This document shows, piece by piece, positions 1-37,811 of a stretch of DNA of 37,811 nucleotides. How positions within the stretch are numbered: the stretch's first letter is position 1; each line of letters begins with the position of its first letter. Below the pieces are notes generated by a model. It saw only the letters and a list, made by a program, of their open reading frames with translations. It did no database searches and was not told where the DNA came from. Made by a program: the position numbers and the translations under genes. Source of the DNA: a virus; the IMG/VR virus record IMGVR_UViG_3300044730_000471, positions 1 through 37,811 of that record. One strand, given 5' to 3'.

Positions 1-66
1 GTACATGATATCCGTTGGGTCTGCCGTTCCTAACGGGGTTAAATCGGTTACTTTAACGCCTGCCAT
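1..66 (-). CDS. Partial start of fibre-like protein (second copy)
   Basis: The minus strand from 66 reads MAGVKVTDLTPLGTADPTDI and two further residues before the window edge. This is identical to the start of the complete 166-residue gene at 36226-36726. It is therefore the 5' end of that gene on the other assembled allele, cut by the window boundary, and not a separate gene. Confidence 0.85.
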   Translation of the reverse strand, partial: MAGVKVTDLTPLGTADPTDIMY

Positions 67-91
67 AAGGGTAGTTTTTAGTTGGGTAAAT

Positions 92-310
92 TTACAAATT
101 ATTCAGATACGTTAACGCATCTTCAGAACTCTTAAACTTTTGCGCATTTAGTTTGTGTTCTGTTACTGTGATGCAGTACACGCCCTGCTCAGTTATTACG
201 TGAAAGGATGTTTCATCCACAGCCTCCCAGCGCGGCTCGATTAGATTAAGCCACGGCAAGCCCGTTGAGGTAAATTCGATATTTGTCGATGTGATGTTTA
301 CGTTTGTCAT
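92..310 (-). CDS. Small tip-linked protein, allele 1 (72 aa)
   Basis: This 72-residue protein has no family I recognise. It directly follows the fibre gene, with a 4-nt ATGA overlap at 307-310. Only its C terminus (SSEDALTYLNNL) is shared with the 61-residue gene in the same place on the other allele (SSEDALEYLNNL); the rest is unrelated. Because it changes together with the fibre tip, a role as a fibre assembly chaperone or tip partner, in the manner of Tfa proteins, is a reasonable inference. No membrane segment or signal peptide is seen. Confidence 0.75.
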   Translation of the reverse strand: MTNVNITSTNIEFTSTGLPWLNLIEPRWEAVDETSFHVITEQGVYCITVTEHKLNAQKFKSSEDALTYLNNL

Positions 311-2661
311 TTTATTTGAATTTCATAGTATGATAGCACAGTCGAATCGCCAGCCGCGCCGTTCTGAATTGCGAAAATGAGATACTGGTTAACCGTCCAA
401 TCAATATTCGAATTGGTTAGTGATGCTTGAGCTACTGCCGCATCATTCTGAATTGATGTAACAATCGACTGAAGTGTTTGCGTTACCGTTGCACTTTTCA
501 CAATCGCATTTCTGTCAATAGCTTGATAGGTTTGATTGATGTTATTTGTCGATGATGATATCAATAAGGTAGGTGCAGGAGTTACAATCGAATCGGCAGT
601 GTTGGCATAGATTCTCAACACCATAAATCCACTACCGCCAGTCTTTCCTAAACGGCATTTAAAGTTAATAATCGCTCCAACCGTTATAGTATTGGCAGGA
701 ATTAGCACACTCACAACTTTTGTGTTAGTTGTTACGCCCGTTACCGCCGTTTGATTGTTGAGGTCTTTATAAATCAGCGGCACAGTTGGAAAGGTTGCAA
801 GCGAACCATCGCCTCTCACATACTGCGCTGTCGTGCCGCTTGGTGTGTCAAACTTGCCGTTGAATGTACTCCAATCCGCTGTGCTTAATGCACCTCTGTT
901 GCTTGCGCTGGCAGTTGGTAGATTGAAAGTGTGCGTGCTGCTTGCCGAGCTTATGCCGAAGTCCGTGCCGCTTGTACCCGTTGCGAAGTTTTGCACTTGC
1001 GCGGTCAAGCCATTCAATGCGTTAAGCCCTGTGGTGAAAGTTGTGAGTACTTGGCAAAGGTTGTTGTCCTCAGTGTGCAGCGTAATGTTTCGCCCCGATG
1101 TAGTTACGAAAATGCGTACTGCGAGCCTATCAGTTGCAGCCAATACTATCGAAGGTACTGCAAGCGCACTTACATACAAATCGACTACCGTGCCGCCTGT
1201 AATCGCTTCGGGATTTGTAGACCCTGTTGAAATTAGCGTAAAGGTTGCGCCATCGTACTTGTAAAGCTCCATGTAAAAGCTCGGGTTACCACCGCTACTC
1301 GAAGCATTGAAGTAGGTCTCGAAGTTCCAATTGCCTGAAGGGATTGCCAAAAGGTTTGGGTCGCCTGCATCGGTTATAAATTGCGCGATGTAGCCATTGC
1401 CCTGCGCGTTTGTGCGTGTGAAGTTCGTGCCCGGTCCAAGCACTGGAGTGCGGCTCATTTGAAAGTAATCATTGCCTCCAATCGTGCCCTGACTTATTGA
1501 CCCGTTGAGGTAATAGTTAACCGATGCGCCACCGCCACCGCCCAAAGGGAAGTTAGCTAAAGAGCCATCTCCACGCACGTACTGGCTCACTACTCCGTTG
1601 GCAGTTATGTTAACGCTTGGCGTATTAGTTGGGTTAGCAACGTTAACGCTAAATGCAGGGTTTGTCGGGTTTGGTACTGTTGCTGCAACCGATGTAACCG
1701 TTCCCGTTCCGCCTGTTGCAGCAATTGTGAAGTTTGGATACGTTCCAGTTATATCAATTCCAGCACCTTCAGTAAGCACTACCGTCTGGTCGGGCAGCGT
1801 ATTGGCAATTGTGAAACTTGGATAAGTACCAGTTATATCAATGCCAGTTCCTTCCGTCAATTGCACTTCTTGAACATCGATATTAACAGAGCCGGGTGTA
1901 CTGCTATTTGCATTCACAGCACCGCCGCGAAAGTTCATATTTACAACCCCTGAAGCCACAACCGTACCTTCATCGCGCACGGTTAAGCTACCGCCCCCAC
2001 CGCCACCAATTGCGATTAACGGGTCGGCGGGTGTACCATTTCCGATTATTGTAATGCCGTCAACCGCAACCTCGGTTAAGCAAGGGTTACACGGCAAAAA
2101 GTCGGGCGGCAATGGTAGGTCGCCCGTGTCGCAAATATCATAACAAGTATCCTCTGAGCCGCTTACTATTTCAACCTCAACATCGATTACAACCGTTGCA
2201 AATTCGAAATTAGGCGGTAAAGATTTATCGCCTACCGTGTAGCCGTTTGGGATTACTTCGTAGCTTACAACGTCGATAATATCTTTAAAACCATAATCGC
2301 GCCCGCTTACCAACTTAAAAACTCGAGAGGCTACCCAGTCGCCCGCATCCTGGCTATCGCATGGTAAATTGTTTTTTCTAACTACGGCATAAGCTGAAAG
2401 ATTAAATTTCGTCGAATACATTTGCTTGCACCCGCTTACCCTTAAGTTTTCAACTTTTGAAATATTTACTTTGCCGCGCTTCGCCCAAAATAGCGTACCT
2501 ACTTTAGCGTCGTAATCGGTAACGGGTAGCGCTTGCCCGTCGCCTATGTAGTAAATCCAACCTTTGTCGCCTGTAAGCTCACATAAACCGTAAATGCGGT
2601 CGAATATATTACTTACTTCTACTCGTTGGTTTAAACGGTCTATAATGGTTTTTAAAATCAT
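307..2661 (-). CDS. Tail fibre / receptor-binding protein, allele 1
   Basis: This 784-residue protein has a globular N-terminal part (about 1-215), probably the virion anchor. A poly-glycine hinge follows near residue 220, then a low-complexity beta-rich shaft with repeated units: EGTGIDITGTYPSF / EGAGIDITGTYPNF, and QYVRGDGSLA occurring twice. The block containing STADWSTFNGKF is of a kind common in fibres of Bacteroidota phages. The last 150 or so residues form the distal tip and are replaced by an unrelated tip on the allele at 36934-37811. The start overlaps the upstream gene by 4 nt (ATGA). No peptidase or lyase motif was recognised. Role is inferred from architecture and position between connector and lysis genes. 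Confidence 0.85.
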   Translation of the reverse strand: MILKTIIDRLNQRVEVSNIFDRIYGLCELTGDKGWIYYIGDGQALPVTDYDAKVGTLFWAKRGKVNISKVENLRVSGCKQMYSTKFNLSAYAVVRKNNLPCDSQDAGDWVASRVFKLVSGRDYGFKDIIDVVSYEVIPNGYTVGDKSLPPNFEFATVVIDVEVEIVSGSEDTCYDICDTGDLPLPPDFLPCNPCLTEVAVDGITIIGNGTPADPLIAIGGGGGGSLTVRDEGTVVASGVVNMNFRGGAVNANSSTPGSVNIDVQEVQLTEGTGIDITGTYPSFTIANTLPDQTVVLTEGAGIDITGTYPNFTIAATGGTGTVTSVAATVPNPTNPAFSVNVANPTNTPSVNITANGVVSQYVRGDGSLANFPLGGGGGASVNYYLNGSISQGTIGGNDYFQMSRTPVLGPGTNFTRTNAQGNGYIAQFITDAGDPNLLAIPSGNWNFETYFNASSSGGNPSFYMELYKYDGATFTLISTGSTNPEAITGGTVVDLYVSALAVPSIVLAATDRLAVRIFVTTSGRNITLHTEDNNLCQVLTTFTTGLNALNGLTAQVQNFATGTSGTDFGISSASSTHTFNLPTASASNRGALSTADWSTFNGKFDTPSGTTAQYVRGDGSLATFPTVPLIYKDLNNQTAVTGVTTNTKVVSVLIPANTITVGAIINFKCRLGKTGGSGFMVLRIYANTADSIVTPAPTLLISSSTNNINQTYQAIDRNAIVKSATVTQTLQSIVTSIQNDAAVAQASLTNSNIDWTVNQYLIFAIQNGAAGDSTVLSYYEIQIK

Positions 2662-3164
2662 GCTCCCAGTTGTTTATTGATTTGCTCGATTATTAATTCC
2701 TCATGTTTACGCAAAAACGCTTGTTCTTCTTCTTCCGTTGGTTCGAATATAATACCATAACCTCTGAAAGAATCGTAACGCGGGTTTACCTCTTTACCGA
2801 ATTGTAAGCCCTGAGCCTTTAAATATTCGCGTTCCTCTAACATTAAAGCGGCGGTTAAACCTTGCTCGAGTATAGGCTCGGTTGAAAAATTACGACGTAA
2901 AAAACCCGTTAACTCTAAAGGGTTGTTTCTTATCTTTTTTTTGGATGTGTAGCCGGGCGAATAAGGTGTTTCATAATTACCGCCACGCCTTGCGGGTAAT
3001 GGTATCTTTTGACCCGCCGTATTTAAGTAACCGCCCGAGGCTTCAAAGATTCGAATACGCATTAACCTTTTTAATTCTTCAAGTGCTTCATAAAGCGGCG
3101 TAAAGTCTGATAGCCATTCGTTATAAATCGCTTTAAGCCTTTTATCGACCTCCTGTGGACTCAT
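2658..3164 (-). CDS. Putative head-tail connector / tail completion protein
   Basis: This 168-residue, charged, mostly helical protein has a basic central stretch (residues about 55-80) and an acidic C terminus rich in Glu. It overlaps the upstream structural gene and the downstream fibre gene by 4 nt each, so the three are translationally coupled. Size, charge and position after capsid genes fit neck or tail-completion proteins, but I see no diagnostic motif. The assignment is by context only. Confidence 0.6.
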   Translation of the reverse strand: MSPQEVDKRLKAIYNEWLSDFTPLYEALEELKRLMRIRIFEASGGYLNTAGQKIPLPARRGGNYETPYSPGYTSKKKIRNNPLELTGFLRRNFSTEPILEQGLTAALMLEEREYLKAQGLQFGKEVNPRYDSFRGYGIIFEPTEEEEQAFLRKHEELIIEQINKQLGA

Positions 3165-4207
3165 GGCAGCGCCGTAACGTATTTAATGTTTTTACGGCAA
3201 TCGAAGCAATGGTTATCGTCAGGTAATCGCATATTTTGAAGCATTGCCGTTAACTCATTATTGTATTGGTCGGCTGCAATATCGCGAGCCGCTACGATAC
3301 CCTCAAAGGCAGCCGCCGTTGCAAATGGTTTGTTACCTTTATTTACAAATACCGTAGTGTTCGCCCGTTGGTTAGGACTAACCGTTAGCGCGTAGTTATA
3401 TATTTCCACAGCCGTAGCGTATGCCAAAGCTAAACTCATTTGATTACCTATTGAACACAACCAGCCGCGACGGTCGCAGCTTACCGAGTAATTTAAACTC
3501 ATTCCCGTTGTGTACTTATTGTTTGAACTACTTAACACGCTTACGCCGTCGGTTGTTAGGTTAATGCCTATTGCATCGACAAACGGGCAAATATGCGCCT
3601 CACGAACCGCGCCGCCGCAATCATAGCAACTGCCCTTTTTTGGAATGAATTTAACCGTGTTCATAGTCGATTCATAAACAAAAGCTAAATCCAACTTGCG
3701 GCGCTTTGCTGCGAACTCCTTACCGATATAATACTCGATGCCGCCCGCCGTATACGTTATTGTATCAATTAGCTGAAGCGTAGTCATATCGAAAACCAAT
3801 ATCGGTACGTTGGTATTACTCGAGTCAATTGCGAGCGTTAAATCGCTTATAAATAGGTTTAGATAGCTTAACGTGTTCGGGCTTATCTTTACACGAATGC
3901 CGCCGTAATTACCAGCGCCTAACGCGGTTTGAATGTTAGCGTAATCGGTAACAACTTGACCTACCCTTTTCGATTCGATAATAGTATCGGCTTTCATCAT
4001 TGGGCTAAGCCGCGTTAGAACGTCGCTGCTAAGTTTCTTCCATGCAAAGGCGCGTTTATCCTCGAATAGTTCAACCCCGTTATCATATTGGTCGGTTATT
4101 AGCTGTCCTAAAAAGGTGTTATTTATACCGAGTTCGTCGATATATAAGCCCGTCGTAGGTTCTGCGACGTTGCAATCGCGTAAGCCCAAAAGTGATTCGT
4201 AGCACAT
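3161..4207 (-). CDS. Putative virion structural protein, cysteine-rich
   Basis: This 348-residue protein is first in the transcript after the capsid terminator. It has about ten cysteines, including the N-terminal MCYESLLGLRDC, a CYDCGG pair near residue 195 and CFDCRKN near the C terminus. The paired CxxC motifs suggest disulfides or a metal site. Three other virion-type genes here also begin with cysteine-rich segments. A TATCTTTG promoter element ends only 4 nt before the ATG, so its mRNA may be almost leaderless. A head-tail connector or tail-tube role is possible. No family assigned. Confidence 0.65.
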   Translation of the reverse strand: MCYESLLGLRDCNVAEPTTGLYIDELGINNTFLGQLITDQYDNGVELFEDKRAFAWKKLSSDVLTRLSPMMKADTIIESKRVGQVVTDYANIQTALGAGNYGGIRVKISPNTLSYLNLFISDLTLAIDSSNTNVPILVFDMTTLQLIDTITYTAGGIEYYIGKEFAAKRRKLDLAFVYESTMNTVKFIPKKGSCYDCGGAVREAHICPFVDAIGINLTTDGVSVLSSSNNKYTTGMSLNYSVSCDRRGWLCSIGNQMSLALAYATAVEIYNYALTVSPNQRANTTVFVNKGNKPFATAAAFEGIVAARDIAADQYNNELTAMLQNMRLPDDNHCFDCRKNIKYVTALP

Positions 4208-4211
4208 AGGA

Positions 4212-4219
4212 CAAAGATA
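4212..4219 (-). promoter_or_regulatory. Bacteroidota-type -7 element, near-leaderless
   Basis: TATCTTTG on the minus strand fits TAnnTTTG and ends 4 nt before the ATG at 4207. The -33 box would fall inside the preceding terminator hairpin and only a TTTA is present there. It would restart transcription just after the capsid terminator. Confidence 0.5.
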
Positions 4220-4246
4220 AAAAAAAAGAGGGGTAATAAACCCCTC
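4219..4246 (-). terminator. Intrinsic terminator after the capsid gene
   Basis: On the minus strand GAGGGG (4246-4241) pairs with CCCCTC (4233-4228) over a short AT loop and is followed by a run of nine T. It lies directly after the TGA of the capsid -1 frame extension at 4247-4249, so the extension reading frame fills the whole space between the capsid stop and this terminator. Confidence 0.88.
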
Positions 4247-4336
4247 TCATTCTGTTACAAGATTATCTAATCCATTTTGCGTCAATAGGTCTTCATCGGC
4301 TTGCGATAATAAACCTACCGACGCTATGACGGGTTT
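4247..4336 (-). other. Programmed -1 frameshift signal and 27-codon extension of the major capsid gene
   Basis: The last sense codons of the capsid gene are GTA AAC CCG TCA TAG. A AAC CCG (4336-4330) is a textbook X XXY YYZ slippery heptamer. Five bases later a 12-bp stem begins: GCGTCGGTAGGT (4324-4313) pairs with ACCTATTGACGC (4290-4279), using two G-U pairs, around a 22-nt loop with a smaller 4-bp helix. After a -1 slip, translation continues at GTC (4330) for 27 codons to TGA at 4249-4247. The extension begins VIASVGLLSQADEDLL and ends LDNLVTE. It has no usable start codon of its own. The arrangement parallels T7 gene 10A/10B. Confidence 0.8.
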
Positions 4337-5373
4337 ACAATCTCAATACAGTTTACGTAATTTACGCCTGCGTATTTGTCGCCAGCTTCGTAAATATCGT
4401 CAGGCAATGTTACTAATTTGCCTGTGTGAGTTAATACGATTGACAAATTACCGCAATCGTCCTTCATGGTTAAATCAACTGGCAATCCAGCAGGGGTGAA
4501 GGCAATTGTTTTGCTGTAATTGCTACCCGCTACTGGAGTAATACCCGCGTTCCATTCTGCCATATTGAACGATAACCATTGCATCGCGCCCGCAGTCGTA
4601 GCTAAGTTCTTTAGCTGTGAACCTTGTGCGGCTGCCAAACGTGCGTCGTAAGCGAAGCCGAAACCGTTTTGCTGCGAAATCGCTAACAAGTCGATGCCGA
4701 ACTGAGTGCAGCAACCAGCCTGCACCGCATTAGCATAACGCTGCATCTCAGCGCCACCAAATACCACAGGCGCGCCCGGATAGTTAGCCATGCGTGTAGC
4801 TTGTAGAATATCTGCCAAAGCAAACTCGTTCAATGCTTGACCGCCTGTTTGACGTGTAGCAACGCGTAAACAATCACCGCTAACGGTGTAGTAACCGCTA
4901 ACTTCAGTACCCCATTTGCCGATAGCGGCAACGGCTTGAGTAGCGGCGGCACTTGCTACTTTTCTATCCATTACGTCCATTAAACGCATGATAGACTCGA
5001 GAACGTAACGGCTGTTTTCTTGACAATGACGGGCGATAGCATCAGCCTCAATCAATTGTTCAGCAATGTACGTGTCGGTCGTTTCAAGCGTGTACGTAGT
5101 GGTGCTATCACCGTAATTGTTAGTAGCCGTACAAGTAAGGATATTACCACCTTCTTCTACTTCCGTTTCGGGTAATCGCTGAATCCAACGAGCCTCAACC
5201 GTCTTTAGCTTACCGCGTCCCGGTGAAACCTCTTGACGAATTAATTTTACGTTTTCAGGGGAATTAAGAAATTCGAGAAAGGGCAACTGTTCGCGCTGAC
5301 CTACTTCGATAAAAAGCTCCGAAAGGCTCATTTGCACATTCGGGCATTCGGATAAAATGCGAGAAATTGACAT
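4324..5373 (-). CDS. Major capsid protein
   Basis: This 349-residue protein is assigned as major capsid from its place after portal, MuF-like protein and scaffold, its size, and its mixed alpha/beta composition with alanine-rich helices (about residues 135-160, 185-215, 235-265), as expected of HK97-fold subunits. The N terminus is probably not a processed delta domain, because a separate scaffold gene exists and no protease gene is visible. The 3' end carries a canonical -1 frameshift signal that would yield a minor 375-residue form. No clear promoter was found in 5374-5476; the nearest TTTG-containing element (5419-5426) lacks the TA. It is followed by a strong terminator, which sets it apart as its own transcript end. 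Confidence 0.82.
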   Translation of the reverse strand: MSISRILSECPNVQMSLSELFIEVGQREQLPFLEFLNSPENVKLIRQEVSPGRGKLKTVEARWIQRLPETEVEEGGNILTCTATNNYGDSTTTYTLETTDTYIAEQLIEADAIARHCQENSRYVLESIMRLMDVMDRKVASAAATQAVAAIGKWGTEVSGYYTVSGDCLRVATRQTGGQALNEFALADILQATRMANYPGAPVVFGGAEMQRYANAVQAGCCTQFGIDLLAISQQNGFGFAYDARLAAAQGSQLKNLATTAGAMQWLSFNMAEWNAGITPVAGSNYSKTIAFTPAGLPVDLTMKDDCGNLSIVLTHTGKLVTLPDDIYEAGDKYAGVNYVNCIEIVNPS

Positions 5374-5476
5374 TTTGTTTTTAGGTTTAAGAGTTTACGT
5401 TTGCACTTAAAAAGGCGGCAAACATTCACGCCTAAAAATAATTTGTCATTTGAGCGCCGTAAATTTACGAATTGTT

Positions 5477-5506
5477 TTTGTAATTAAAAAAGTCGTTTTA
5501 TATTTG
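5477..5506 (+). promoter_or_regulatory. Plus-strand promoter for the small RNA
   Basis: TTTG (5477-5480), an 18-nt spacer and TATATTTG (5499-5506) match the Bacteroidota primary sigma consensus TTTG-N17-19-TAnnTTTG fully. Predicted start is near 5511-5513, where the first hairpin of the small RNA begins. Confidence 0.82.
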
Positions 5507-5510
5507 CTCT

Positions 5511-5608
5511 CGAAACATTCTTGCGGCTGTTTCGTAAAGGCAAAAAATTAGAACCTAACCGTTCAAATTAGTCCCCGAGATAACCGCAAGTATCTTCGGG
5601 GTTTTTTT
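5511..5608 (+). ncRNA. Small RNA with kissing-loop architecture (RNA1)
   Basis: A consensus promoter lies just upstream and an intrinsic terminator ends the unit, giving a transcript of about 95 nt without an evident ORF. The 5' hairpin is CGAAAC (5511-5516) with GTTTCG (5529-5534). A small GAAC/GTTC hairpin lies at 5551-5564. The terminator hairpin is 5573-5582 with 5591-5601 (one bulged T) followed by seven T. The 5' loop holds CTTGCGG (5520-5526), perfectly complementary to CCGCAAG (5584-5590) in the terminator loop, directly next to the 3' stem strand. A loop-loop pseudoknot is therefore likely. The same layout recurs in RNA2 at 28331-28450. It could be a free RNA or a leader attenuator for the plus-strand block. 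Confidence 0.72.
5573..5608 (+). terminator. Intrinsic terminator of RNA1
   Basis: CCCCGAGATA (5573-5582) pairs with TATCTTCGGGG (5591-5601) with a single bulge, an 8-nt loop and a T7 tract. The loop sequence pairs with the 5' hairpin loop of the same RNA. Confidence 0.85.
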
Positions 5609-5629
5609 ATTCCCTAAAAATAAAATTGA

Positions 5630-5892
5630 GTTCGGTCGGGATAAACTACGGCTGCGAACTTGTAAAAAGTGTTACAGTGGGTATTAGTACCAGCACAGCG
5701 GTGATGCAAAGGAGTGAGCCGCACTACTAATCGGGCTACCGTATGGCTCGTAAAATAGACTCCAACCTAATAAGGCACGGCGACCTGTTAGGCACAGCGT
5801 TCGAAGGATGGCTCCGAAAAGCTATACGAGCGTAACTGTGAAAGGCGTAAAGCGATTAAAAACCGCTTTGGGCTAATCATGCTTTCACAGTT
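5630..5892 (+). ncRNA. Multi-helix structured region upstream of GIY-YIG gene, family unknown
   Basis: This noncoding stretch holds many nested complementarities: GTTCG/CGAAC (5630-5634 with 5655-5659), ATTAGTA/TACTAAT (5683-5689 with 5725-5731) enclosing GCGG/CCGC, GCTCGTA/TACGAGC (5746-5752 with 5825-5831) enclosing a CCTAA/TTAGG hairpin (5766-5792) and a TTCG/CGAA hairpin (5800-5818), and an 11-bp perfect stem AACTGTGAAAG/CTTTCACAGTT (5834-5844 with 5882-5892) enclosing AAAGCG/CGCTTT. Such density suggests a folded RNA or ribozyme. The GIY-YIG gene follows 55 nt later on the same strand, as in mobile introns. I could not map group I P7/S elements, a group II domain V, or tRNA, tmRNA or RNase P features. 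Strand is inferred from the neighbouring gene. Confidence 0.55.
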
Positions 5893-5947
5893 TCTCAGGA
5901 TTCACCAAAAAGCTATACATACTCTTATAAGTTTATTATAATATACT

Positions 5948-6343
5948 ATGGGCTACAAAAAAAATAAAACAAAAAAAAGAGCTTCAACAAAATCTAATAG
6001 GTTAAAGAATTACAACGATGTAAAAGGGTACACAAAAAAAGCTGAGTACCGAACAAAAAAACAATATCACGTTTACGTTTTAGAATGTGAAAACAACGCT
6101 TTCTATGTTGGCATAGCCTTAGATATTGAAAAGCGTTTTGAACAGCATTTAGGCGGCAATGGTGCGAAGTTTACAAAAGAAAACTACCCGACTAAAATTA
6201 TTGAAACAATGCCAACGCATACAATCGAAATAGGGTTGGCTTGTGTATTTGAAAATTACAAAGTTTGTGAGTATAGACGAAAGTACCCAAACCATAAAAT
6301 AGGCGGTGGCTCACGTAAATTAAGTACCGATAGATATAAATAA
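5948..6343 (+). CDS. GIY-YIG homing-type endonuclease
   Basis: This 131-residue protein is the only clear plus-strand gene. A lysine/arginine-rich N terminus (1-38) precedes a GIY-YIG nuclease core: HVYVLECENNAFYVGIALD (about 40-58) supplies the two beta strands with YVY and YVG, and the expected arginine follows in EKRFEQH. A conserved-looking Glu sits in FENYKVCEYRR. It lacks a recognisable separate DNA-binding domain, and the basic N terminus may serve. It sits behind a structured RNA region on the strand opposite to the capsid and scaffold transcripts, which marks the 5.48-6.34 kb block as an insertion. Free-standing or intron-derived homing is the likely role. Confidence 0.82.
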   Translation: MGYKKNKTKKRASTKSNRLKNYNDVKGYTKKAEYRTKKQYHVYVLECENNAFYVGIALDIEKRFEQHLGGNGAKFTKENYPTKIIETMPTHTIEIGLACVFENYKVCEYRRKYPNHKIGGGSRKLSTDRYK

Positions 6344-6368
6344 AAAAAGCCTACTTGTTAGGTAGGCT
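6342..6368 (-). terminator. Intrinsic terminator of the 68-aa gene
   Basis: On the minus strand AGCCTAC (6368-6362 complement) pairs with GTAGGCT over a 7-nt loop, followed by seven T at 6348-6342. It ends the minus transcript of 6393-6599 and lies just beyond the stop of the convergent GIY-YIG gene. Confidence 0.85.
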
Positions 6369-6392
6369 CGGGTGGTTAGGTTAATTTAAAAC

Positions 6393-6599
6393 CTATATCG
6401 AGTATTTATCTTGATGCCAATAAAAACAGTAATCAAAAACAATTGTTTCTACGCTTTCGTTTTCATATTGAAACATACTCATTGCTGTTTCAATTTCGAT
6501 TAACAAGTTAGCCGTTCCGTATGCAGGGCATACAAGCGTTAACACTTTGCACTTAAATTGCTCTACGTTGTTTTCGGTTATTAGGTTTGATGCGTTCAT
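6393..6599 (-). CDS. Small accessory protein (68 aa) in a promoter-terminator cassette
   Basis: I start this gene at 6599 (MNASNLITENN). A longer reading to 6638 would run into the promoter at 6628-6658, and the same promoter-leader precedes three other genes with ATG at the equivalent place. The product is acidic and contains cysteines and aromatic residues toward its C terminus (FDYCFYWHQDKYSI). No family recognised. It has its own promoter and terminator and sits between the scaffold and capsid transcripts, so it looks like a moron-type accessory gene. Confidence 0.75.
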   Translation of the reverse strand: MNASNLITENNVEQFKCKVLTLVCPAYGTANLLIEIETAMSMFQYENESVETIVFDYCFYWHQDKYSI

Positions 6600-6627
6600 G
6601 GTGTGAATGTTTAAATGTTTAACTCTG

Positions 6628-6658
6628 CAAACATACAAACATTATTTGAATCTGCAAA
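6628..6658 (-). promoter_or_regulatory. Moron promoter P1
   Basis: Minus strand: TTTG (6658-6655), 19-nt spacer, TATGTTTG (6635-6628). The spacer (starting CAGATTCAAA) and the leader (TTAAACATTTAAACATTCAC) closely resemble those of P2 (8.6 kb), P3 (27.4 kb) and P4 (33.7 kb). No Shine-Dalgarno sequence is present before the ATG. Confidence 0.88.
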
Positions 6659-6710
6659 CTATTTCATAAAAATATTTAAACTTTTTTTGTAAGTGCTTAA
6701 TTTACTGCAT

Positions 6711-6740
6711 AAAAAAAAGGACTGGAAGCGACCCCAGCCC
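6711..6740 (-). terminator. Intrinsic terminator of the scaffold transcript
   Basis: Minus strand GGGCTGG (6740-6734) pairs with CCAGTCC (6725-6719, one G-U) and is followed by eight T. It closes the transcript carrying the scaffold and the genes at 6783-7203. Confidence 0.85.
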
Positions 6741-6782
6741 TTTCGTATTCGCCTTAAATTATCTATGAACTTTACAAAGGTA

Positions 6783-7055
6783 TTAAGGTAATTCTATTTT
6801 ACCAAAAAAAGGTTTATCGCTTACCGACCTTCTACCCTCACAGCTCCAAAGTTGACGCGCCCACCAATTCGCCGAGCCTTTCTCAGAAGGGATGCCAGCA
6901 CTACGAGCGCAGTAAGAATTCCCTGCATCCGTGCCGGGCTTAATCCTAAACCCTGAAGCGCCAAAATGAATCTCGTTGCCTTCATCGTCTACGGCTTTGT
7001 ATTTCTTACCCTCGCGTTCGGATGCTGTTACGTTGTAACCCTCATACTGTGGCAT
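6783..7055 (-). CDS. Conserved small phage protein (90 aa), possible virion component
   Basis: The N-terminal half looks like a small beta-rich domain (residues 1-40). The C-terminal half carries a pattern I associate with small conserved phage proteins: SYCARSAGI, then ANWWARQLWSCEGRRS, with two cysteines and a tryptophan-rich helix. It overlaps the preceding 53-residue gene by 14 nt and is the last gene of the scaffold transcript. Function unknown; a DNA-contacting or internal head protein is possible. Confidence 0.7.
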   Translation of the reverse strand: MPQYEGYNVTASEREGKKYKAVDDEGNEIHFGASGFRIKPGTDAGNSYCARSAGIPSEKGSANWWARQLWSCEGRRSVSDKPFFGKIELP

Positions 7056-7203
7056 AGTTGCTCTGAATTAATTTATTTTCCAAATATGTTAAAACAACCT
7101 CGAGGGCTTTAGTTAATTGCGATGCTTCTATCATTTCACTATTTAAGCCTTGCCGCCACTCAGCATGATGCTTTAAAATTTTATAGGCTTGCTTTATTGT
7201 CAT
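7042..7203 (-). CDS. Small helical protein (53 aa)
   Basis: This short gene begins MTIKQAYKILKHHAEWRQGL and is predicted all-helical with a basic first helix and the motif EWRQG. The start overlaps the scaffold stop as ATGA (7203-7200) and its end overlaps the next gene by 14 nt, so it is tightly tiled into the transcript. Proteins of this type with a WRxG motif are frequent in Bacteroidota phages, without a known role. Confidence 0.72.
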   Translation of the reverse strand: MTIKQAYKILKHHAEWRQGLNSEMIEASQLTKALEVVLTYLENKLIQSNYATV

Positions 7204-8024
7204 TTAACAAAGAAACGAGGGTTAACGCCTTTAATTCTTTTTTCAGCCTGTGATTCGAGCGGCGGTAAGATAGCCGCGCCTTGCCTGTTTAATGGTTTGC
7301 CCGCGTGAGGGTTCTTTTGAATAATACCTGCCGCCGTTGCTTCGGCAATCAGTACATCGTTAACACCTAAAAACGCGCCCGCCTTATCCTTAGACTTTAA
7401 GCGTTCGCCCGTCTTACGGTCTTTTACTATTGCGTTTCCGTCATCCTCTAAATCAATTATAAACTTTTCGTTTATAGCCGATTTAAAGCCTTTAATAGTA
7501 TACTCGTTCACTGTCGGGTCTAATTTCAATGCACCGAGTTCGCGCTCAAATACACTACTTACCTTAATTGCTTTTTGTTCCTCGGCGGCTTGCGTTTTGT
7601 AGCTTTCGAATTGTGTTAACGCTTCCTGACGTGCCTGTTCAACTTCGCTGTATTTACGCTCGAGCTGTTTGTGTTTCTTTTCCCATTCGGCTACTAACTC
7701 AGCCGCGCCGTTACCAGTTGCTTTTTTCTCCCATTCATCGCGCTGTTTTTCGTATTCTGTTTTAGCGCGTTCGGCTGCGTTGCGAATTACGTCTAAGCTC
7801 TTTTGTTCTTTAAAATCTTCGTCGGTTAACGTAACGCCAAACGGTTCGAATGCACGCTTTACAACGTTCGCTATCGAGCCGTTAAGTTTACCGAGCGTCG
7901 CGGCGTGTTCTTTTTGGTCTATCCAATTCGTTTGAAATTTCTCCTTCGCCGTTTCGAGGCTTTCGGCTTCGTCGAGGTTTAAGAACTTTATCAGCTCCAT
8001 CGCCTCCTCGGGTTTCATTGCCAT
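7200..8024 (-). CDS. Capsid scaffold protein
   Basis: This 274-residue, highly charged protein has a long predicted coiled coil from about residue 85 to 160 (dense E, K, Q, A heptads) and a C-terminal domain with a KPLNRQGAAILPPLESQ linker. Such a layout is typical of gp20-type scaffolds that build the procapsid and then leave. It lies between the MuF-like gene and the capsid gene, as scaffolds do. Upstream, an 85-residue ORF may overlap its first 137 nt. Start at MAMKPEEAMELI fits an AT-rich leader. Confidence 0.8.
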   Translation of the reverse strand: MAMKPEEAMELIKFLNLDEAESLETAKEKFQTNWIDQKEHAATLGKLNGSIANVVKRAFEPFGVTLTDEDFKEQKSLDVIRNAAERAKTEYEKQRDEWEKKATGNGAAELVAEWEKKHKQLERKYSEVEQARQEALTQFESYKTQAAEEQKAIKVSSVFERELGALKLDPTVNEYTIKGFKSAINEKFIIDLEDDGNAIVKDRKTGERLKSKDKAGAFLGVNDVLIAEATAAGIIQKNPHAGKPLNRQGAAILPPLESQAEKRIKGVNPRFFVK

Positions 8025-8145
8025 AAATTATAGGGGTTTCTATTTGTTTTAATTTCAACTCACGCGCCCCGCGTGTCATTAGGTTACTTGCCACAACGTC
8101 GGATGCGTGTATAATCTTGCCGTCTGAAAGTAGTAAGTACCTCAT
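7888..8145 (-). CDS. Small protein overlapping the scaffold start (85 aa)
   Basis: The ATG at 8145 lies 6 nt after a TATCTTTG promoter element, which supports it as the first gene of the scaffold transcript. The product begins MRYLLLSDGKIIHASDVVAS and ends in an Arg/Lys-rich tail. Its frame stays open 137 nt into the scaffold gene, an unusually long same-strand overlap. Either both frames are used there or the scaffold starts further downstream. Similar small proteins with a beta N-terminal part and basic tail precede scaffolds in other phages, but I assign no function. Confidence 0.5.
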   Translation of the reverse strand: MRYLLLSDGKIIHASDVVASNLMTRGARELKLKQIETPIIYGNETRGGDGADKVLKPRRSRKPRNGEGEISNELDRPKRTRRDAR

Positions 8146-8151
8146 TCAGCA

Positions 8152-8183
8152 CAAAGATAGTTAATTTGAAATTGCAAAACAAA
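8152..8183 (-). promoter_or_regulatory. Promoter of the scaffold transcript
   Basis: Minus strand TTTG (8183-8180), spacer of 20, TATCTTTG (8159-8152). The -7 box ends 6 nt before the ATG at 8145, giving an almost leaderless mRNA. It overlaps the T-run of the upstream terminator. Confidence 0.6.
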
Positions 8184-8205
8184 AAAGCCGCTTTTTAGGG
8201 CGGCT
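8181..8205 (-). terminator. Intrinsic terminator of the 122-aa gene
   Basis: Minus strand AGCCGC (8205-8200) pairs with GCGGCT (8191-8186) around a CTAAAAA-containing loop, followed by T6. It closes the cassette carrying 8210-8578. Confidence 0.83.
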
Positions 8206-8209
8206 CTGA

Positions 8210-8578
8210 TTATCTTGTTAATGATTTAACATTAAATTTTTTTGCAGATTCTTGTCGTAAATTTTTTATTTTAATAAAAATAACATCCCATTCAGGATTA
8301 GTAAAATGATATTTATCTATTTCTTCATTTAACTGCAAACCGCCCATTTGTACAAAGTATTCATTTGCTTTAGCTAAATTAATCGCATATTGCTTTTTAA
8401 CCTCTGCGTTTACTTCAGAATCTTTTTTTAATCCCAAATTTCTTTTAACGCAAGTTGAGCCGTAGTGTAAAAGGGTATCGTTAATTTCAACTGCGTATGT
8501 ACCTTTTAATTCTGTTTTGCCGCAGCATCCGCATTCGTTAACCGATTCTGTAAAGCCGAAAATTCTGTAAGTGTTCAT
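8210..8578 (-). CDS. Small zinc-binding accessory protein (122 aa)
   Basis: The N terminus carries NECGCCGKTELKGTYAV, two CxxC-like cysteine pairs, followed by LLHYGSTCVKRNLG with another cysteine. This pattern is seen in small phage proteins thought to bind zinc. The rest is a lysine-rich helical tail. It has a private promoter (P2) and terminator and separates the MuF-like gene from the scaffold transcript, so it is a moron-type insertion in the head module. Function unknown. Confidence 0.78.
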   Translation of the reverse strand: MNTYRIFGFTESVNECGCCGKTELKGTYAVEINDTLLHYGSTCVKRNLGLKKDSEVNAEVKKQYAINLAKANEYFVQMGGLQLNEEIDKYHFTNPEWDVIFIKIKNLRQESAKKFNVKSLTR

Positions 8579-8606
8579 GGTGTAGGTGTGTGATTGTTTA
8601 ACAGCA

Positions 8607-8637
8607 CAAATATATAAACTCTTTTTGAATCTGCAAA
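8607..8637 (-). promoter_or_regulatory. Moron promoter P2
   Basis: Minus strand TTTG (8637-8634), 19-nt spacer, TATATTTG (8614-8607). Upstream (TTTTATGAAATAG) and spacer (CAGATTCAAA) are shared with P1, and the leader ends in TTAAACAATCACAC before the ATG at 8578. Confidence 0.88.
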
Positions 8638-8671
8638 CTATTTCATAAAAAAAGTAAAAATATTTTTTTTG

Positions 8672-9583
8672 TTAATCAATATACCCCTCAGCTCTTGCGC
8701 GAGCCTTAACCGTTTCGGGAACTTTAGAAGCTGGCACGGGTACTAAAGTATGCCTACACTCCCAACCCCCGCGATTAACGAATATAGTTCTTTCGTCGGT
8801 ATTATCTATTCTACCCGCCCAAGTTCCGTTCCTAATATCGTTTATACCAGCGCTGTTTTCACCGCGCCCCCACGCCTCTATTTCTTTCTTATGGAATATT
8901 TGCCCTTGCCTATGTTCGCAGAACGGGCGCGTAGTTGGTATTTCACCGCCTAAGTATTGAAACCATTGTATACCGATTGCTTCATTAATTGCAGCCGAAT
9001 AACTATTATCTGCGATAGCTTGCGCGGTGCTTGCTACCGTTCTAACATTCCTTAATAATTTGCCGTCGATTTCTTTCGTTCCTATAATCGTTTGGCTTAA
9101 CGCTTTTACCGCTTGATTAAGCGGCGCTCGTGCGGCTACGTTTGCCGTTAGCTGCTCTAAAAACGGCTGCGATACAACTTGCCTTAATCCACTACCGAAA
9201 AAAGAATTAATTGCGTTCTGCTGGCTTATTTGGACTAAACGCCGTTGCGCTTCGGTAGGCTCAAAACCAGCCTCAAACTTTTGCGCTATTTCAGTAGATA
9301 GGTTTACGCCTTCTTGAATTTGACTTAGGAACTTTGAAACCGCATCCTTGTATTCGCCACCCGCTAAAACCTTATTGAGTTCATCGGCTATTAATCCGAT
9401 TCGATTTATGTTGGCATCCGTTTGAGTTATATTCCCGTCGCTATCAACGTCCATATCGCGAAGCAACGGCTCAACGGTTCGCCACGCGTCGAGTTGCGCA
9501 CGTTCCGCGCTGGTCGCCATATCCTTCGGTATCTGTTCAAATAACCGAATCTTTTTCTTAATCAGTTCGTCAAGCGATGCCAT
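8672..9583 (-). CDS. MuF-like minor head protein
   Basis: This 303-residue protein has a long helical N-terminal part and a C-terminal MuF-like signature: TTRPFCEHRQGQIFHKKEI (about 220-238), an internal NGTWAG stretch, and GGWECRHTLVPV (about 272-283). The paired Cys/His residues are typical of the phage head morphogenesis domain, which acts next to the portal in capsid assembly or is injected. Its start overlaps the portal stop by 14 nt, the usual portal-MuF order. Confidence 0.87.
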   Translation of the reverse strand: MASLDELIKKKIRLFEQIPKDMATSAERAQLDAWRTVEPLLRDMDVDSDGNITQTDANINRIGLIADELNKVLAGGEYKDAVSKFLSQIQEGVNLSTEIAQKFEAGFEPTEAQRRLVQISQQNAINSFFGSGLRQVVSQPFLEQLTANVAARAPLNQAVKALSQTIIGTKEIDGKLLRNVRTVASTAQAIADNSYSAAINEAIGIQWFQYLGGEIPTTRPFCEHRQGQIFHKKEIEAWGRGENSAGINDIRNGTWAGRIDNTDERTIFVNRGGWECRHTLVPVPASKVPETVKARARAEGYID

Positions 9584-11480
9584 TTAATAAATCGCGTTGC
9601 GCGGTTTGTATCGGGTCTAATTGCTCACGCACCTTCGAGGCTGCAATGTTTCTAAGCGCCACGACTTGCTCTTGTTGCGGTAAATCTGTAAACCTCGGGG
9701 CTTCCTCTGTTGGGATATAGTTACGGATTAATTCCATTACTAACTGAGGGGCGCTAAAGTGTAACACGTCCTGCCATTTTTCAACCGTACCGTTTGCAAC
9801 CCTCGCAGCAATATCGGCGCTACTCATTAGCAAAAGTTCGTCGGCGTTTATAATCAAATCATAAACCGCGCTCGTTTCTTCGTCTGTGTAGTGGATTGCC
9901 TTAATGTAATTGTAAACGTTTGAGAAAGTAACCGAAGGCGGAACACCCGCCGCGATACCTTCACCGATTACAGCTAAATAATCGCTCGGTGTGCTTACAT
10001 CAAAGGTCGTAGGATATACCAACGTAACACCCCCGAATAAGTCGCCGTAACGCATTTTACCTGTCGTTACAAGTATAAACTCATACAAACTAAATAGCTG
10101 GTCTGAAATAGGCTTTAAAAACGCATATAAGCTACGCATCTTGTTTAAGCTACCCGTAGCGGTTACGCCCTCGCCAACGCCTACCGAACTATCGCTCGTT
10201 GGTAGGTGTAAAATTGCGCGGGCTTTTTTCATTTGGTTATCTATTTCAACGCGCAAAAAGTTCAGCGTATCCATAGGAGGCGAAACGAATTTTAAGTATT
10301 CGCCACTTATACCGCTATCACCTTCGCTTACCGAGGTCTTAGGCTTAATCAAAAGCATACCCGTAGGGCTAAAACGCGACTTTAAACCGCCACCGCTACA
10401 CGAGGGGCAAGTGCGATAACCGCCGTTAATAGGGTCGAATATTTGACCGTCTACGCACTTATTACCTTCGCGGTCGATAAAGTCGCAAACCTCGCCTAAC
10501 GCAACCATAAAAGGAAATGCGCTCGTTGCTTTGCTTATTTGTAAATAACTTTCATCGAGTACGACTTGGTCTAAGAAAGGCACGGCGGTAATGAACGGAG
10601 ATTGAAATGCGATTTCGTCGTTAATGAGCTGTGGCGTACCCATTAGCTTATGGCATGGAACGTAGCCCAAATTATGCTGAAAGTAAAGCACGGGTTCGCT
10701 AAATTCCATATCGGACTTTTTACCAGTTTGGTAAATCTTCCAAATATTAGTATCGTCGTAAAGCTCTAAAACGATACCGCTTTTTTCCATCTTAGAACCG
10801 CTTTTTACATTGCTGTAATCGTCGGTTATAACAAGATAGTATTCGCCGAAACTTTGCCCTACAATCGACTTACAGGAATAGTAATGCGGCATCGGCTTTA
10901 GAAGCTCGTTGCTTATAACCTCGCTGTCGTCGCTTTCATCAGTTACCGTTTCAACATCCTCGGGTTCAACTGCGATAATGCCGTTCGGGTCTACCAGCTT
11001 TAAAGTCGGTAGCATCGTTTTAACGAACGCCTCTACGCTGCCAAATTTCTTTATTTCCTCGTTAACGAAACGCTGGAAACTATCTTCGCCGAAACGTTCA
11101 TCTAACTCAGGGAAATATTTAATACTCCAATTTTGGTCTGCGAATGCACGGCTTACCGTCGCTTTAAAATCCTCGAATACGCTTAAGGTAGTGGGCTTAT
11201 AATTAGCCTTAATGTATTGAGCCTGAACGTCGGTTTGGTTCGGGGCGCGAACACTAAGTAAATGTTCGGGGTAAATATCGGGGCGTGTATGCGGCAAAAT
11301 ACTATCGTACATCTTAGCCGAATAGTTATACCCGTCCCAATACTCGGGGTACTGACTTACGCCTTGCCGCTGTTTGCTTACGGGGTTTATCGGAGAGCTG
11401 CGACTCGCTTCGCTCCACGTTTTAAACTTAGCCGCAAAACGATTTACTACTTTCTCGATTTCCTCGGGTGTCAATGCCAT
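9570..11480 (-). CDS. Portal protein
   Basis: This 636-residue protein forms the dodecameric portal through which DNA is packaged. Evidence is its size, the position before the MuF-like gene, and the SPP1/HK97-like course with an N-terminal helical part and a long C-terminal alpha-helical wing (residues about 480-636). Unusually, a cysteine cluster occurs near residues 330-365: EVCDFIDREGNKC and later YRTCPSCSGGG, which resembles a zinc ribbon in the clip or wing region. The start codon shares its A with the TAA of the preceding 25-codon ORF (TAATG). Confidence 0.85.
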   Translation of the reverse strand: MALTPEEIEKVVNRFAAKFKTWSEASRSSPINPVSKQRQGVSQYPEYWDGYNYSAKMYDSILPHTRPDIYPEHLLSVRAPNQTDVQAQYIKANYKPTTLSVFEDFKATVSRAFADQNWSIKYFPELDERFGEDSFQRFVNEEIKKFGSVEAFVKTMLPTLKLVDPNGIIAVEPEDVETVTDESDDSEVISNELLKPMPHYYSCKSIVGQSFGEYYLVITDDYSNVKSGSKMEKSGIVLELYDDTNIWKIYQTGKKSDMEFSEPVLYFQHNLGYVPCHKLMGTPQLINDEIAFQSPFITAVPFLDQVVLDESYLQISKATSAFPFMVALGEVCDFIDREGNKCVDGQIFDPINGGYRTCPSCSGGGLKSRFSPTGMLLIKPKTSVSEGDSGISGEYLKFVSPPMDTLNFLRVEIDNQMKKARAILHLPTSDSSVGVGEGVTATGSLNKMRSLYAFLKPISDQLFSLYEFILVTTGKMRYGDLFGGVTLVYPTTFDVSTPSDYLAVIGEGIAAGVPPSVTFSNVYNYIKAIHYTDEETSAVYDLIINADELLLMSSADIAARVANGTVEKWQDVLHFSAPQLVMELIRNYIPTEEAPRFTDLPQQEQVVALRNIAASKVREQLDPIQTAQRDLLNGIA

Positions 11481-11557
11481 TACGCGATTGCTTTAGAAGT
11501 TGGGTTAACGATAACGTGCGAACCGCACGACTTAGAACGGCAAAAAGTTGGTTTCAT
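11480..11557 (-). CDS. Micro-ORF between glycosyltransferase and portal (25 aa)
   Basis: This 25-codon frame begins MKPTFCRSKSCGSHVIVNPT. Its ATG overlaps the glycosyltransferase stop as ATGA (11557-11554) and its stop overlaps the portal start as TAATG (11482-11478). Such exact tiling is unlikely by chance in this gene-dense genome. The CRSKSCG pair might bind metal. It may be a real microprotein, or may serve to couple portal translation to the upstream gene. Confidence 0.6.
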   Translation of the reverse strand: MKPTFCRSKSCGSHVIVNPTSKAIA

Positions 11558-12225
11558 AAAAGCTTTATTAGTTTGTCGTGTTGACTTTGCAAAAATACTT
11601 TATTATCCATTTGCCCGCGCCAAAGGGCGTTAGATTGAATCTTTAAATCTGCGATGTGCTGCGCAATATTAGAAGGGTGGGCAATCTTAATTAACTCGAT
11701 TTGGTTAGCTAAACAATGTACCGATAGTTGCACATCGACGTAATTATTACGCTCAAATTGAACCTCTTTTAAATTTAAAATTGATTCATCCCAAACCGAC
11801 AAACCTACACCCAGCATTGAACATTTAACATCTGTTTCAAACGTTTTCCACGATTCGAGATTAGCCCAAGATTTAAAATAATCTTTGTCATTTAAAAACC
11901 GATAACCCCAAAAAGAGCAAAACGCGTTAGGGTTGCGTTCTAAGCCCTTTAAAGCGGTTTCAATGTATTGGTTAGATGCTATAAAATCATCGTCAATAAT
12001 TAAATTAACACCGTCGCCTACGTGCTTTAATCGTTCAGCAGAGCCTTTATTCGTATCGTTGTAAACATAGTTTAATTCAATAGGGCTTTTAAATTCGTGG
12101 CGAAAGCCCTGCAATATAAGCGTAATTAAGTCGGGCATAATGGATTGTTTGTTTAACGAATCAATTAACCGCTGTGCTACGCTTATTCGGTTGCGCTGAA
12201 CTGCTATGTTAACTTGTATGTTCAC
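11554..12225 (-). CDS. Glycosyltransferase, GT-A fold (GT2-like)
   Basis: This 223-residue protein has a GT-A layout: an N-terminal strand and helix (VNIAVQRNRISVAQRLIDSL), a NKGSAERLKH stretch, then LIIDDDFIAS near residues 75-84, where the DDD would hold the metal and nucleotide sugar. It is shorter than most GT2 enzymes, so the acceptor domain is reduced. It overlaps the methyltransferase gene upstream by 4 nt. With its neighbours it probably decorates a virion protein or host polymer. The substrate cannot be told from sequence. Confidence 0.72.
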   Translation of the reverse strand: MNIQVNIAVQRNRISVAQRLIDSLNKQSIMPDLITLILQGFRHEFKSPIELNYVYNDTNKGSAERLKHVGDGVNLIIDDDFIASNQYIETALKGLERNPNAFCSFWGYRFLNDKDYFKSWANLESWKTFETDVKCSMLGVGLSVWDESILNLKEVQFERNNYVDVQLSVHCLANQIELIKIAHPSNIAQHIADLKIQSNALWRGQMDNKVFLQSQHDKLIKLL

Positions 12226-12818
12226 CTTTTCAATATCGATAAGCCACGACCTTCTGAAGTGTTAAGGGTAACAACGTTGTATTTATACTGAATAGCAACT
12301 CTCATTAACTGTTTAATATCGTGCATATGTATCGAATCATGATAAGCGATAACGCCGTTTTTAGATATTATTTGGCGTATCTCTTTAAACTCGTTAAACA
12401 CCGTATGCCAACTATGGTCGCCGTCTACAAAAATAAAATCGAAATGCCCGCGTGGTAATGCTTTTAAGGCGTTAATAGAATCCTTTAAAATAAAATCTAC
12501 GGCTACGCCTTCGCGGTTTAAGTTATATTTCCTGTAATCGGTTACATCAATGCCAGCGTAATAACCGCCTATCGGTAGCGCCTCAATCATTTTAATAGAT
12601 GTTTCGCCCTCGAATACACCAATTTCTAAAACGGTTTTCGCGCCGGTCATTTTAATAAGCGATGCGATAAACTCGCAAACATCAACCTCACTACTCCATT
12701 CGTGGCGGGTTACTTGCTTTTCGGGTAGCGGCTCAAGTCCGTAAATCTCGATAGGTTTTTCGGCTTTTGCCTTTTTGGGTTTTGTAGCCTTTTTAGGCTT
12801 ATCGTTTTCCTGTAACAT
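12222..12818 (-). CDS. Class I SAM-dependent methyltransferase
   Basis: This 198-residue protein starts with a Lys/Pro/Ala-rich leader (about 1-30). A Rossmann methyltransferase core follows: VLEIGVFEGETSIKMIEAL (motif I, acidic Glu and glycine), an AGIDVTDYRKYN strand (motif II), FDFIFVDGDHSW (motif IV), and NGVIAYHDSI. This is the Methyltransf_24 type associated with sugars and surface polymers. Placed between two glycosyltransferases, it probably methylates a sugar they add. It overlaps the upstream GT8-like gene by 20 nt and the downstream GT by 4 nt. Confidence 0.82.
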   Translation of the reverse strand: MLQENDKPKKATKPKKAKAEKPIEIYGLEPLPEKQVTRHEWSSEVDVCEFIASLIKMTGAKTVLEIGVFEGETSIKMIEALPIGGYYAGIDVTDYRKYNLNREGVAVDFILKDSINALKALPRGHFDFIFVDGDHSWHTVFNEFKEIRQIISKNGVIAYHDSIHMHDIKQLMRVAIQYKYNVVTLNTSEGRGLSILKR

Positions 12819-13743
12819 ATTTGTTTTGAATTATTCGTTCAATGAAATAAATGTGTTGCCTACCATCCTGTCGCATCCAACTTTTTAAAAGTCGGTCAAT
12901 CCACTCAGTATAGTAACGAGGAGTAAATCCAGTACCGCCGAAATAGCCCTGCAAATAATACCTTTCTTGTACTTCGGTTATGCTTAGTTCGCGCTTGTAA
13001 ACAATGTATAAAGGCTCTAACTCCATGCTCGCATCGTAACCCAATTTAGCTAATGCGATGTTAGTGTATAGTTCGTCGGGTTGCCCGCCGCCCCACTTAG
13101 AGCGCAGCCTATGAACTGGTAGAGGGTTGTTTAAATATTGGTCTGTGGCAATTGAAAATATTTTTTCAGCTTCAATCGATTTACGAACGAACTGAACCGA
13201 GCTATTAATCGCAGGCATAACATCCGTTTCACTTAATTGGAAATGCTGCCAAATATCGTCGCCCCACGCCCATTGCATTGTTTTAATATCGCGCCCTCTA
13301 TCGATTGTATGTGTACCTAATATATAGGTTTGATAATCCTTTTTACTATTCCTTAGGTTATCAATAACGGGCTGTAAATCCTTTAAGCAAACCGCGTCAA
13401 CATCTAAGTAAAGGTTTTCATCAAACGGTAGCAAATCGTACATTAACAATTTACACCGCGCCGGGTCAATCTTTTTATTTACGTACAAATTATCGTGCGG
13501 TAAATCGACAAATAAATCGATTACATCACTTAACTCAGGGCAATAGTAACGAGCCCCCTTTTCTAACGGCTCACTAATTAAAGCGATTTTAATAGACTTA
13601 TTATGTCGCTTAATTGAATAAGCAAGGTTATAAGCAGCCCAAAAATATTGAGGCTTACCAAACGCAAAAAGCACAACCCCGAAATTTAACGGGGCGTGCT
13701 TCTGTTGGTCTAACGAGTTAGTTAAAGATTCCGACTGGTGCAT
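12799..13743 (-). CDS. Glycosyltransferase, GT8-like
   Basis: This 314-residue protein begins its domain with FGVVLFAFGKPQYFWAAYNL, typical of the nucleotide-sugar Rossmann half. The DxD metal motif is in DENLYLDVDAVCLKDL (about residues 111-126), as in GT8 enzymes. A later WGGGQPDELYTNIAL resembles the conserved acceptor region. It overlaps the preceding virion-type gene by 26 nt, so the glycosylation genes are co-expressed with structural genes. This favours modification of phage particles over early host takeover. Confidence 0.78.
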   Translation of the reverse strand: MHQSESLTNSLDQQKHAPLNFGVVLFAFGKPQYFWAAYNLAYSIKRHNKSIKIALISEPLEKGARYYCPELSDVIDLFVDLPHDNLYVNKKIDPARCKLLMYDLLPFDENLYLDVDAVCLKDLQPVIDNLRNSKKDYQTYILGTHTIDRGRDIKTMQWAWGDDIWQHFQLSETDVMPAINSSVQFVRKSIEAEKIFSIATDQYLNNPLPVHRLRSKWGGGQPDELYTNIALAKLGYDASMELEPLYIVYKRELSITEVQERYYLQGYFGGTGFTPRYYTEWIDRLLKSWMRQDGRQHIYFIERIIQNKYVTGKR

Positions 13744-14257
13744 TGTATTGAGTTGGAATATCTTTATCGCGCCATGAAAAGGTTACCTCGTAACGCTGTA
13801 ATTCGTTATTCTGCTCGGGCAAAATAAAGTTAGCGCTCGTTGTAATACCCACAGGCGGGTCGATAAAAATAACTTTACCGCTATCACACATGTATGCCAA
13901 AATCCAACCAACGCGACGGTTATTAACGTCGTTCCAAAATAGGTTATTTTCGTCGGTTACATTTGCATCATATAACGTTGCGGTACGGTCTTCATTAATG
14001 CGGATAGGTGTACCGCACCCAATCGGGCTATCTACCGTTACGGGCGAACCTGCTGGTAATGCAAAGCGTATATCTTCAATCAAACGGGCTTCGCCTGTCG
14101 TTAGAAATGCTTGTACTTCCGCCGCGTCCGAAGGGTCGGCTAAGGTTGTGTTACAAGCCCCTACGATAATCGCAGAAACACCGCCGAGTTTATACTCGTT
14201 ACAGTCCACCAAATTATGCTCAAGTAACGACGAATCGCAATAGGAAACGCATCCCAT
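13718..14257 (-). CDS. Putative tail structural protein (179 aa)
   Basis: This beta-rich 179-residue protein begins MGCVSYCDSSLLEHNLVDC, a cysteine-rich start like those of other virion-type genes here, then has a single compact domain ending in YEVTFSWRDKDIPTQYNAP. A tail tube or tail-associated subunit is possible. A promoter lies 84 nt upstream, so it may be expressed strongly together with the glycosylation, portal and MuF genes. No family recognised. Confidence 0.6.
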   Translation of the reverse strand: MGCVSYCDSSLLEHNLVDCNEYKLGGVSAIIVGACNTTLADPSDAAEVQAFLTTGEARLIEDIRFALPAGSPVTVDSPIGCGTPIRINEDRTATLYDANVTDENNLFWNDVNNRRVGWILAYMCDSGKVIFIDPPVGITTSANFILPEQNNELQRYEVTFSWRDKDIPTQYNAPVGIFN

Positions 14258-14340
14258 AATTTAAAAGGTGTTTATTGTTTCGGCTTCGGTTTTATAGGTC
14301 GTAAGCCTGACACCTAAAAAAGGATTGCTCAAATGTTCCC

Positions 14341-14369
14341 CAAATATACGAATTTATTCTTGATACAAA
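14341..14369 (-). promoter_or_regulatory. Promoter upstream of the 179-aa tail gene
   Basis: Minus strand TTTG (14369-14366), 17-nt spacer, TATATTTG (14348-14341), a full consensus match overlapping the 3' end of the preceding gene. The leader to the ATG at 14257 is about 75 nt and contains an AGGT/ACCT hairpin; nothing else is seen in 14258-14340. Confidence 0.72.
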
Positions 14370-15988
14370 TTGATATTGTCTTGAGTCAGTAGCCTATCTT
14401 CATCCTGAGCCAATATAAACGGCTCACTATCTAAATCGAGTATAGAAGGTAGGCAATTAGCATCCACGCCAATACAGACCGTCTTACGCACCTTATCGAG
14501 CTTATTATATAAGTCGATAGTTAACGCACCTAAATCGTCGGCGTTATCGTATTCAATAGTAGGAAATTCGTTATCCGCTGGGAAAACCGTGTCGCCGTTT
14601 ATGTAGCAATTATCGAAATAGAAAACAATCGAAAGGAAATCAAAAACGTATTCGGGCAAGCGCCCAAAATAATAACTTAATTTCTTTTTGCGGTCTACGA
14701 ATGAAGCCTGCCAACGCCCCGAAGCATATCTAAATAAATCGGTATCGGTATCGTATTGCGCTTGAAAGCGTCGCCCCTCTAATCGAATGCCGGGTAAAAA
14801 CGATGTACCATTGAAGCCTAAACCAAATTGATTTTCGCCGTTACACCCTTCAATCTTAAAGAATCTACAATCGTCTGAATAATCCCCGATGCTGATTAGG
14901 TCGCTGTACATATCGTACTTAGCTGAGTTCTTATCTACGCGAACGGTTATACGCTTAACTGTTATTTCGCCGTCAAGCGAAGCACCAAACTGAGAGCCTA
15001 ATAAACTTACTTGTCCGCTTTGAGTTACTGTGATTGTAAAGTTGTAAGTGCCTGACGCACTTATTCCGCTGCCATAATTAAGCCCATCAACTCGCAGCCT
15101 TAGTCGCGCATTGCTTATCGATTCGACTTCAATCTCTACATAGTAAGTCGTGTCCTCGCATAGCTCTGTAATGGATACAAGCTCGGCTTCATTGCCTATT
15201 ACAGTCAAATCAATTTGAGCCTCGCCATTGCCAACGTTCCAATTATCAGTTCCTGCTATTGGGTTCGAAGTCCAGCCAACTGGAATGCGTGGCACGCTGT
15301 TGAAATATGGATTGTAAATGAAATACTGACCGCAAGTATTGGTACAATAATCCGCAATCGCTAATCGATAGCAGCCTGCCTCGATATCATAATCAGCCAT
15401 GTTGATTGCACTGGTTAGGTATTGGTTATTAACAGTACCAGTTAAGTCGAGCCTTTTAACTACTGCCAACGTAGTCGCATCCACAATGCCAGCGAATAAT
15501 GCGCCGTTTGGAATAGGCTGAAAGTTGTCAACTGAGAATGAACCATCGAACGGCTGTGCGCCGTTTGTAAAAGTAATGCCTACAATCCCAGTAGTTAAAT
15601 CGAATGTGGTTAAGTATATTTTGTGAGTTCCTTGTGTTGTTATGGTTTCCGTTGTACCTGAAACAATTGAAACATTCAGCTCGCCAACAATATCGTAAAC
15701 GGTTACAGTAAGCAAAAAATATTGCACCACATCAAACCGAGCATAAAAAGCTACATAACTTCCCGTACTTGTTCCATTCGCAGTTATTGTCGAACCGCTT
15801 TGAGTCCAATCAGCAATAACCGTTTCAAAAGTCCTATCGGCAAATTCACATTGACCAGCTTCGAGCTGCCAAAATAGTTGGTCATTGAAATCCACCAACT
15901 GCGAATATTCCGAGCCACAGCCCTCGCAGCCTTCAGGCAAAACAGAATTGAAGATAATCGGTTGATTAGGTATCGAGGTATAACTCAT
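14354..15988 (-). CDS. Tail structural protein with jelly-roll-like modules
   Basis: This 544-residue protein is beta-rich. Two segments (about 55-165 and 230-360) look like carbohydrate-binding-type jelly rolls, with SGSTITANGTSTGSYVAF and ATTYYVEIEVES-like strands, and are separated by cysteine-rich linkers (CEGCGSEYS; CTNTCGQYF). The C-terminal part is followed by a long acidic tail. Positioned after the tape measure and the 657-residue gene, it is probably part of the distal tail. It overlaps the upstream gene by 4 nt. Confidence 0.65.
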   Translation of the reverse strand: MSYTSIPNQPIIFNSVLPEGCEGCGSEYSQLVDFNDQLFWQLEAGQCEFADRTFETVIADWTQSGSTITANGTSTGSYVAFYARFDVVQYFLLTVTVYDIVGELNVSIVSGTTETITTQGTHKIYLTTFDLTTGIVGITFTNGAQPFDGSFSVDNFQPIPNGALFAGIVDATTLAVVKRLDLTGTVNNQYLTSAINMADYDIEAGCYRLAIADYCTNTCGQYFIYNPYFNSVPRIPVGWTSNPIAGTDNWNVGNGEAQIDLTVIGNEAELVSITELCEDTTYYVEIEVESISNARLRLRVDGLNYGSGISASGTYNFTITVTQSGQVSLLGSQFGASLDGEITVKRITVRVDKNSAKYDMYSDLISIGDYSDDCRFFKIEGCNGENQFGLGFNGTSFLPGIRLEGRRFQAQYDTDTDLFRYASGRWQASFVDRKKKLSYYFGRLPEYVFDFLSIVFYFDNCYINGDTVFPADNEFPTIEYDNADDLGALTIDLYNKLDKVRKTVCIGVDANCLPSILDLDSEPFILAQDEDRLLTQDNINLYQE

Positions 15989-17958
15989 GGCAAAAGTTTA
16001 TTTGAACGTAATTCGAATTGCGCATTCTTGCGCATCACTGATTCAATCTGAATGTTTTTAATGTAGGTAGGTGAAACGGCGAGCGCGTCGTCTTTGCGCC
16101 CTAATAAGATAGGCTTCGAGGTTTCGCTTGTTATCGCGTTTATTTCTGCCATGCTTAACGGGCGCTTAAACTTGTATAGGTAGGCTTGCACATCATTAAT
16201 ATCTACGGGCTGTAAATCGGGGCTTTGAAAATTTGAACCCGAGCCGCTGAATAATGTAGAATTTGCAAAGCCTGAAAGAATGCGCATATACATCGGACCA
16301 ACCGTAGAAGCTCCCGTTACATCCGTATAAATTCTTTCGCCTTGATTACAGTAAAATGTAGCGGTTGCAGTAGCTAATAAATTTACATTGCCTGTTACCG
16401 GCGTGCCGTTCACTTCTTGAATAACAGCCGAACCGTCTGGCTCGTATCTTTTGATTTGTGCTATTATTGTTCTGTTTCCAAACGCGCCCGTAAGCTGGTC
16501 AAGAAAAAACGAAACGTTAAACGTATAAATACCGCTAAATGGTATGCGATAAAATTGACCGTTTAAATTGTTTCCAACGTCCGATAACTCATTATTCCAA
16601 TCAGGGAAAACGCCGTTAAACTCACTAAATGAAGTTGCGGTTGTGTTTATAATTTCCCAATCTTGAACGGGCGTAACAAATACAGTAGCACTAAACGGCG
16701 TTAGAGTTGGGTCGCCTTGATTAAAAAACCCATTCAGCGAATTAGGAAAGCCATTTAACCAATTACCCGAAACGGATTCATTCGAAAAGTTTAGGTTATA
16801 AAATGGAATGGTTAGCCCCGGCAAATTATAGAAACGAGCCGAAAACGAATTAGGCGAAAAGCCGCTATCGTAATTACTTTGAATTATTACGGGCGACAAT
16901 TCATGGTCTTGACTATTGTAACGTAATATATCCTCAATAACGTTATGGTCAAATATTACGTCGCTCGTTTTTAAGTTAAGTACGTTCGATGTATTGCACT
17001 CTCCAACGAATCCAAACGTTTCATCTCTAAAGCCTAAGAATTGTGGCTGTGGAAATAGGCAAAAGCCTTCACCGCCGTTGCACTCATTCGGGAATAGGTA
17101 AGGGTTTGCGCCAAAGTTAACCGAAGCATATAGCCGCGTTGTATCGAACTTCATTTCGATATCGGGTTGGTCGTATAAACTAACCGAAGGCGTGATTTGT
17201 TGGAAGTAGCTAACGGGTTCAATGCGTAACAAAGGGCGACCGTTCGCTTGCCTTTCGAAGCCCATGCCGAGGTTTAACTTTTGCTTCAGCACTAAATAAA
17301 CTTGCTCGAATGTGGCGAACATTTCTAAATCTGTTTTCGTGCGCAATACATTACCCTGCGTATAAACAGTCGTATCGAAATTAGGATTCGAATAAGCGAA
17401 TAGGTTAGAGCCAAAGTCTATTAAGCCATCGCTCATGCACGCTACCAAATGCGCAAACACATCATAAATGCCATAACCAAAAGCCCAGCTCGTATAATAA
17501 CTACCCGTTCCGGGGTCAAATACGTAAAGCCGTCTAACCGTTGGCGGTGTTATTGGGGTGTCATTCTTTGACCTTGTTAGGCGTAACGAAAACGGTATGC
17601 TCTTATTGTTGTTTATCTTAGTGCTGAATGTTTCATCGTACATTTTCGTTTTAACCTGACAGCGGTCTAAAATAAAGTTGCATTCGGTAACAATCAAATA
17701 GCCGTCAACTAAACGCTCCCAAGTACCCGAACTGCATAAGTATTGAACCGATAAGCGAACTAACTCACAATAACCCGAGGTTGCTAACTTATCGTACAAA
17801 TAGCCGAACACGTCGCCGCCAAAGATTAACTCATTATCAAAGGAAACTATACGCGCTCCTATCGCATCGTCCTCGGTTATATTTATCCCGAAATCTTCGG
17901 GGTTCAAAGGTTGACCCCTATCGAGGTTATCGATTAAAAACTTTAATTCAGATGCCAT
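15985..17958 (-). CDS. Distal tail / baseplate hub-like protein
   Basis: This 657-residue protein directly follows the tape measure gene, overlapping it by 16 nt, where siphovirus distal tail or hub proteins are usually encoded. The N-terminal third is mixed alpha/beta; residues 400-560 are rich in N, F, S and G as in beta-sandwich insertions. No peptidase or lysozyme motif was recognised. The assignment rests on order and size. Confidence 0.6.
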   Translation of the reverse strand: MASELKFLIDNLDRGQPLNPEDFGINITEDDAIGARIVSFDNELIFGGDVFGYLYDKLATSGYCELVRLSVQYLCSSGTWERLVDGYLIVTECNFILDRCQVKTKMYDETFSTKINNNKSIPFSLRLTRSKNDTPITPPTVRRLYVFDPGTGSYYTSWAFGYGIYDVFAHLVACMSDGLIDFGSNLFAYSNPNFDTTVYTQGNVLRTKTDLEMFATFEQVYLVLKQKLNLGMGFERQANGRPLLRIEPVSYFQQITPSVSLYDQPDIEMKFDTTRLYASVNFGANPYLFPNECNGGEGFCLFPQPQFLGFRDETFGFVGECNTSNVLNLKTSDVIFDHNVIEDILRYNSQDHELSPVIIQSNYDSGFSPNSFSARFYNLPGLTIPFYNLNFSNESVSGNWLNGFPNSLNGFFNQGDPTLTPFSATVFVTPVQDWEIINTTATSFSEFNGVFPDWNNELSDVGNNLNGQFYRIPFSGIYTFNVSFFLDQLTGAFGNRTIIAQIKRYEPDGSAVIQEVNGTPVTGNVNLLATATATFYCNQGERIYTDVTGASTVGPMYMRILSGFANSTLFSGSGSNFQSPDLQPVDINDVQAYLYKFKRPLSMAEINAITSETSKPILLGRKDDALAVSPTYIKNIQIESVMRKNAQFELRSNKLLP

Positions 17959-20348
17959 GAGTAACGCGAATCATTGCCGTTAATATTTATTACCGTGTTA
18001 TTGCGCTTTAGGTCGCGCCTCATGCCTTTAATTTCACGTTCCATAGATTTGCTATTTAATGAAGCATTGACGTTAATAGCGCGCTCCTTTTTGCCCATAT
18101 AATAGTTTAATGCAGGGCGTACATATCTTTCGTCTATTAAACGTTTAAACGCCGCGCTTGAGGTGTTTAAAGCATCGAGTTCAGAACGGTGGCGCGTTAC
18201 TGCATTGCGGTTAACAACAAACTCACCGCGTTCGGCTTCAATCAATGTACCGCCCGCTTCATGGCTTCGACCTCCAATAATACCACCTTTTTTATATTTC
18301 GGCAAAGGCTTAGATATAACAATACCCGCTTGTATTAAACCTTGCGCAAGAGCGAAGGCGCTGAAAGGTAAACCAAATGTTTGAGGGCTTGCGGCAATAG
18401 ACTTAGAAACCGCAATCGATGTATTTAACGCGATTTCAAATAATGCTGTGGCTCTATCTAACTTAGCTTGCTTAATTTTTTCGGCTGCTATTTTACGACT
18501 TGTTCTTAATTCGCTTGCCTCACGTTGGCGCTGTTTATCAAATTCGCTTTGCGCTGAATTATTGATAGCTTCTATTTCAGCTTGTGATTGCGCGTTAATT
18601 TGTTCAATACGAGCTTGCGATTGTTCTTTGTAAATATTTAAAAGACCTGAAATAATTTCACCCGTTTGTTGAGCTATTTGTATTATTTCCTCTAATTCAG
18701 CTTCGCGGTCTTTTTTGCGTTCGGCTGCGTTCTTTTCTCTAAATTCTTTTTTCTTATTGAATATCTCAAGTTCGGCTGCATTTGTAATAGCTTGTCGTTC
18801 GCTTTCGCCCGCCTTTATTATTTCGGTTTCTAATATCGAACCTTCGGTAACGCCTTTAAGTTTTTCGCGCTGGCTTAATTCGGAGGCATCCAATTGAGCT
18901 ATCGCCCTTTGTTGTATTAATTCTATTTCAGCATTGCTTACATCCTCAGCCGTTGCTAATCCTTGTTGGTTTAGTAATTGTATTTTACTAAACGCGGCTT
19001 CGGCTGCACTTACACGGTTCGCTGCTAATGTTTGAGCAAGTAACGTATCCTGTTTCAATAGTTCCTCGGTAACATTGCCCACCGCTATTTTAAGCGCGTC
19101 GTATTCCTTTTTCGTTTTCTCAGCCGCTTTTTGATTTCTCTTATTCGCTTGTTCAGCTTTATCGGCTAAATCGTTTTCGAACTCAATAATTTCAGCGATT
19201 GAATTAGTACGAATATTCGATGCCCGTTTTGCTCCAGCTTCGATAATTTGCGCTCTTTGTTCCTCAAATTTACGTTGCTCAATTTGTACCGAACCAATTA
19301 AATTACGTTCATCATCTGCGAACTTTTCTTGTATAGCTTTGATGTTTTCATTGTACTTTGTTCGTGCATCAGTTAGCTCACTTAAGGTTTGTAATTGATT
19401 CTTACGCAAATCCTCGTTAACCTTTACTTCGACTTCGGCACGTTTAGCAGTTGCATCCGTTATATTGCCTTGCGCTTTTGCTAACCTAATCGCTGCAAGT
19501 TCCTGCTCGGCTGCGGCTTCGGCAACGCTATTAGCTACGTTTTGGTTTGCTTCAGCAAGTTTGTTTGTTGCCTCGCTTGCGTCCTCGGTTGCTTCAGTAG
19601 ATGCGAATAACTTTTCAATTAGAAACCCTAAACCAACAACCAACGCGCCCACTCCAGTAGCCGCTAAAGCTATTCTAAAGGCTTTTACCGCGCCCGTAGA
19701 CGTTCCGACTACCGTTGTATAGATTGCCTGCTTTGCTGTTAATATAGCGGTTTTAATTGCGCTTTCCTCAAGTAGTAAATTTGCTATTTGCTGAACGCCG
19801 TTAGCGACCGCGATAGCGCCCTGAACTTTTAAAATAGCCTTTTGTAAATCTTCGCTCTCAGAACCAAACAACGCCGCCGCGCCTTGCGCAACCTCAAACC
19901 CCGCCGCTAAACCTTGCGTAGCTTGCACCGCTGCATCGAACTTAAACGTATCAGCGGCAAGGATTTTAACCCGTGCGCGCGTGTCGCCTATTTGGTCTTC
20001 GAGCCGTGAGGCTGCTATTAATAGCTGGTTAAACTCTTTGGTGTTATCCTTACCTTGTTGCTCGAGTAGTGTTAGTTCCTGTTTTAAGCCGCGTAGCTGA
20101 CCAGTTAAGCTCTTGCCACTTTTGGCTAACTTTTCGATAGCCGTCGTATTACTATCGAGCGCCTTTTTAACTTCGCCCCCACTAAATGCAGCGGCGGCGC
20201 TTTTGGCAGCATCTTTAAACTCGGTTGCAATCTTATCCGAAGCCTTTTGAGCCGACTTAACCGCCTCATTGTTTACTTCGTTTATCTTATTAACCGTGGC
20301 TTCGAGGTCGCCAGCGTCGGCTTTGTACTTAATTAAAACTTCAGCCAT
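17943..20348 (-). CDS. Tail tape measure protein
   Basis: I start at MAEVLIKYKADAGDLEATV (20348); an upstream in-frame ATG nine codons earlier lies within the overlapping chaperone frame. The 801-residue protein is almost wholly helical, rich in A, E, K and Q. A hydrophobic stretch near residue 240-255 (TGVGALVVGLGFLIEKLF) may insert in membrane, and a long coiled coil spans about 400-650. The length sets the tail length. It directly follows a frameshifted chaperone pair, which is diagnostic for tape measures of long-tailed phages. Confidence 0.93.
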   Translation of the reverse strand: MAEVLIKYKADAGDLEATVNKINEVNNEAVKSAQKASDKIATEFKDAAKSAAAAFSGGEVKKALDSNTTAIEKLAKSGKSLTGQLRGLKQELTLLEQQGKDNTKEFNQLLIAASRLEDQIGDTRARVKILAADTFKFDAAVQATQGLAAGFEVAQGAAALFGSESEDLQKAILKVQGAIAVANGVQQIANLLLEESAIKTAILTAKQAIYTTVVGTSTGAVKAFRIALAATGVGALVVGLGFLIEKLFASTEATEDASEATNKLAEANQNVANSVAEAAAEQELAAIRLAKAQGNITDATAKRAEVEVKVNEDLRKNQLQTLSELTDARTKYNENIKAIQEKFADDERNLIGSVQIEQRKFEEQRAQIIEAGAKRASNIRTNSIAEIIEFENDLADKAEQANKRNQKAAEKTKKEYDALKIAVGNVTEELLKQDTLLAQTLAANRVSAAEAAFSKIQLLNQQGLATAEDVSNAEIELIQQRAIAQLDASELSQREKLKGVTEGSILETEIIKAGESERQAITNAAELEIFNKKKEFREKNAAERKKDREAELEEIIQIAQQTGEIISGLLNIYKEQSQARIEQINAQSQAEIEAINNSAQSEFDKQRQREASELRTSRKIAAEKIKQAKLDRATALFEIALNTSIAVSKSIAASPQTFGLPFSAFALAQGLIQAGIVISKPLPKYKKGGIIGGRSHEAGGTLIEAERGEFVVNRNAVTRHRSELDALNTSSAAFKRLIDERYVRPALNYYMGKKERAINVNASLNSKSMEREIKGMRRDLKRNNTVININGNDSRYSWHLN

Positions 20349-20628
20349 TATGGTGTTGCTTATAGAACACCTCAAATTTAATCAAAAAAACGTCAATATC
20401 GGATTGCATCAATTCTTTAAACTCGAGAACATTACCGCCCGCGATGTGCATCACTTGTTCGCGGAACTTGTCTTGCGCTTGCTTTGCCCTTCGTCCCGGT
20501 GAGAACTCAGCGCCGCTAAGGTTTCGTGTAGCTTTTGTATTTGCACTCGGTTGTAATCCCATAATGTCGTTAACTCTTCGGGCGACAAACGTAACAAGGG
20601 TTTCAGCGGCTCTATATCCAAACCTGTA
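20341..20628 (-). CDS. T part of tail assembly chaperone, made by -1 frameshift (GT)
   Basis: This frame is open from the slippery site at 20628-20634 to TGA at 20343-20341 and adds 95 residues to the first 162 of the G-like protein, giving a fusion of about 257. The T segment starts YRFGYRAAETLV and ends KFEVFYKQHHNG. An internal ATG at 20562 exists, but the open frame extends back exactly past the slippery run. Such G/GT pairs bind the tape measure and load tail tube subunits, with the short and long forms made in a fixed ratio. Confidence 0.78.
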   Translation of the reverse strand, partial: YRFGYRAAETLVTFVARRVNDIMGLQPSANTKATRNLSGAEFSPGRRAKQAQDKFREQVMHIAGGNVLEFKELMQSDIDVFLIKFEVFYKQHHNG

Positions 20629-21113
20629 AAAAAATCGTGCGACCCCTCCTCTGCCATCGCTTCAAATAGTTTTAGTTTCGATTGGTGAATATCTGGATTA
20701 ATAACCGCGGGGTTTTCGTCCGAACGTATTACCCACGTTGCGGCAATGTTCAACAATAGGTCGCGGTGTATTACCGTATTTTGCCTTTCACGGATTACGT
20801 GTATGTATGTAGCAACTAAAGCGGCGTTGCGTGGGTTCGTTAAACCAGCGCCTAAAGCCTTTTCCATTTCGGTTAGTATTGCTTCCATTTCAGAACCCGA
20901 TAAACCGCTACTCAAGCGCTCAAGTAAACTCATGCTCATGGCAAAGCGTTCGAGTGGTAACGATGTTTCTTTAGGGAATCGATAGTAGCTAAAGCCGTCC
21001 TTTGTGAATAGTTGTACTAAGTTGTATTTCGGTAGTTCGGGGTTTGCCTTATTGCGCGAAAAAATTAATCGCAGTCGCGCGCCTAATTTGCTGAATGATG
21101 TGGTCAATGTCAT
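20451..21113 (-). CDS. Tail assembly chaperone, short form (G-like)
   Basis: This 220-residue helical protein lies directly before the tape measure, as G-type chaperones do. In its own frame it ends in a lysine/serine-rich tail. A run of seven T at codons 160-162 (GAT TTT TTT) permits a -1 shift into the overlapping T frame. The start region overlaps the preceding 87-residue gene by 65 nt. Not part of the virion if it behaves like its counterparts. Confidence 0.78.
   Translation of the reverse strand: MTLTTSFSKLGARLRLIFSRNKANPELPKYNLVQLFTKDGFSYYRFPKETSLPLERFAMSMSLLERLSSGLSGSEMEAILTEMEKALGAGLTNPRNAALVATYIHVIRERQNTVIHRDLLLNIAATWVIRSDENPAVINPDIHQSKLKLFEAMAEEGSHDFFTGLDIEPLKPLLRLSPEELTTLWDYNRVQIQKLHETLAALSSHRDEGQSKRKTSSANK
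20628..20634 (-). other. Slippery heptamer T7 for G/GT frameshift
   Basis: Codons GAT TTT TTT ACA give T TTT TTT in the X XXY YYZ register of the G-like frame. After a -1 slip the next codon is TAC (20628-20626) and the T frame is open for 95 codons. No strong stimulatory stem was found just downstream. Confidence 0.72.
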
Positions 21114-21312
21114 TGTTTACTTTTATGATGCTACCGCTACGTAGCTGTATTATGCAGTTTTCATCTTCGCCGCTGAATACGTGGCTTATATCGTTTACGT
21201 TAACGAGAACCTCAACAAACCCAATATCGCGCTCACTTAATTCGCGTAGGGTTTCATCCTCGGTATCGAGCGATTCGGTCAGGAACGCCTGGCAGAGGAT
21301 GAACCCAGTCAT
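21049..21312 (-). CDS. Small tail-module protein (87 aa)
   Basis: I prefer the ATG at 21312 (MTGFILCQAF), which lies 2 nt after the TAG of the preceding gene. An earlier in-frame ATG at 21339 would overlap that gene. The C-terminal half (CIIQLRSGSIIKVNNDIDHI) resembles small beta-hairpin proteins with a turn such as LRSGSxIxV. Function unknown. It overlaps the chaperone start. Confidence 0.65.
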   Translation of the reverse strand: MTGFILCQAFLTESLDTEDETLRELSERDIGFVEVLVNVNDISHVFSGEDENCIIQLRSGSIIKVNNDIDHIIQQIRRATAINFFAQ

Positions 21313-21314
21313 AT

Positions 21315-21533
21315 CTAACTCCAATAGTCGTGCGGGCATTCTGCATCTTTAACCCGCGTCTTAGCGGGTAGAAAACAACCGCACGCCGTACAAAGGTTTA
21401 AAGCCTTATTGCGATGCTGGCATAGGTTACAAATAGGCGTTCGCGTTTCGCTTAACTCGTTTGCTTCCTTGTTCGATGTTACCCAAAGATACCAGCCGTG
21501 AATTATTGATTTTATCCGTTGCATTCTACGCAT
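21315..21533 (-). CDS. Small zinc-ribbon protein (72 aa)
   Basis: The C-terminal half holds ICNLCQHRNKALNLCTACGC and later DAECPHDYW, with CxxC pairs that fit a zinc ribbon; the N-terminal part is basic and helical. Proteins with the ending CGC-(x)n-KxR-(x)n-CPxxxW are frequent in tail regions of Bacteroidota phages. It overlaps the upstream gene by 22 nt. Confidence 0.75.
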   Translation of the reverse strand: MRRMQRIKSIIHGWYLWVTSNKEANELSETRTPICNLCQHRNKALNLCTACGCFLPAKTRVKDAECPHDYWS

Positions 21534-21865
21534 TCCATTAAGTTAACTACTTCGGGTTCTTCGCTTATTATTTCAATGTTCGCCACGCTAAAGCTAATGC
21601 AGTCGTATTCCACTTCACAAATCGTAAACTTATTGCACCCAGCTAACTCGAGCGTATAGCCCTGCCCGTTATCTATCTTAGCGCCCGTAATGGTTAACAG
21701 CCCGTCAATATCGGATTCTGCGTTAAACACTTGCAGCTTATTCGTGGCATTGCTCTTTAACGTTATTGTGTAGTTAGTTTCGGGTTCTACAAATCCGAAC
21801 GCTATACCGCCATTACAGTAAGCTACTTGAATGCCTGAATCGAAACAAGGAGAACAAACGCTCAT
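21512..21865 (-). CDS. Small cysteine-rich virion-type protein (117 aa)
   Basis: This 117-residue beta-rich protein has eight cysteines, including MSVCSPCFDSG at the start and LMECVECNG at the end. It follows the terminase gene with a 4-nt overlap (ATGA) and precedes the tail chaperones, where a tail tube or tail terminator is often found. It is small for a tube protein. No family recognised. Confidence 0.6.
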   Translation of the reverse strand: MSVCSPCFDSGIQVAYCNGGIAFGFVEPETNYTITLKSNATNKLQVFNAESDIDGLLTITGAKIDNGQGYTLELAGCNKFTICEVEYDCISFSVANIEIISEEPEVVNLMECVECNG

Positions 21866-23178
21866 AGGTATCTTTTAAGTATTGCGTTTACAAAGTAACG
21901 AAAACAATCTAAAAAGTCGGCACGCTCAGAAATGTTTTTTCGATTGCTCTTTATTATTTGCCCTTCAGCGTTGCATTGCACTTGCTTAGCATCAAAAACA
22001 AAGCCCTTACAATTTTTACTATTAACGCGTATATCGAGTTTCTTTAGCGCGGTATTGCAATCAATACGGCTGTTAACGTGGCGCGGGTTTGCTGGTATTA
22101 TAATTTGGTTATCGGCTAACTTGAGGCGGCGTTTAATCTGAATGTAAGCGCTCGAGTTATCGCGCTCCTGTATTGTACCGCCTTTGCCCATTGCGTCGCC
22201 CGTTATGCGTATTAAGCCCGTTGGTATGTTCAATGCTTCGACCGCATCGCAGAACGCGTCTATCGAACCGCGCTCTATCTTTATTTCATCCACTACGGTA
22301 GCCGTGCTTCCAACGTTTTGAATAATCAAAGCGCATAACGGGTTAATATTGAAATCGACGCTTATAAACGTCGGTAAGTGCGCGTTGTGCGTTACACTAT
22401 CATCGATGTGCTTTTCGTCGCTCCAAGCGTATAGGAACGGGTTAGCAACGTCATCGAGTACATCCCAATCACCCTCGACAAATCGAGCGTATTGAATAGG
22501 TGGTAATTCCTTTAGCGCTTCGAGGTATTCAGGCGCGATGTGTGGGTTATCAGTTATACGGCTCGGTATGTAAGCCCAACGTTCGGGTAATGTGTTTTCG
22601 CGGTAACGGTTGTATATAATCGACTTAACCCAGTTTTGAGCAGGGTTGCACGTTGCGAGGCAAACGATAGGCGGCTTGCCGTGTGCCTTATTCCATGAGC
22701 CTATACGTTCCTGAACTTTGTAGAATGTTACTTCCTGTAATTCGTTTACTTCATCTAAGCCCGCGCCGTTAATCTCTAAACCTCGAAAGCGGTTAAGGTC
22801 TTTATCGTCGTCGAAACTTTCTGCCATAAACATAAGCTCCGAACCGTTTGTAAATGTTATAACGTTTGTTTCCCTATTCCAGTTCTTAACATAACTACTT
22901 ACGCCGTCCATCATTATCGAGGCAAAGCTCGGGAACGTGGTACGCTTTAAGTCGGGTAGGCTTTTACGAATAACCGCCCATCGGCTGCGCGGGTATGTTA
23001 AACAAAGCGATGTTAGTGTTAAAAGTAACCAATACGTTTTCCCGCCGCGAATCTTTGCCCCCACCCTTTCGAGCAGGGGCGGTTATCGTATAGCGCCCCC
23101 GAAGACAATTACTCTTTTGTCCCCGTTGGTCGCCATATCGAAGGCTGTTGTTTGTGTTTCAGTTAGCGTAAATTGCAT
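21862..23178 (-). CDS. terL: Terminase large subunit, interrupted in the Walker A codons
   Basis: The gene starts at 23178 (MQFTLTETQTTAF) and reads to DKRVIVFGGAIR, beta strand 1 plus the first half of the P-loop. It then meets TAA (23085-23083). The same frame resumes GGKTYWLL at 23046 and runs to 21862 with Walker B AGLDEVNE, nuclease motif ISVDFNINP, RITGDAMG and DFLDCFRYF. Removing 39 nt joins GGAIR to GGKT, a perfect GxxxxGKT, in a 425-residue protein of normal length. A GTG at 23064 could only start a 400-residue form that lacks the P-loop strand and the first P-loop glycine. I expect translational bypassing, or else a defective gene or a sequence error. Confidence 0.85.
23047..23088 (-). 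other. Candidate translational bypass element in terL
   Basis: Take-off codon CGA (23088-23086) is followed by TAA, then CCGCCC (23082-23077) pairing with GGGTGG (23066-23061) in a hairpin right after the stop. The landing codon would be CGC (23049-23047), readable by the same arginine tRNA if its anticodon is ICG, and decoding resumes at GGC. The gap is 39 nt counting the landing codon. The element lies in the most conserved codons of the gene, beside a homing endonuclease gene. T4 gene 60 has the same parts: matched codons, stop in a hairpin, linked endonuclease mobA. Confidence 0.65.
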
Positions 23179-23683
23179 ATCCTTTATTTAGCCTCTTTAC
23201 TGATGAAATAGAACAGTTATATAAATCGGCTATTATTTGGTTTTTAACGCCTTCAGATTTTAGTTTTACAATTGCCTCAATACTTTCTTTAGTTTGCTTA
23301 CAACGGCTGCTTTCGTGTAGGCGCTTTGGCTTTGATAGCCCGTTTTCATATGCGTGCTTTACGTTTTCTGAATTATTAACCCACTCTAAATTATTTATGG
23401 CGTTATTCAACTTATTGCCGTCTTTATGGTTTACTTGAGGTTTATTATTAACGTTTTCAATGAACGCCATAGCAACAAGCCTATGTACTTTTAAAGTACT
23501 TAGTTTACCATTAATCATTATCGCTACACGCTTATAACCTTTCTTATCGATAGCTGGTTTCAATAGTTTGCCTTTTAATTTTAAAGGCTGCTTTCGCGTT
23601 TCTACTATCCTATCAATACTGCGAACGTTTCCTAAATTAGAAACCTCGTATCCGCTTTCAAATACTTTCCAAATTTCAATCAT
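23159..23683 (-). CDS. HNH homing endonuclease (NUMOD4-HNH)
   Basis: I start at MIEIWKVFESGYEVSNLGNV (23683), which overlaps the terminase small subunit stop by 8 nt. The 174-residue protein has an N-terminal NUMOD4 domain (about 1-45), an HNH core (HRLVAMAFIENV, then QVNHKDGNKLNN and NNLEWVNNSEN, about 75-115) and a C-terminal helix-turn-helix (about 135-170, with IIADLYNCSISSVKRL). It sits between the two terminase genes and overlaps terL by 20 nt. This is a free-standing homing endonuclease whose probable target is the conserved P-loop region of intron-less or bypass-less terL alleles. Confidence 0.88.
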   Translation of the reverse strand: MIEIWKVFESGYEVSNLGNVRSIDRIVETRKQPLKLKGKLLKPAIDKKGYKRVAIMINGKLSTLKVHRLVAMAFIENVNNKPQVNHKDGNKLNNAINNLEWVNNSENVKHAYENGLSKPKRLHESSRCKQTKESIEAIVKLKSEGVKNQIIADLYNCSISSVKRLNKGYAIYAN

Positions 23684-24107
23684 TCTTTTCTTTTGTTTCG
23701 GTTCGCACAATAACAAGCGGCTCGGTGGTGGTAATGGTATTTTCTCCATTATTGCTCCAGCGCCCGCGCTGCCTATTTGCTAACCAATGTTTCGCCGCCG
23801 CCGTATCAGAGGGTAGCTGCTTGCGTAGCTTTACTACTTCACCGTCCTTTGTTACCGCCTCTTCGACTATCGTTACACCTAATGCACGTTCGTACATCGA
23901 GCGCGCTACTTTAGCGTCCGCGTCCTCTTTTCCGCGTGTTAATGACTCTAAAAATGTGGGTTGGGCGCGTTTCCAATTATTAAACGTCGCCTCACATATA
24001 TCGAACGCCGCTGCCATTTGTACATCGTTAAGCCCGAGCAAAGCAAGATTAAACGCTCGTTCGTCGTATTCGGGTTTATAGTCGGTTGGTCTACCTAATT
24101 TTTTCAT
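23676..24107 (-). CDS. terS: Terminase small subunit
   Basis: This 143-residue protein begins with a helix-turn-helix: RPTDYKPEYDERAFNLALLG, then NDVQMAAAFDICEATFNNW (about 27-45), as in small terminases that bind the packaging site. A helical oligomerisation part follows, with KEDADAKVARSMYERALG, and a C-terminal tail contacting TerL. It overlaps the 47-residue gene as ATGA and precedes the homing endonuclease and terL. Confidence 0.88.
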   Translation of the reverse strand: MKKLGRPTDYKPEYDERAFNLALLGLNDVQMAAAFDICEATFNNWKRAQPTFLESLTRGKEDADAKVARSMYERALGVTIVEEAVTKDGEVVKLRKQLPSDTAAAKHWLANRQRGRWSNNGENTITTTEPLVIVRTETKEKND

Positions 24108-24247
24108 CGCTTGTTTCTTGCTTTGCGGTATTTCTCGGCTTCGGCGTATGCTATCGCGGCGGCTTGCTCGTTTGAGTAACCTTCGCTAATTAGCTTGCGA
24201 ATGTTCATGCTTATAATCGTTTGCGTATCTCCTTGAAATAGTGGCAT
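24104..24247 (-). CDS. Small conserved protein (47 aa)
   Basis: This short gene reads MPLFQGDTQTIISMNIRKLI and continues SEGYSNEQAAAIAYAEAEKY. Small phage proteins with the pattern ISxNIxxLxxEGxxxxQAxAIA are common near terminase and capsid genes; the role is unknown. Its stop overlaps the terminase small subunit start as ATGA, which supports it as real and co-translated. It fills the space between 24260 and 24107. Confidence 0.72.
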   Translation of the reverse strand: MPLFQGDTQTIISMNIRKLISEGYSNEQAAAIAYAEAEKYRKARNKR

Positions 24248-24259
24248 AGTATTACAAAA

Positions 24260-24643
24260 TTACAAATTATAAGTGTCGATTCGTTTTTTAACCATTTCGA
24301 TAAAGCGCTCCATCATTGCCGCGTAAAAGCTGTTAAAGTCCTTATGACCTTCGGGCGCGTGTTCAAAGAGAACGTAAAGGGTAGCGCGTAACCGTTGGCT
24401 CGGTGTTTTGCTTCCGAGTTCTGCGGCATCGAGTTTAAGGTTGTTTAATAGCTGTTCATCGTTGTAATTGAATTGTTCGCCCTTAAATGCCATAACACCT
24501 ACGCCGCCCATCCATTGATTGAATAGCGCGCTCGTTTGTTCGGGCGTTAGTTCCTGCGTTCCGATTGTTACCTTAATCGTTTTATCGCGGCGCGTGGCTA
24601 CCGATTCAATCGCACACGGTATGGTTAATAGTTTAGCATCCAT
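24260..24643 (-). CDS. Conserved protein of unknown function (127 aa)
   Basis: The N-terminal part is a beta domain (TKxIKVTIGTQELTPEQT-like), followed by helices with the motif SQRLRATLYVLFEH and a final amphipathic helix (MERFIEMVKKRIDTY). It overlaps the preceding DNA-binding-type gene by 11 nt and precedes the terminase block. A regulatory or recombination-linked role is conceivable, but I recognise no family. Confidence 0.68.
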   Translation of the reverse strand: MDAKLLTIPCAIESVATRRDKTIKVTIGTQELTPEQTSALFNQWMGGVGVMAFKGEQFNYNDEQLLNNLKLDAAELGSKTPSQRLRATLYVLFEHAPEGHKDFNSFYAAMMERFIEMVKKRIDTYNL

Positions 24644-24842
24644 ACTCGGGGTCGTGTTTCTTTGACTTGTATTCGAGCTTTAAGCCTTCGAGGTATGCGC
24701 GAACCATTGCCGTGATTTTTTCGCGGTGCGTTTGCGGAACTCTAAAGCATAACGTCGATGTTTGTTCGCCGTATTGCTTCGACCTACCAGCACCTTCACG
24801 GCGACCGCCACGCTTTGAAATCGGTTTCGGTGTTGCTTCCAT
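24633..24842 (-). CDS. Small ribbon-helix-helix-like DNA-binding protein (69 aa)
   Basis: I start at MEATPKPISKRGGRREGAGR (24842), 5 nt after the TATATTTG promoter element; a longer reading to 24860 would overlap that promoter. The KRGGRREGAGR leader, followed by a strand (TLCFRVPQTH) and two helices, is typical of small RHH-type proteins in Bacteroidota mobile elements. It leads the transcript into the terminase genes and may autoregulate it. Confidence 0.72.
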   Translation of the reverse strand: MEATPKPISKRGGRREGAGRSKQYGEQTSTLCFRVPQTHREKITAMVRAYLEGLKLEYKSKKHDPEYGC

Positions 24843-24847
24843 TGCTG

Positions 24848-24881
24848 CAAATATAGTCAATTTTTGATTATGTTTTGCAAA
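24848..24881 (-). promoter_or_regulatory. Promoter before the packaging genes, near-leaderless
   Basis: Minus strand TTTG (24881-24878), a 22-nt spacer (longer than usual) and TATATTTG (24855-24848), ending 5 nt before the ATG at 24842. The spacer has ATAATCAAAAATTG, like the conserved spacer of the moron promoters. Confidence 0.6.
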
Positions 24882-25096
24882 TTAATACCGTGTTTTTTTA
24901 GGAGCTTTAACCAATCGAGCGAGCGGTTTAAATACAATCGGTAGGCTATCGAGGTGCGTGGGGCGCTCGTTAATTGCGCTGCATAGCTTCGGTGTGTTTT
25001 AAGCGTGTCGGTGTAATGCGTAACGCCATCTTTAAATTCGCCTTGCTCGGGTTCGTAGTTTGTCATATAGTCTATTATTCGTTCCTCGGTGGTCAT
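24857..25096 (-). CDS. Small helical protein (79 aa)
   Basis: Begins MTTEERIIDYMTNYEPEQGE and is predicted helical with a basic C-terminal half (YRLYLNRSLDWLKLLKKHG). It overlaps the preceding gene by 4 nt and is the last gene of the helicase transcript before the new promoter at 24848-24881. No family recognised. Confidence 0.65.
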   Translation of the reverse strand: MTTEERIIDYMTNYEPEQGEFKDGVTHYTDTLKTHRSYAAQLTSAPRTSIAYRLYLNRSLDWLKLLKKHGINLQNIIKN

Positions 25097-25431
25097 TCTC
25101 TATTTTTAAACTTTCTTAAAAACTTTTCCATTTCGTCTTTTATATCTTGAGCGGTAATATTTGTGTTTTTTATATCTATGGAATCTGTATAAATTCCGTC
25201 AAACCATGATATAGAATTAACGACCTCATTACCTAAACTTATGTCATCAATCATTGATACGAAAGCAATAATAGATTTATTTATATCGGCTTTAATCCAA
25301 GCGTATTTGTAATCATTAAAGCATTGAATAAGTACCCACCCTTTGGTTTCAAAATAATTGTTTACTACTTGAATAGGGTAGCCTATAAATTCATCTAAAT
25401 CAAATAGACCGTGTTGTAAATTATCTTCCAT
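25093..25431 (-). CDS. Conserved acidic protein (112 aa)
   Basis: This 112-residue acidic protein begins MEDNLQHGLFDLDEFIGYPI and appears mixed alpha/beta with several Trp and Tyr residues. It shares one base with the helicase stop and overlaps the next gene by 4 nt, so it belongs to the helicase operon. A helicase-associated function is possible only by position. Confidence 0.62.
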   Translation of the reverse strand: MEDNLQHGLFDLDEFIGYPIQVVNNYFETKGWVLIQCFNDYKYAWIKADINKSIIAFVSMIDDISLGNEVVNSISWFDGIYTDSIDIKNTNITAQDIKDEMEKFLRKFKNRE

Positions 25432-26816
25432 TAGAAAGGCGTAAAATCAAATGTTTCGTTAGGCGCTATTGCGTTTTCCTTAACTGGTAAAAAGCTGCTC
25501 CCAGTATTGCCGCCGTTATCGCTAAAATGCGTTAACGTTTCATTATGCTTAAACCGCACCTCACCCGTCGAGCCTTGCCGATGTTTCTCGAATAAGTAAA
25601 AAACGTCGTTTGTATAGGGCGTTCCGTTATCCTCATTAAGCGCGTAATATGAAGGTCGCCAAACGAACATAACGGTATCGGCATCCTGTTCGATGCTACC
25701 CGACTCGCGAAGGTCTGAAAGTATGGGGCGTTTATCGGCTCGTTGCTCAACCTGCCTGCTCAACTGAGCAAGTGCGATAATCGGTATGTTTAACTCCTTT
25801 TGTGCGGCTTTTAACGTGCGGCTTATCTCAGCCACCTCAGCCTCGCGATTGCCGCCTTTAAAGCCCTCAATAGTCATTAACTGTAAATAATCGATTATAG
25901 CCCATTTACAACGATTTTTACGCACCTCGCGGCGCAATATCCTTACGGCTTCATGTACGCCGCATCGAGCCTTATCGTAAATCAAAATAGGTAACTTTTC
26001 GGTTTTACCTATCGATTGCTCGAATGCGTGTAGTTCGGGTTGTGTTAGGTTACCATCGCGAAGGCGTGCGCTGTTAATTAGGCTTTCTCCGTGCTGCAAT
26101 ATAAGGCGCTGAGCTAACTGGCTGCGATTCATTTCTAAGTTGAAATAAACACCCGGCTCATTAAATTGCACCGCGTGAAATAGTGCGAGGGCTGTTTTAC
26201 CCATCGAGGGGCGACCCGCTAAGATTATAAGCTCAGGGTGAAAGCCACCGGTAAAACGATTTAAGGCGCTTAAGCCTGTGTTTAAGCCGCTCGTTTGACC
26301 TGACTGATACAAAGCGTTGCGGCGGTAATATGCCTGCCTTTCTTCGTCGGATAACTGTGCCATGTTTATGATGTTATCCGTCGGGCTACCGTCCTCGATT
26401 AAAGAGTTAAGGCGTTTTATTATTTCGGTTGCTGTTTCAACGCCACTACGCATAGTTCCAATACCTAACGCTTGCTCGGTTAGTATTGAACTAACGGAGC
26501 GTTTAATATGTTCGTCTTTTAGAATTGCAATGTAATCGTTAACGGGTTCGTTGTACGATAACTCATTGCCCCAGCTTGCAAGCTCTGAAATATTTTGCGG
26601 GGTTAGGCTTTTTTCGTTTTTGTTGTATTGTGCAATGGTTAGAAGCGTGGGTTTCTTTTCGTCTTTTATAATTGCCTTAATGAGCTTAAAACAACTTAGC
26701 GCGGTGGCATCTTGAAACAGATGCTCGCCGATTTGCGGCATTATTTCTTTATAATTTTCGTCCGCGTTTAAGCAAAGGAATATTAAAGCCTGTTCGATTT
26801 TTGGTAGTGGTTTCAT
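25431..26816 (-). CDS. dnaB: Replicative DNA helicase, DnaB family
   Basis: This 461-residue protein has a DnaB N-terminal helical domain (about 1-140), linker helix, and RecA-like ATPase: Walker A GRPSMGKT (201-208), Walker B WAIIDYLQLM (305-314), then IIALAQLSRQVEQR with the conserved Gln and LSDLRESGSIEQDAD with the arginine region. It unwinds DNA ahead of the phage fork on the lagging-strand template. It follows the replisome organiser and the zinc-finger protein. No primase is seen in the window, so host DnaG is probably used. Confidence 0.95.
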   Translation of the reverse strand: MKPLPKIEQALIFLCLNADENYKEIMPQIGEHLFQDATALSCFKLIKAIIKDEKKPTLLTIAQYNKNEKSLTPQNISELASWGNELSYNEPVNDYIAILKDEHIKRSVSSILTEQALGIGTMRSGVETATEIIKRLNSLIEDGSPTDNIINMAQLSDEERQAYYRRNALYQSGQTSGLNTGLSALNRFTGGFHPELIILAGRPSMGKTALALFHAVQFNEPGVYFNLEMNRSQLAQRLILQHGESLINSARLRDGNLTQPELHAFEQSIGKTEKLPILIYDKARCGVHEAVRILRREVRKNRCKWAIIDYLQLMTIEGFKGGNREAEVAEISRTLKAAQKELNIPIIALAQLSRQVEQRADKRPILSDLRESGSIEQDADTVMFVWRPSYYALNEDNGTPYTNDVFYLFEKHRQGSTGEVRFKHNETLTHFSDNGGNTGSSFLPVKENAIAPNETFDFTPF

Positions 26817-26828
26817 GCGGTAAAAGTT

Positions 26829-26847
26829 GGGCGGTGGTTAGCCGCCC
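26829..26847 (-). terminator. GC hairpin between zinc-protein and helicase genes
   Basis: GGGCGG (26829-26834) and CCGCCC (26842-26847) form a stem with a TGGTTAG loop. It ends the moron-type gene at 26855. The minus strand then reads AACTTTTA, a weak T-run, so it may terminate only partly. Nearly the same stem-loop lies at 33449-33467. Confidence 0.5.
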
Positions 26848-26854
26848 TGTTAAA

Positions 26855-27328
26855 TTAAACTGAAAGAGTATATTTTCGCACTACATATTTTGAGCCGTAG
26901 CATTCAAAACATATACCTTGACAATAGTAGTGAAAAGCAGGTATAATGCCCTTACCATGACATCTTTCGCATTCGCAAATCTCTAATCCGCTAACTTTCA
27001 TTGTTGCAGTATGCTTTTCTGCTACATTCGGATTTTGAAGAAATTTACCTACTTGCTTTAAAACATCATCGGCAGTAATGTAAGGCTGAATATAAGCCCT
27101 TCTAACCCAACCATACGCTTTTAATTCAACATTGAAGTTCTGTTTATTGCCGTTTGCATCAACATAATTCTTATTCGTCCAAACTTTGCCGTTTTCGCAA
27201 ATTTTCACTTCTATAATTCCATCCTCTAAAACCTTATTAAGAGTTTTAACAATGTGGCTACGATTGTCGCCCTGTTCAGGTCTATTAGCGGATTTAAAAA
27301 GTTCGTTTACTAAATTTTGTGCTTTCAT
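26855..27328 (-). CDS. DnaJ-type zinc-finger accessory protein (157 aa)
   Basis: I start at MKAQNLVNELFKSANRPEQG (27328), not at an upstream ATG at 27367 which lies inside promoter P3. The C-terminal end holds CERCHGKGIIPAFHYYCQGI followed by CFECYGS, two DnaJ-like CxxCxG units that bind zinc. The N-terminal 110 residues look like a separate alpha/beta domain. A private promoter and a hairpin at its end mark it as one of the four moron-type cassettes. Confidence 0.8.
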   Translation of the reverse strand: MKAQNLVNELFKSANRPEQGDNRSHIVKTLNKVLEDGIIEVKICENGKVWTNKNYVDANGNKQNFNVELKAYGWVRRAYIQPYITADDVLKQVGKFLQNPNVAEKHTATMKVSGLEICECERCHGKGIIPAFHYYCQGICFECYGSKYVVRKYTLSV

Positions 27329-27356
27329 TGTGTAAGTGTTTAAGAGTTTGATGCAG

Positions 27357-27387
27357 CAAACATACAACTCTTTTTTGATTATGCAAA
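27357..27387 (-). promoter_or_regulatory. Moron promoter P3
   Basis: Minus strand TTTG (27387-27384), 19-nt spacer (CATAATCAAAAAAGAGTTG), TATGTTTG (27364-27357). It is followed by a leader ending TTAAACACTTACACA before the ATG at 27328. Same family as P1, P2 and P4. Confidence 0.88.
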
Positions 27388-27419
27388 CTTTTTCTAAATT
27401 ATTTTAAAAATATTTTTTC

Positions 27420-28112
27420 TCATTGCATCTTTAGCCCCATCGAGGCGCGTGTTATTGTTGAGGTTTGCGGTTGTTTAGTATTATTGGTTTTATTTGGTTC
27501 GAATAAGCCTTTATAGTTACCCTCAATGCTTCGTGCGATTCCATCGAGTGCCTCCTGTTCTGTTTTATAAATTTGAGGCATTTTTTTCATCAAAGATTTA
27601 ATTCCTAAAGTAGTCGGGTAATCTTTGTTCGTAATTCGGTTAATCAAAAAATCTTTAAAGGCTTCGTTTAGTTTTTCGCTTTTTTCAAAAAATGTCATAC
27701 CCCTTATTTCAATAACTGATTTAAAAACCCTATTTTCTTTTTTAACATTTTCATTTACATTAACACTTACACTTACATTATCACTATCACTATCACTATC
27801 AGCTTCGTTTGCTAAGGTTTGCTTAGCAAATTTAGCATTTGCTTTTTTTGCTTGTTTTTGCTTGCCTTTGCTTAAACCACCTTTTTTACCAGCCTCTTTA
27901 CGCTTTTCACAAGTAGATAAATATTTTTCTTTATCTCGGTCAAGTGTATTTTTTATAGGATTAAAAAGAAAAAATAAAGGGTTTTCAGGTGTGATTGTTT
28001 TACCTTCAATCATATATTCAAATATGATAGTAGTTAGTTCTCCAAGCTGGCTTTTATCAAGATACTTTATTGTATCCCATAAATCACAGTATAAAATAAA
28101 TGATGCTTTCAT
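27420..28112 (-). CDS. Replisome organiser / replication initiator-like protein
   Basis: The N-terminal domain (SFILYCDLWDTIKYLDKSQL, about 3-75) resembles the winged-helix-like start of phage replication proteins found before DnaB genes. A basic KxGGLSKGKQKQAKKA linker follows, then a low-complexity stretch of D/S/V/N (about 104-123), then a C-terminal domain (about 130-200) that may bind the helicase. The low-complexity codons form short tandem repeats (27755-27803) that could act as an origin inside the gene, as lambda O does. It shares one base with the upstream 71-residue gene. Confidence 0.75.
   Translation of the reverse strand: MKASFILYCDLWDTIKYLDKSQLGELTTIIFEYMIEGKTITPENPLFFLFNPIKNTLDRDKEKYLSTCEKRKEAGKKGGLSKGKQKQAKKANAKFAKQTLANEADSDSDSDNVSVSVNVNENVKKENRVFKSVIEIRGMTFFEKSEKLNEAFKDFLINRITNKDYPTTLGIKSLMKKMPQIYKTEQEALDGIARSIEGNYKGLFEPNKTNNTKQPQTSTITRASMGLKMQ
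27755..27803. repeat. Hexanucleotide repeat tract in the replication gene
   Basis: The plus strand shows ACTTAC-type units followed by ATCACT repeated in tandem. They encode the D/S and V/N stretch of the replisome organiser. The tract may be an iteron array or just a slippage-prone linker. Confidence 0.6.
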
Positions 28113-28327
28113 TAGAAAATAATTCCGAATGTATCCTTATTGTCATCTGAAAACAACTGAATACCTCTTTGTATCCAATATGCCCGTTTTTTATACCTTA
28201 AAAGGTTTTCAATAGCGGTTGTATATTCACCATCACATTCACAAGCTCTACGCTCTAAATGTATTTGTTTCTCAATCGCTGCATTAATTAACGCTTCTTC
28301 GATTTGTTGTAAATAGTTAGTTTCCAT
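28112..28327 (-). CDS. Small helical protein at the start of the replication transcript (71 aa)
   Basis: Begins METNYLQQIEEALINAAIEK and is helical with a basic middle (ERRACECDGEY, then RYKKRAYWIQRG). The ATG lies 3 nt after the T-run of RNA2, so its expression should depend on read-through of that terminator or on a start I cannot see. It shares a base with the next gene. Function unknown. Confidence 0.68.
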   Translation of the reverse strand: METNYLQQIEEALINAAIEKQIHLERRACECDGEYTTAIENLLRYKKRAYWIQRGIQLFSDDNKDTFGIIF

Positions 28328-28330
28328 ATT

Positions 28331-28405
28331 AAAAAAAAGCGCCCTTTGATGGCTGCGGTGAAACCGGGCAAGCTTTTAACTTAACCCTCGCAGCCCCCAA
28401 AGGGC
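28331..28405 (-). terminator. Intrinsic terminator of RNA2
   Basis: A two-part stem of 8 and 7 bp separated by a 2x2 internal loop is followed by GC and T8 (28338-28331), three bases before the next ATG. Confidence 0.85.
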
Positions 28406-28450
28406 TTCAAATGTTTTTGAAACTACATTCGGGGTTTCACTTCCGAACAT
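28331..28450 (-). ncRNA. Small RNA or attenuator with kissing-loop architecture (RNA2)
   Basis: The minus strand forms a 5' hairpin TTCGG/CCGAA (28447-28443 with 28432-28428) with loop AAGTGAAACC. A long terminator hairpin follows: GCCCTTTG (28405-28398) with CAAAGGGC (28348-28341) and GGCTGCG (28395-28389) with CGCAGCC (28357-28351), then eight T. GTGAAACC (28440-28433) in the first loop is perfectly complementary to GGTTTCAC (28365-28358) in the second, directly beside the 3' stem strand. This is the same design as RNA1 at 5511-5608 with different sequence. As it ends just before the replication genes, it may control them by attenuation. Confidence 0.7.
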
Positions 28451-28451
28451 T

Positions 28452-28478
28452 CAAATATACAAAATTTATTGATTCAAA
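28452..28478 (-). promoter_or_regulatory. Candidate promoter of RNA2
   Basis: TATATTTG (28459-28452) is a perfect -7 box. The nearest TTTG (28478-28475) gives a spacer of only 15, shorter than usual, so promoter strength is uncertain. It overlaps the last codons of the VRR-NUC gene. Confidence 0.5.
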
Positions 28479-28852
28479 TACTTTTCAATCGTTTCTATAC
28501 ATTCATCTAACCCAGAGCAAAACAATGCCTCGAAACCAGCGTTTTTAAGCCGCGTAAGGACTTCAAATTGTTCGGTAAGGTGTTCGTCTTGCTTTAGTGT
28601 TCCATCGCGCTTAAACGGCTTAAAATCGCATTTTTTGATTTCAATGAATAAACCGCTAAAGTTTCCACGCGGCGCGGCGATAAATAAATCGGGGTAGCCT
28701 CGGTGCGGGTTCATGCTTTTATGTACCCTTGCTTGTCCCATGCTCATTTTAGTACCAGCGCTAAAGTCAAACCTAAAAAGTATTTCGGGATGTTTTAGGC
28801 TCATGTAACGGGCAATGGCAGAATAAATATCGCTTTCCTTAGGCTTTCTCAT
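28466..28852 (-). CDS. VRR-NUC type nuclease
   Basis: I start at MRKPKESDIYSAIARYMSLK (28852); an earlier ATG at 28885 is possible. The 128-residue protein has the VRR-NUC pattern: N-terminal ESDIYSAI, then GYPDLFIAAPRGNFSGLFIE with the catalytic PD and E-x-K (EIKK), then LTEQFEVLTRLKNAGF and a final helix. These PD-(D/E)XK enzymes cut branched or flap DNA during replication and recombination. It overlaps the methyltransferase gene by 14 nt or more. Confidence 0.87.
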   Translation of the reverse strand: MRKPKESDIYSAIARYMSLKHPEILFRFDFSAGTKMSMGQARVHKSMNPHRGYPDLFIAAPRGNFSGLFIEIKKCDFKPFKRDGTLKQDEHLTEQFEVLTRLKNAGFEALFCSGLDECIETIEKYLNQ

Positions 28853-29819
28853 ATTGCTCAATAGCTTTAAAAATTTGGTGAACAACTTGCGGGACTATGG
28901 CATTTCCGCCGGCTTTGATTGATTCGTTTCGCCATTTAGGAAAGGTAATTCCGTCCAATTGGGTGGAAAGCCCATCATTTCGAGAACAAATCGGGGATTG
29001 AGTTGGGAAGGTGTTCCAGTTCCAAATCCTTTTGAATGTATTGTTGAAGGCAAATCCGATTCTCTCCCTTCCTTCCCTTTCCAATCTCTCGCTTTTGGTG
29101 TCGGTAGCATTTCGAACCTTGCCATCTGTTTCAATGGCATTTGAAGATTCACTCCTTTGTCTGCCCATTTCTTTTTGTCCTCCTCCCATTTTTGTTCGTT
29201 CCTCGCACTGTTCCAATCGAATGCTGTTGGCGTCGGTAGTATTCCCCACATCGCAAGTGTTGCAATATTTGGAGTGTGTCTCAAATGTGCATTTTTGCTT
29301 TTGTCCCCGTAAGTATCCCCTACCATTGCCGTTGGAGTAGGCAACAAACCAAACTCTATCCCTTCTGTGTGGTGCGTTGACGGATACAGCTGGAAGTACA
29401 TACGGTTGTACTTCGTACCCTTCAGCTTCCAAATCAGCCTGCACCTCGTGGAATACCATCCCTCCTGACCAATTAACAAGCCCGAAAACGTTTTCGCCCA
29501 CGACCCAACGCGGCTGAATTTCTCGAATCGCTCTAAGCATCTCCGGCCAGAGGTGTCGCTCATCTTCTTTTCCAAGTCGCTTTCCGGCCATTGAGTATGG
29601 CTGGCAGGGGAATCCTCCTGTAAGAATGTCAATTCGTCCTCGGTGAATAGTGAAATCTGTTTTGGTAATGTCTTCATAACTAATTGAATTTGGAAAGTGA
29701 TATTTTAAAACCTTTTGTCCGAATGGATTCCACTCACAATGGAATATGTTTTTCCAACCCATCCACTCAGCGGCTAAATCAAAGCCACCAATTCCGCTAA
29801 ATAAACTTCCATGTGTCAT
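28839..29819 (-). CDS. DNA cytosine-5 methyltransferase
   Basis: This 326-residue protein has the C5-MTase motifs in order: motif I GSLFSGIGGFDLAAEWMG (4-21), motif IV GGFPCQPYS with catalytic Cys72, motif VI GENV (108-111), motif VIII PHRRDRVWFVA (150-160), and motif X near ESIKAGGNAIVPQ. The target-recognition region (about 165-260) has repeated TDANSxR / TDTKSERLE blocks. It marks phage or host DNA, probably against restriction; no cognate endonuclease is visible. Overlaps the upstream gene by 4 nt. Most of it also encodes another recognisable protein in a different frame (28895-29677). Confidence 0.95.
   Translation of the reverse strand: MTHGSLFSGIGGFDLAAEWMGWKNIFHCEWNPFGQKVLKYHFPNSISYEDITKTDFTIHRGRIDILTGGFPCQPYSMAGKRLGKEDERHLWPEMLRAIREIQPRWVVGENVFGLVNWSGGMVFHEVQADLEAEGYEVQPYVLPAVSVNAPHRRDRVWFVAYSNGNGRGYLRGQKQKCTFETHSKYCNTCDVGNTTDANSIRLEQCEERTKMGGGQKEMGRQRSESSNAIETDGKVRNATDTKSERLEREGRERIGFAFNNTFKRIWNWNTFPTQSPICSRNDGLSTQLDGITFPKWRNESIKAGGNAIVPQVVHQIFKAIEQYEKA
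28895..29677 (-). CDS. Nested overlapping gene inside the methyltransferase (260 aa)
   Basis: A second frame on the same strand is open for 260 codons within the methyltransferase gene and yields a coherent protein: HTQWPESDLEKKMSDTSGRR, then RVGSWAKTFSGLLIGQEGWY, STRCRLIWKLKGTKYNRMYF, three LPTP(T/K)A(x)D units, and LNPRFVLEMMGFPPNWTELP near the C terminus. I recognise this as a protein type that occurs beside or over C5-methyltransferases in Bacteroidota elements, often labelled a methylase. The LPTPTA repeats are the shifted reading of the TDANS repeats. Both frames therefore appear to be under selection. Role unknown; a partner in target recognition is a guess. Confidence 0.65.
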   Translation of the reverse strand: MKTLPKQISLFTEDELTFLQEDSPASHTQWPESDLEKKMSDTSGRRCLERFEKFSRVGSWAKTFSGLLIGQEGWYSTRCRLIWKLKGTKYNRMYFQLYPSTHHTEGIEFGLLPTPTAMVGDTYGDKSKNAHLRHTPNIATLAMWGILPTPTAFDWNSARNEQKWEEDKKKWADKGVNLQMPLKQMARFEMLPTPKARDWKGKEGRESDLPSTIHSKGFGTGTPSQLNPRFVLEMMGFPPNWTELPFLNGETNQSKPAEMP

Positions 29820-30079
29820 CGCTTGTAAATATTATTACAAACTATCATGTATTCAACCCGCCCCTTTAGTTCGGTTGTTTCGTCGTAAAGGTCAATTAAT
29901 ATGCTTCGATTCTTTTCATGGTCGTTAAATACCTTTCGATACTTAAAATTGCATTCGAGGTATTCGAAGCCGCACGATAGAACGTAAGAGGCTACGTTTT
30001 TATAAGTGTGTCCGATAAACTCGGTTAAGTCGCCGAGGTCGTTAGCGTATGTAAGCGCCTCTTTCTTGGATTTGTCCAT
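29816..30079 (-). CDS. Small protein before the methyltransferase (87 aa)
   Basis: Begins MDKSKKEALTYANDLGDLTE and is mixed alpha/beta with two cysteines in VLSCGFEYLECNFKYR. It overlaps the upstream gene by 38 nt and the methyltransferase start as ATGA. Unknown function. Confidence 0.65.
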   Translation of the reverse strand: MDKSKKEALTYANDLGDLTEFIGHTYKNVASYVLSCGFEYLECNFKYRKVFNDHEKNRSILIDLYDETTELKGRVEYMIVCNNIYKR

Positions 30080-30293
30080 TGATAAGTTTTATTAAGTCAG
30101 TTCGTTCAACGTTTAAAAGTATTGCTATTGATGCGGCTGGTATTGCGCCCTTATGCAGCCACCAAAACTCAGCGCACTTTAGTAGTTTCTTTTGGTAGCC
30201 TATACCGCTTTCAGGCATCCACCTAATATGCTTATCTATTTCGCGTATTAGCTGTAAATAGGAGTATGTGCCGTACTTACCTTTAGATTCCAT
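30042..30293 (-). CDS. Small putative DNA-binding protein (83 aa)
   Basis: Begins MESKGKYGTYSYLQLIREID. The C-terminal half (IPAASIAILLNVERTDLIKL) has the helix-turn-helix look of small phage regulators. It overlaps the exonuclease gene by 11 nt and the next gene by 38 nt. A regulator of this transcript is possible; not a recognised family. Confidence 0.62.
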   Translation of the reverse strand: MESKGKYGTYSYLQLIREIDKHIRWMPESGIGYQKKLLKCAEFWWLHKGAIPAASIAILLNVERTDLIKLINGQIQERGAYIR

Positions 30294-30858
30294 TATGAAG
30301 GTAGTTAATGATTAAATCGGTAGCGCTTGCTATTTCAGCGTCGTTATGCCGGTATAAATACAAGTCGCTAAACTTACCCGACTTTTTAACCTTTGGCGGT
30401 ACTCCGATATAGTAAAAATCTTTAGGACTCCAACCCATAAGCATCGAATACCAAACCGCTTGCACATGGTTGCAATGCGCTACCATATCGGCGGCGAAAG
30501 CCTGTATATTCTTTGCGCTCGTTGTTTTAACATCGGCAATAATACCGCGCTCTAACCAACATAAGTCCATCATTCCTTTTCCTTCTACTGTTACGCCGCC
30601 AACGGTTATCGTGTTTAGGGTAATGTATTCATGCTGCGACTTGTCGAATAGTTCGCCTAACATCGGCACCTCATGAATAGCGTTATAAACGTTTTGGGTA
30701 GTCGTTGGCATACTTTCGTATGGCTGCTCAAGTAAATCGAAATGGAACGCCGCGCCTTCGGTTAACGCCTTTTGAGCGTAGCTTATATCGCCCGTATAAA
30801 AACGTTTGATACGGCTTGCGCTAATTGCCGGGTGTTTAATGTATTCGTCGCGTGTCAT
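30283..30858 (-). CDS. PD-(D/E)XK exonuclease, RecE/Cas4-like
   Basis: This 191-residue nuclease shows SASRIKRFYTG at the start, GAAFHFDLLEQP (about 35-46), the metal site GKGMMDLCW (Asp98) and IIADVKTTS (Asp109, Lys111), and HVQAVWYSMLMG (Gln133, Tyr137), which is the QxxxY of this group. Such enzymes resect DNA ends for single-strand annealing. It sits with an SSB-like gene and a coiled-coil gene, a usual phage recombination set, although no Erf/RecT-type annealase is recognised. Confidence 0.87.
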   Translation of the reverse strand: MTRDEYIKHPAISASRIKRFYTGDISYAQKALTEGAAFHFDLLEQPYESMPTTTQNVYNAIHEVPMLGELFDKSQHEYITLNTITVGGVTVEGKGMMDLCWLERGIIADVKTTSAKNIQAFAADMVAHCNHVQAVWYSMLMGWSPKDFYYIGVPPKVKKSGKFSDLYLYRHNDAEIASATDLIINYLHNGI

Positions 30859-31094
30859 TGGTTGAATGTATCAGTAAAATATTCTTTAGCTGTTTTAGAG
30901 CCTTCGGTTACACCTTCAGATTTACCAGCGTTGTACATCAGCATCATGTACTCGCGCTCAATTGCTTTGGCGGTGTCAAACGCTTCGGTTATTAGTTTAC
31001 CGAAATCGATAGTAGGTACATCTTCCTCGTGATATTTGGTAAAAATACCGATTACCATATCGTAAAAATATTCTGTCGCTGTTTGCTTTTTCAT
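30855..31094 (-). CDS. Small accessory protein (79 aa), paralogue 1
   Basis: Begins MKKQTATEYFYDMVIGIFTK and ends TAKEYFTDTFNQ. The start (KxxTAxE) and the end (Y-x-x-T-F/Y-x-Q) match those of the next gene upstream (31091-31303), so the two are probably tandem paralogues. Middle part is helical with AIEREYMMLMYNAGKSEG. Overlaps both neighbours by 4 nt. Function unknown. Confidence 0.72.
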   Translation of the reverse strand: MKKQTATEYFYDMVIGIFTKYHEEDVPTIDFGKLITEAFDTAKAIEREYMMLMYNAGKSEGVTEGSKTAKEYFTDTFNQ

Positions 31095-31303
31095 TGCTTA
31101 TATGTTTCGTTGTATAAATCATCAACACTATCTATTCTACCATCAAGTAATTTTTCCTCCCACAACTTTGCAAACGTCATTGTCTGCTCCTTTTCCATTG
31201 CTATGGCTTTATTAAATAATGAAATAAGTTCTTTTACATTATGGTTTTCCAAAGTATTAATTTGTTGCTTTAACCACTCAACCGCTGTTTGTTTATTTTT
31301 CAT
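31091..31303 (-). CDS. Small accessory protein (70 aa), paralogue 2
   Basis: Begins MKNKQTAVEWLKQQINTLEN and ends VDDLYNETYKQ. It shares the opening TA-x-E-(W/Y)(L/F) and a KAIAMEKEQTM / KAIEREYMML helix with the downstream gene. Such small TAVEWL proteins are common in Flavobacterium-type phages; role unknown. Coupled by 4-nt overlaps. Confidence 0.72.
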   Translation of the reverse strand: MKNKQTAVEWLKQQINTLENHNVKELISLFNKAIAMEKEQTMTFAKLWEEKLLDGRIDSVDDLYNETYKQ

Positions 31304-31695
31304 TGCTTAAATTGTTCTATTTGTTCAAGTGAAATAAATATTTGAAGCTCGAAACCTTGCTTTGCAAATAAAAGGAATTTGCCGTTTTCGAGTATGTACT
31401 CACGCGGTACGCTCCAGCTTCCGAAATCGTCAACGATGCGCACCGTATCGAAGCGCGTAGCATCTGCAATTAACTTATGATTTAAGCCGTATGCGTTGCC
31501 TTTGTTTAACAAGTGCTTTGCGCGTTTGCGTGTTACCGTTAGCGTTCGCGTTGGCATATCTATTTCGCCCACCTTGCGCTCTTTTTGTTCGTTCGCTAGC
31601 CGAATCGATAGCCGCAGGGTGTTACCCCCACGGCGTACGATTATACCATTACCGAAGCTATCTTCGACTATTGCGGTGTTATCGTCTATTTTCAT
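31300..31695 (-). CDS. Conserved protein of unknown function (131 aa)
   Basis: Begins MKIDDNTAIVEDSFGNGIIV, a beta-rich start, then a basic stretch (RTLTVTRKRAKHLLNKGNAY) that could touch nucleic acid, and a second beta part ending IFISLEQIEQFKQ. It is coupled by 4-nt overlaps to the coiled-coil gene and the 70-residue gene, inside the recombination cluster. Confidence 0.65.
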   Translation of the reverse strand: MKIDDNTAIVEDSFGNGIIVRRGGNTLRLSIRLANEQKERKVGEIDMPTRTLTVTRKRAKHLLNKGNAYGLNHKLIADATRFDTVRIVDDFGSWSVPREYILENGKFLLFAKQGFELQIFISLEQIEQFKQ

Positions 31696-32363
31696 CGGAT
31701 TACTTGCGTTTTGTGTTCGTAAAGTTCAATGCCTGCAATGCTATCAACTCCTAAATCCTTCATCGCTTTGGGTAGCCCCTGTATTAAATCCTCAGGGTTT
31801 AGGTTGTTATGTGCGAATTGAACAGATAAAACTTTAATCCAGTCAACCTCACCAACAATGCGCGCCTTTACGGTTGTTCGAATGTTTTTAGTTTGGCTAT
31901 TCTCTACCGTGGTGGCGTATAGCTTATCGGTAAACGCTGCCATAATATCGCCCACCGATTCGGCTTGCTTCATGCTGGCAGCGGCTTCGGCTCTTAACTT
32001 AGCTTCGGCGGCTTCTTGTTCAGCCTCGAGCCGTTCGTGGTATTCTACCATGCGTTTTTTAGCGTCTTCGATAAAGTCGAGTAGCGGCGCTGTGGCATCC
32101 TTTTCGAGTTTAATAAGTTCCTTTTTGAAATGCTCGAGCGGTGTGGTAACCTCTTTACGGGCGGCTTCGATTGCCTTAACTGCATCGTTAACGTCTTTTA
32201 CAGCGACGTTCATTGCTGTATATTCGCTAACGTTTACAACGCTGTTAGCCTCTCCGCCTACTGAGTTGCGGGCTATTATTGCCTGAGCATTTAATACTTG
32301 AGGCGAATTAATCGCTAAGTATATTTTTTCGATTGGTATTTGTACCTTTGCAAGTGTGTTCAT
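31692..32363 (-). CDS. Coiled-coil protein of the recombination cluster (223 aa)
   Basis: Residues about 55-140 form a long charged coiled coil (EHFKKELIKLEKDATAPLLD, then EAEQEAAEAKLRAEAAASMK). The C-terminal domain (about 160-223) ends IAGIELYEHKTQVIR, a strand I associate with phage proteins that accompany exonuclease and SSB. It may hold a recombinase or nuclease complex together. Located between the SSB-like and exonuclease genes. Confidence 0.65.
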   Translation of the reverse strand: MNTLAKVQIPIEKIYLAINSPQVLNAQAIIARNSVGGEANSVVNVSEYTAMNVAVKDVNDAVKAIEAARKEVTTPLEHFKKELIKLEKDATAPLLDFIEDAKKRMVEYHERLEAEQEAAEAKLRAEAAASMKQAESVGDIMAAFTDKLYATTVENSQTKNIRTTVKARIVGEVDWIKVLSVQFAHNNLNPEDLIQGLPKAMKDLGVDSIAGIELYEHKTQVIR

Positions 32364-32387
32364 GTATGTTCTGTTTTATTAATGTGA

Positions 32388-32408
32388 GGGGCGGTGCTTT
32401 ACCGCCCC
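32388..32408. repeat. GC hairpin between SSB-like and coiled-coil genes
   Basis: GGGGCGGT (32388-32395) pairs with ACCGCCCC (32401-32408) over a 5-nt loop in the 53-nt space between the two genes. No T-run follows on the minus strand, so it is more likely an RNA stabiliser or partial pause site than a terminator. Confidence 0.6.
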
Positions 32409-32416
32409 TTAATTAT

Positions 32417-33091
32417 TTAATCCCAAGGTAAGTCGTTAGCCGCTTTTTGCCCGAATATATCGTCGATGTCGGGTAGTTCCTCAAAGTTTTGAGGCGGCTG
32501 CGTTTTAGGTGTAAAATCGTTTTTAAACGTTGCCGAGGTCATGGACTTATATTCGTCCGATTCCTTAATCTTATCCTGTAAAAAGTCGGGCAGCTTTGCG
32601 AATACTTCTTGTTCGTGCGCGGTCGGGCTGTATGTGAATGCCTCGTTAATCGGTGCGGGGCATTCGTACCCCTTCATAAGCGGCGCAAAGCTGATAATGT
32701 TTGCATACGTGTTATCGCCTTTGGTAACGTGCGCAATATTTACCATGCACGTTTTACCGAGCATCTTAAAAATATCGAGCTTTGAGGCTTCAGCATCGGT
32801 TAACTTTTTACCGAGCCACGCTGAAATATCGCGGCGTAACAAAGCCTTTTCGTTCATTGATAGCGTGTAGATGCTGCGAACATAGTAAGGTTGTTCGCCT
32901 TTGCTTTCATCGAATACCGCTTTCTCGGTTGGTAGTTCAAAAAGGAATTGAACTTTTCGCTTTTTGCCGGGGAAATTTCCCCCTTGCTCGGTCGTGCCGA
33001 GGTCGATAATTTGATAGCAGCGCGCTGGGTATGAGCCTTCGGGTGCGATTTGGCGGTTTGACGTACCGCCGACGGGTGCTGTTAAAGCCAT
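32417..33091 (-). CDS. Single-stranded DNA-binding protein-like
   Basis: This 224-residue protein has a beta-rich core (about 1-130; RKVQFLFELPTEKAV, then GKTCMVNIAHVTKGDNTYAN) in keeping with an OB fold, a proline-rich linker, and an acidic C-terminal end DIDDIFGQKAANDLPWD like the protein-binding tail of SSB proteins. It lies with the exonuclease and coiled-coil genes. It probably covers single-stranded DNA in replication and recombination. A DUF669-type phage protein is the closest family I can name. Confidence 0.7.
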   Translation of the reverse strand: MALTAPVGGTSNRQIAPEGSYPARCYQIIDLGTTEQGGNFPGKKRKVQFLFELPTEKAVFDESKGEQPYYVRSIYTLSMNEKALLRRDISAWLGKKLTDAEASKLDIFKMLGKTCMVNIAHVTKGDNTYANIISFAPLMKGYECPAPINEAFTYSPTAHEQEVFAKLPDFLQDKIKESDEYKSMTSATFKNDFTPKTQPPQNFEELPDIDDIFGQKAANDLPWD

Positions 33092-33117
33092 TTTAAAAAG
33101 TATTAAAGGGTTAAAAA

Positions 33118-33417
33118 TTAAAGGTTCTCAGATTGGATAGAGTGTACGAGGTTGCGGTTAATGCCGTCGATAACCTCTATAAACAGCTCTGTGAATGCGT
33201 TGCGCTCGAGCGGCTCAAATAGTCGGTGTTCAACTGGTACGCCTTCGAATTGTTCGCGGTGGAACTTACGCGCTAAGTTTGCCGCGCCTGAATCGCAACG
33301 CGTGTAAATTCCTTTCATGCAGCCGTCGTTAACAAGCATTGTCATAACGCCGCTAAGATGGTCGTAAAAATAAAATTCTGTGTTTTGGTAATTGCGGAAA
33401 ATGGTAACTGTGTCCAT
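33118..33417 (-). CDS. Conserved protein of unknown function (99 aa)
   Basis: Begins MDTVTIFRNYQNTEFYFYDH, mixed alpha/beta, with ANLARKFHREQFEGVPVEHR and an acidic C-terminal helix. The ATG is preceded by the A/C-rich leader type (TTTAAACCCTTATACAC) used by the moron genes, though I find no TAnnTTTG box before it. First gene of the recombination cluster. Confidence 0.65.
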   Translation of the reverse strand: MDTVTIFRNYQNTEFYFYDHLSGVMTMLVNDGCMKGIYTRCDSGAANLARKFHREQFEGVPVEHRLFEPLERNAFTELFIEVIDGINRNLVHSIQSENL

Positions 33418-33439
33418 GTGTATAAGGGTTTAAAAGTTT

Positions 33440-33467
33440 AAAAAGAAAGGGCGGTTATTAGCCGCCC
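33440..33467 (-). terminator. Intrinsic terminator of the 56-aa gene
   Basis: Minus strand GGGCGG (33467-33462) pairs with CCGCCC (33454-33449), followed by TTTCTTTTT. It closes the P4 cassette. Confidence 0.75.
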
Positions 33468-33475
33468 GTGAGGGG

Positions 33476-33646
33476 TTAGTTAAAGAATTTTACAATTTCA
33501 GTTAATGTGAAGTCGATAGTTATTAAGCGCTGAAATTCTTCACAAAAATATTCGCAGCTTACTCGAGTTCCTGAAATTTCTTTTACGGTTAGTATTTGAC
33601 CGTTAAGACCTTTGTAGTTTGATTTTGTTTTTACTTGTGCTTTCAT
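33476..33646 (-). CDS. Small accessory protein (56 aa) in a promoter-terminator cassette
   Basis: This gene reads MKAQVKTKSNYKGLNGQILT and continues VKEISGTRVSCEYFCEEFQR. The NGQILTVKEISGTRV pattern looks like a small SH3-like barrel. It has its own promoter P4 and terminator, and its leader resembles those of the genes at 6393, 8210 and 26855. The fourth moron-type cassette, placed between the lysis genes and the recombination cluster. Confidence 0.78.
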   Translation of the reverse strand: MKAQVKTKSNYKGLNGQILTVKEISGTRVSCEYFCEEFQRLITIDFTLTEIVKFFN

Positions 33647-33682
33647 CGTGTGAATGTTTAAGTGTGTGATTGTTTAACACTG

Positions 33683-33713
33683 CAAACATACAACCTTTTT
33701 TTGATTCTGCAAT
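33683..33713 (-). promoter_or_regulatory. Moron promoter P4
   Basis: Minus strand ATTG (33713-33710), 19-nt spacer (CAGAATCAAAAAAAGGTTG), TATGTTTG (33690-33683), then a leader with TTAAACAATCACACACTTAA before the ATG at 33646. The -33 box differs from P1-P3 by one base. Confidence 0.82.
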
Positions 33714-33767
33714 ACCTTTACAAAAATAAATGCAAAATAATTCATAAAACGCTGATTTTTAACGCGT

Positions 33768-34412
33768 CTAATTTTGCGCCCGTGCGATACCGAAACCAAT
33801 AAGCGCACCGAAACCGACCTTTGCTGCCGTTGTTTCGTACCATTTTTTGCGCGGTTGCTCTATTACATAGCTGCGCAGCCCTTCGGCTACCATGTTCGGG
33901 TTATCGATTGCAACCCTTACCACGCTTTCGCGCTTACGAAACGGGAAAACACCGCGTAAAGTATCGCCTATACCTACCGAAATAGTAGCCGGTATGCTTA
34001 AAGTATCGATTTGAAGGTATCCGAGGCGGTTAATTTTGCCCGTAATACTGAACCAGCGCTCAAACTTTTGAAATTCACGCGGCAAAACAAGCGCGGGAAC
34101 GCTATCACGTATATAAATCGGCTCTCCTAATTCTATTTTAGTCTTAAAAACGGTGCGCGTAATGACCTCGACCGCCGCTTTTGGCTTATCGATGCGCAAT
34201 TTTTCGGTTAAGTCTTTAAGTTCTGTGATTTGTTGCCCCTGTGTGTATATCGTTAACGAATCGTTTACGTGCGTTTTAACGAACTTTTGCTCTGTTAATG
34301 CCGTTTGGGCTTGCTGATGGCACGAACGCACCAAAAACAGGCTTAAAACGGCTAAAAATAGCAACCTTTCAAGCCAAACGTAACTCAACGATGTATTTTT
34401 CGATTCTTTCAC
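33768..34412 (-). CDS. Membrane-anchored lysis-region protein, spanin candidate
   Basis: An N-terminal membrane segment (LERLLFLAVLSLFLVRSC, about 15-32) is followed by a periplasmic-type domain with a short coiled coil (ITELKDLTEKLRID) and beta-rich part. A hydrophobic C-terminal stretch (TTAAKVGFGALIGFGIARAQ) could touch the outer membrane. This two-ended layout in a lysis cluster suggests a spanin-like role in joining inner and outer membranes. Similar anchored proteins occur in lysis regions of Bacteroidota phages. No lipobox other than SC at the end of the first segment is seen. Confidence 0.6.
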   Translation of the reverse strand: MKESKNTSLSYVWLERLLFLAVLSLFLVRSCHQQAQTALTEQKFVKTHVNDSLTIYTQGQQITELKDLTEKLRIDKPKAAVEVITRTVFKTKIELGEPIYIRDSVPALVLPREFQKFERWFSITGKINRLGYLQIDTLSIPATISVGIGDTLRGVFPFRKRESVVRVAIDNPNMVAEGLRSYVIEQPRKKWYETTAAKVGFGALIGFGIARAQN

Positions 34413-34527
34413 GGCATTTCGCGTTTTCGTTTAGTATTGCTTTTGCAACGTTTGGCGGCATTTCGCGCTCGGTTAGGTAAATCTTTAGAACCTTTATGAG
34501 CCGCTTATCGATTTGCTTATCATTCAT
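34369..34527 (-). CDS. Small helical protein (52 aa)
   Basis: Reads MNDKQIDKRLIKVLKIYLTE and continues REMPPNVAKAILNENAKCRE, an all-helical basic protein. The start overlaps the stop of the PAS-HisKA gene as ATGA (34527-34524) and the end overlaps the next gene by 44 nt. It may be co-translated with the PAS-HisKA protein and act with it. No family recognised. Confidence 0.65.
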   Translation of the reverse strand: MNDKQIDKRLIKVLKIYLTEREMPPNVAKAILNENAKCRERIEKYIVELRLA

Positions 34528-35108
34528 ATTTGGCGCGTTGCTTTTTTTACTAATGTACGCACGGCTTCGTCCAAATTTACAACCGATTCCTCTAACATTC
34601 GCAAAAGGTCGTCGCGTTCCTTTTCGGATATTGATTTATTGCCGCTAATTAGCTTTACCAAACCACTAACCGAGGTTAACGGTTGCCGTAATTCATGCGA
34701 AAGCATAAAACGAAATTCCTCAAGTAGTACCCGTTGTCGTTCGTGTTCATGCGCGCTTATGCTGGTTACATCAACAAGCTGAAAGCCGATAAAATGCACC
34801 GCGCCCATGATTGTGTAAATATTCCAAACGTTAAAGCGCTCAGATAAATTCTTTTGCTTCGTTCGGGCGTAAACCCTCGAGGGTTCGGGCTGTTTGTCTT
34901 TAGCCCTTTTTACGGCTTCTATGAGCGTTTCTTTATCCTCAGGGCTGCTAACTATATCAACTATGTTTTTCGGCTTTATATGGCTTGCGTAATGCTTAAA
35001 AAGTTCGTTAGCGCTTACTATCGTGCCGTCCGATTCGGTAACAACGTAAAATAGGTCTAAAGAATTTTCGAGTATGTACACCGTTGACACGATTGCAAAT
35101 TTAAGCAA
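34524..35108 (-). CDS. PAS-HisKA protein lacking an ATPase domain (truncated histidine kinase)
   Basis: This 194-residue protein has a PAS sensor domain (about 12-115; SLDLFYVVTESDGTIVSANE opens it, HFIGFQLVDVT closes it) and a dimerisation/histidine-phosphotransfer domain with the H-box FRFMLSHELRQPLTSVSGL (His138), followed by the second helix of the pair (SEKERDDLLRMLEESVVNLD). The catalytic ATP-binding domain is absent; the protein stops 15 residues after this helix. It cannot phosphorylate itself alone. It could accept or remove phosphate in a host pathway or pair with a host kinase. It lies within the lysis cluster. A TAAATTTG element overlaps the first codons, so a GTG start at 35090 is possible. 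Confidence 0.85.
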   Translation of the reverse strand: MLKFAIVSTVYILENSLDLFYVVTESDGTIVSANELFKHYASHIKPKNIVDIVSSPEDKETLIEAVKRAKDKQPEPSRVYARTKQKNLSERFNVWNIYTIMGAVHFIGFQLVDVTSISAHEHERQRVLLEEFRFMLSHELRQPLTSVSGLVKLISGNKSISEKERDDLLRMLEESVVNLDEAVRTLVKKATRQI

Positions 35109-35131
35109 TAGTGTTAAATTATACTAAATGT

Positions 35132-35530
35132 TTAAACGTTTCGCAAATCGGCAATAAGCGAACGCCATGCAGCGCCGCAACCCATTAAATACTTAGCAGA
35201 AAGCCACAGCGTAAAGCTAAATACAACTCCGTTTAAAAGTATATCGTAATTCATAGGCATCTCCAAATCTTGGGTATTTCTTACGGGCTGAGGTTTCGCG
35301 GTGTAGTACGTTGGGGCTGTTAACAAAGATACATCGCAGGGCTGAATAGTGTCGAATGCGGTCAAAACTATTTCGGGCTTTGCTTTCGGCTGTGCCATGA
35401 CAGCCTCGAAGCTTTCGCGGTTAGCTTGCGCAAAGCTTGTATCTGCATTAGCCGCCTCCCAGCTTATGGTGTCGATGTTCACCTTGTTATGGCGCACGGT
35501 CTTTATTGTATCTCTACGAATCTGCTGCAT
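35132..35530 (-). CDS. Membrane protein of the lysis cluster (132 aa)
   Basis: The first 90 residues are polar with a Pro-rich stretch (TYYTAKPQPVRNTQDLEMPM). One likely membrane segment follows (YDILLNGVVFSFTLWLSAKY, about 95-114) and a short tail with MGCGAAWRSL. It overlaps the holin candidate by 17 nt. It may be a holin partner or antiholin. No family recognised. Confidence 0.6.
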   Translation of the reverse strand: MQQIRRDTIKTVRHNKVNIDTISWEAANADTSFAQANRESFEAVMAQPKAKPEIVLTAFDTIQPCDVSLLTAPTYYTAKPQPVRNTQDLEMPMNYDILLNGVVFSFTLWLSAKYLMGCGAAWRSLIADLRNV

Positions 35531-35720
35531 CGCTCTTTGCTTTTGGTATGTATCCTGCGGCTATTAGTGCTGCAATTATGGCTGTTAATGTTTCGGCTGT
35601 TATCACTTTAAAGATTAGTAAAAAGATGGATACCAAAATCATCAGCGAGCCGATTGTTCCACGCCAGTGCTTGACAACAATATCTACAACTCGCCTCGGT
35701 TTGGTAGCACGTTTTCGCAT
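35514..35720 (-). CDS. Holin candidate (68 aa)
   Basis: A basic N terminus (MRKRATKPRRVVDIVVKHWR) is followed by two closely spaced hydrophobic segments (GSLMILVSIFLLIFKVIT and LTAIIAALIAAGYI, about 24-57) and a short charged end. Small size, two membrane segments and position next to the endolysin gene fit a class II-type holin that opens the inner membrane to the enzyme. Confidence 0.68.
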   Translation of the reverse strand: MRKRATKPRRVVDIVVKHWRGTIGSLMILVSIFLLIFKVITAETLTAIIAALIAAGYIPKAKSDAADS

Positions 35721-35766
35721 GGTTTAAATTACGCGAAAGCATACCGAACGTTGGAGCAATAGTGGC

Positions 35767-36225
35767 TCAGAAATTACAAAGTGAGAAATACAGATTCGCT
35801 TCTTCGCGCCTGCGATTGGTTAGCCCTGTAAGCACTTTGCCCCCTGCCTTGTTCCACTTCAGGAACTCATCCAGTATGCTTGGGTCGGCTGCGTTTACTT
35901 TGGCTTTCTTCAGCAATGTGGATTTAATCAGAGCACCCGTGCCGACATTATAGCTAAATGCCACCAACGCATCGAACTGGCATTGATTCAAATTCGGTAG
36001 GTGCTTATTTACCGCCGCTTCAAACGGCTCAAGTGTAGCAAGTAGCAATTGCGTTGCTTCCTTTTCGCTTGCGAGCTTTTCACCCAGCAGAACCTTTTTG
36101 CCGTTCGGGTAGCGTGTCGAGCCGTAGCCTATCGTTGGCACTCCAGCAGGGCAGAGGTAGGAACTAAGCCGCAATCCCTCGTACTTCTTAATCAGGTTCA
36201 GACCGAGAAGCGAGGTGCTGCGCAT
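35767..36225 (-). CDS. Endolysin, GH24 lysozyme (muramidase)
   Basis: This 152-residue lysozyme carries KKYEGLRLSSYLCPAGVPTI with catalytic Glu16, Cys25 and Thr31, which exactly fits the E-8aa-(D/C)-5aa-T rule of phage T4-type lysozymes; the T4 aspartate is replaced by Cys, as in P1-like enzymes. Further matches are GYGST, ALVAFSYNVGTGAL and TGLTNRRREEANLY. It cuts peptidoglycan between MurNAc and GlcNAc. No signal or SAR segment is present, so it should need the adjacent holin. One base separates it from the upstream gene. Confidence 0.95.
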   Translation of the reverse strand: MRSTSLLGLNLIKKYEGLRLSSYLCPAGVPTIGYGSTRYPNGKKVLLGEKLASEKEATQLLLATLEPFEAAVNKHLPNLNQCQFDALVAFSYNVGTGALIKSTLLKKAKVNAADPSILDEFLKWNKAGGKVLTGLTNRRREEANLYFSLCNF

Positions 36226-36726
36226 TTAGAGAATGATGTATTGGATGTTGGCAACTGCGGTTAAAGTATCACCAGAAGTTGCAAGTTCAATAGTAAAGCT
36301 AATTTGGTCGAATGCTGTATCAGCATTTATAACTGCGCTAACTAAATTAGCATAAGGGTCTGTAATTGGAGTAAGTACACCAAACGCATCGCGAGCATTT
36401 GTAAAATTACTTGCAACAGGTGGCGCAATATTGAAGCTGCCTACTGTAATTCCAACGTCTAAGGTAATACTTAAATAATAAGTGCAAGTAACAATGTTAT
36501 TTACACGGCTATACAAAGCACGCAAGCAAGTTACGGTACAATCGTTTTCGCCCGATATGGTTGCACTCGAAGTAAAATCCCCACCCCCTATATCAGGCAA
36601 ACCGCTAAATAGGTTCTGCACCTCAATCTTTTTAGATTGGTTCGCAGTTGTATCCACGATGTACATGATATCCGTTGGGTCTGCCGTTCCTAACGGGGTT
36701 AAATCGGTTACTTTAACGCCTGCCAT
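36226..36726 (-). CDS. Fibre-like structural protein (166 aa)
   Basis: Begins MAGVKVTDLTPLGTADPTDI followed by MYIVDTTANQSKKIEVQNLF, a starting block I associate with tail-fibre-type proteins of Bacteroidota phages (VTDL-x-PLGTAxxTDIxYIVD). The rest is a beta-rich C-terminal domain with a C-x3-C pair (CTVTCLRAL). It may be an accessory fibre or spike. It lies between the fibre tip locus and the endolysin. Its first 22 codons appear again at 1-66 because of the assembly overlap. Confidence 0.72.
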   Translation of the reverse strand: MAGVKVTDLTPLGTADPTDIMYIVDTTANQSKKIEVQNLFSGLPDIGGGDFTSSATISGENDCTVTCLRALYSRVNNIVTCTYYLSITLDVGITVGSFNIAPPVASNFTNARDAFGVLTPITDPYANLVSAVINADTAFDQISFTIELATSGDTLTAVANIQYIIL

Positions 36727-36751
36727 AAGGGTTGTTTTTAGTTTGGTAAAT

Positions 36752-36937
36752 TTACAAATTATTTAGATACTCTAACGCATCTTCTGAACTATCAATTTTT
36801 GCTTGTTGTTTATCGTATTCAACCGCCCATTCTTTAACGATTTCTTCAATTTCTTGTTCTTTTAAATCAACTCTGTCAGCACCAATCATTCGGTGCGTTG
36901 GCGAATCAAATGGGTACTCTTTTCCGTTGACTATCAT
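36752..36937 (-). CDS. Small tip-linked protein, allele 2 (61 aa)
   Basis: Reads MIVNGKEYPFDSPTHRMIGA and ends DSSEDALEYLNNL. Only the ending is shared with the 72-residue gene at 92-310, which takes its place on the other allele. The helical middle (DLKEQEIEEIVKEWAVEYDK) is charged. It overlaps the fibre stop as ATGA. Likely cognate to the fibre tip next to it. Confidence 0.75.
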   Translation of the reverse strand: MIVNGKEYPFDSPTHRMIGADRVDLKEQEIEEIVKEWAVEYDKQQAKIDSSEDALEYLNNL

Positions 36938-37811
36938 AGGTAAGATTCGATTATTATTTTTCCGCTTATATTACCAGTACTACACTGAAACCTTAAAGAC
37001 GTTACTGCATCGGTCGCATTGTATAGACCGTGAATTGTACCGCCCACGAATAAGCCGCTATTAAATATCGTACTTATGTTTCCGTTGACTTGCTTTTTTA
37101 AGGTAGTGCTGTCAGGGTTATACAATGTATAGTTCCCGTTAAATGCTTGACCGCTCGAACCAGTTGGCATTGCAGCACCTAATAACACCATCTTAGTGTC
37201 ACTTGCAGAACCAGTGTTAGCTAATGCAGTAGAAGACCCTCCAAGTATTCTGTAATGCGAGTAATTGCCTGCACCCGATTGAATTACTGATGGACTACCA
37301 ATACCAACTCTATGCCATAATTCCGAGTTAGCCGTCCCGGCTGTAATATCGACCATAAAAATCTTATGGTGTGAGTAACCAACAGGAATTGGTACGTCTA
37401 AACTTGCTGCACTCGAAGCGATGTATTCATTTCGAACAAAGCCACTGGGCATTGTCGCAAGCGTTCCATCGCCTCTCACATATTGCGCTGTCGTGCCGCT
37501 TGGCGTGTTGAACTTGCCATTGAATGTAGTCCAATCCGCTGTGCTTAATGCGCCTCGATTGCTTGCGCTGGCAGTTGGTAGATTGAAAGTGTGCGTGCTG
37601 CTTGCCGAGCTTATGCCGAAGTCCGTGCCGCTTGTACCCGTTGCGAAGTTTTGCACTTGCGCGGTCAAGCCGTTTAATGCGTTTAGCCCTGTGGTGAAAG
37701 TTGTGAGTACTTGGCAAAGGTTGTTGTCCTCAGTGTGCAGCGTAATGTTTCGCCCCGATGTAGTTACGAAAATGCGTACTGCGAGCCTATCAGTTGCAGC
37801 CAATACTATCG
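36934..37811 (-). CDS. Tail fibre C-terminal part, allele 2 (cut by window edge)
   Basis: The frame runs off the right edge, so the true start lies outside this reading. The first 120 or so residues match the fibre at 307-2661 (LAATDRLAVRIFVTTSGRNI through STADWTTFNGKF and QYVRGDGTLA). After that the sequence departs entirely: PSGFVRNEYIASSAASLDVP starts a different distal tip of about 170 residues ending GKIIIESYL. It is an alternative receptor-binding end of the same fibre. Confidence 0.85.
   Translation of the reverse strand, partial: IVLAATDRLAVRIFVTTSGRNITLHTEDNNLCQVLTTFTTGLNALNGLTAQVQNFATGTSGTDFGISSASSTHTFNLPTASASNRGALSTADWTTFNGKFNTPSGTTAQYVRGDGTLATMPSGFVRNEYIASSAASLDVPIPVGYSHHKIFMVDITAGTANSELWHRVGIGSPSVIQSGAGNYSHYRILGGSSTALANTGSASDTKMVLLGAAMPTGSSGQAFNGNYTLYNPDSTTLKKQVNGNISTIFNSGLFVGGTIHGLYNATDAVTSLRFQCSTGNISGKIIIESYL

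Follow-up and report, generated by a model that had tools for sequence, protein, structure and literature searches.

Organization of the capsid gene end

The DNA analysed here (the window, 37,811 nucleotides, IMG/VR virus record IMGVR_UViG_3300044730_000471) carries on its minus strand a 349-amino-acid gene, probably that of the major capsid protein (hereafter the capsid gene), whose 3' end reads GTA AAC CCG TCA TAG. A -1 frame starting from the AAA CCC of this gene end codes for VIASVGLLSQADEDLLTQNGLDNLVTE over 27 codons and closes with a TGA (4249-4247) that abuts an intrinsic terminator, the latter beginning at the very next base. The original prediction placed a canonical -1 frameshift signal at 4247-4336; these coordinates are exact, with the first A of AAACCCG at one end and the TGA at the other, and the strand, which it did not name, is minus for the whole cassette. 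The features are as follows:

4324..5373, minus strand: zero-frame gene of 349 amino acids, probable major capsid protein, short form (open reading frame; gene order; IMG/VR family)
4330..4336, minus strand: putative slip site A_AAC_CCG (sequence; AAACCC[GA] conservation in relatives)
4325..4329, minus strand: spacer of 5 nt from heptamer to stem (folding; relatives)
4324..4326, minus strand: zero-frame stop TAG (sequence)
4279..4324, minus strand: candidate stimulatory hairpin, with conserved arms 4324-4315 and 4288-4279 (10 bp), longer upward here (z -5.9; compensatory changes)
4250..4330, minus strand: -1-frame extension of 27 codons, VIASVGLLSQADEDLLTQNGLDNLVTE (pN/pS 0.30; conserved in 96 loci)
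4247..4249, minus strand: -1-frame stop TGA (sequence)
4219..4246, minus strand: intrinsic terminator directly after the extension (GAGGGG...CCCCTC and T run; relatives)

The heptamer A AAC CCG at the end of the gene is, as had been claimed, an exact X XXY YYZ, and the -1 frame indeed runs through 27 open codons before reaching a TGA that touches the terminator. The extension was also said to have no start codon of its own, in agreement with the lack of any ATG, GTG or TTG near the beginning of the -1 frame in the window sequence. Because a -1-frame TGA stands four codons before CCC, a shift would be limited to the last few codons of the gene, namely to the stretch GAT TGT AAA CCC GTC ATA, the zero-frame TAG following TCA. 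The terminator (GAGGGG TTTATTA CCCCTC and a T run, 4246-4219, minus strand) is followed by TATCTTTG (4219-4212), and the next gene has its start codon at 4207; a hairpin and T run of similar kind occur downstream in nearly all relatives.

Among the 48 minus-strand ORF ends of the window, that of the capsid gene is the only one where an X_XXY_YYZ site of two different bases stands beside a -1 extension of at least 20 codons; the same scan detected a U-rich heptamer at the end of gene 21049-21339, but with a -1 extension of just 11 codons. The window's only other gene end combining a slip-like site and a long -1 frame is that of 34524-35108 (minus strand), with an A7 run 21 nt before the stop and a 52-codon -1 frame beyond it.

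Identity of the gene and probable host

That the 349-amino-acid gene is the major capsid gene is probable from synteny, size and conservation. The terminase (21862-23064), the portal (9570-11480) and a coiled-coil scaffold-like protein (7200-8024) are followed by this gene, whose product has 38 kDa. No match to the protein was found by tblastn in 50,697 phage records, and profile searches of PDB, PHROGs and Pfam yielded chance matches only. A scan of prokaryote genomes found no relative and, for this reason, offered no provirus or host link. Structure predictions with 20 and with 77 relatives attained pLDDT values of 30 and 35, respectively; these models are unusable, so that the fold search, in which no match appeared, carries no meaning. 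A second protein of no recognised kind, with 348 amino acids, is encoded after the capsid gene (3161-4207).

Among named terminases, the one encoded by Flavobacterium phage 11b is nearest (31% identity); together with the form of a promoter, this makes Bacteroidota bacteria the probable hosts of the present phage. The promoter-like motif is TATCTTTG, a Bacteroidota-type -7 box located directly after the terminator and 4 nt before the ATG of gene 3161-4207; it fits TAnnTTTG, the form of the -7 box in Bacteroidota promoters. Gene 3161-4207 may accordingly be expressed from its own promoter as a leaderless transcript.

Conservation of the heptamer and the extension

The gene family comprises about 200 IMG/VR loci. 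Scans of IMG/VR contigs provided 123 loci distinct in capsid end and flank, and an extra scan from the most distant member mostly recovered the same contigs again. In these metagenomic contigs, where full kinship correction applies to the tree-based pairs described below and not to the locus counts, a -1 extension of 26 or 27 codons is found in 96 of the 123 loci, without a stop in any of the 96. It is absent from the other 27, where a short stretch leads to the terminator or the -1 frame runs into unrelated sequence. The heptamer AAACCC[GA] accompanies the extension: it is present in 93 of 96 loci that have it versus 3 of 27 that lack it (L019, L065 and L317). The expectation that related capsid genes would keep the heptamer and the -1 frame was thus borne out, also by the 24 of 27 loci without extension that have lost the heptamer too.

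In most relatives, the zero-frame stop comes directly after CCR (CCG or CCA); a minority, the window included, have one codon in between (TCA, GCA or TCT), as exemplified by the sense codon after CCG in L010, L030, L042, L052, L284 and L289, among others. The position of the stop therefore varies, and heptamer, spacer and stem are retained. In L132, the heptamer is located six bases upstream, with another CCCG preceding the stop. The sole part of the slip site present in every extension locus is C_CCR. Three loci (L136, L152 and L154) end in GTC CCG TAA and have lost the AAAC half while conserving the -1 tail; in them, any shift must take place on CCG or its neighbour, since the upstream -1 frame is closed by a TAA.

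Codon choice around the heptamer is restricted in extension loci. The Val codon before AAC is always GTA (64) and never GTT, the third base of the preceding Val or Ala codon is always A (AAAC being kept in 93 of 96), and Pro is encoded by CCG or CCA, never by CCT, although 48% of the Pro residues in the gene are encoded by this codon. Loci without the extension often have GTT and CCT at the gene end. None of the relatives has the tail in frame with the capsid gene, although one indel would suffice, which fits selection for a minor form.

A conserved hairpin downstream of the heptamer

The folding energy of a 94-nt stretch is -29 kcal/mol, as compared with -16.2 +/- 3.1 in shuffles (z -4.2), and the 65 nt after the heptamer have a z of -5.9; in both cases no shuffle was as stable. 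The 12-bp stem after a 5-base spacer that had been predicted was recovered. Its supposed 22-nt loop was not: it is mostly paired in the window sequence, since RNA folding extends the stem to 14 bp and adds a 6-bp upper stem with a 5-nt loop.

Covariation was assessed on 20 pairs in 54 relatives of the 27-codon class. Overall, 87.7% of the cells are paired and both sides have changed in 9 pairs, with 70 double-change cells; shuffles had 17.0 +/- 3.8 and controls with a slid partner 2-18. These compensatory changes, among them the replacement of GC by CG in the second pair and of CG by UA in the fifth, and also UA to CG and AU to GC, preserve the lower 10 bp, the upper part being variable across relatives. 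The 26-codon class has its own stem at the same place, and the first paired base lies 5 nt on in 41 of the 62 distinct downstream sequences of extension-bearing loci. Looking in a simple way for conserved pseudoknot partners of the loop gave nothing convincing, the best match being the T run of the terminator. Loci that have the extension and loci that lack it are not distinguished by minimum folding energy alone, as the folded stretch of those without it takes in the terminator hairpin.

Constraint on the -1 frame and nature of the tail

In 54 distinct sequences of 27 codons, the -1 frame has a pN/pS of 0.298, as compared with 1.05 for the 0 frame and 1.72 for the +1 frame, both of which have stops in all 54. 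Column permutations, run on every third sequence, averaged 0.89, with 0.43 as the lowest value, versus 0.31 observed (0 of 200 as low). Since pN/pS is also 0.305 in codons 18-27, downstream of the stem, the constraint is not a by-product of the latter. In its own frame, the capsid gene has pN/pS values of 0.13-0.29 (groups of equal length). Judging from these substitution patterns, the -1 peptide is under purifying selection. Conservation starts right after CCC, and the end of the extension follows the pattern LL(S/T)(Q/E)...D(N/Y)L.(T/S)(E/Q) in the 96 loci.

With a pI of 4.05 and a charge of about -5 at pH 7, the tail is acidic; it contains a loose repeat of 8-9 residues, LL(S/T)(Q/E)xxxD, clearest in the second tail class (LLSEGSDDLLSEGSDNLLTQ). 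A search for it in named phages returned one chance match only. The extension is not an Ig-like domain, its 26-27 residues being too few for one.

Gains, losses and probable exchange of gene ends

On a tree of capsid DNA without the last six codons, the extension undergoes 12 state changes, at least 8 of them on supported branches. Of 8 independent pairs, 6-7 show heptamer and extension going together and 0 show the opposite (sign test, median p 0.031). Sister loci can differ in this respect, L072 having the tail and L073 lacking it, and L219 and L208 forming another such pair. L028 and L029 have a more distant capsid (88%) and a tail peptide identical to that of L018, and gene ends have likely been exchanged as a block by recombination. 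Part of the coupling between heptamer and extension may therefore reflect block transfer. Selection on the slip site itself is still supported by the synonymous choices made there (Val GTA, never GTT; Pro never CCT).

Discussion

The comparative evidence makes it very probable that a phage head gene of the window, which most likely encodes the major capsid protein, carries at its 3' end a cassette for programmed -1 ribosomal frameshifting. A zero-frame X_XXY_YYZ slip site, a downstream RNA structure and a constrained open -1 frame, three features of heptamer-type -1 frameshifting, were found, and in the sequences compared the heptamer, its spacer, the hairpin and the -1 frame show both conservation and coupling. 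In support of the original prediction, the coding constraint in the -1 frame and the compensatory changes in the stem fit programmed -1 frameshifting. Most ribosomes would read AAC CCG (TCA) and stop, producing a subunit of 348-349 amino acids. The hairpin 5 nt downstream of A_AAC_CCG would hold some of them, and a tandem slip by one base would move tRNA-Asn from AAC to AAA and tRNA-Pro from CCG to CCC; slipped ribosomes would translate 27 more codons in the -1 frame, up to the TGA before the terminator. In the virion, a minor share of the capsid subunits would then bear a C-terminal tail of LL(S/T)(Q/E) repeats, acidic in nature (pI about 4). We infer the slip in the host, its efficiency and the small share of extended subunits. 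As for the tail, we favour a putative role in virion-surface or inter-subunit contact by a few subunits, because no relative has it in frame; the surface display or vertex use suggested at first is likewise putative.

The term canonical, used for this signal in the original prediction, holds for its form only. A_AAC_CCG is not known as a strong -1 site, its A-site codon re-pairing through two G-C pairs, and the efficient -1 sites that the portion of PMC5009743 considered here names do not include heptamers with CCC in the A site. In a different reading of the slip, P-site tRNA-Pro moves alone from CCG or CCA to CCC with the stop in the A site, AAAC being protein context only. C_CCR as the one element common to all extension loci, the stop directly next to it in most of them, and the conserved -1 tail behind GTC CCG TAA in L136, L152 and L154 speak for such a single-tRNA slip. 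Against it stand the sense codon before the stop in the window and in the six loci named above, as well as the retention of AAAC in 93 of 96 loci after a Val or Ala codon that always ends in A. As a general explanation it is rather unlikely, even if tRNA-Pro seems, from their gene ends, to slip alone at the stop in the three variants. A broader scenario can be put forward tentatively: the whole family would share a capsid-tail module that has been gained and lost repeatedly, and a tRNA-Pro -1 slip (CCR to CCC) next to or on the stop would set the dose of acidic repeat tail on a few subunits. Members without AAAC would still shift by a single-tRNA slip at C_CCG_UAA with the hairpin, which would parallel, in the -1 direction, the +1 CCC_stop shifts known from Listeria phages.

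Explanations that dispense with frameshifting are far less credible than the tandem slip. The hairpin is strong and the terminator directly follows it, as would suit an RNA element involved only in processing, stability or transcription end, with a -1 frame open by chance; yet this frame is under protein-type constraint also after the stem, is free of stops in 96 loci and is accompanied by the heptamer, which makes this proposal extremely improbable. Hardly any likelihood is left, either, for a tail made by stop readthrough, transcriptional slippage or its own start codon, for which nothing speaks but the open frame. The three routes were rejected as contradicted by the sequence: the 0 frame closes again after the stop in every sequence, the slip site has no long homopolymer, and ATG, GTG and TTG are missing near the -1 frame start in the window, conservation beginning right after CCC. 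Finally, the frameshift could be real and the protein another head or tail protein, in line with the lack of family, PDB or fold matches (the latter searched with unusable models) and with the second 348-amino-acid protein of no recognised kind that follows (3161-4207). The position after the portal and the coiled-coil scaffold-like gene, the 38 kDa size and the strong conservation fit a capsid protein instead, and render this option improbable.

The comparison with T7 gene 10 made at the outset is apt as to mechanism. T7 and T3 differ from the present phage in slip site and tail, the latter being a 27-residue acidic repeat here, Ig-like in T3 and 53 residues long in T7 gene 10; no sequence relation between their capsids and that of this phage was found. 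The likeness lies in a -1 shift close to where the capsid gene ends and in a short main form accompanied by a C-terminally extended one, as described for T7 gene 10A/10B and T3 gene 10 in the sections of PMC5009743 and PMC4283147 used here. Capsid frameshift pairs listed in those of PMC5009743 are T7 and T3 (-1), Listeria A118 and A500 (-1) and Listeria PSA (+1, on a proline codon). The coat protein of A118 and A500 has a capsid-gene -1 frameshift, as proposed here, and in PSA the shift takes place at a Pro codon with a stimulatory structure beside it, as is also proposed here, but in the +1 direction (PMC5009743, same sections). No relation to the three Listeria phages was found, and the present phage has no Ig-like domain. 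In the nematode RNA virus Orsay, a share of capsid subunits carries a frameshift-made C-terminal extension (PMC5009743, same sections); its capsid is unrelated and the parallel is an analogy only. Neither an earlier report of frameshifting for this phage group nor AAACCC as a phage slip site was found in the open-access literature. The type of mechanism is thus already known; what appears new, from the sequences, is its presence in a lineage without a named isolate, the unusual slip site and the tail.

Capsid frameshift extensions are known from few phages and their purpose is largely unsettled. Here, a single family offers about a hundred natural variants, with supported gains and losses, three slip-site variants and two tail classes; this natural series raises the case above routine and makes the job of the minor form and the part of the slip site that is needed directly testable. 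The tail would provide a natural low-copy attachment place for cargo on a phage shell. Gene callers annotating the 0-frame gene alone would miss it.

A structured-RNA-like and GIY-YIG stretch upstream of the capsid gene

Between the scaffold-like gene and the capsid gene, opposite to the strand of these genes, the window contains a stretch (5600-6343, plus strand) made up of a structured-RNA-like part (5600-5930) and a GIY-YIG ORF (5948-6343, Pfam PF01541). It is found upstream of the capsid gene in 6 of the first 80 relatives; its RNA part is 97% identical in four of them and 88-90% in two, with just 71-79% for the GIY-YIG gene. Rfam gave sub-threshold matches only, including HOLDH (21 of 319 bits). 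The stretch is perhaps a mobile RNA or homing element.

Follow-up and report, generated by a model that had tools for sequence, protein, structure and literature searches.

A terminator-bearing small RNA module with a conserved loop-loop pairing precedes large structured RNAs in a group of uncultivated phages

Introduction

We know of no account of what turns on the large structured RNAs of phages. The question is raised by a plus-strand cassette in the window analysed here, a virus record of 37.8 kb (IMGVR_UViG_3300044730_000471, 37,811 nucleotides) whose genes lie nearly all on the minus strand and code, among others, for a portal, a terminase, DnaB, a DNA methylase and a lysozyme. Between the minus-strand gene 4324-5373 and the next block, the cassette presents in order a promoter, a small RNA (RNA1), a large structured RNA of type A and a GIY-YIG gene (Table 1). 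The gene 4324-5373 is probably the major capsid gene as judged by its position; a family search with its product gave no match. An initial annotation had described at this place a promoter-driven RNA whose two hairpin loops are perfectly complementary, and had offered as its role a regulatory RNA, an antitoxin-like RNA or a leader for the region downstream. The reading preferred here, to which we give a probability of roughly 0.5, is that RNA1 is a terminator-bearing leader, in other words a transcription attenuator, for the downstream large structured RNA and accessory gene.

Table 1. Features of the RNA1 cassette, in positions of the window.
Feature	Position	Strand	Description
Promoter, Bacteroidota sigma-A-type	5477..5506	+	TTTG 5477-5480, 18 nt spacer, TATATTTG 5499-5506
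RNA1, about 98 nt	5511..5608	+	predicted start to end of U-run
Hairpin H1	5511..5534	+	7 bp, CGAAACA 5511-5517 / TGTTTCG 5528-5534, 10-nt loop
Loop sequence L1, CTTGCGG, in H1 loop	5520..5526	+	complement of L3
Middle hairpin H2	5546..5569	+	folding of window copy and relatives
Terminator hairpin H3	5573..5601	+	CCCCGAGATA 5573-5582 / TATCTTCGGGG 5591-5601, one bulged U
Loop sequence L3, CCGCAAG, in the 8-nt H3 loop ACCGCAAG	5584..5590	+	complement of L1
T7 run of terminator	5602..5608	+	sequence
Alternative rod, antiterminator-like	5514..5596	+	inverted repeat 5514-5534 with 5576-5596, 21 nt, 76% complementary
Type A large structured RNA, probable unit under RNA1 control	5609..5945	+	3' limit approximate
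GIY-YIG gene, accessory gene of the cassette	5948..6343	+	PF01541, E 1.1e-9

Results

Promoter and architecture of RNA1

The full promoter reported in the initial annotation was recovered as the boxes TTTG and TATATTTG, which, 18 nt apart, fit the Bacteroidota promoter consensus in the accessible text of PMC7366714. Sites of the form TTTG-N17-19-TAnnTTTG occur eight times in the window for 0.87 expected, and none of 100 shuffles reached this number. In Flavobacterium the -7 box covers -12 to -5 (PMC9723704, accessible part), and this spacing places the predicted +1 at 5511, where H1 begins. Counted from there to the end of the U-run, the RNA would measure about 98 nt and not 95 nt as first given. 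Since its 5' end lies inside H1, no room is left for a leader peptide. No conserved ligand pocket was seen in RNA1.

The 5' hairpin CGAAAC/GTTTCG carrying CTTGCGG was confirmed as H1, with a stem of seven pairs, and the intrinsic terminator with CCGCAAG in its loop corresponds to H3 followed by the T7 run. As in an attenuator, an own promoter and an intrinsic terminator are thus both found in the sequence ahead of the putative controlled unit. The complementarity between L1 and L3 is exact over 7 nt, and the complementing stretch takes up nearly the whole terminator loop: 7 of its 8 nt in the window and all 6 in the relatives L016, L018 and L140. The middle hairpin, a competing rod fold and a parallel module on the other strand had escaped the initial annotation. 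The structure of RNA1 is well supported; its function we infer.

Matching of the loop pairs among relatives

Relatives were gathered via the GIY-YIG protein, the capsid-adjacent protein and DNA patterns. RNA1 was detected in 16 complete contigs, window included; L019, in which it is cut by the contig end, was left uncounted. These contigs reduce to ten distinct RNA1 (window, L002, L003, L016, L018, L020, L034, L070, L128 and L140), that of L070 being identical in L076 and L077. Eight variants of loop 1 are represented (CTTGCGG, CTTGCGC, CTTGCAG, GTGCCG, GTGCAG, GTGCCT, CGGGCGG and CGAGCGG), the terminator loop carrying the exact reverse complement in every case, and the match is perfect in 10/10 distinct copies. 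When the eight loop pairs were re-paired, only the true pairing, one of 40,320, attained the observed sum. In the all-against-all comparison of loops 1 and 3, cognate pairs were the best and most non-cognate ones were clearly shorter. For the window alone, shuffling the terminator-loop region gave a 7-nt run in 147 of 20,000 trials. As background, 330 sequences supplied 381 terminator-like hairpins with perfect stems. This set, from which RNA1 with its bulged terminator falls out by the demand for a perfect stem, yielded no loop-loop run of at least 6 with an upstream hairpin and five runs of 5, three of which are modules of the type C described below.

The RNA1 model, run on 27 whole virus records, gave five matches, one copy each, all in the capsid-adjacent slot and all in carriers previously found. 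Among named phages, blastn with the RNA1 region and searches with type A and with the capsid-adjacent protein returned no match, and plasmids returned a single short one at chance level. The promoter followed by CGAAAC was met in 113 stretches of bacterial genomes which, by eye, are tRNA leaders or gene starts and in no case RNA1. The RNA1 model hit 0/296 and the Rfam model RF02932 0/198 bacterial genomes, counts that say little as both searches ran without positive control. Three contigs outside the group with a loose type A motif (L136-L138) resemble coding DNA by eye.

No Rfam family matched RNA1 at the gathering threshold in the window or in 10 relatives, and at a relaxed threshold just weak matches far under the cut-offs, regarded as noise, were obtained over RNA1. 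This agrees with the initial statement that the family was not recognised; as a small RNA module, RNA1 is new and belongs to a single uncultivated phage group. The antitoxin-like RNA found no support, neither a toxin ORF nor an antisense partner being seen around RNA1 and the Rfam matches being noise. A 6S-like RNA was considered, equally without support. ANTAR antiterminators consist of two small stem-loops with hexaloops in which A1 and G4 are fixed; the H1 loop is longer and the loops differ between copies, so RNA1 was not retained as such a two-hairpin antiterminator.

Covariation of hairpins and rod

The covariation alignment comprised the seven copies with 7-nt loops, L016, L018 and L140 being left out on account of their 6-nt loops, one pair shorter. 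In the kissing structure, formed by the hairpins and the loop-loop helix, 95.8% of the cells are paired and eight pairs are changed on both sides. These double compensatory changes affect 4/7 loop-loop pairs and 4/10 pairs of the terminator stem, and the two helices covary separately. None of 500 shuffles matched the covariation score, and a shift of the partner by 1-3 columns abolished it. The H1 stem shows no double change, one of its positions being mismatched in 3/7 copies. The test suggested with the initial annotation, compensatory loop change in relatives, thus came out in its favour, with eight perfect loop pairs and four of seven loop-loop pairs doubly changed; as expected of a kissing loop, the complementarity is kept by compensation and both stems are retained.

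For the rod, 91.4% of the cells are paired in the same seven copies and five pairs are doubly changed, four of them being the loop pairs. The helices private to the rod are broken in several copies and contain one double change, versus four in the terminator stem. The upper terminator stem reads GAUA/UAUC in the window and ACUA/UAGU in L002, its self-pairing being kept in both, whereas the outer rod arm is paired in L002 and unpaired in the window. That the rod is the single selected fold was not accepted as the only reading, since covariation is lacking in the pairs private to it. As far as the aligned sequences can tell, evolution speaks most clearly for hairpins and loop pairing, more so than for the rod in types A and B. 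The rod in A/B is possible according to the folding model and draws no independent support from covariation.

Folding energies

In the window copy, nested folding at minimum energy gives a rod in place of the two hairpins, and this rod uses the same loop pairing. For full-length RNA1, the rod was the minimum-energy fold in 10/10 A/B copies; its lead over three separate hairpins was 2 to 10 kcal/mol in a hairpin model that omits the loop-loop (kissing) energy. With the raw loop-duplex energy added, before any penalty, the hairpins would be favoured in 10/10 A/B copies. With a transcript ending at L3, the minimum-energy fold contained the L1-L3 pairing and the inner rod in 10/10 A/B copies (-17.0 to -22.9 kcal/mol), H1 and H2 alone summing to about -8 to -13 kcal/mol. 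As long as the last terminator arm is absent, the loop-paired fold was favoured in 19/19 modules computed (10 A/B and 9 C). Permutation shows no clear advantage of the A/B rod arms: in the 8/10 copies tested, equally good rods arose in 11 (L018, the best) to 123 (L034) of 300 permutations, and in 68 for the window.

Position of RNA1 before large structured RNAs

Among 80 capsid-adjacent loci, 70 were informative, with at least 420 nt upstream. RNA1 occupies 13/70, in each case directly before a large RNA (six of type A, seven of type B), and 0/57 of the others. Type C occurs at 9/70 by pattern; 48 loci have none, or 47 if L082, type C by eye, is counted. The loose type C pattern also flagged L076 and L077, both of which were counted as type A. 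Contigs found by the type A motif carry RNA1 in 6/6 cases and those found by the type B motif in 5/5, and neither type was ever seen without it. The same RNA1 stands before type B in L070 but before type A in L076 and L077. By this distribution RNA1 behaves as an exchangeable and separable 5' module, and the occupancy pattern of the capsid-adjacent slot indicates that the cassette is dispensable and exchangeable.

The large structured RNA begins immediately after the terminator U-run, without gap. Types A and B are conserved structured RNAs in which some helices covary. Type A of L077 aligned end to end with Betaproteobacteria-1 (RF02932), positions 1-120 (38.3 bits, E 9e-6); both this score and that of the window (28.5 bits) are below the family cut-off of 49.4. 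Type A shares the GUCGGGAUAAACUACGGC 5' hairpin with Betaproteobacteria-1 and with HOLDH (RF02997), and stays below the gathering score of the latter (319.4). By these scores type A RNA is a distant relative of Betaproteobacteria-1. Type B, of about 300 nt and unlike type A, follows RNA1 in L016, L018, L020, L034, L070, L128 and L140; no credible Rfam match was obtained for that of L128. By eye, no separate promoter was seen for the large RNAs, and a candidate promoter within the terminator was discarded as not conserved.

The accessory gene varies between GIY-YIG, Mom family, a short basic ORF or none. Behind type A, L076 has a GIY-YIG-like ORF, assigned by resemblance, and L077 has in the place of GIY-YIG a Mom-family DNA-modification gene (PF25680, E 6e-25); L070 has a small basic ORF. 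Of the roles first suggested, a leader for the structured region and the GIY-YIG gene is the best-fitting one, given the strict tie to the large RNA; the gene is no constant partner.

A second build of the module on the opposite strand

Type C large RNA lies on the opposite strand of the capsid-adjacent slot in L017, L022, L024, L029, L030, L032, L043, L044, L082 and L086. It has a promoter-hairpin-terminator module of its own, which, read along that strand, opens with TATATTTG and, after 4 nt, a hairpin AGATAG-loop-CTATC(T); a middle hairpin comes next, and the terminator is TAAATAG-loop-CTATTTA-GGGGC-T5-6. The two loops, for example TTAGGGG with ACCCCCTAC or TGAGGG with ACCCCTCA, are complementary over 5-6 nt in 10/10 copies (L024, L030 and L032 parsed, L082 by eye). 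They are G-runs facing C-runs that cross-pair almost equally; with the observed sum attained in 372 of 5,040 permutations, the covariation is not significant. With a transcript reaching the end of loop 3, loop pairing and the rod were predicted in 9/9 modules computed (-14.4 to -19.9 versus about -10 to -12 kcal/mol), and at full length the terminator was kept in the minimum-energy fold in 9/9. According to these models, the default state at full length may differ between A/B (rod, 10/10) and C (terminator, 9/9). Type C arms suit the rod better than permuted ones in 8/9 modules (0-3 of 300; L030, 52 of 300), a result nearer to one observation than to nine, as the modules are close relatives. 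The arms differ in sequence from those of A/B, and two origins come into question for the type C module, old homology or independent invention.

Discussion

Promoter, terminator hairpin, conserved loop pairing and fixed position before the large RNA all emerge from the comparison of the sequences. A termination switch is suggested by the strict place before the large RNA, the kept terminator and the kept loop pairing, together with a competing fold, known from computation, that would abolish the terminator; termination, read-through and their regulation are what we infer from them, and the effect of the loops on termination proposed in the initial annotation stands as a possibility. In such a switch, RNA polymerase would start at 5511 and H1 would fold at once. 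L3 would emerge ahead of the last terminator arm and could pair with the exposed H1 loop. Either the terminator arm would then close, H1 and H3 kissing through the loop-loop helix, and an RNA1 of about 98 nt would be released, or the contact would spread, the 5' arm of the terminator invading H1 to give the rod, with GGGG-U7 left unpaired and the polymerase reading on. The loop pairing would be the toehold that sets the read-through fraction; should the terminator close first, the loop contact would become a clasp on the finished short RNA.

The same observations can be read otherwise. A plain small RNA, one form of the regulatory RNA mentioned in the initial annotation, remains a rival, though a less probable one: the loop-loop helix would close a fully terminated stand-alone RNA into a compact nuclease-resistant shape, and read-through would be incidental. 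The own promoter and strong terminator, the covariation of terminator stem and loop-loop helix but not of rod-only pairs, and a terminator loop that is almost exactly the complementary segment are all in agreement with it. It leaves unexplained why RNA1 is found exclusively directly before A/B (13/13 loci; 6/6 and 5/5 contigs) and why type C has a similar module, and the failure to see a separate large-RNA promoter by eye argues against it. This strict linkage, with U7 abutting the large RNA, would follow naturally if RNA1 were the 5' domain of one large RNA, its U-run serving as linker or weak terminator and the loop pairing or the rod preventing constant stopping, and the rod as minimum-energy fold in 10/10 A/B copies points the same way. 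That a 5' domain would keep its terminator stem and U-run through compensatory change is, however, not expected, and the joining of one RNA1 to two unrelated large RNAs (L070 versus L076/L077) speaks for a separable module, which makes this reading improbable.

The pairing could also act between molecules, the released RNA pairing via L1 or L3 with nascent copies and altering their termination, with the loop as key for feedback or co-infection recognition. Eight loop pairs in ten copies, most non-cognate ones shorter, are as expected under diversification for specificity, and precedents for short and long RNAs are given by IsrK and P4 CI RNA (accessible text of PMC4825925) and by pT181 (that of PMC3753616). 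An ever-present internal partner would however out-compete a second molecule, the divergence of the loops may be neutral compensatory drift, and lysogenic immunity is unlikely, since no integrase was found among the proteins scanned; we consider this action in trans unlikely. Equally doubtful is its fuller form, a phage-specific RNA lock in which the loop pair is the lineage's own and the released RNA, pairing with either nascent loop, sets read-through into the large RNA. If true, it would be a self-contained one-transcript attenuator that doubles as a device for feedback, or for recognising a co-infecting phage, and that occurs in two builds (A/B, and C on the opposite strand) ahead of three large RNAs. 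Finally, the matching might be a by-product at the DNA level, template switching at the imperfect inverted repeat 5514-5534 / 5576-5596 keeping its copies alike. A repeat of 21 nt with 76% complementarity is indeed present; perfect matching nevertheless ends at the loops, the adjoining arms staying mismatched between copies, and the covariation of the terminator stem is internal to it, which renders this origin very improbable.

Closest to the attenuator reading in their logic are pT181 attenuation, P4 CI RNA and IsrK. In the accessible text of PMC3753616, pT181-type attenuation has likewise a 5' hairpin with an antiterminator sequence before the terminator and a first contact between kissing hairpins, but there a second, antisense RNA supplies the partner of the loop, whereas RNA1 has both loops in one transcript. 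No minus-strand TTTG-N17-19-TAnnTTTG site was found from 5500 to 6600, a pattern that weaker antisense promoters could escape. The satellite phage P4 employs a processed antisense RNA, and its system controls lysogeny. P4 CI RNA, with its seqA-seqC immunity, resembles RNA1 in being a phage leader where premature termination is governed by complementary segments within the leader (PMC4825925, accessible text); RNA1 differs in that its complementarity joins two hairpin loops and that the proteins scanned included no integrase. IsrK of Gifsy-1, covered in the same text, is again a phage locus with one promoter giving a short terminated RNA and a read-through with a downstream element, but it acts on orf45/anrP translation, and no conserved internal loop-loop pairing is described there. 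The one-transcript loop-loop layout is thus absent from the descriptions of pT181, IsrK and P4 CI RNA in the accessible parts of both papers. Nor did we recognise, in the kissing-loop and terminator literature covered, mostly papers open without subscription, a terminator loop tied by covariation to a hairpin loop further upstream in the same RNA. The module is small, is strictly linked to three large RNAs on their 5' side and exists in two builds; it leads to a testable proposal, namely that matching loops set read-through, and eight natural matching loop pairs are available for testing it.

Additional observations

The leader of the capsid-adjacent gene (5371-5475, minus strand) contains a TAGGC...GCCT element, seen by eye also in many relatives; a common fold for this leader was unsupported by RNAalifold. 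Close to the terminase gene, a NUMOD4/HNH homing-type endonuclease is encoded at 23159-23749 on the minus strand. In L077, an upstream in-line start of the Mom-family ORF could serve only with a frameshift at a run of A10. The 3' hairpin of type A is flanked by a direct repeat, CCGAAAAGCTATAC at 5814-5827 and CCAAAAAGCTATAC at 5905-5918, both copies of which become GCTATTA together in L076 and L077. Type B has a GAAT/GGAT repeat which also changes in concert.

Follow-up and report, generated by a model that had tools for sequence, protein, structure and literature searches.

The interrupted terL gene of the window

The DNA analyzed here, called the window, is a 37,811-base virus record from IMG/VR; it has a single terminase gene and no second terL. 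Translation of this gene on the minus strand from the ATG at 23178 gave MQFTLTETQTTAFDMATNGDKRVIVFGGAIR followed by a TAA codon, and after 39 nt the reading frame resumed as GGKTYWLLL, confirming the proposal of an earlier note on this DNA that terL is broken by a TAA and continues in frame at GGKT. Leaving out these 39 nt (23085-23047) restored the P-loop sequence GGAIRGGKT, with CGC-GGC-GGG-AAA as the codons of resumption. The downstream part of the gene matched Pfam Terminase_6N (PF03237). An open reading frame (ORF) for an HNH endonuclease overlaps the start of terL by 20 nt, as had been claimed. The features of the locus are given in Table 1.

Table 1. Features of the interrupted terL locus of the window
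Feature	Position	Strand	Comment
terL 5' coding part (exon 1)	23086..23178	-	31 codons, ATG...ATA-CGA; the last is the putative take-off Arg codon CGA
Putative take-off codon CGA	23088-23086	-	
Segment proposed to be bypassed, 39 nt, TAACCGCCCCTGCTCGAAAGGGTGGGGGCAAAGATTCGC	23047..23085	-	TAA to landing CGC inclusive
Stop codon TAA, first in the gap	23085-23083	-	
Putative landing codon CGC	23049-23047	-	
Predicted RNA hairpin, 10 bp, GCCCCTGCTC GAAA GGGTGGGGGC	23057..23080	-	Fold z-score, covariation and covariance model
terL main coding part (exon 2)	21862..23046	-	GGKT... to stop, 394 codons; PF03237 Terminase_6N
HNH homing-type endonuclease ORF (NUMOD4 + HNH_3)	23159..23749	-	Likely real start ATG 23683
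Gene upstream of the cassette	23676..24107	-	Small terminase by position and size; no Pfam match

Intact relatives carry GGAIRGGKT without a gap. In the structure predicted for one of them (L014), a strand (residues 23 to 28) was followed by a loop (29 to 33) and a helix (34 to 48), and the gap was placed inside the P-loop because the insertion site falls in the loop between strand and helix. A Foldseek search with this model matched the solved large terminases of D6E, Sf6, HK97 and T4 (gp17), whereas a sequence search of solved structures with an intact TerL gave no match. The 3' end of the window insert, GGGGGC-AAAGATT-CGC, was similar to the take-off context, GGGGGC-GCTATA-CGA (both within 23047-23100), and because of this resemblance the insert may have originated as a duplication of P-loop codons.

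Window positions 1-143 overlapped 36661-36802, and 794-1151 overlapped 37454-37811, with identities of 93% and 96%, respectively. These overlaps surround a repetitive tail-type gene, and strain variation was present at the join. From these overlaps of 93 to 96% identity, the record was inferred to be a nearly complete genome, with a contig running a little beyond one turn of the circle. A GIY-YIG endonuclease gene (PF01541, E 1e-9) at 5948-6343 on the plus strand, opposite to the structural genes, is probably another mobile endonuclease. No phage-encoded tRNA was found in the window, and a 636-amino-acid protein encoded at 9570-11480 had no match.

Interrupted and intact terL genes among relatives

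Relatives were gathered by two surveys based on protein similarity and by pattern searches, read singly and pooled in one table; the retrieval patterns were biased toward CGN codons and GGNGC motifs, whereas the two similarity-based surveys were not. After removal of duplicates there were 68 distinct interrupted and 97 distinct intact terL sequences, originating from many independent metagenomes. In all 68 interrupted genes the gap separated the P-loop Ile from GGK and a stop codon was present in the frame of exon 1, with TAA, TAG and TGA all used. The gap lengths of these distinct sequences were 6 nt (n = 32), 10 nt (n = 1), 11 nt (n = 1), 39 nt (n = 20), 40 nt (n = 1) and 41 nt (n = 13), such that frame classes 0, 1 and 2 contained 52, 2 and 14 genes, respectively. 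Exon 1 was ∼28 to 35 codons long in all interrupted relatives, and the genes fell into several divergent terminase groups with identities down to ∼41 to 46% and beyond. The recurrence of an interruption at one site, with varied inserts, across 68 distinct sequences is far beyond chance. The earlier inference of an independent event needs correction in this respect; the interruption is not a one-off and belongs to a widespread mobile family that includes putative 6-nt stop-hops.

All carriers were uncultured and metagenomic. No named phage record with an interrupted terL was found, and named phages were <60% identical in TerL. The only indication of Bacteroidota hosts was a weak resemblance in TerL to phages of Flavobacterium, Cellulophaga and Polaribacter.

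A candidate "13-nt" class (L420, L431, L438 and L453) was dropped, as these P-loops were intact and had merely been read in a different frame. A first scan with ATACG...CCCC...GGGGGC was too loose and gave one weak terL in a tblastn check, among the matches listed. An apparent second, intact terL in record G001 (L294-L296, 52 kb) was explained by the assembly, in which two 34.5-kb strains had been joined into one wrap-around contig. This was the sole record with two copies, and a second intact terL in the genome, which would have counted against the earlier note, was therefore not found. The two related genomes in this record were ∼93% identical, one with an interrupted and the other with an intact terL.

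The 6-nt inserts were found in 40 contigs as CGN-stop-CGN flanked by GGNGCNATH and GGNGGNAAR. The first pattern for this class allowed TAA, TAG, TGA or TGG as the middle codon and gave stops only (TGA, n = 34; TAA, n = 3; TAG, n = 3). With the middle codon left free (CGN-NNN-CGN), the same 40 terL genes were recovered, all with a stop, together with three chance matches that were not terL. The first pattern gave only three chance matches in bacterial and archaeal genome contigs, all with TGG and none in a terminase, and hence no host genome or prophage was found. An in-frame start before GGK was not possible in any of the 32 distinct 6-nt sequences. Members of this class would be natural stop-hops, the hopping itself being inferred. 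One terL gene with a 6-nt stop-hop (L405:71-2239) also has an in-frame intein-like segment with an HNH domain (Pfam Intein_splicing, residues 414 to 682, slightly below the curated cut-off), a single gene with two different routes for surviving an endonuclease.

Take-off and landing codons

The putative take-off and landing codons were both CGN in 65 of 68 interrupted genes, often with a different third base. The exceptions were a GTA take-off codon in L288 and a TGA in place of the expected landing Arg codon in two related genes with 40- and 41-nt gaps (L302 and L303). CGA (n = 38) was the commonest take-off codon, followed by CGG (n = 18) and CGC (n = 11); CGT was absent at this position and present at the same position in 27 of 97 intact genes. 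The absence of CGT at take-off, with the weakly pairing CGA being the commonest codon, is only suggestive, as the sequences are related. Re-pairing from CGG to CGA or from CGC to CGT would be imperfect at the third base, which is a point against a bypass model, as are the exceptions L288, L302 and L303.

The stop directly followed the take-off codon in every insert of 6, 10 or 11 nt and in 16 of the 20 39-nt inserts, and was two or eight codons past take-off in the other interrupted genes. In six 41-nt inserts (L341, L345, L347, L354, L356 and L369) the first stop was eight codons past take-off and in the hairpin region. These six sequences indicated that an A-site stop is not always present, which also counts against the model, although such a stop may be dispensable for the proposed hop.

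A conserved hairpin in the long inserts

The best predicted hairpin of the window insert had a 10-bp stem and a GAAA tetraloop and began three bases past the TAA, in place of the 6-bp hairpin starting at the base after the TAA that had been described earlier. Its minimum free energy was -19.8 kcal/mol (z, -3.4), and none of 200 shuffled sequences was equally stable. When the site was folded in a 91-nt context, a rival pairing with the upstream GGGGGC was present and the z-score was only -1.2. Inserts from the window and its relatives had a 9- to 11-bp stem, often with a GAAA or GCAA loop, and most fold z-scores were between -2 and -5.6, with one at -1.2. Among 17 aligned inserts, 92.8% of the cells were paired and 19 cells carried a change in both partners (0 of 500 shuffles); for covariation, the score was 0.411 compared to ≤0.082 with a slid partner. 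The hairpin with covariation was a property of the 39- to 41-nt class; gaps of 6 to 11 nt are too short for one. In each carrier genome a covariance model gave a single strong match, located at terL.

Selection on the two exons

Pooled pairwise dN/dS values for the interrupted genes were 0.14 to 0.20 for exon 1 and 0.07 to 0.09 for exon 2, the pairs not being independent. Comparison of exon 1 with the nearest intact lineage detected 10 to 19 synonymous and 3 to 6 replaced codons out of 28. As synonymous changes far outnumbered replacements, these results indicated that the exon 1 protein is under selection despite the stop that follows it. The purifying selection on exon 2 may derive partly from intact periods, because the state of the insert switches often; exon 1 travels with the insert and is hence the better witness. 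Among interrupted genes with room for it, 57 of 59 had a full-length downstream frame, compared to 90 of 90 intact genes.

Association with an HNH endonuclease and mobility of the cassette

The closest solved structure to the HNH ORF of the window was 1u3e, an "HNH homing endonuclease" (E 2.6e-16), and relatives of this ORF immediately preceded terL in members of the 6-, 39- and 41-nt classes. For distinct loci with at least 800 nt of upstream sequence, a NUMOD4/HNH_3 gene lay next to terL on its upstream side in 18 of 57 interrupted loci but in none of the 89 intact loci (Fisher P, 6.5e-9). The search for uninterrupted relatives without the HNH gene, which the earlier note had put forward as a check, was thus met by 97 intact terL genes and by the absence of the HNH gene from every intact locus examined.

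Traces of insertion were detected in four loci (L379, L375, L397 and L401), in which an old exon 1, 96 to 98% identical to intact L364 and L343, was still present upstream and ran to the GGCGG(A/G)GC of the P-loop. It was followed by ∼616 nt containing an HNH ORF that overlapped a second, recoded exon 1 and CGG-TGA-CGR, and then by exon 2. This arrangement, with the old exon 1 up to the P-loop and exon 2 after ∼616 nt, indicated that the cassette lies inside the P-loop codons of a terL that is intact elsewhere, and from these junctions the putative hop site is the right-hand junction of the cassette in all four loci. In the group of the window, the HNH gene replaces the terS-terL junction and exon 1 has been exchanged; upstream of the window cassette, the flank matched intact relatives at 93% identity as far as the cassette.

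In 35 interrupted loci compared with a close intact relative, the identity was 0.943 in exon 2 and 0.728 in exon 1, whereas control pairs of intact genes had identities of 0.944 and 0.937, respectively. For loci with a divergent exon 2, the best match of exon 1 was another interrupted gene in 64 of 67 cases. At least 18 changes of insert state were forced by the well-supported branches of the exon 2 tree, and genes with and without an insert could share an identical exon 2 protein.

Proposed model and alternative explanations

We consider the best reading of these data, with a probability of about 0.8, to be a homing cassette in terL that consists of the HNH gene, a recoded version of the first ∼30 codons and a bypassed segment over which the ribosome hops, with the carrier being immune to the endonuclease. 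The ribosome would translate exon 1 and stall at an Arg CGN codon facing a stop, or a sense codon and then a stop, with a GC-rich hairpin also ahead of it in the long class. The peptidyl-tRNA-Arg would then release the take-off codon, the ribosome would skip 6 to 41 nt and re-pair at the second CGN, and translation would resume at GGN-GGN-AAR (Gly-Gly-Lys), restoring GGAIRGGKT. Together, the insert and the recoded version of exon 1 would destroy the endonuclease target in the P-loop codons; with the target destroyed, the carrier is proposed to be immune and intact relatives to remain open to cutting and conversion.

The site, the stop, the frame classes, the missing starts, the covariation, the selection, the HNH linkage, the insertion in the P-loop and the mobility can be read directly from the sequences compared. 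The hop step is strongly supported by this comparison, in the absence of protein, ribosome-profiling or reporter data; the occurrence of hopping, its efficiency and the cutting of intact terL by the HNH protein are inferred. Immunity of the carrier is inferred from the linkage, the insertion site and the precedent of T4. The central proposal of the earlier note, a bypass cassette in terL tied to a homing endonuclease, was supported by every comparative test able to refute it.

The alternative that survives best, although we regard it as unlikely, is that the bypass is real and kept mainly as an expression valve that holds TerL output low and is sensitive to release factor or to the state of the host, the HNH protein being an unrelated neighbor or an HK97-like packaging cofactor. 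HK97-type HNH proteins do work with terminase (discussed in PMC10448857), and most carriers have no HNH gene: it was not nearby in 39 of 57 interrupted loci, so that the homing cassette model needs loss of the HNH gene after homing. Against a valve with an incidental neighbor are the complete absence of the gene from intact loci, its membership of the NUMOD4/HNH_3 class, nearest to a homing endonuclease structure, and the insertion inside the P-loop with rapid gain and loss, which fit homing.

Removal of the segment before translation, from the RNA as a tiny intron or from the DNA, would also produce an exact P-loop and is improbable. Phage ICP1 splices a terL intron, as demonstrated by RT-PCR, in collaborative homing with an adjacent T5orf172 endonuclease gene (PMC10448857). 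In ICP1, too, the break lies close to the 5' end of terL and the gene for a free-standing homing endonuclease is adjacent, but the ICP1 segment is a spliced intron whereas the gaps described here, at 6 to 41 nt, are too short for a known intron, and those of 6 to 11 nt are too short for introns of any known kind. An Rfam search of the interruption site detected no family at E values up to 1. Furthermore, removal would leave one CGN free to vary, yet both codons are CGN in nearly all genes, and the stop is kept in 40 of 40 6-nt inserts.

Restart of translation, with the stop ending a 31-amino-acid peptide and a shorter TerL beginning at GTG 23064, is very improbable. In the window this GTG is in frame and six codons ahead of GGK; however, the position is GCG in near-identical interrupted genes, and 46 of 68 interrupted genes have no in-frame ATG, GTG or TTG upstream of GGK, the next start being 7 to 73 residues past it. 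The observation made earlier that this start would lose the beta strand and the first glycine of the P-loop stands as an argument against restart; the GTG itself is not conserved. Restart would also leave the amino-acid selection on exon 1 unexplained. A dead gene or an assembly artifact is equally hard to sustain. Stop codons within essential genes usually point to decay, and 2 of 59 interrupted genes had a further early stop, but the interruption recurs in independent metagenomes with inserts that are varied yet structured, purifying selection and compensatory stem changes are present, and near-complete genomes have no other terL. Stop-codon readthrough, the weakest alternative, would be open to the in-frame 6- and 39-nt inserts but not to the out-of-frame 10-, 11-, 40- and 41-nt inserts, would place 2 or 13 extra residues inside the P-loop and would have to operate on all three stop codons. 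Relatives with out-of-frame gaps or without an upstream start hence cannot use either readthrough or an internal start, and a hop within a homing cassette remains the preferred explanation.

Relation to known bypass systems

To our knowledge, translational bypass in phages has been documented in detail for T4 gene 60 alone. That system has the HNH gene mobA upstream, a split gene, a take-off codon, a stop, a tetraloop hairpin and a matched landing codon (PMC3014915, PMC5009743; original reports, Huang 1988 and Bonocora 2011). The terL genes are similar in that an essential phage gene contains a short, putatively untranslated segment and, in most of them, a proposed take-off codon directly followed by a stop; in having, in the long class, a predicted tetraloop hairpin and, in most genes, a landing codon resembling the take-off codon; and in the HNH homing endonuclease gene just upstream in part of the loci, the splitting of the gene by the endonuclease and the proposed protection from cleavage. 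The differences are a topoisomerase in T4 versus a terminase, Gly GGA versus Arg CGN codons that are often non-identical, a gap of 50 nt versus 6 to 41 nt and an exon 1 of 46 codons versus ∼28 to 35 codons. Moreover, the terL interruption occurs in many lineages as opposed to T4 and includes a 6-nt class without a gap hairpin.

Stop-hops have been observed on synthetic constructs in Escherichia coli (Weiss 1987, as cited in PMC5009743), in which nine bases, codon-stop-codon, specify one amino acid, as proposed here for CGN-TRR-CGN; the putative terL version differs in that it occurs naturally, is conserved and belongs to an essential phage gene. According to a 2016 review, no in-frame stop-hop was known from nature (PMC5009743). 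The byp elements of Magnusiomyces capitatus mitochondria, at 81 scattered sites and with no known dedicated endonuclease (PMC5009743), are also short inserts bypassed in translation, in many copies and with matches that are not always perfect, but they differ in being at 81 sites in a mitochondrion rather than at one site in phages with an HNH gene. A 29-nt hop in Prevotella loescheii was never confirmed (PMC5009743).

The earlier note knew of no described bypass in a terminase. This does not hold, since a bypass over a UUA codon had already been proposed for the terminase of Streptomyces phage Hau3 (as cited in PMC5009743). Hau3 resembles the present case as a candidate bypass in a terminase gene; the differences are a short gap tied to UUA and host tRNA usage and, as far as that citation goes, no reported insert cassette or endonuclease. 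No report of the interrupted terL family was found in the literature after 2016, as covered by open-access papers only.

Implications

On this reading, gene finders mis-annotate such terminases, dropping the first ∼30 residues and half of the P-loop. The family comprises dozens of naturally occurring variants at one codon, for which the intact relatives serve as controls, and rules for take-off, landing, hairpin and tRNA become testable by comparison. Neither an intron nor an intein would be needed for an endonuclease to become established in an essential gene at its most conserved motif. From the comparisons made here, we think it likely that widespread phage homing cassettes hop at one fixed P-loop codon of the terminase with gaps of 6 to 41 nt, that the 6-nt class would represent a natural stop-hop in an essential gene and that hopping over a stop would be an ordinary, evolvable means of gene rescue after endonuclease insertion.

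Follow-up and report, generated by a model that had tools for sequence, protein, structure and literature searches.

A phage gene that encodes a predicted PAS domain followed by a DHp (HisKA) domain, and then stops, belongs to the core gene set of its phage group and is under strong purifying selection. We put at about even the chance that its 188-residue product, the PAS-DHp protein, is a phage-made cytosolic sensor half-kinase that is phosphorylatable, poor in phosphatase activity and acts on a host two-component pathway. These phages carry the sensor and phosphate-accepting half of a kinase as a regular gene, and the results suggest that they plug it into host signalling. The stretch of DNA analyzed here (the window) covers the whole of IMG/VR record IMGVR_UViG_3300044730_000471, 37,811 bases, and bears most of its genes on the minus strand.

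The open reading frame singled out in a first-pass annotation of this DNA (34524-35108, minus strand; 194 codons counted from the first TTG) is real. Because its relatives start with ATG or GTG at codon 7 of that frame, the gene is best read as follows:

34524-35090, minus strand: PAS-DHp (HisKA) protein, 188 aa, GTG start and TGA stop; PAS spanning roughly residues 11-105, two DHp helices (113-150 and 156-187), with acceptor His132, Glu133 and Gln136

With the GTG at 35090 as start, the H-box histidine of the annotation, correctly recognized there as His138, becomes His132. Pfam family PF00512 (HisKA) matches the window protein with E 6.6e-7, at 29.7 bits against a curated cut-off of 26.9, and, at an E-value of 0.1 or better, all 18 of the 18 proteins in alignment A1. 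Sequence profiles support the PAS domain only weakly, below cut-off (TIGR00229, E 0.0042; PAS_9 in one of the 18 members of A1), but it is clear in the predicted structure: the AlphaFold2 model (mean pLDDT 81.7, pTM 0.79) places a PAS fold at about residues 11-105, to which solved PAS domains align with Z about 13 and rmsd about 2.1 Å over 94 residues, ahead of the two DHp helices at 113-150 and 156-187. The two domains are joined by a D107-V108-T109 linker that is invariant in the 18-member alignment, and no membrane segment is predicted. In the model the chain ends with the second DHp helix, where the ATPase domain of a kinase would start, so that the architecture originally described, a PAS domain and an H-box with its paired helix and then a stop, is borne out by the PF00512 match, the model and the position of the chain end.

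The order PAS then DHp is common to the PAS-HisKA-HATPase kinases, such as PhoR (TIGR02966), PnpS, Thermotoga ThkA (3a0r) and the engineered LOV-kinase YF1 (4gcz), from which the phage protein differs in having neither an ATPase domain nor a predicted membrane segment. The PhoR model matches residues 15-181 with E 6.5e-8 (5.1e-10 for the related copy L053), ThkA matches residues 101-182 at 4e-5, and the first PDB match returned by Foldseek is YF1. Membership in the PhoR family was rejected, the scores of 32 bits for the window protein and 38.9 bits for L053 standing against an equivalog cut-off of 334.2. A LOV photoreceptor was rejected too: there is no conserved adduct-forming cysteine, Cys never reaching a majority in any column across the 135 copies.

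A complete sensor histidine kinase carries a C-terminal HATPase_c domain, which the phage protein lacks. A PF02518 search found no HATPase_c domain in the six frames of the window, nor in any of the 22 related records examined (30-52 kb), some of which may be fragments, such that a gene lying outside them is conceivable; the receiver domain (PF00072) was likewise absent from these 22 possibly fragmentary records. Control searches for HATPase_c and receiver domains were positive in 14/14 and 12/14 genomes, respectively. A frameshifted or separate ATPase was rejected on the six-frame search of the window and the related records, and the first-pass annotation was right to see no such frame hidden downstream, where the DNA instead encodes a separate 52-aa protein. 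No DHp domain lacking an ATPase domain is known to phosphorylate itself. The histidine, if used, would therefore involve a host protein, and with neither an ATPase nor a receiver detected in the 22 related records, the source or destination of the phosphate would be a host protein as well. To this extent the earlier proposal that the phage reroutes a host two-component pathway gains from the missing ATPase, from the invariance of the histidine and from the lack of ATPase and receiver domains in the related records.

A scan of IMG/VR returned 283 stretches that encode the PAS-DHp gene, of which the best 80 were taken, and an alignment scan returned 376, again with the best 80 taken. Core status was judged on loci fetched with the lysozyme as bait, so as to avoid sampling only loci fetched by PAS-DHp itself. 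A PAS-DHp match is present in 61 of the 61 lysozyme-fetched contigs that have at least 1,300 nt after the lysozyme (80 fetched; the copies in L037 and L109 are damaged), while the remaining 19 of the 80 end too soon, 8 of them still matching PAS-DHp. A second lysozyme query gave 62/62, the other 18 of its 80 contigs being too short; the two sets have many contigs in common. A further count of 251/251 was set aside, as it is a count of loci, several per contig and mostly fetched by the gene itself.

The stop codon is reached after 188 codons in 135 of 136 distinct gene-plus-flank sequences, and the C-terminus is nearly fixed; ORFs that run off a contig end or fall short of 180 aa had been left out of the collection of relatives. 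His132 and Glu133, the acceptor histidine and adjoining acid (H-E/D) of a HisKA domain, are kept in 135/135 copies, a set that leaves out 14 loci with a cut gene and the frameshifted L226 and that counts L037, in which the first 30 residues are deleted and the first 30 positions are not homologous. The loss of this histidine in relatives, about which the annotation had asked, thus does not occur among these copies. Of 4,000 random pairs, 1,361 had dS of 0.2-1.5 (fewer for some segments), and the median dN/dS was 0.073 for the whole gene, 0.089 for PAS, 0.03 for residues 111-146, 0.115 for 147-169 and 0.05 for 170-188.

It is close to negligible as an explanation, then, that the gene is a decaying and functionless fragment of a captured host kinase. 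The truncated architecture would fit such a fragment, as would the two kinds of damaged copy, frameshifted in L226/L109 and deleted in L037, but the shared stop codon, the low dN/dS and the presence of the gene in every contig with room for it argue that the early stop arose long ago and is maintained by selection. In L037 (1217-1690), a deletion fuses the region of the 132-aa gene to PAS-DHp residue 31, and in L226/L109 (L226 5001-5526), a frameshift falls near residue 97; each may be real or an assembly error. For a cellular ancestor, GTDB scans by exact short peptide patterns, run without a positive control, gave no relative. INPHARED phages and PLSDB plasmids gave only kinase-like DHp segments of 25-42% identity, mostly in Listeria records; the Listeria "phage" records may hold bacterial DNA.

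The segment of lowest dN/dS, residues 111-146, is the H-box helix, and around the H-box surface and core positions are fixed alike. Mean entropy is 0.01 bits at residues 132-138, as against 1.26 bits at 156-169, the stretch of helix 2 near the loop. This variable stretch forms part of the usual regulator-docking side, so that one fixed regulator is not favored.

The residue at H+4 bears on what such an H-box might do. In HisKA kinases, the acid at H+1 is needed for kinase activity alone and the Thr or Asn at H+4 for phosphatase activity alone, and an Asn-to-Gln change at H+4 of CrdS left no measurable phosphatase and about 40% less kinase activity (PMC3510030). In place of the Thr or Asn of phosphatase-active HisKA proteins, the phage protein has Gln136 in 134/135 copies and His in the one other. 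By analogy, the H-box points away from a phosphatase sink and toward a phosphate acceptor or donor. This makes it distinctly improbable that the protein is a stand-alone, PAS-controlled DHp domain that removes phosphate from a host response regulator, even though the DHp domains of EnvZ and NtrB suffice by themselves for phosphatase activity (PMC3510030). The first-pass annotation had allowed for a protein that removes phosphate, and the same glutamine counts against that branch of its proposal. Natural kinases with Gln at H+4 do exist, and the loss of phosphatase activity is therefore not certain.

In the half-kinase reading that we prefer, the DHp bundle would dimerize with itself or with a subunit of a host kinase, and His132 would receive phosphate from the ATPase domain of the host kinase, or take it back from a host response regulator that is already phosphorylated. 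With Gln136 standing in for the Thr/Asn needed for phosphatase activity, the phosphate would be held or passed on, rather than that of the regulator being hydrolyzed, and the PAS signal of the phage would set the amount of phosphate reaching one host response regulator. Expression would probably begin early in infection. A more specific version, an "input-swap" that we advance tentatively and think rather less than an even bet, would have the protein pair with a host histidine kinase in a mixed dimer and have its own histidine phosphorylated by the host ATPase domain, thereby bringing one host response regulator under the phage PAS sensor, with a small helical protein encoded by a coupled gene as dedicated regulator or adaptor.

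Pairing with the DHp domain of a host kinase could also serve simply to block autophosphorylation, the histidine of the phage protein going unused. We regard such a pure dominant negative as unlikely, if still to be reckoned with. The DHp helices are complete and the ATPase is absent, and there is precedent in the mixed RetS-GacS DHp-DHp interface, which replaces the GacS homodimer and blocks GacS autophosphorylation (PMC12148439). A blocker would have no need of His132 and Glu133, however, and both are invariant in the 135 copies; nor would it call for surface positions around the H-box to be fixed along with those of the core. Binding alone could nonetheless explain the strong conservation of the H-box.

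The PAS-DHp gene lies among the following neighbors:

35767-36225, minus strand: phage lysozyme (endolysin), Pfam PF00959, E 1.4e-38
35514-35720, minus strand: 68-aa holin-like ORF, weak match to phrog_565 holin, E 0.013
35132-35530, minus strand: fast-evolving 132-aa ORF with a C-terminal hydrophobic stretch, upstream of PAS-DHp
34369-34527, minus strand: 52-aa helical protein of a conserved family of 52-69 aa, its ATG overlapping the PAS-DHp stop (ATGA)
33768-34412, minus strand: 214-aa protein with a hydrophobic stretch at its N-terminus, encoded in overlap with the 52-aa gene; spanin-like by look only

The order lysozyme, holin-like, 132-aa, PAS-DHp, (52-aa), 214-aa is constant among the arrangements listed. 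The 214-aa protein has no family match in Pfam, PHROG or NCBIfam searches. PADLOC gave no match for the PAS-DHp, 52-aa, 214-aa or 132-aa protein, and a role in defence was rejected on that count.

In 127/135 copies the PAS-DHp stop shares bases with the ATG that opens an ORF of 52-69 aa; in the other 8, the ATG lies within about 15 nt, with TATCTTTG just ahead of it in six. As read from this overlap, the small protein is translationally coupled to PAS-DHp, with which it would probably act together. All 20/20 aligned members of its family share D, R, L, K, Y, E, M and P at set positions. The 52-aa protein is helical in a model of low confidence (pLDDT 69.7, pTM 0.39), and searches gave no Pfam family above cut-off, none in NCBIfam and a best PHROG match of E 0.049. 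Sda is a kinase inhibitor that binds a DHp domain and is built as a small helical hairpin; that the 52-aa protein resembles it is only an idea. The coupling to a conserved small protein is also what would be expected of a phospho-independent sensor or scaffold, in which a PAS dimer binds a phage or host protein, the 52-aa protein for example, and the H-box is a leftover structural core. We judge this improbable, since the H-box residues, the exposed His and Glu included, are the most conserved of the protein.

The transcription of the PAS-DHp gene can be considered in terms of two further features:

35096-35103, minus strand: TAAATTTG, a putative Bacteroidota sigma-A -7 box (TAnnTTTG), its first T 13 nt before the start codon
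33449-33467, minus strand: terminator-like hairpin downstream of a 56-aa ORF, a possible end of the PAS-DHp transcript

TAnnTTTG stands 10-18 nt ahead of the PAS-DHp start in 86 of 86 distinct upstreams compared. At the same place it is found ahead of none of the lysis genes (lysozyme 0/121, holin-like 0/126, 132-aa 0/89) and none of the other genes (52-aa 0/20, 214-aa 0/24, 99-aa 0/87, 224-aa 0/48); the 166-aa gene also shows 0/110 there, with 77/110 having one elsewhere in the 60 nt. The box is present in 135/136 distinct copies, only L037 being without it, and the distance from box start to start codon is 12 nt in 121 of the 136, 13 nt in 11 (the window among them) and 15 nt in 3. Across 12 divergent representatives its six fixed bases are invariant and the flanking columns 33-75% identical. 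The variants ahead of TTTG are TATC, TAAA, TATT, TACC, TATA and TAAC, none of them with G at either variable position, in a tally that lacks L259 for its short upstream. The Bacteroidota sigma-A -7 box is TAnnTTTG, in which neither n is G, and it spans -12 to -5 in Flavobacterium johnsoniae (PMC6847099). With that spacing, PAS-DHp transcription would begin at the start codon, and the gene is thus predicted to carry its own leaderless promoter of sigma-A type. Leaderless mRNAs make up just 5.5% in F. psychrophilum (PMC9723704). No -33 element (TTTG) is conserved: in the 12 representatives, column identity stays at or below 0.67 throughout the stretch 6-38 nt ahead of the box.

No terminator-like site was found between PAS-DHp and the upstream lysis genes, so that read-through from the latter is possible; the number of terminator-like hits across the region does not exceed that in shuffled sequence. 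The first-pass annotation placed the gene inside the lysis cluster, which holds insofar as it follows directly after the lysozyme, the holin-like ORF and the 132-aa ORF on the same strand, and is qualified by the conserved promoter-like box of its own. The further suggestion that the rerouted pathway times lysis is unsupported, gene order being the sole link and PAS-DHp, unlike the lysis genes, having its own predicted leaderless promoter. Elsewhere on the minus strand, TATCTTTG boxes stand 12 and 14 nt before the starts of a 348-aa gene (4207) and an 85-aa ORF (8145), which are possible further leaderless promoters of the phage.

The large terminase is nearest, among phages, to that of Flavobacterium phage 11b (31% over 64% of the query) and, among plasmids, to that of a Hymenobacter plasmid (40% over 62%). 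Together with the -7 box, this kinship indicates a host among the Bacteroidota, as far as sequence can tell.

Among known systems, RetS of Pseudomonas aeruginosa is a kinase-like protein whose target is a second kinase, engaged by way of a DHp-DHp interface, and may by functional analogy serve as a working model for the phage protein. RetS is a large membrane protein with an ATPase region of its own, and it differs from the phage protein in size, in location and in that region. Spo0B and ChpT are stand-alone DHp phosphotransferases, with the histidine on a DHp-like four-helix bundle and no kinase activity of their own, and they carry a vestigial ATPase-like C-terminal domain; the phage chain, by comparison, ends after helix 2, and it combines a PAS input with a HisKA H-box. 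BFVD holds short proteins of uncultured phages called "PAS domain" or "histidine kinase" (e.g., A0A6J5KZZ3, 169 aa) that are similar in length and match in fold, at about 15% identity to the phage protein, the comparison being by length and fold alone.

In the literature searched, which leaves most subscription papers outside and was searched in part with narrow terms, we found no phage PAS-HisKA protein without an ATPase domain. The parts described here are of known kinds; the combination of a core phage gene for PAS-DHp alone, a leaderless box and a coupled small protein is new within that literature and INPHARED, and the short phage proteins in BFVD may be similar. If the half-kinase reading is true, a minimal, ATP-free phage sensor that borrows the engine of a host kinase would be a form of two-component takeover absent from the literature searched. 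Because the protein is small, strictly conserved and without a predicted membrane segment, which host regulator the phage must control is testable by way of its partner.

Several observations concern other parts of the window. An O-methyltransferase-like protein (12222-12818, minus strand; PF01596, E 1.3e-14) lies among tail genes, beside ORFs of 314 and 223 aa. Four related repeats of ~60-95 bp, 77-83% identical (6586-6688, 8573-8668, 27316-27408 and 33635-33728), each stand just upstream of a small ORF and may constitute a shared regulatory region. The contig ends are alike, 1-143 matching 36661-36802 at 93% and 794-1151 matching 37454-37811 at 96%; the ends 1-1151 and 36661-37811 might reflect a genome that is circular or permuted and was closed over a strain variant, or else two alleles of a tail-fibre-like gene.
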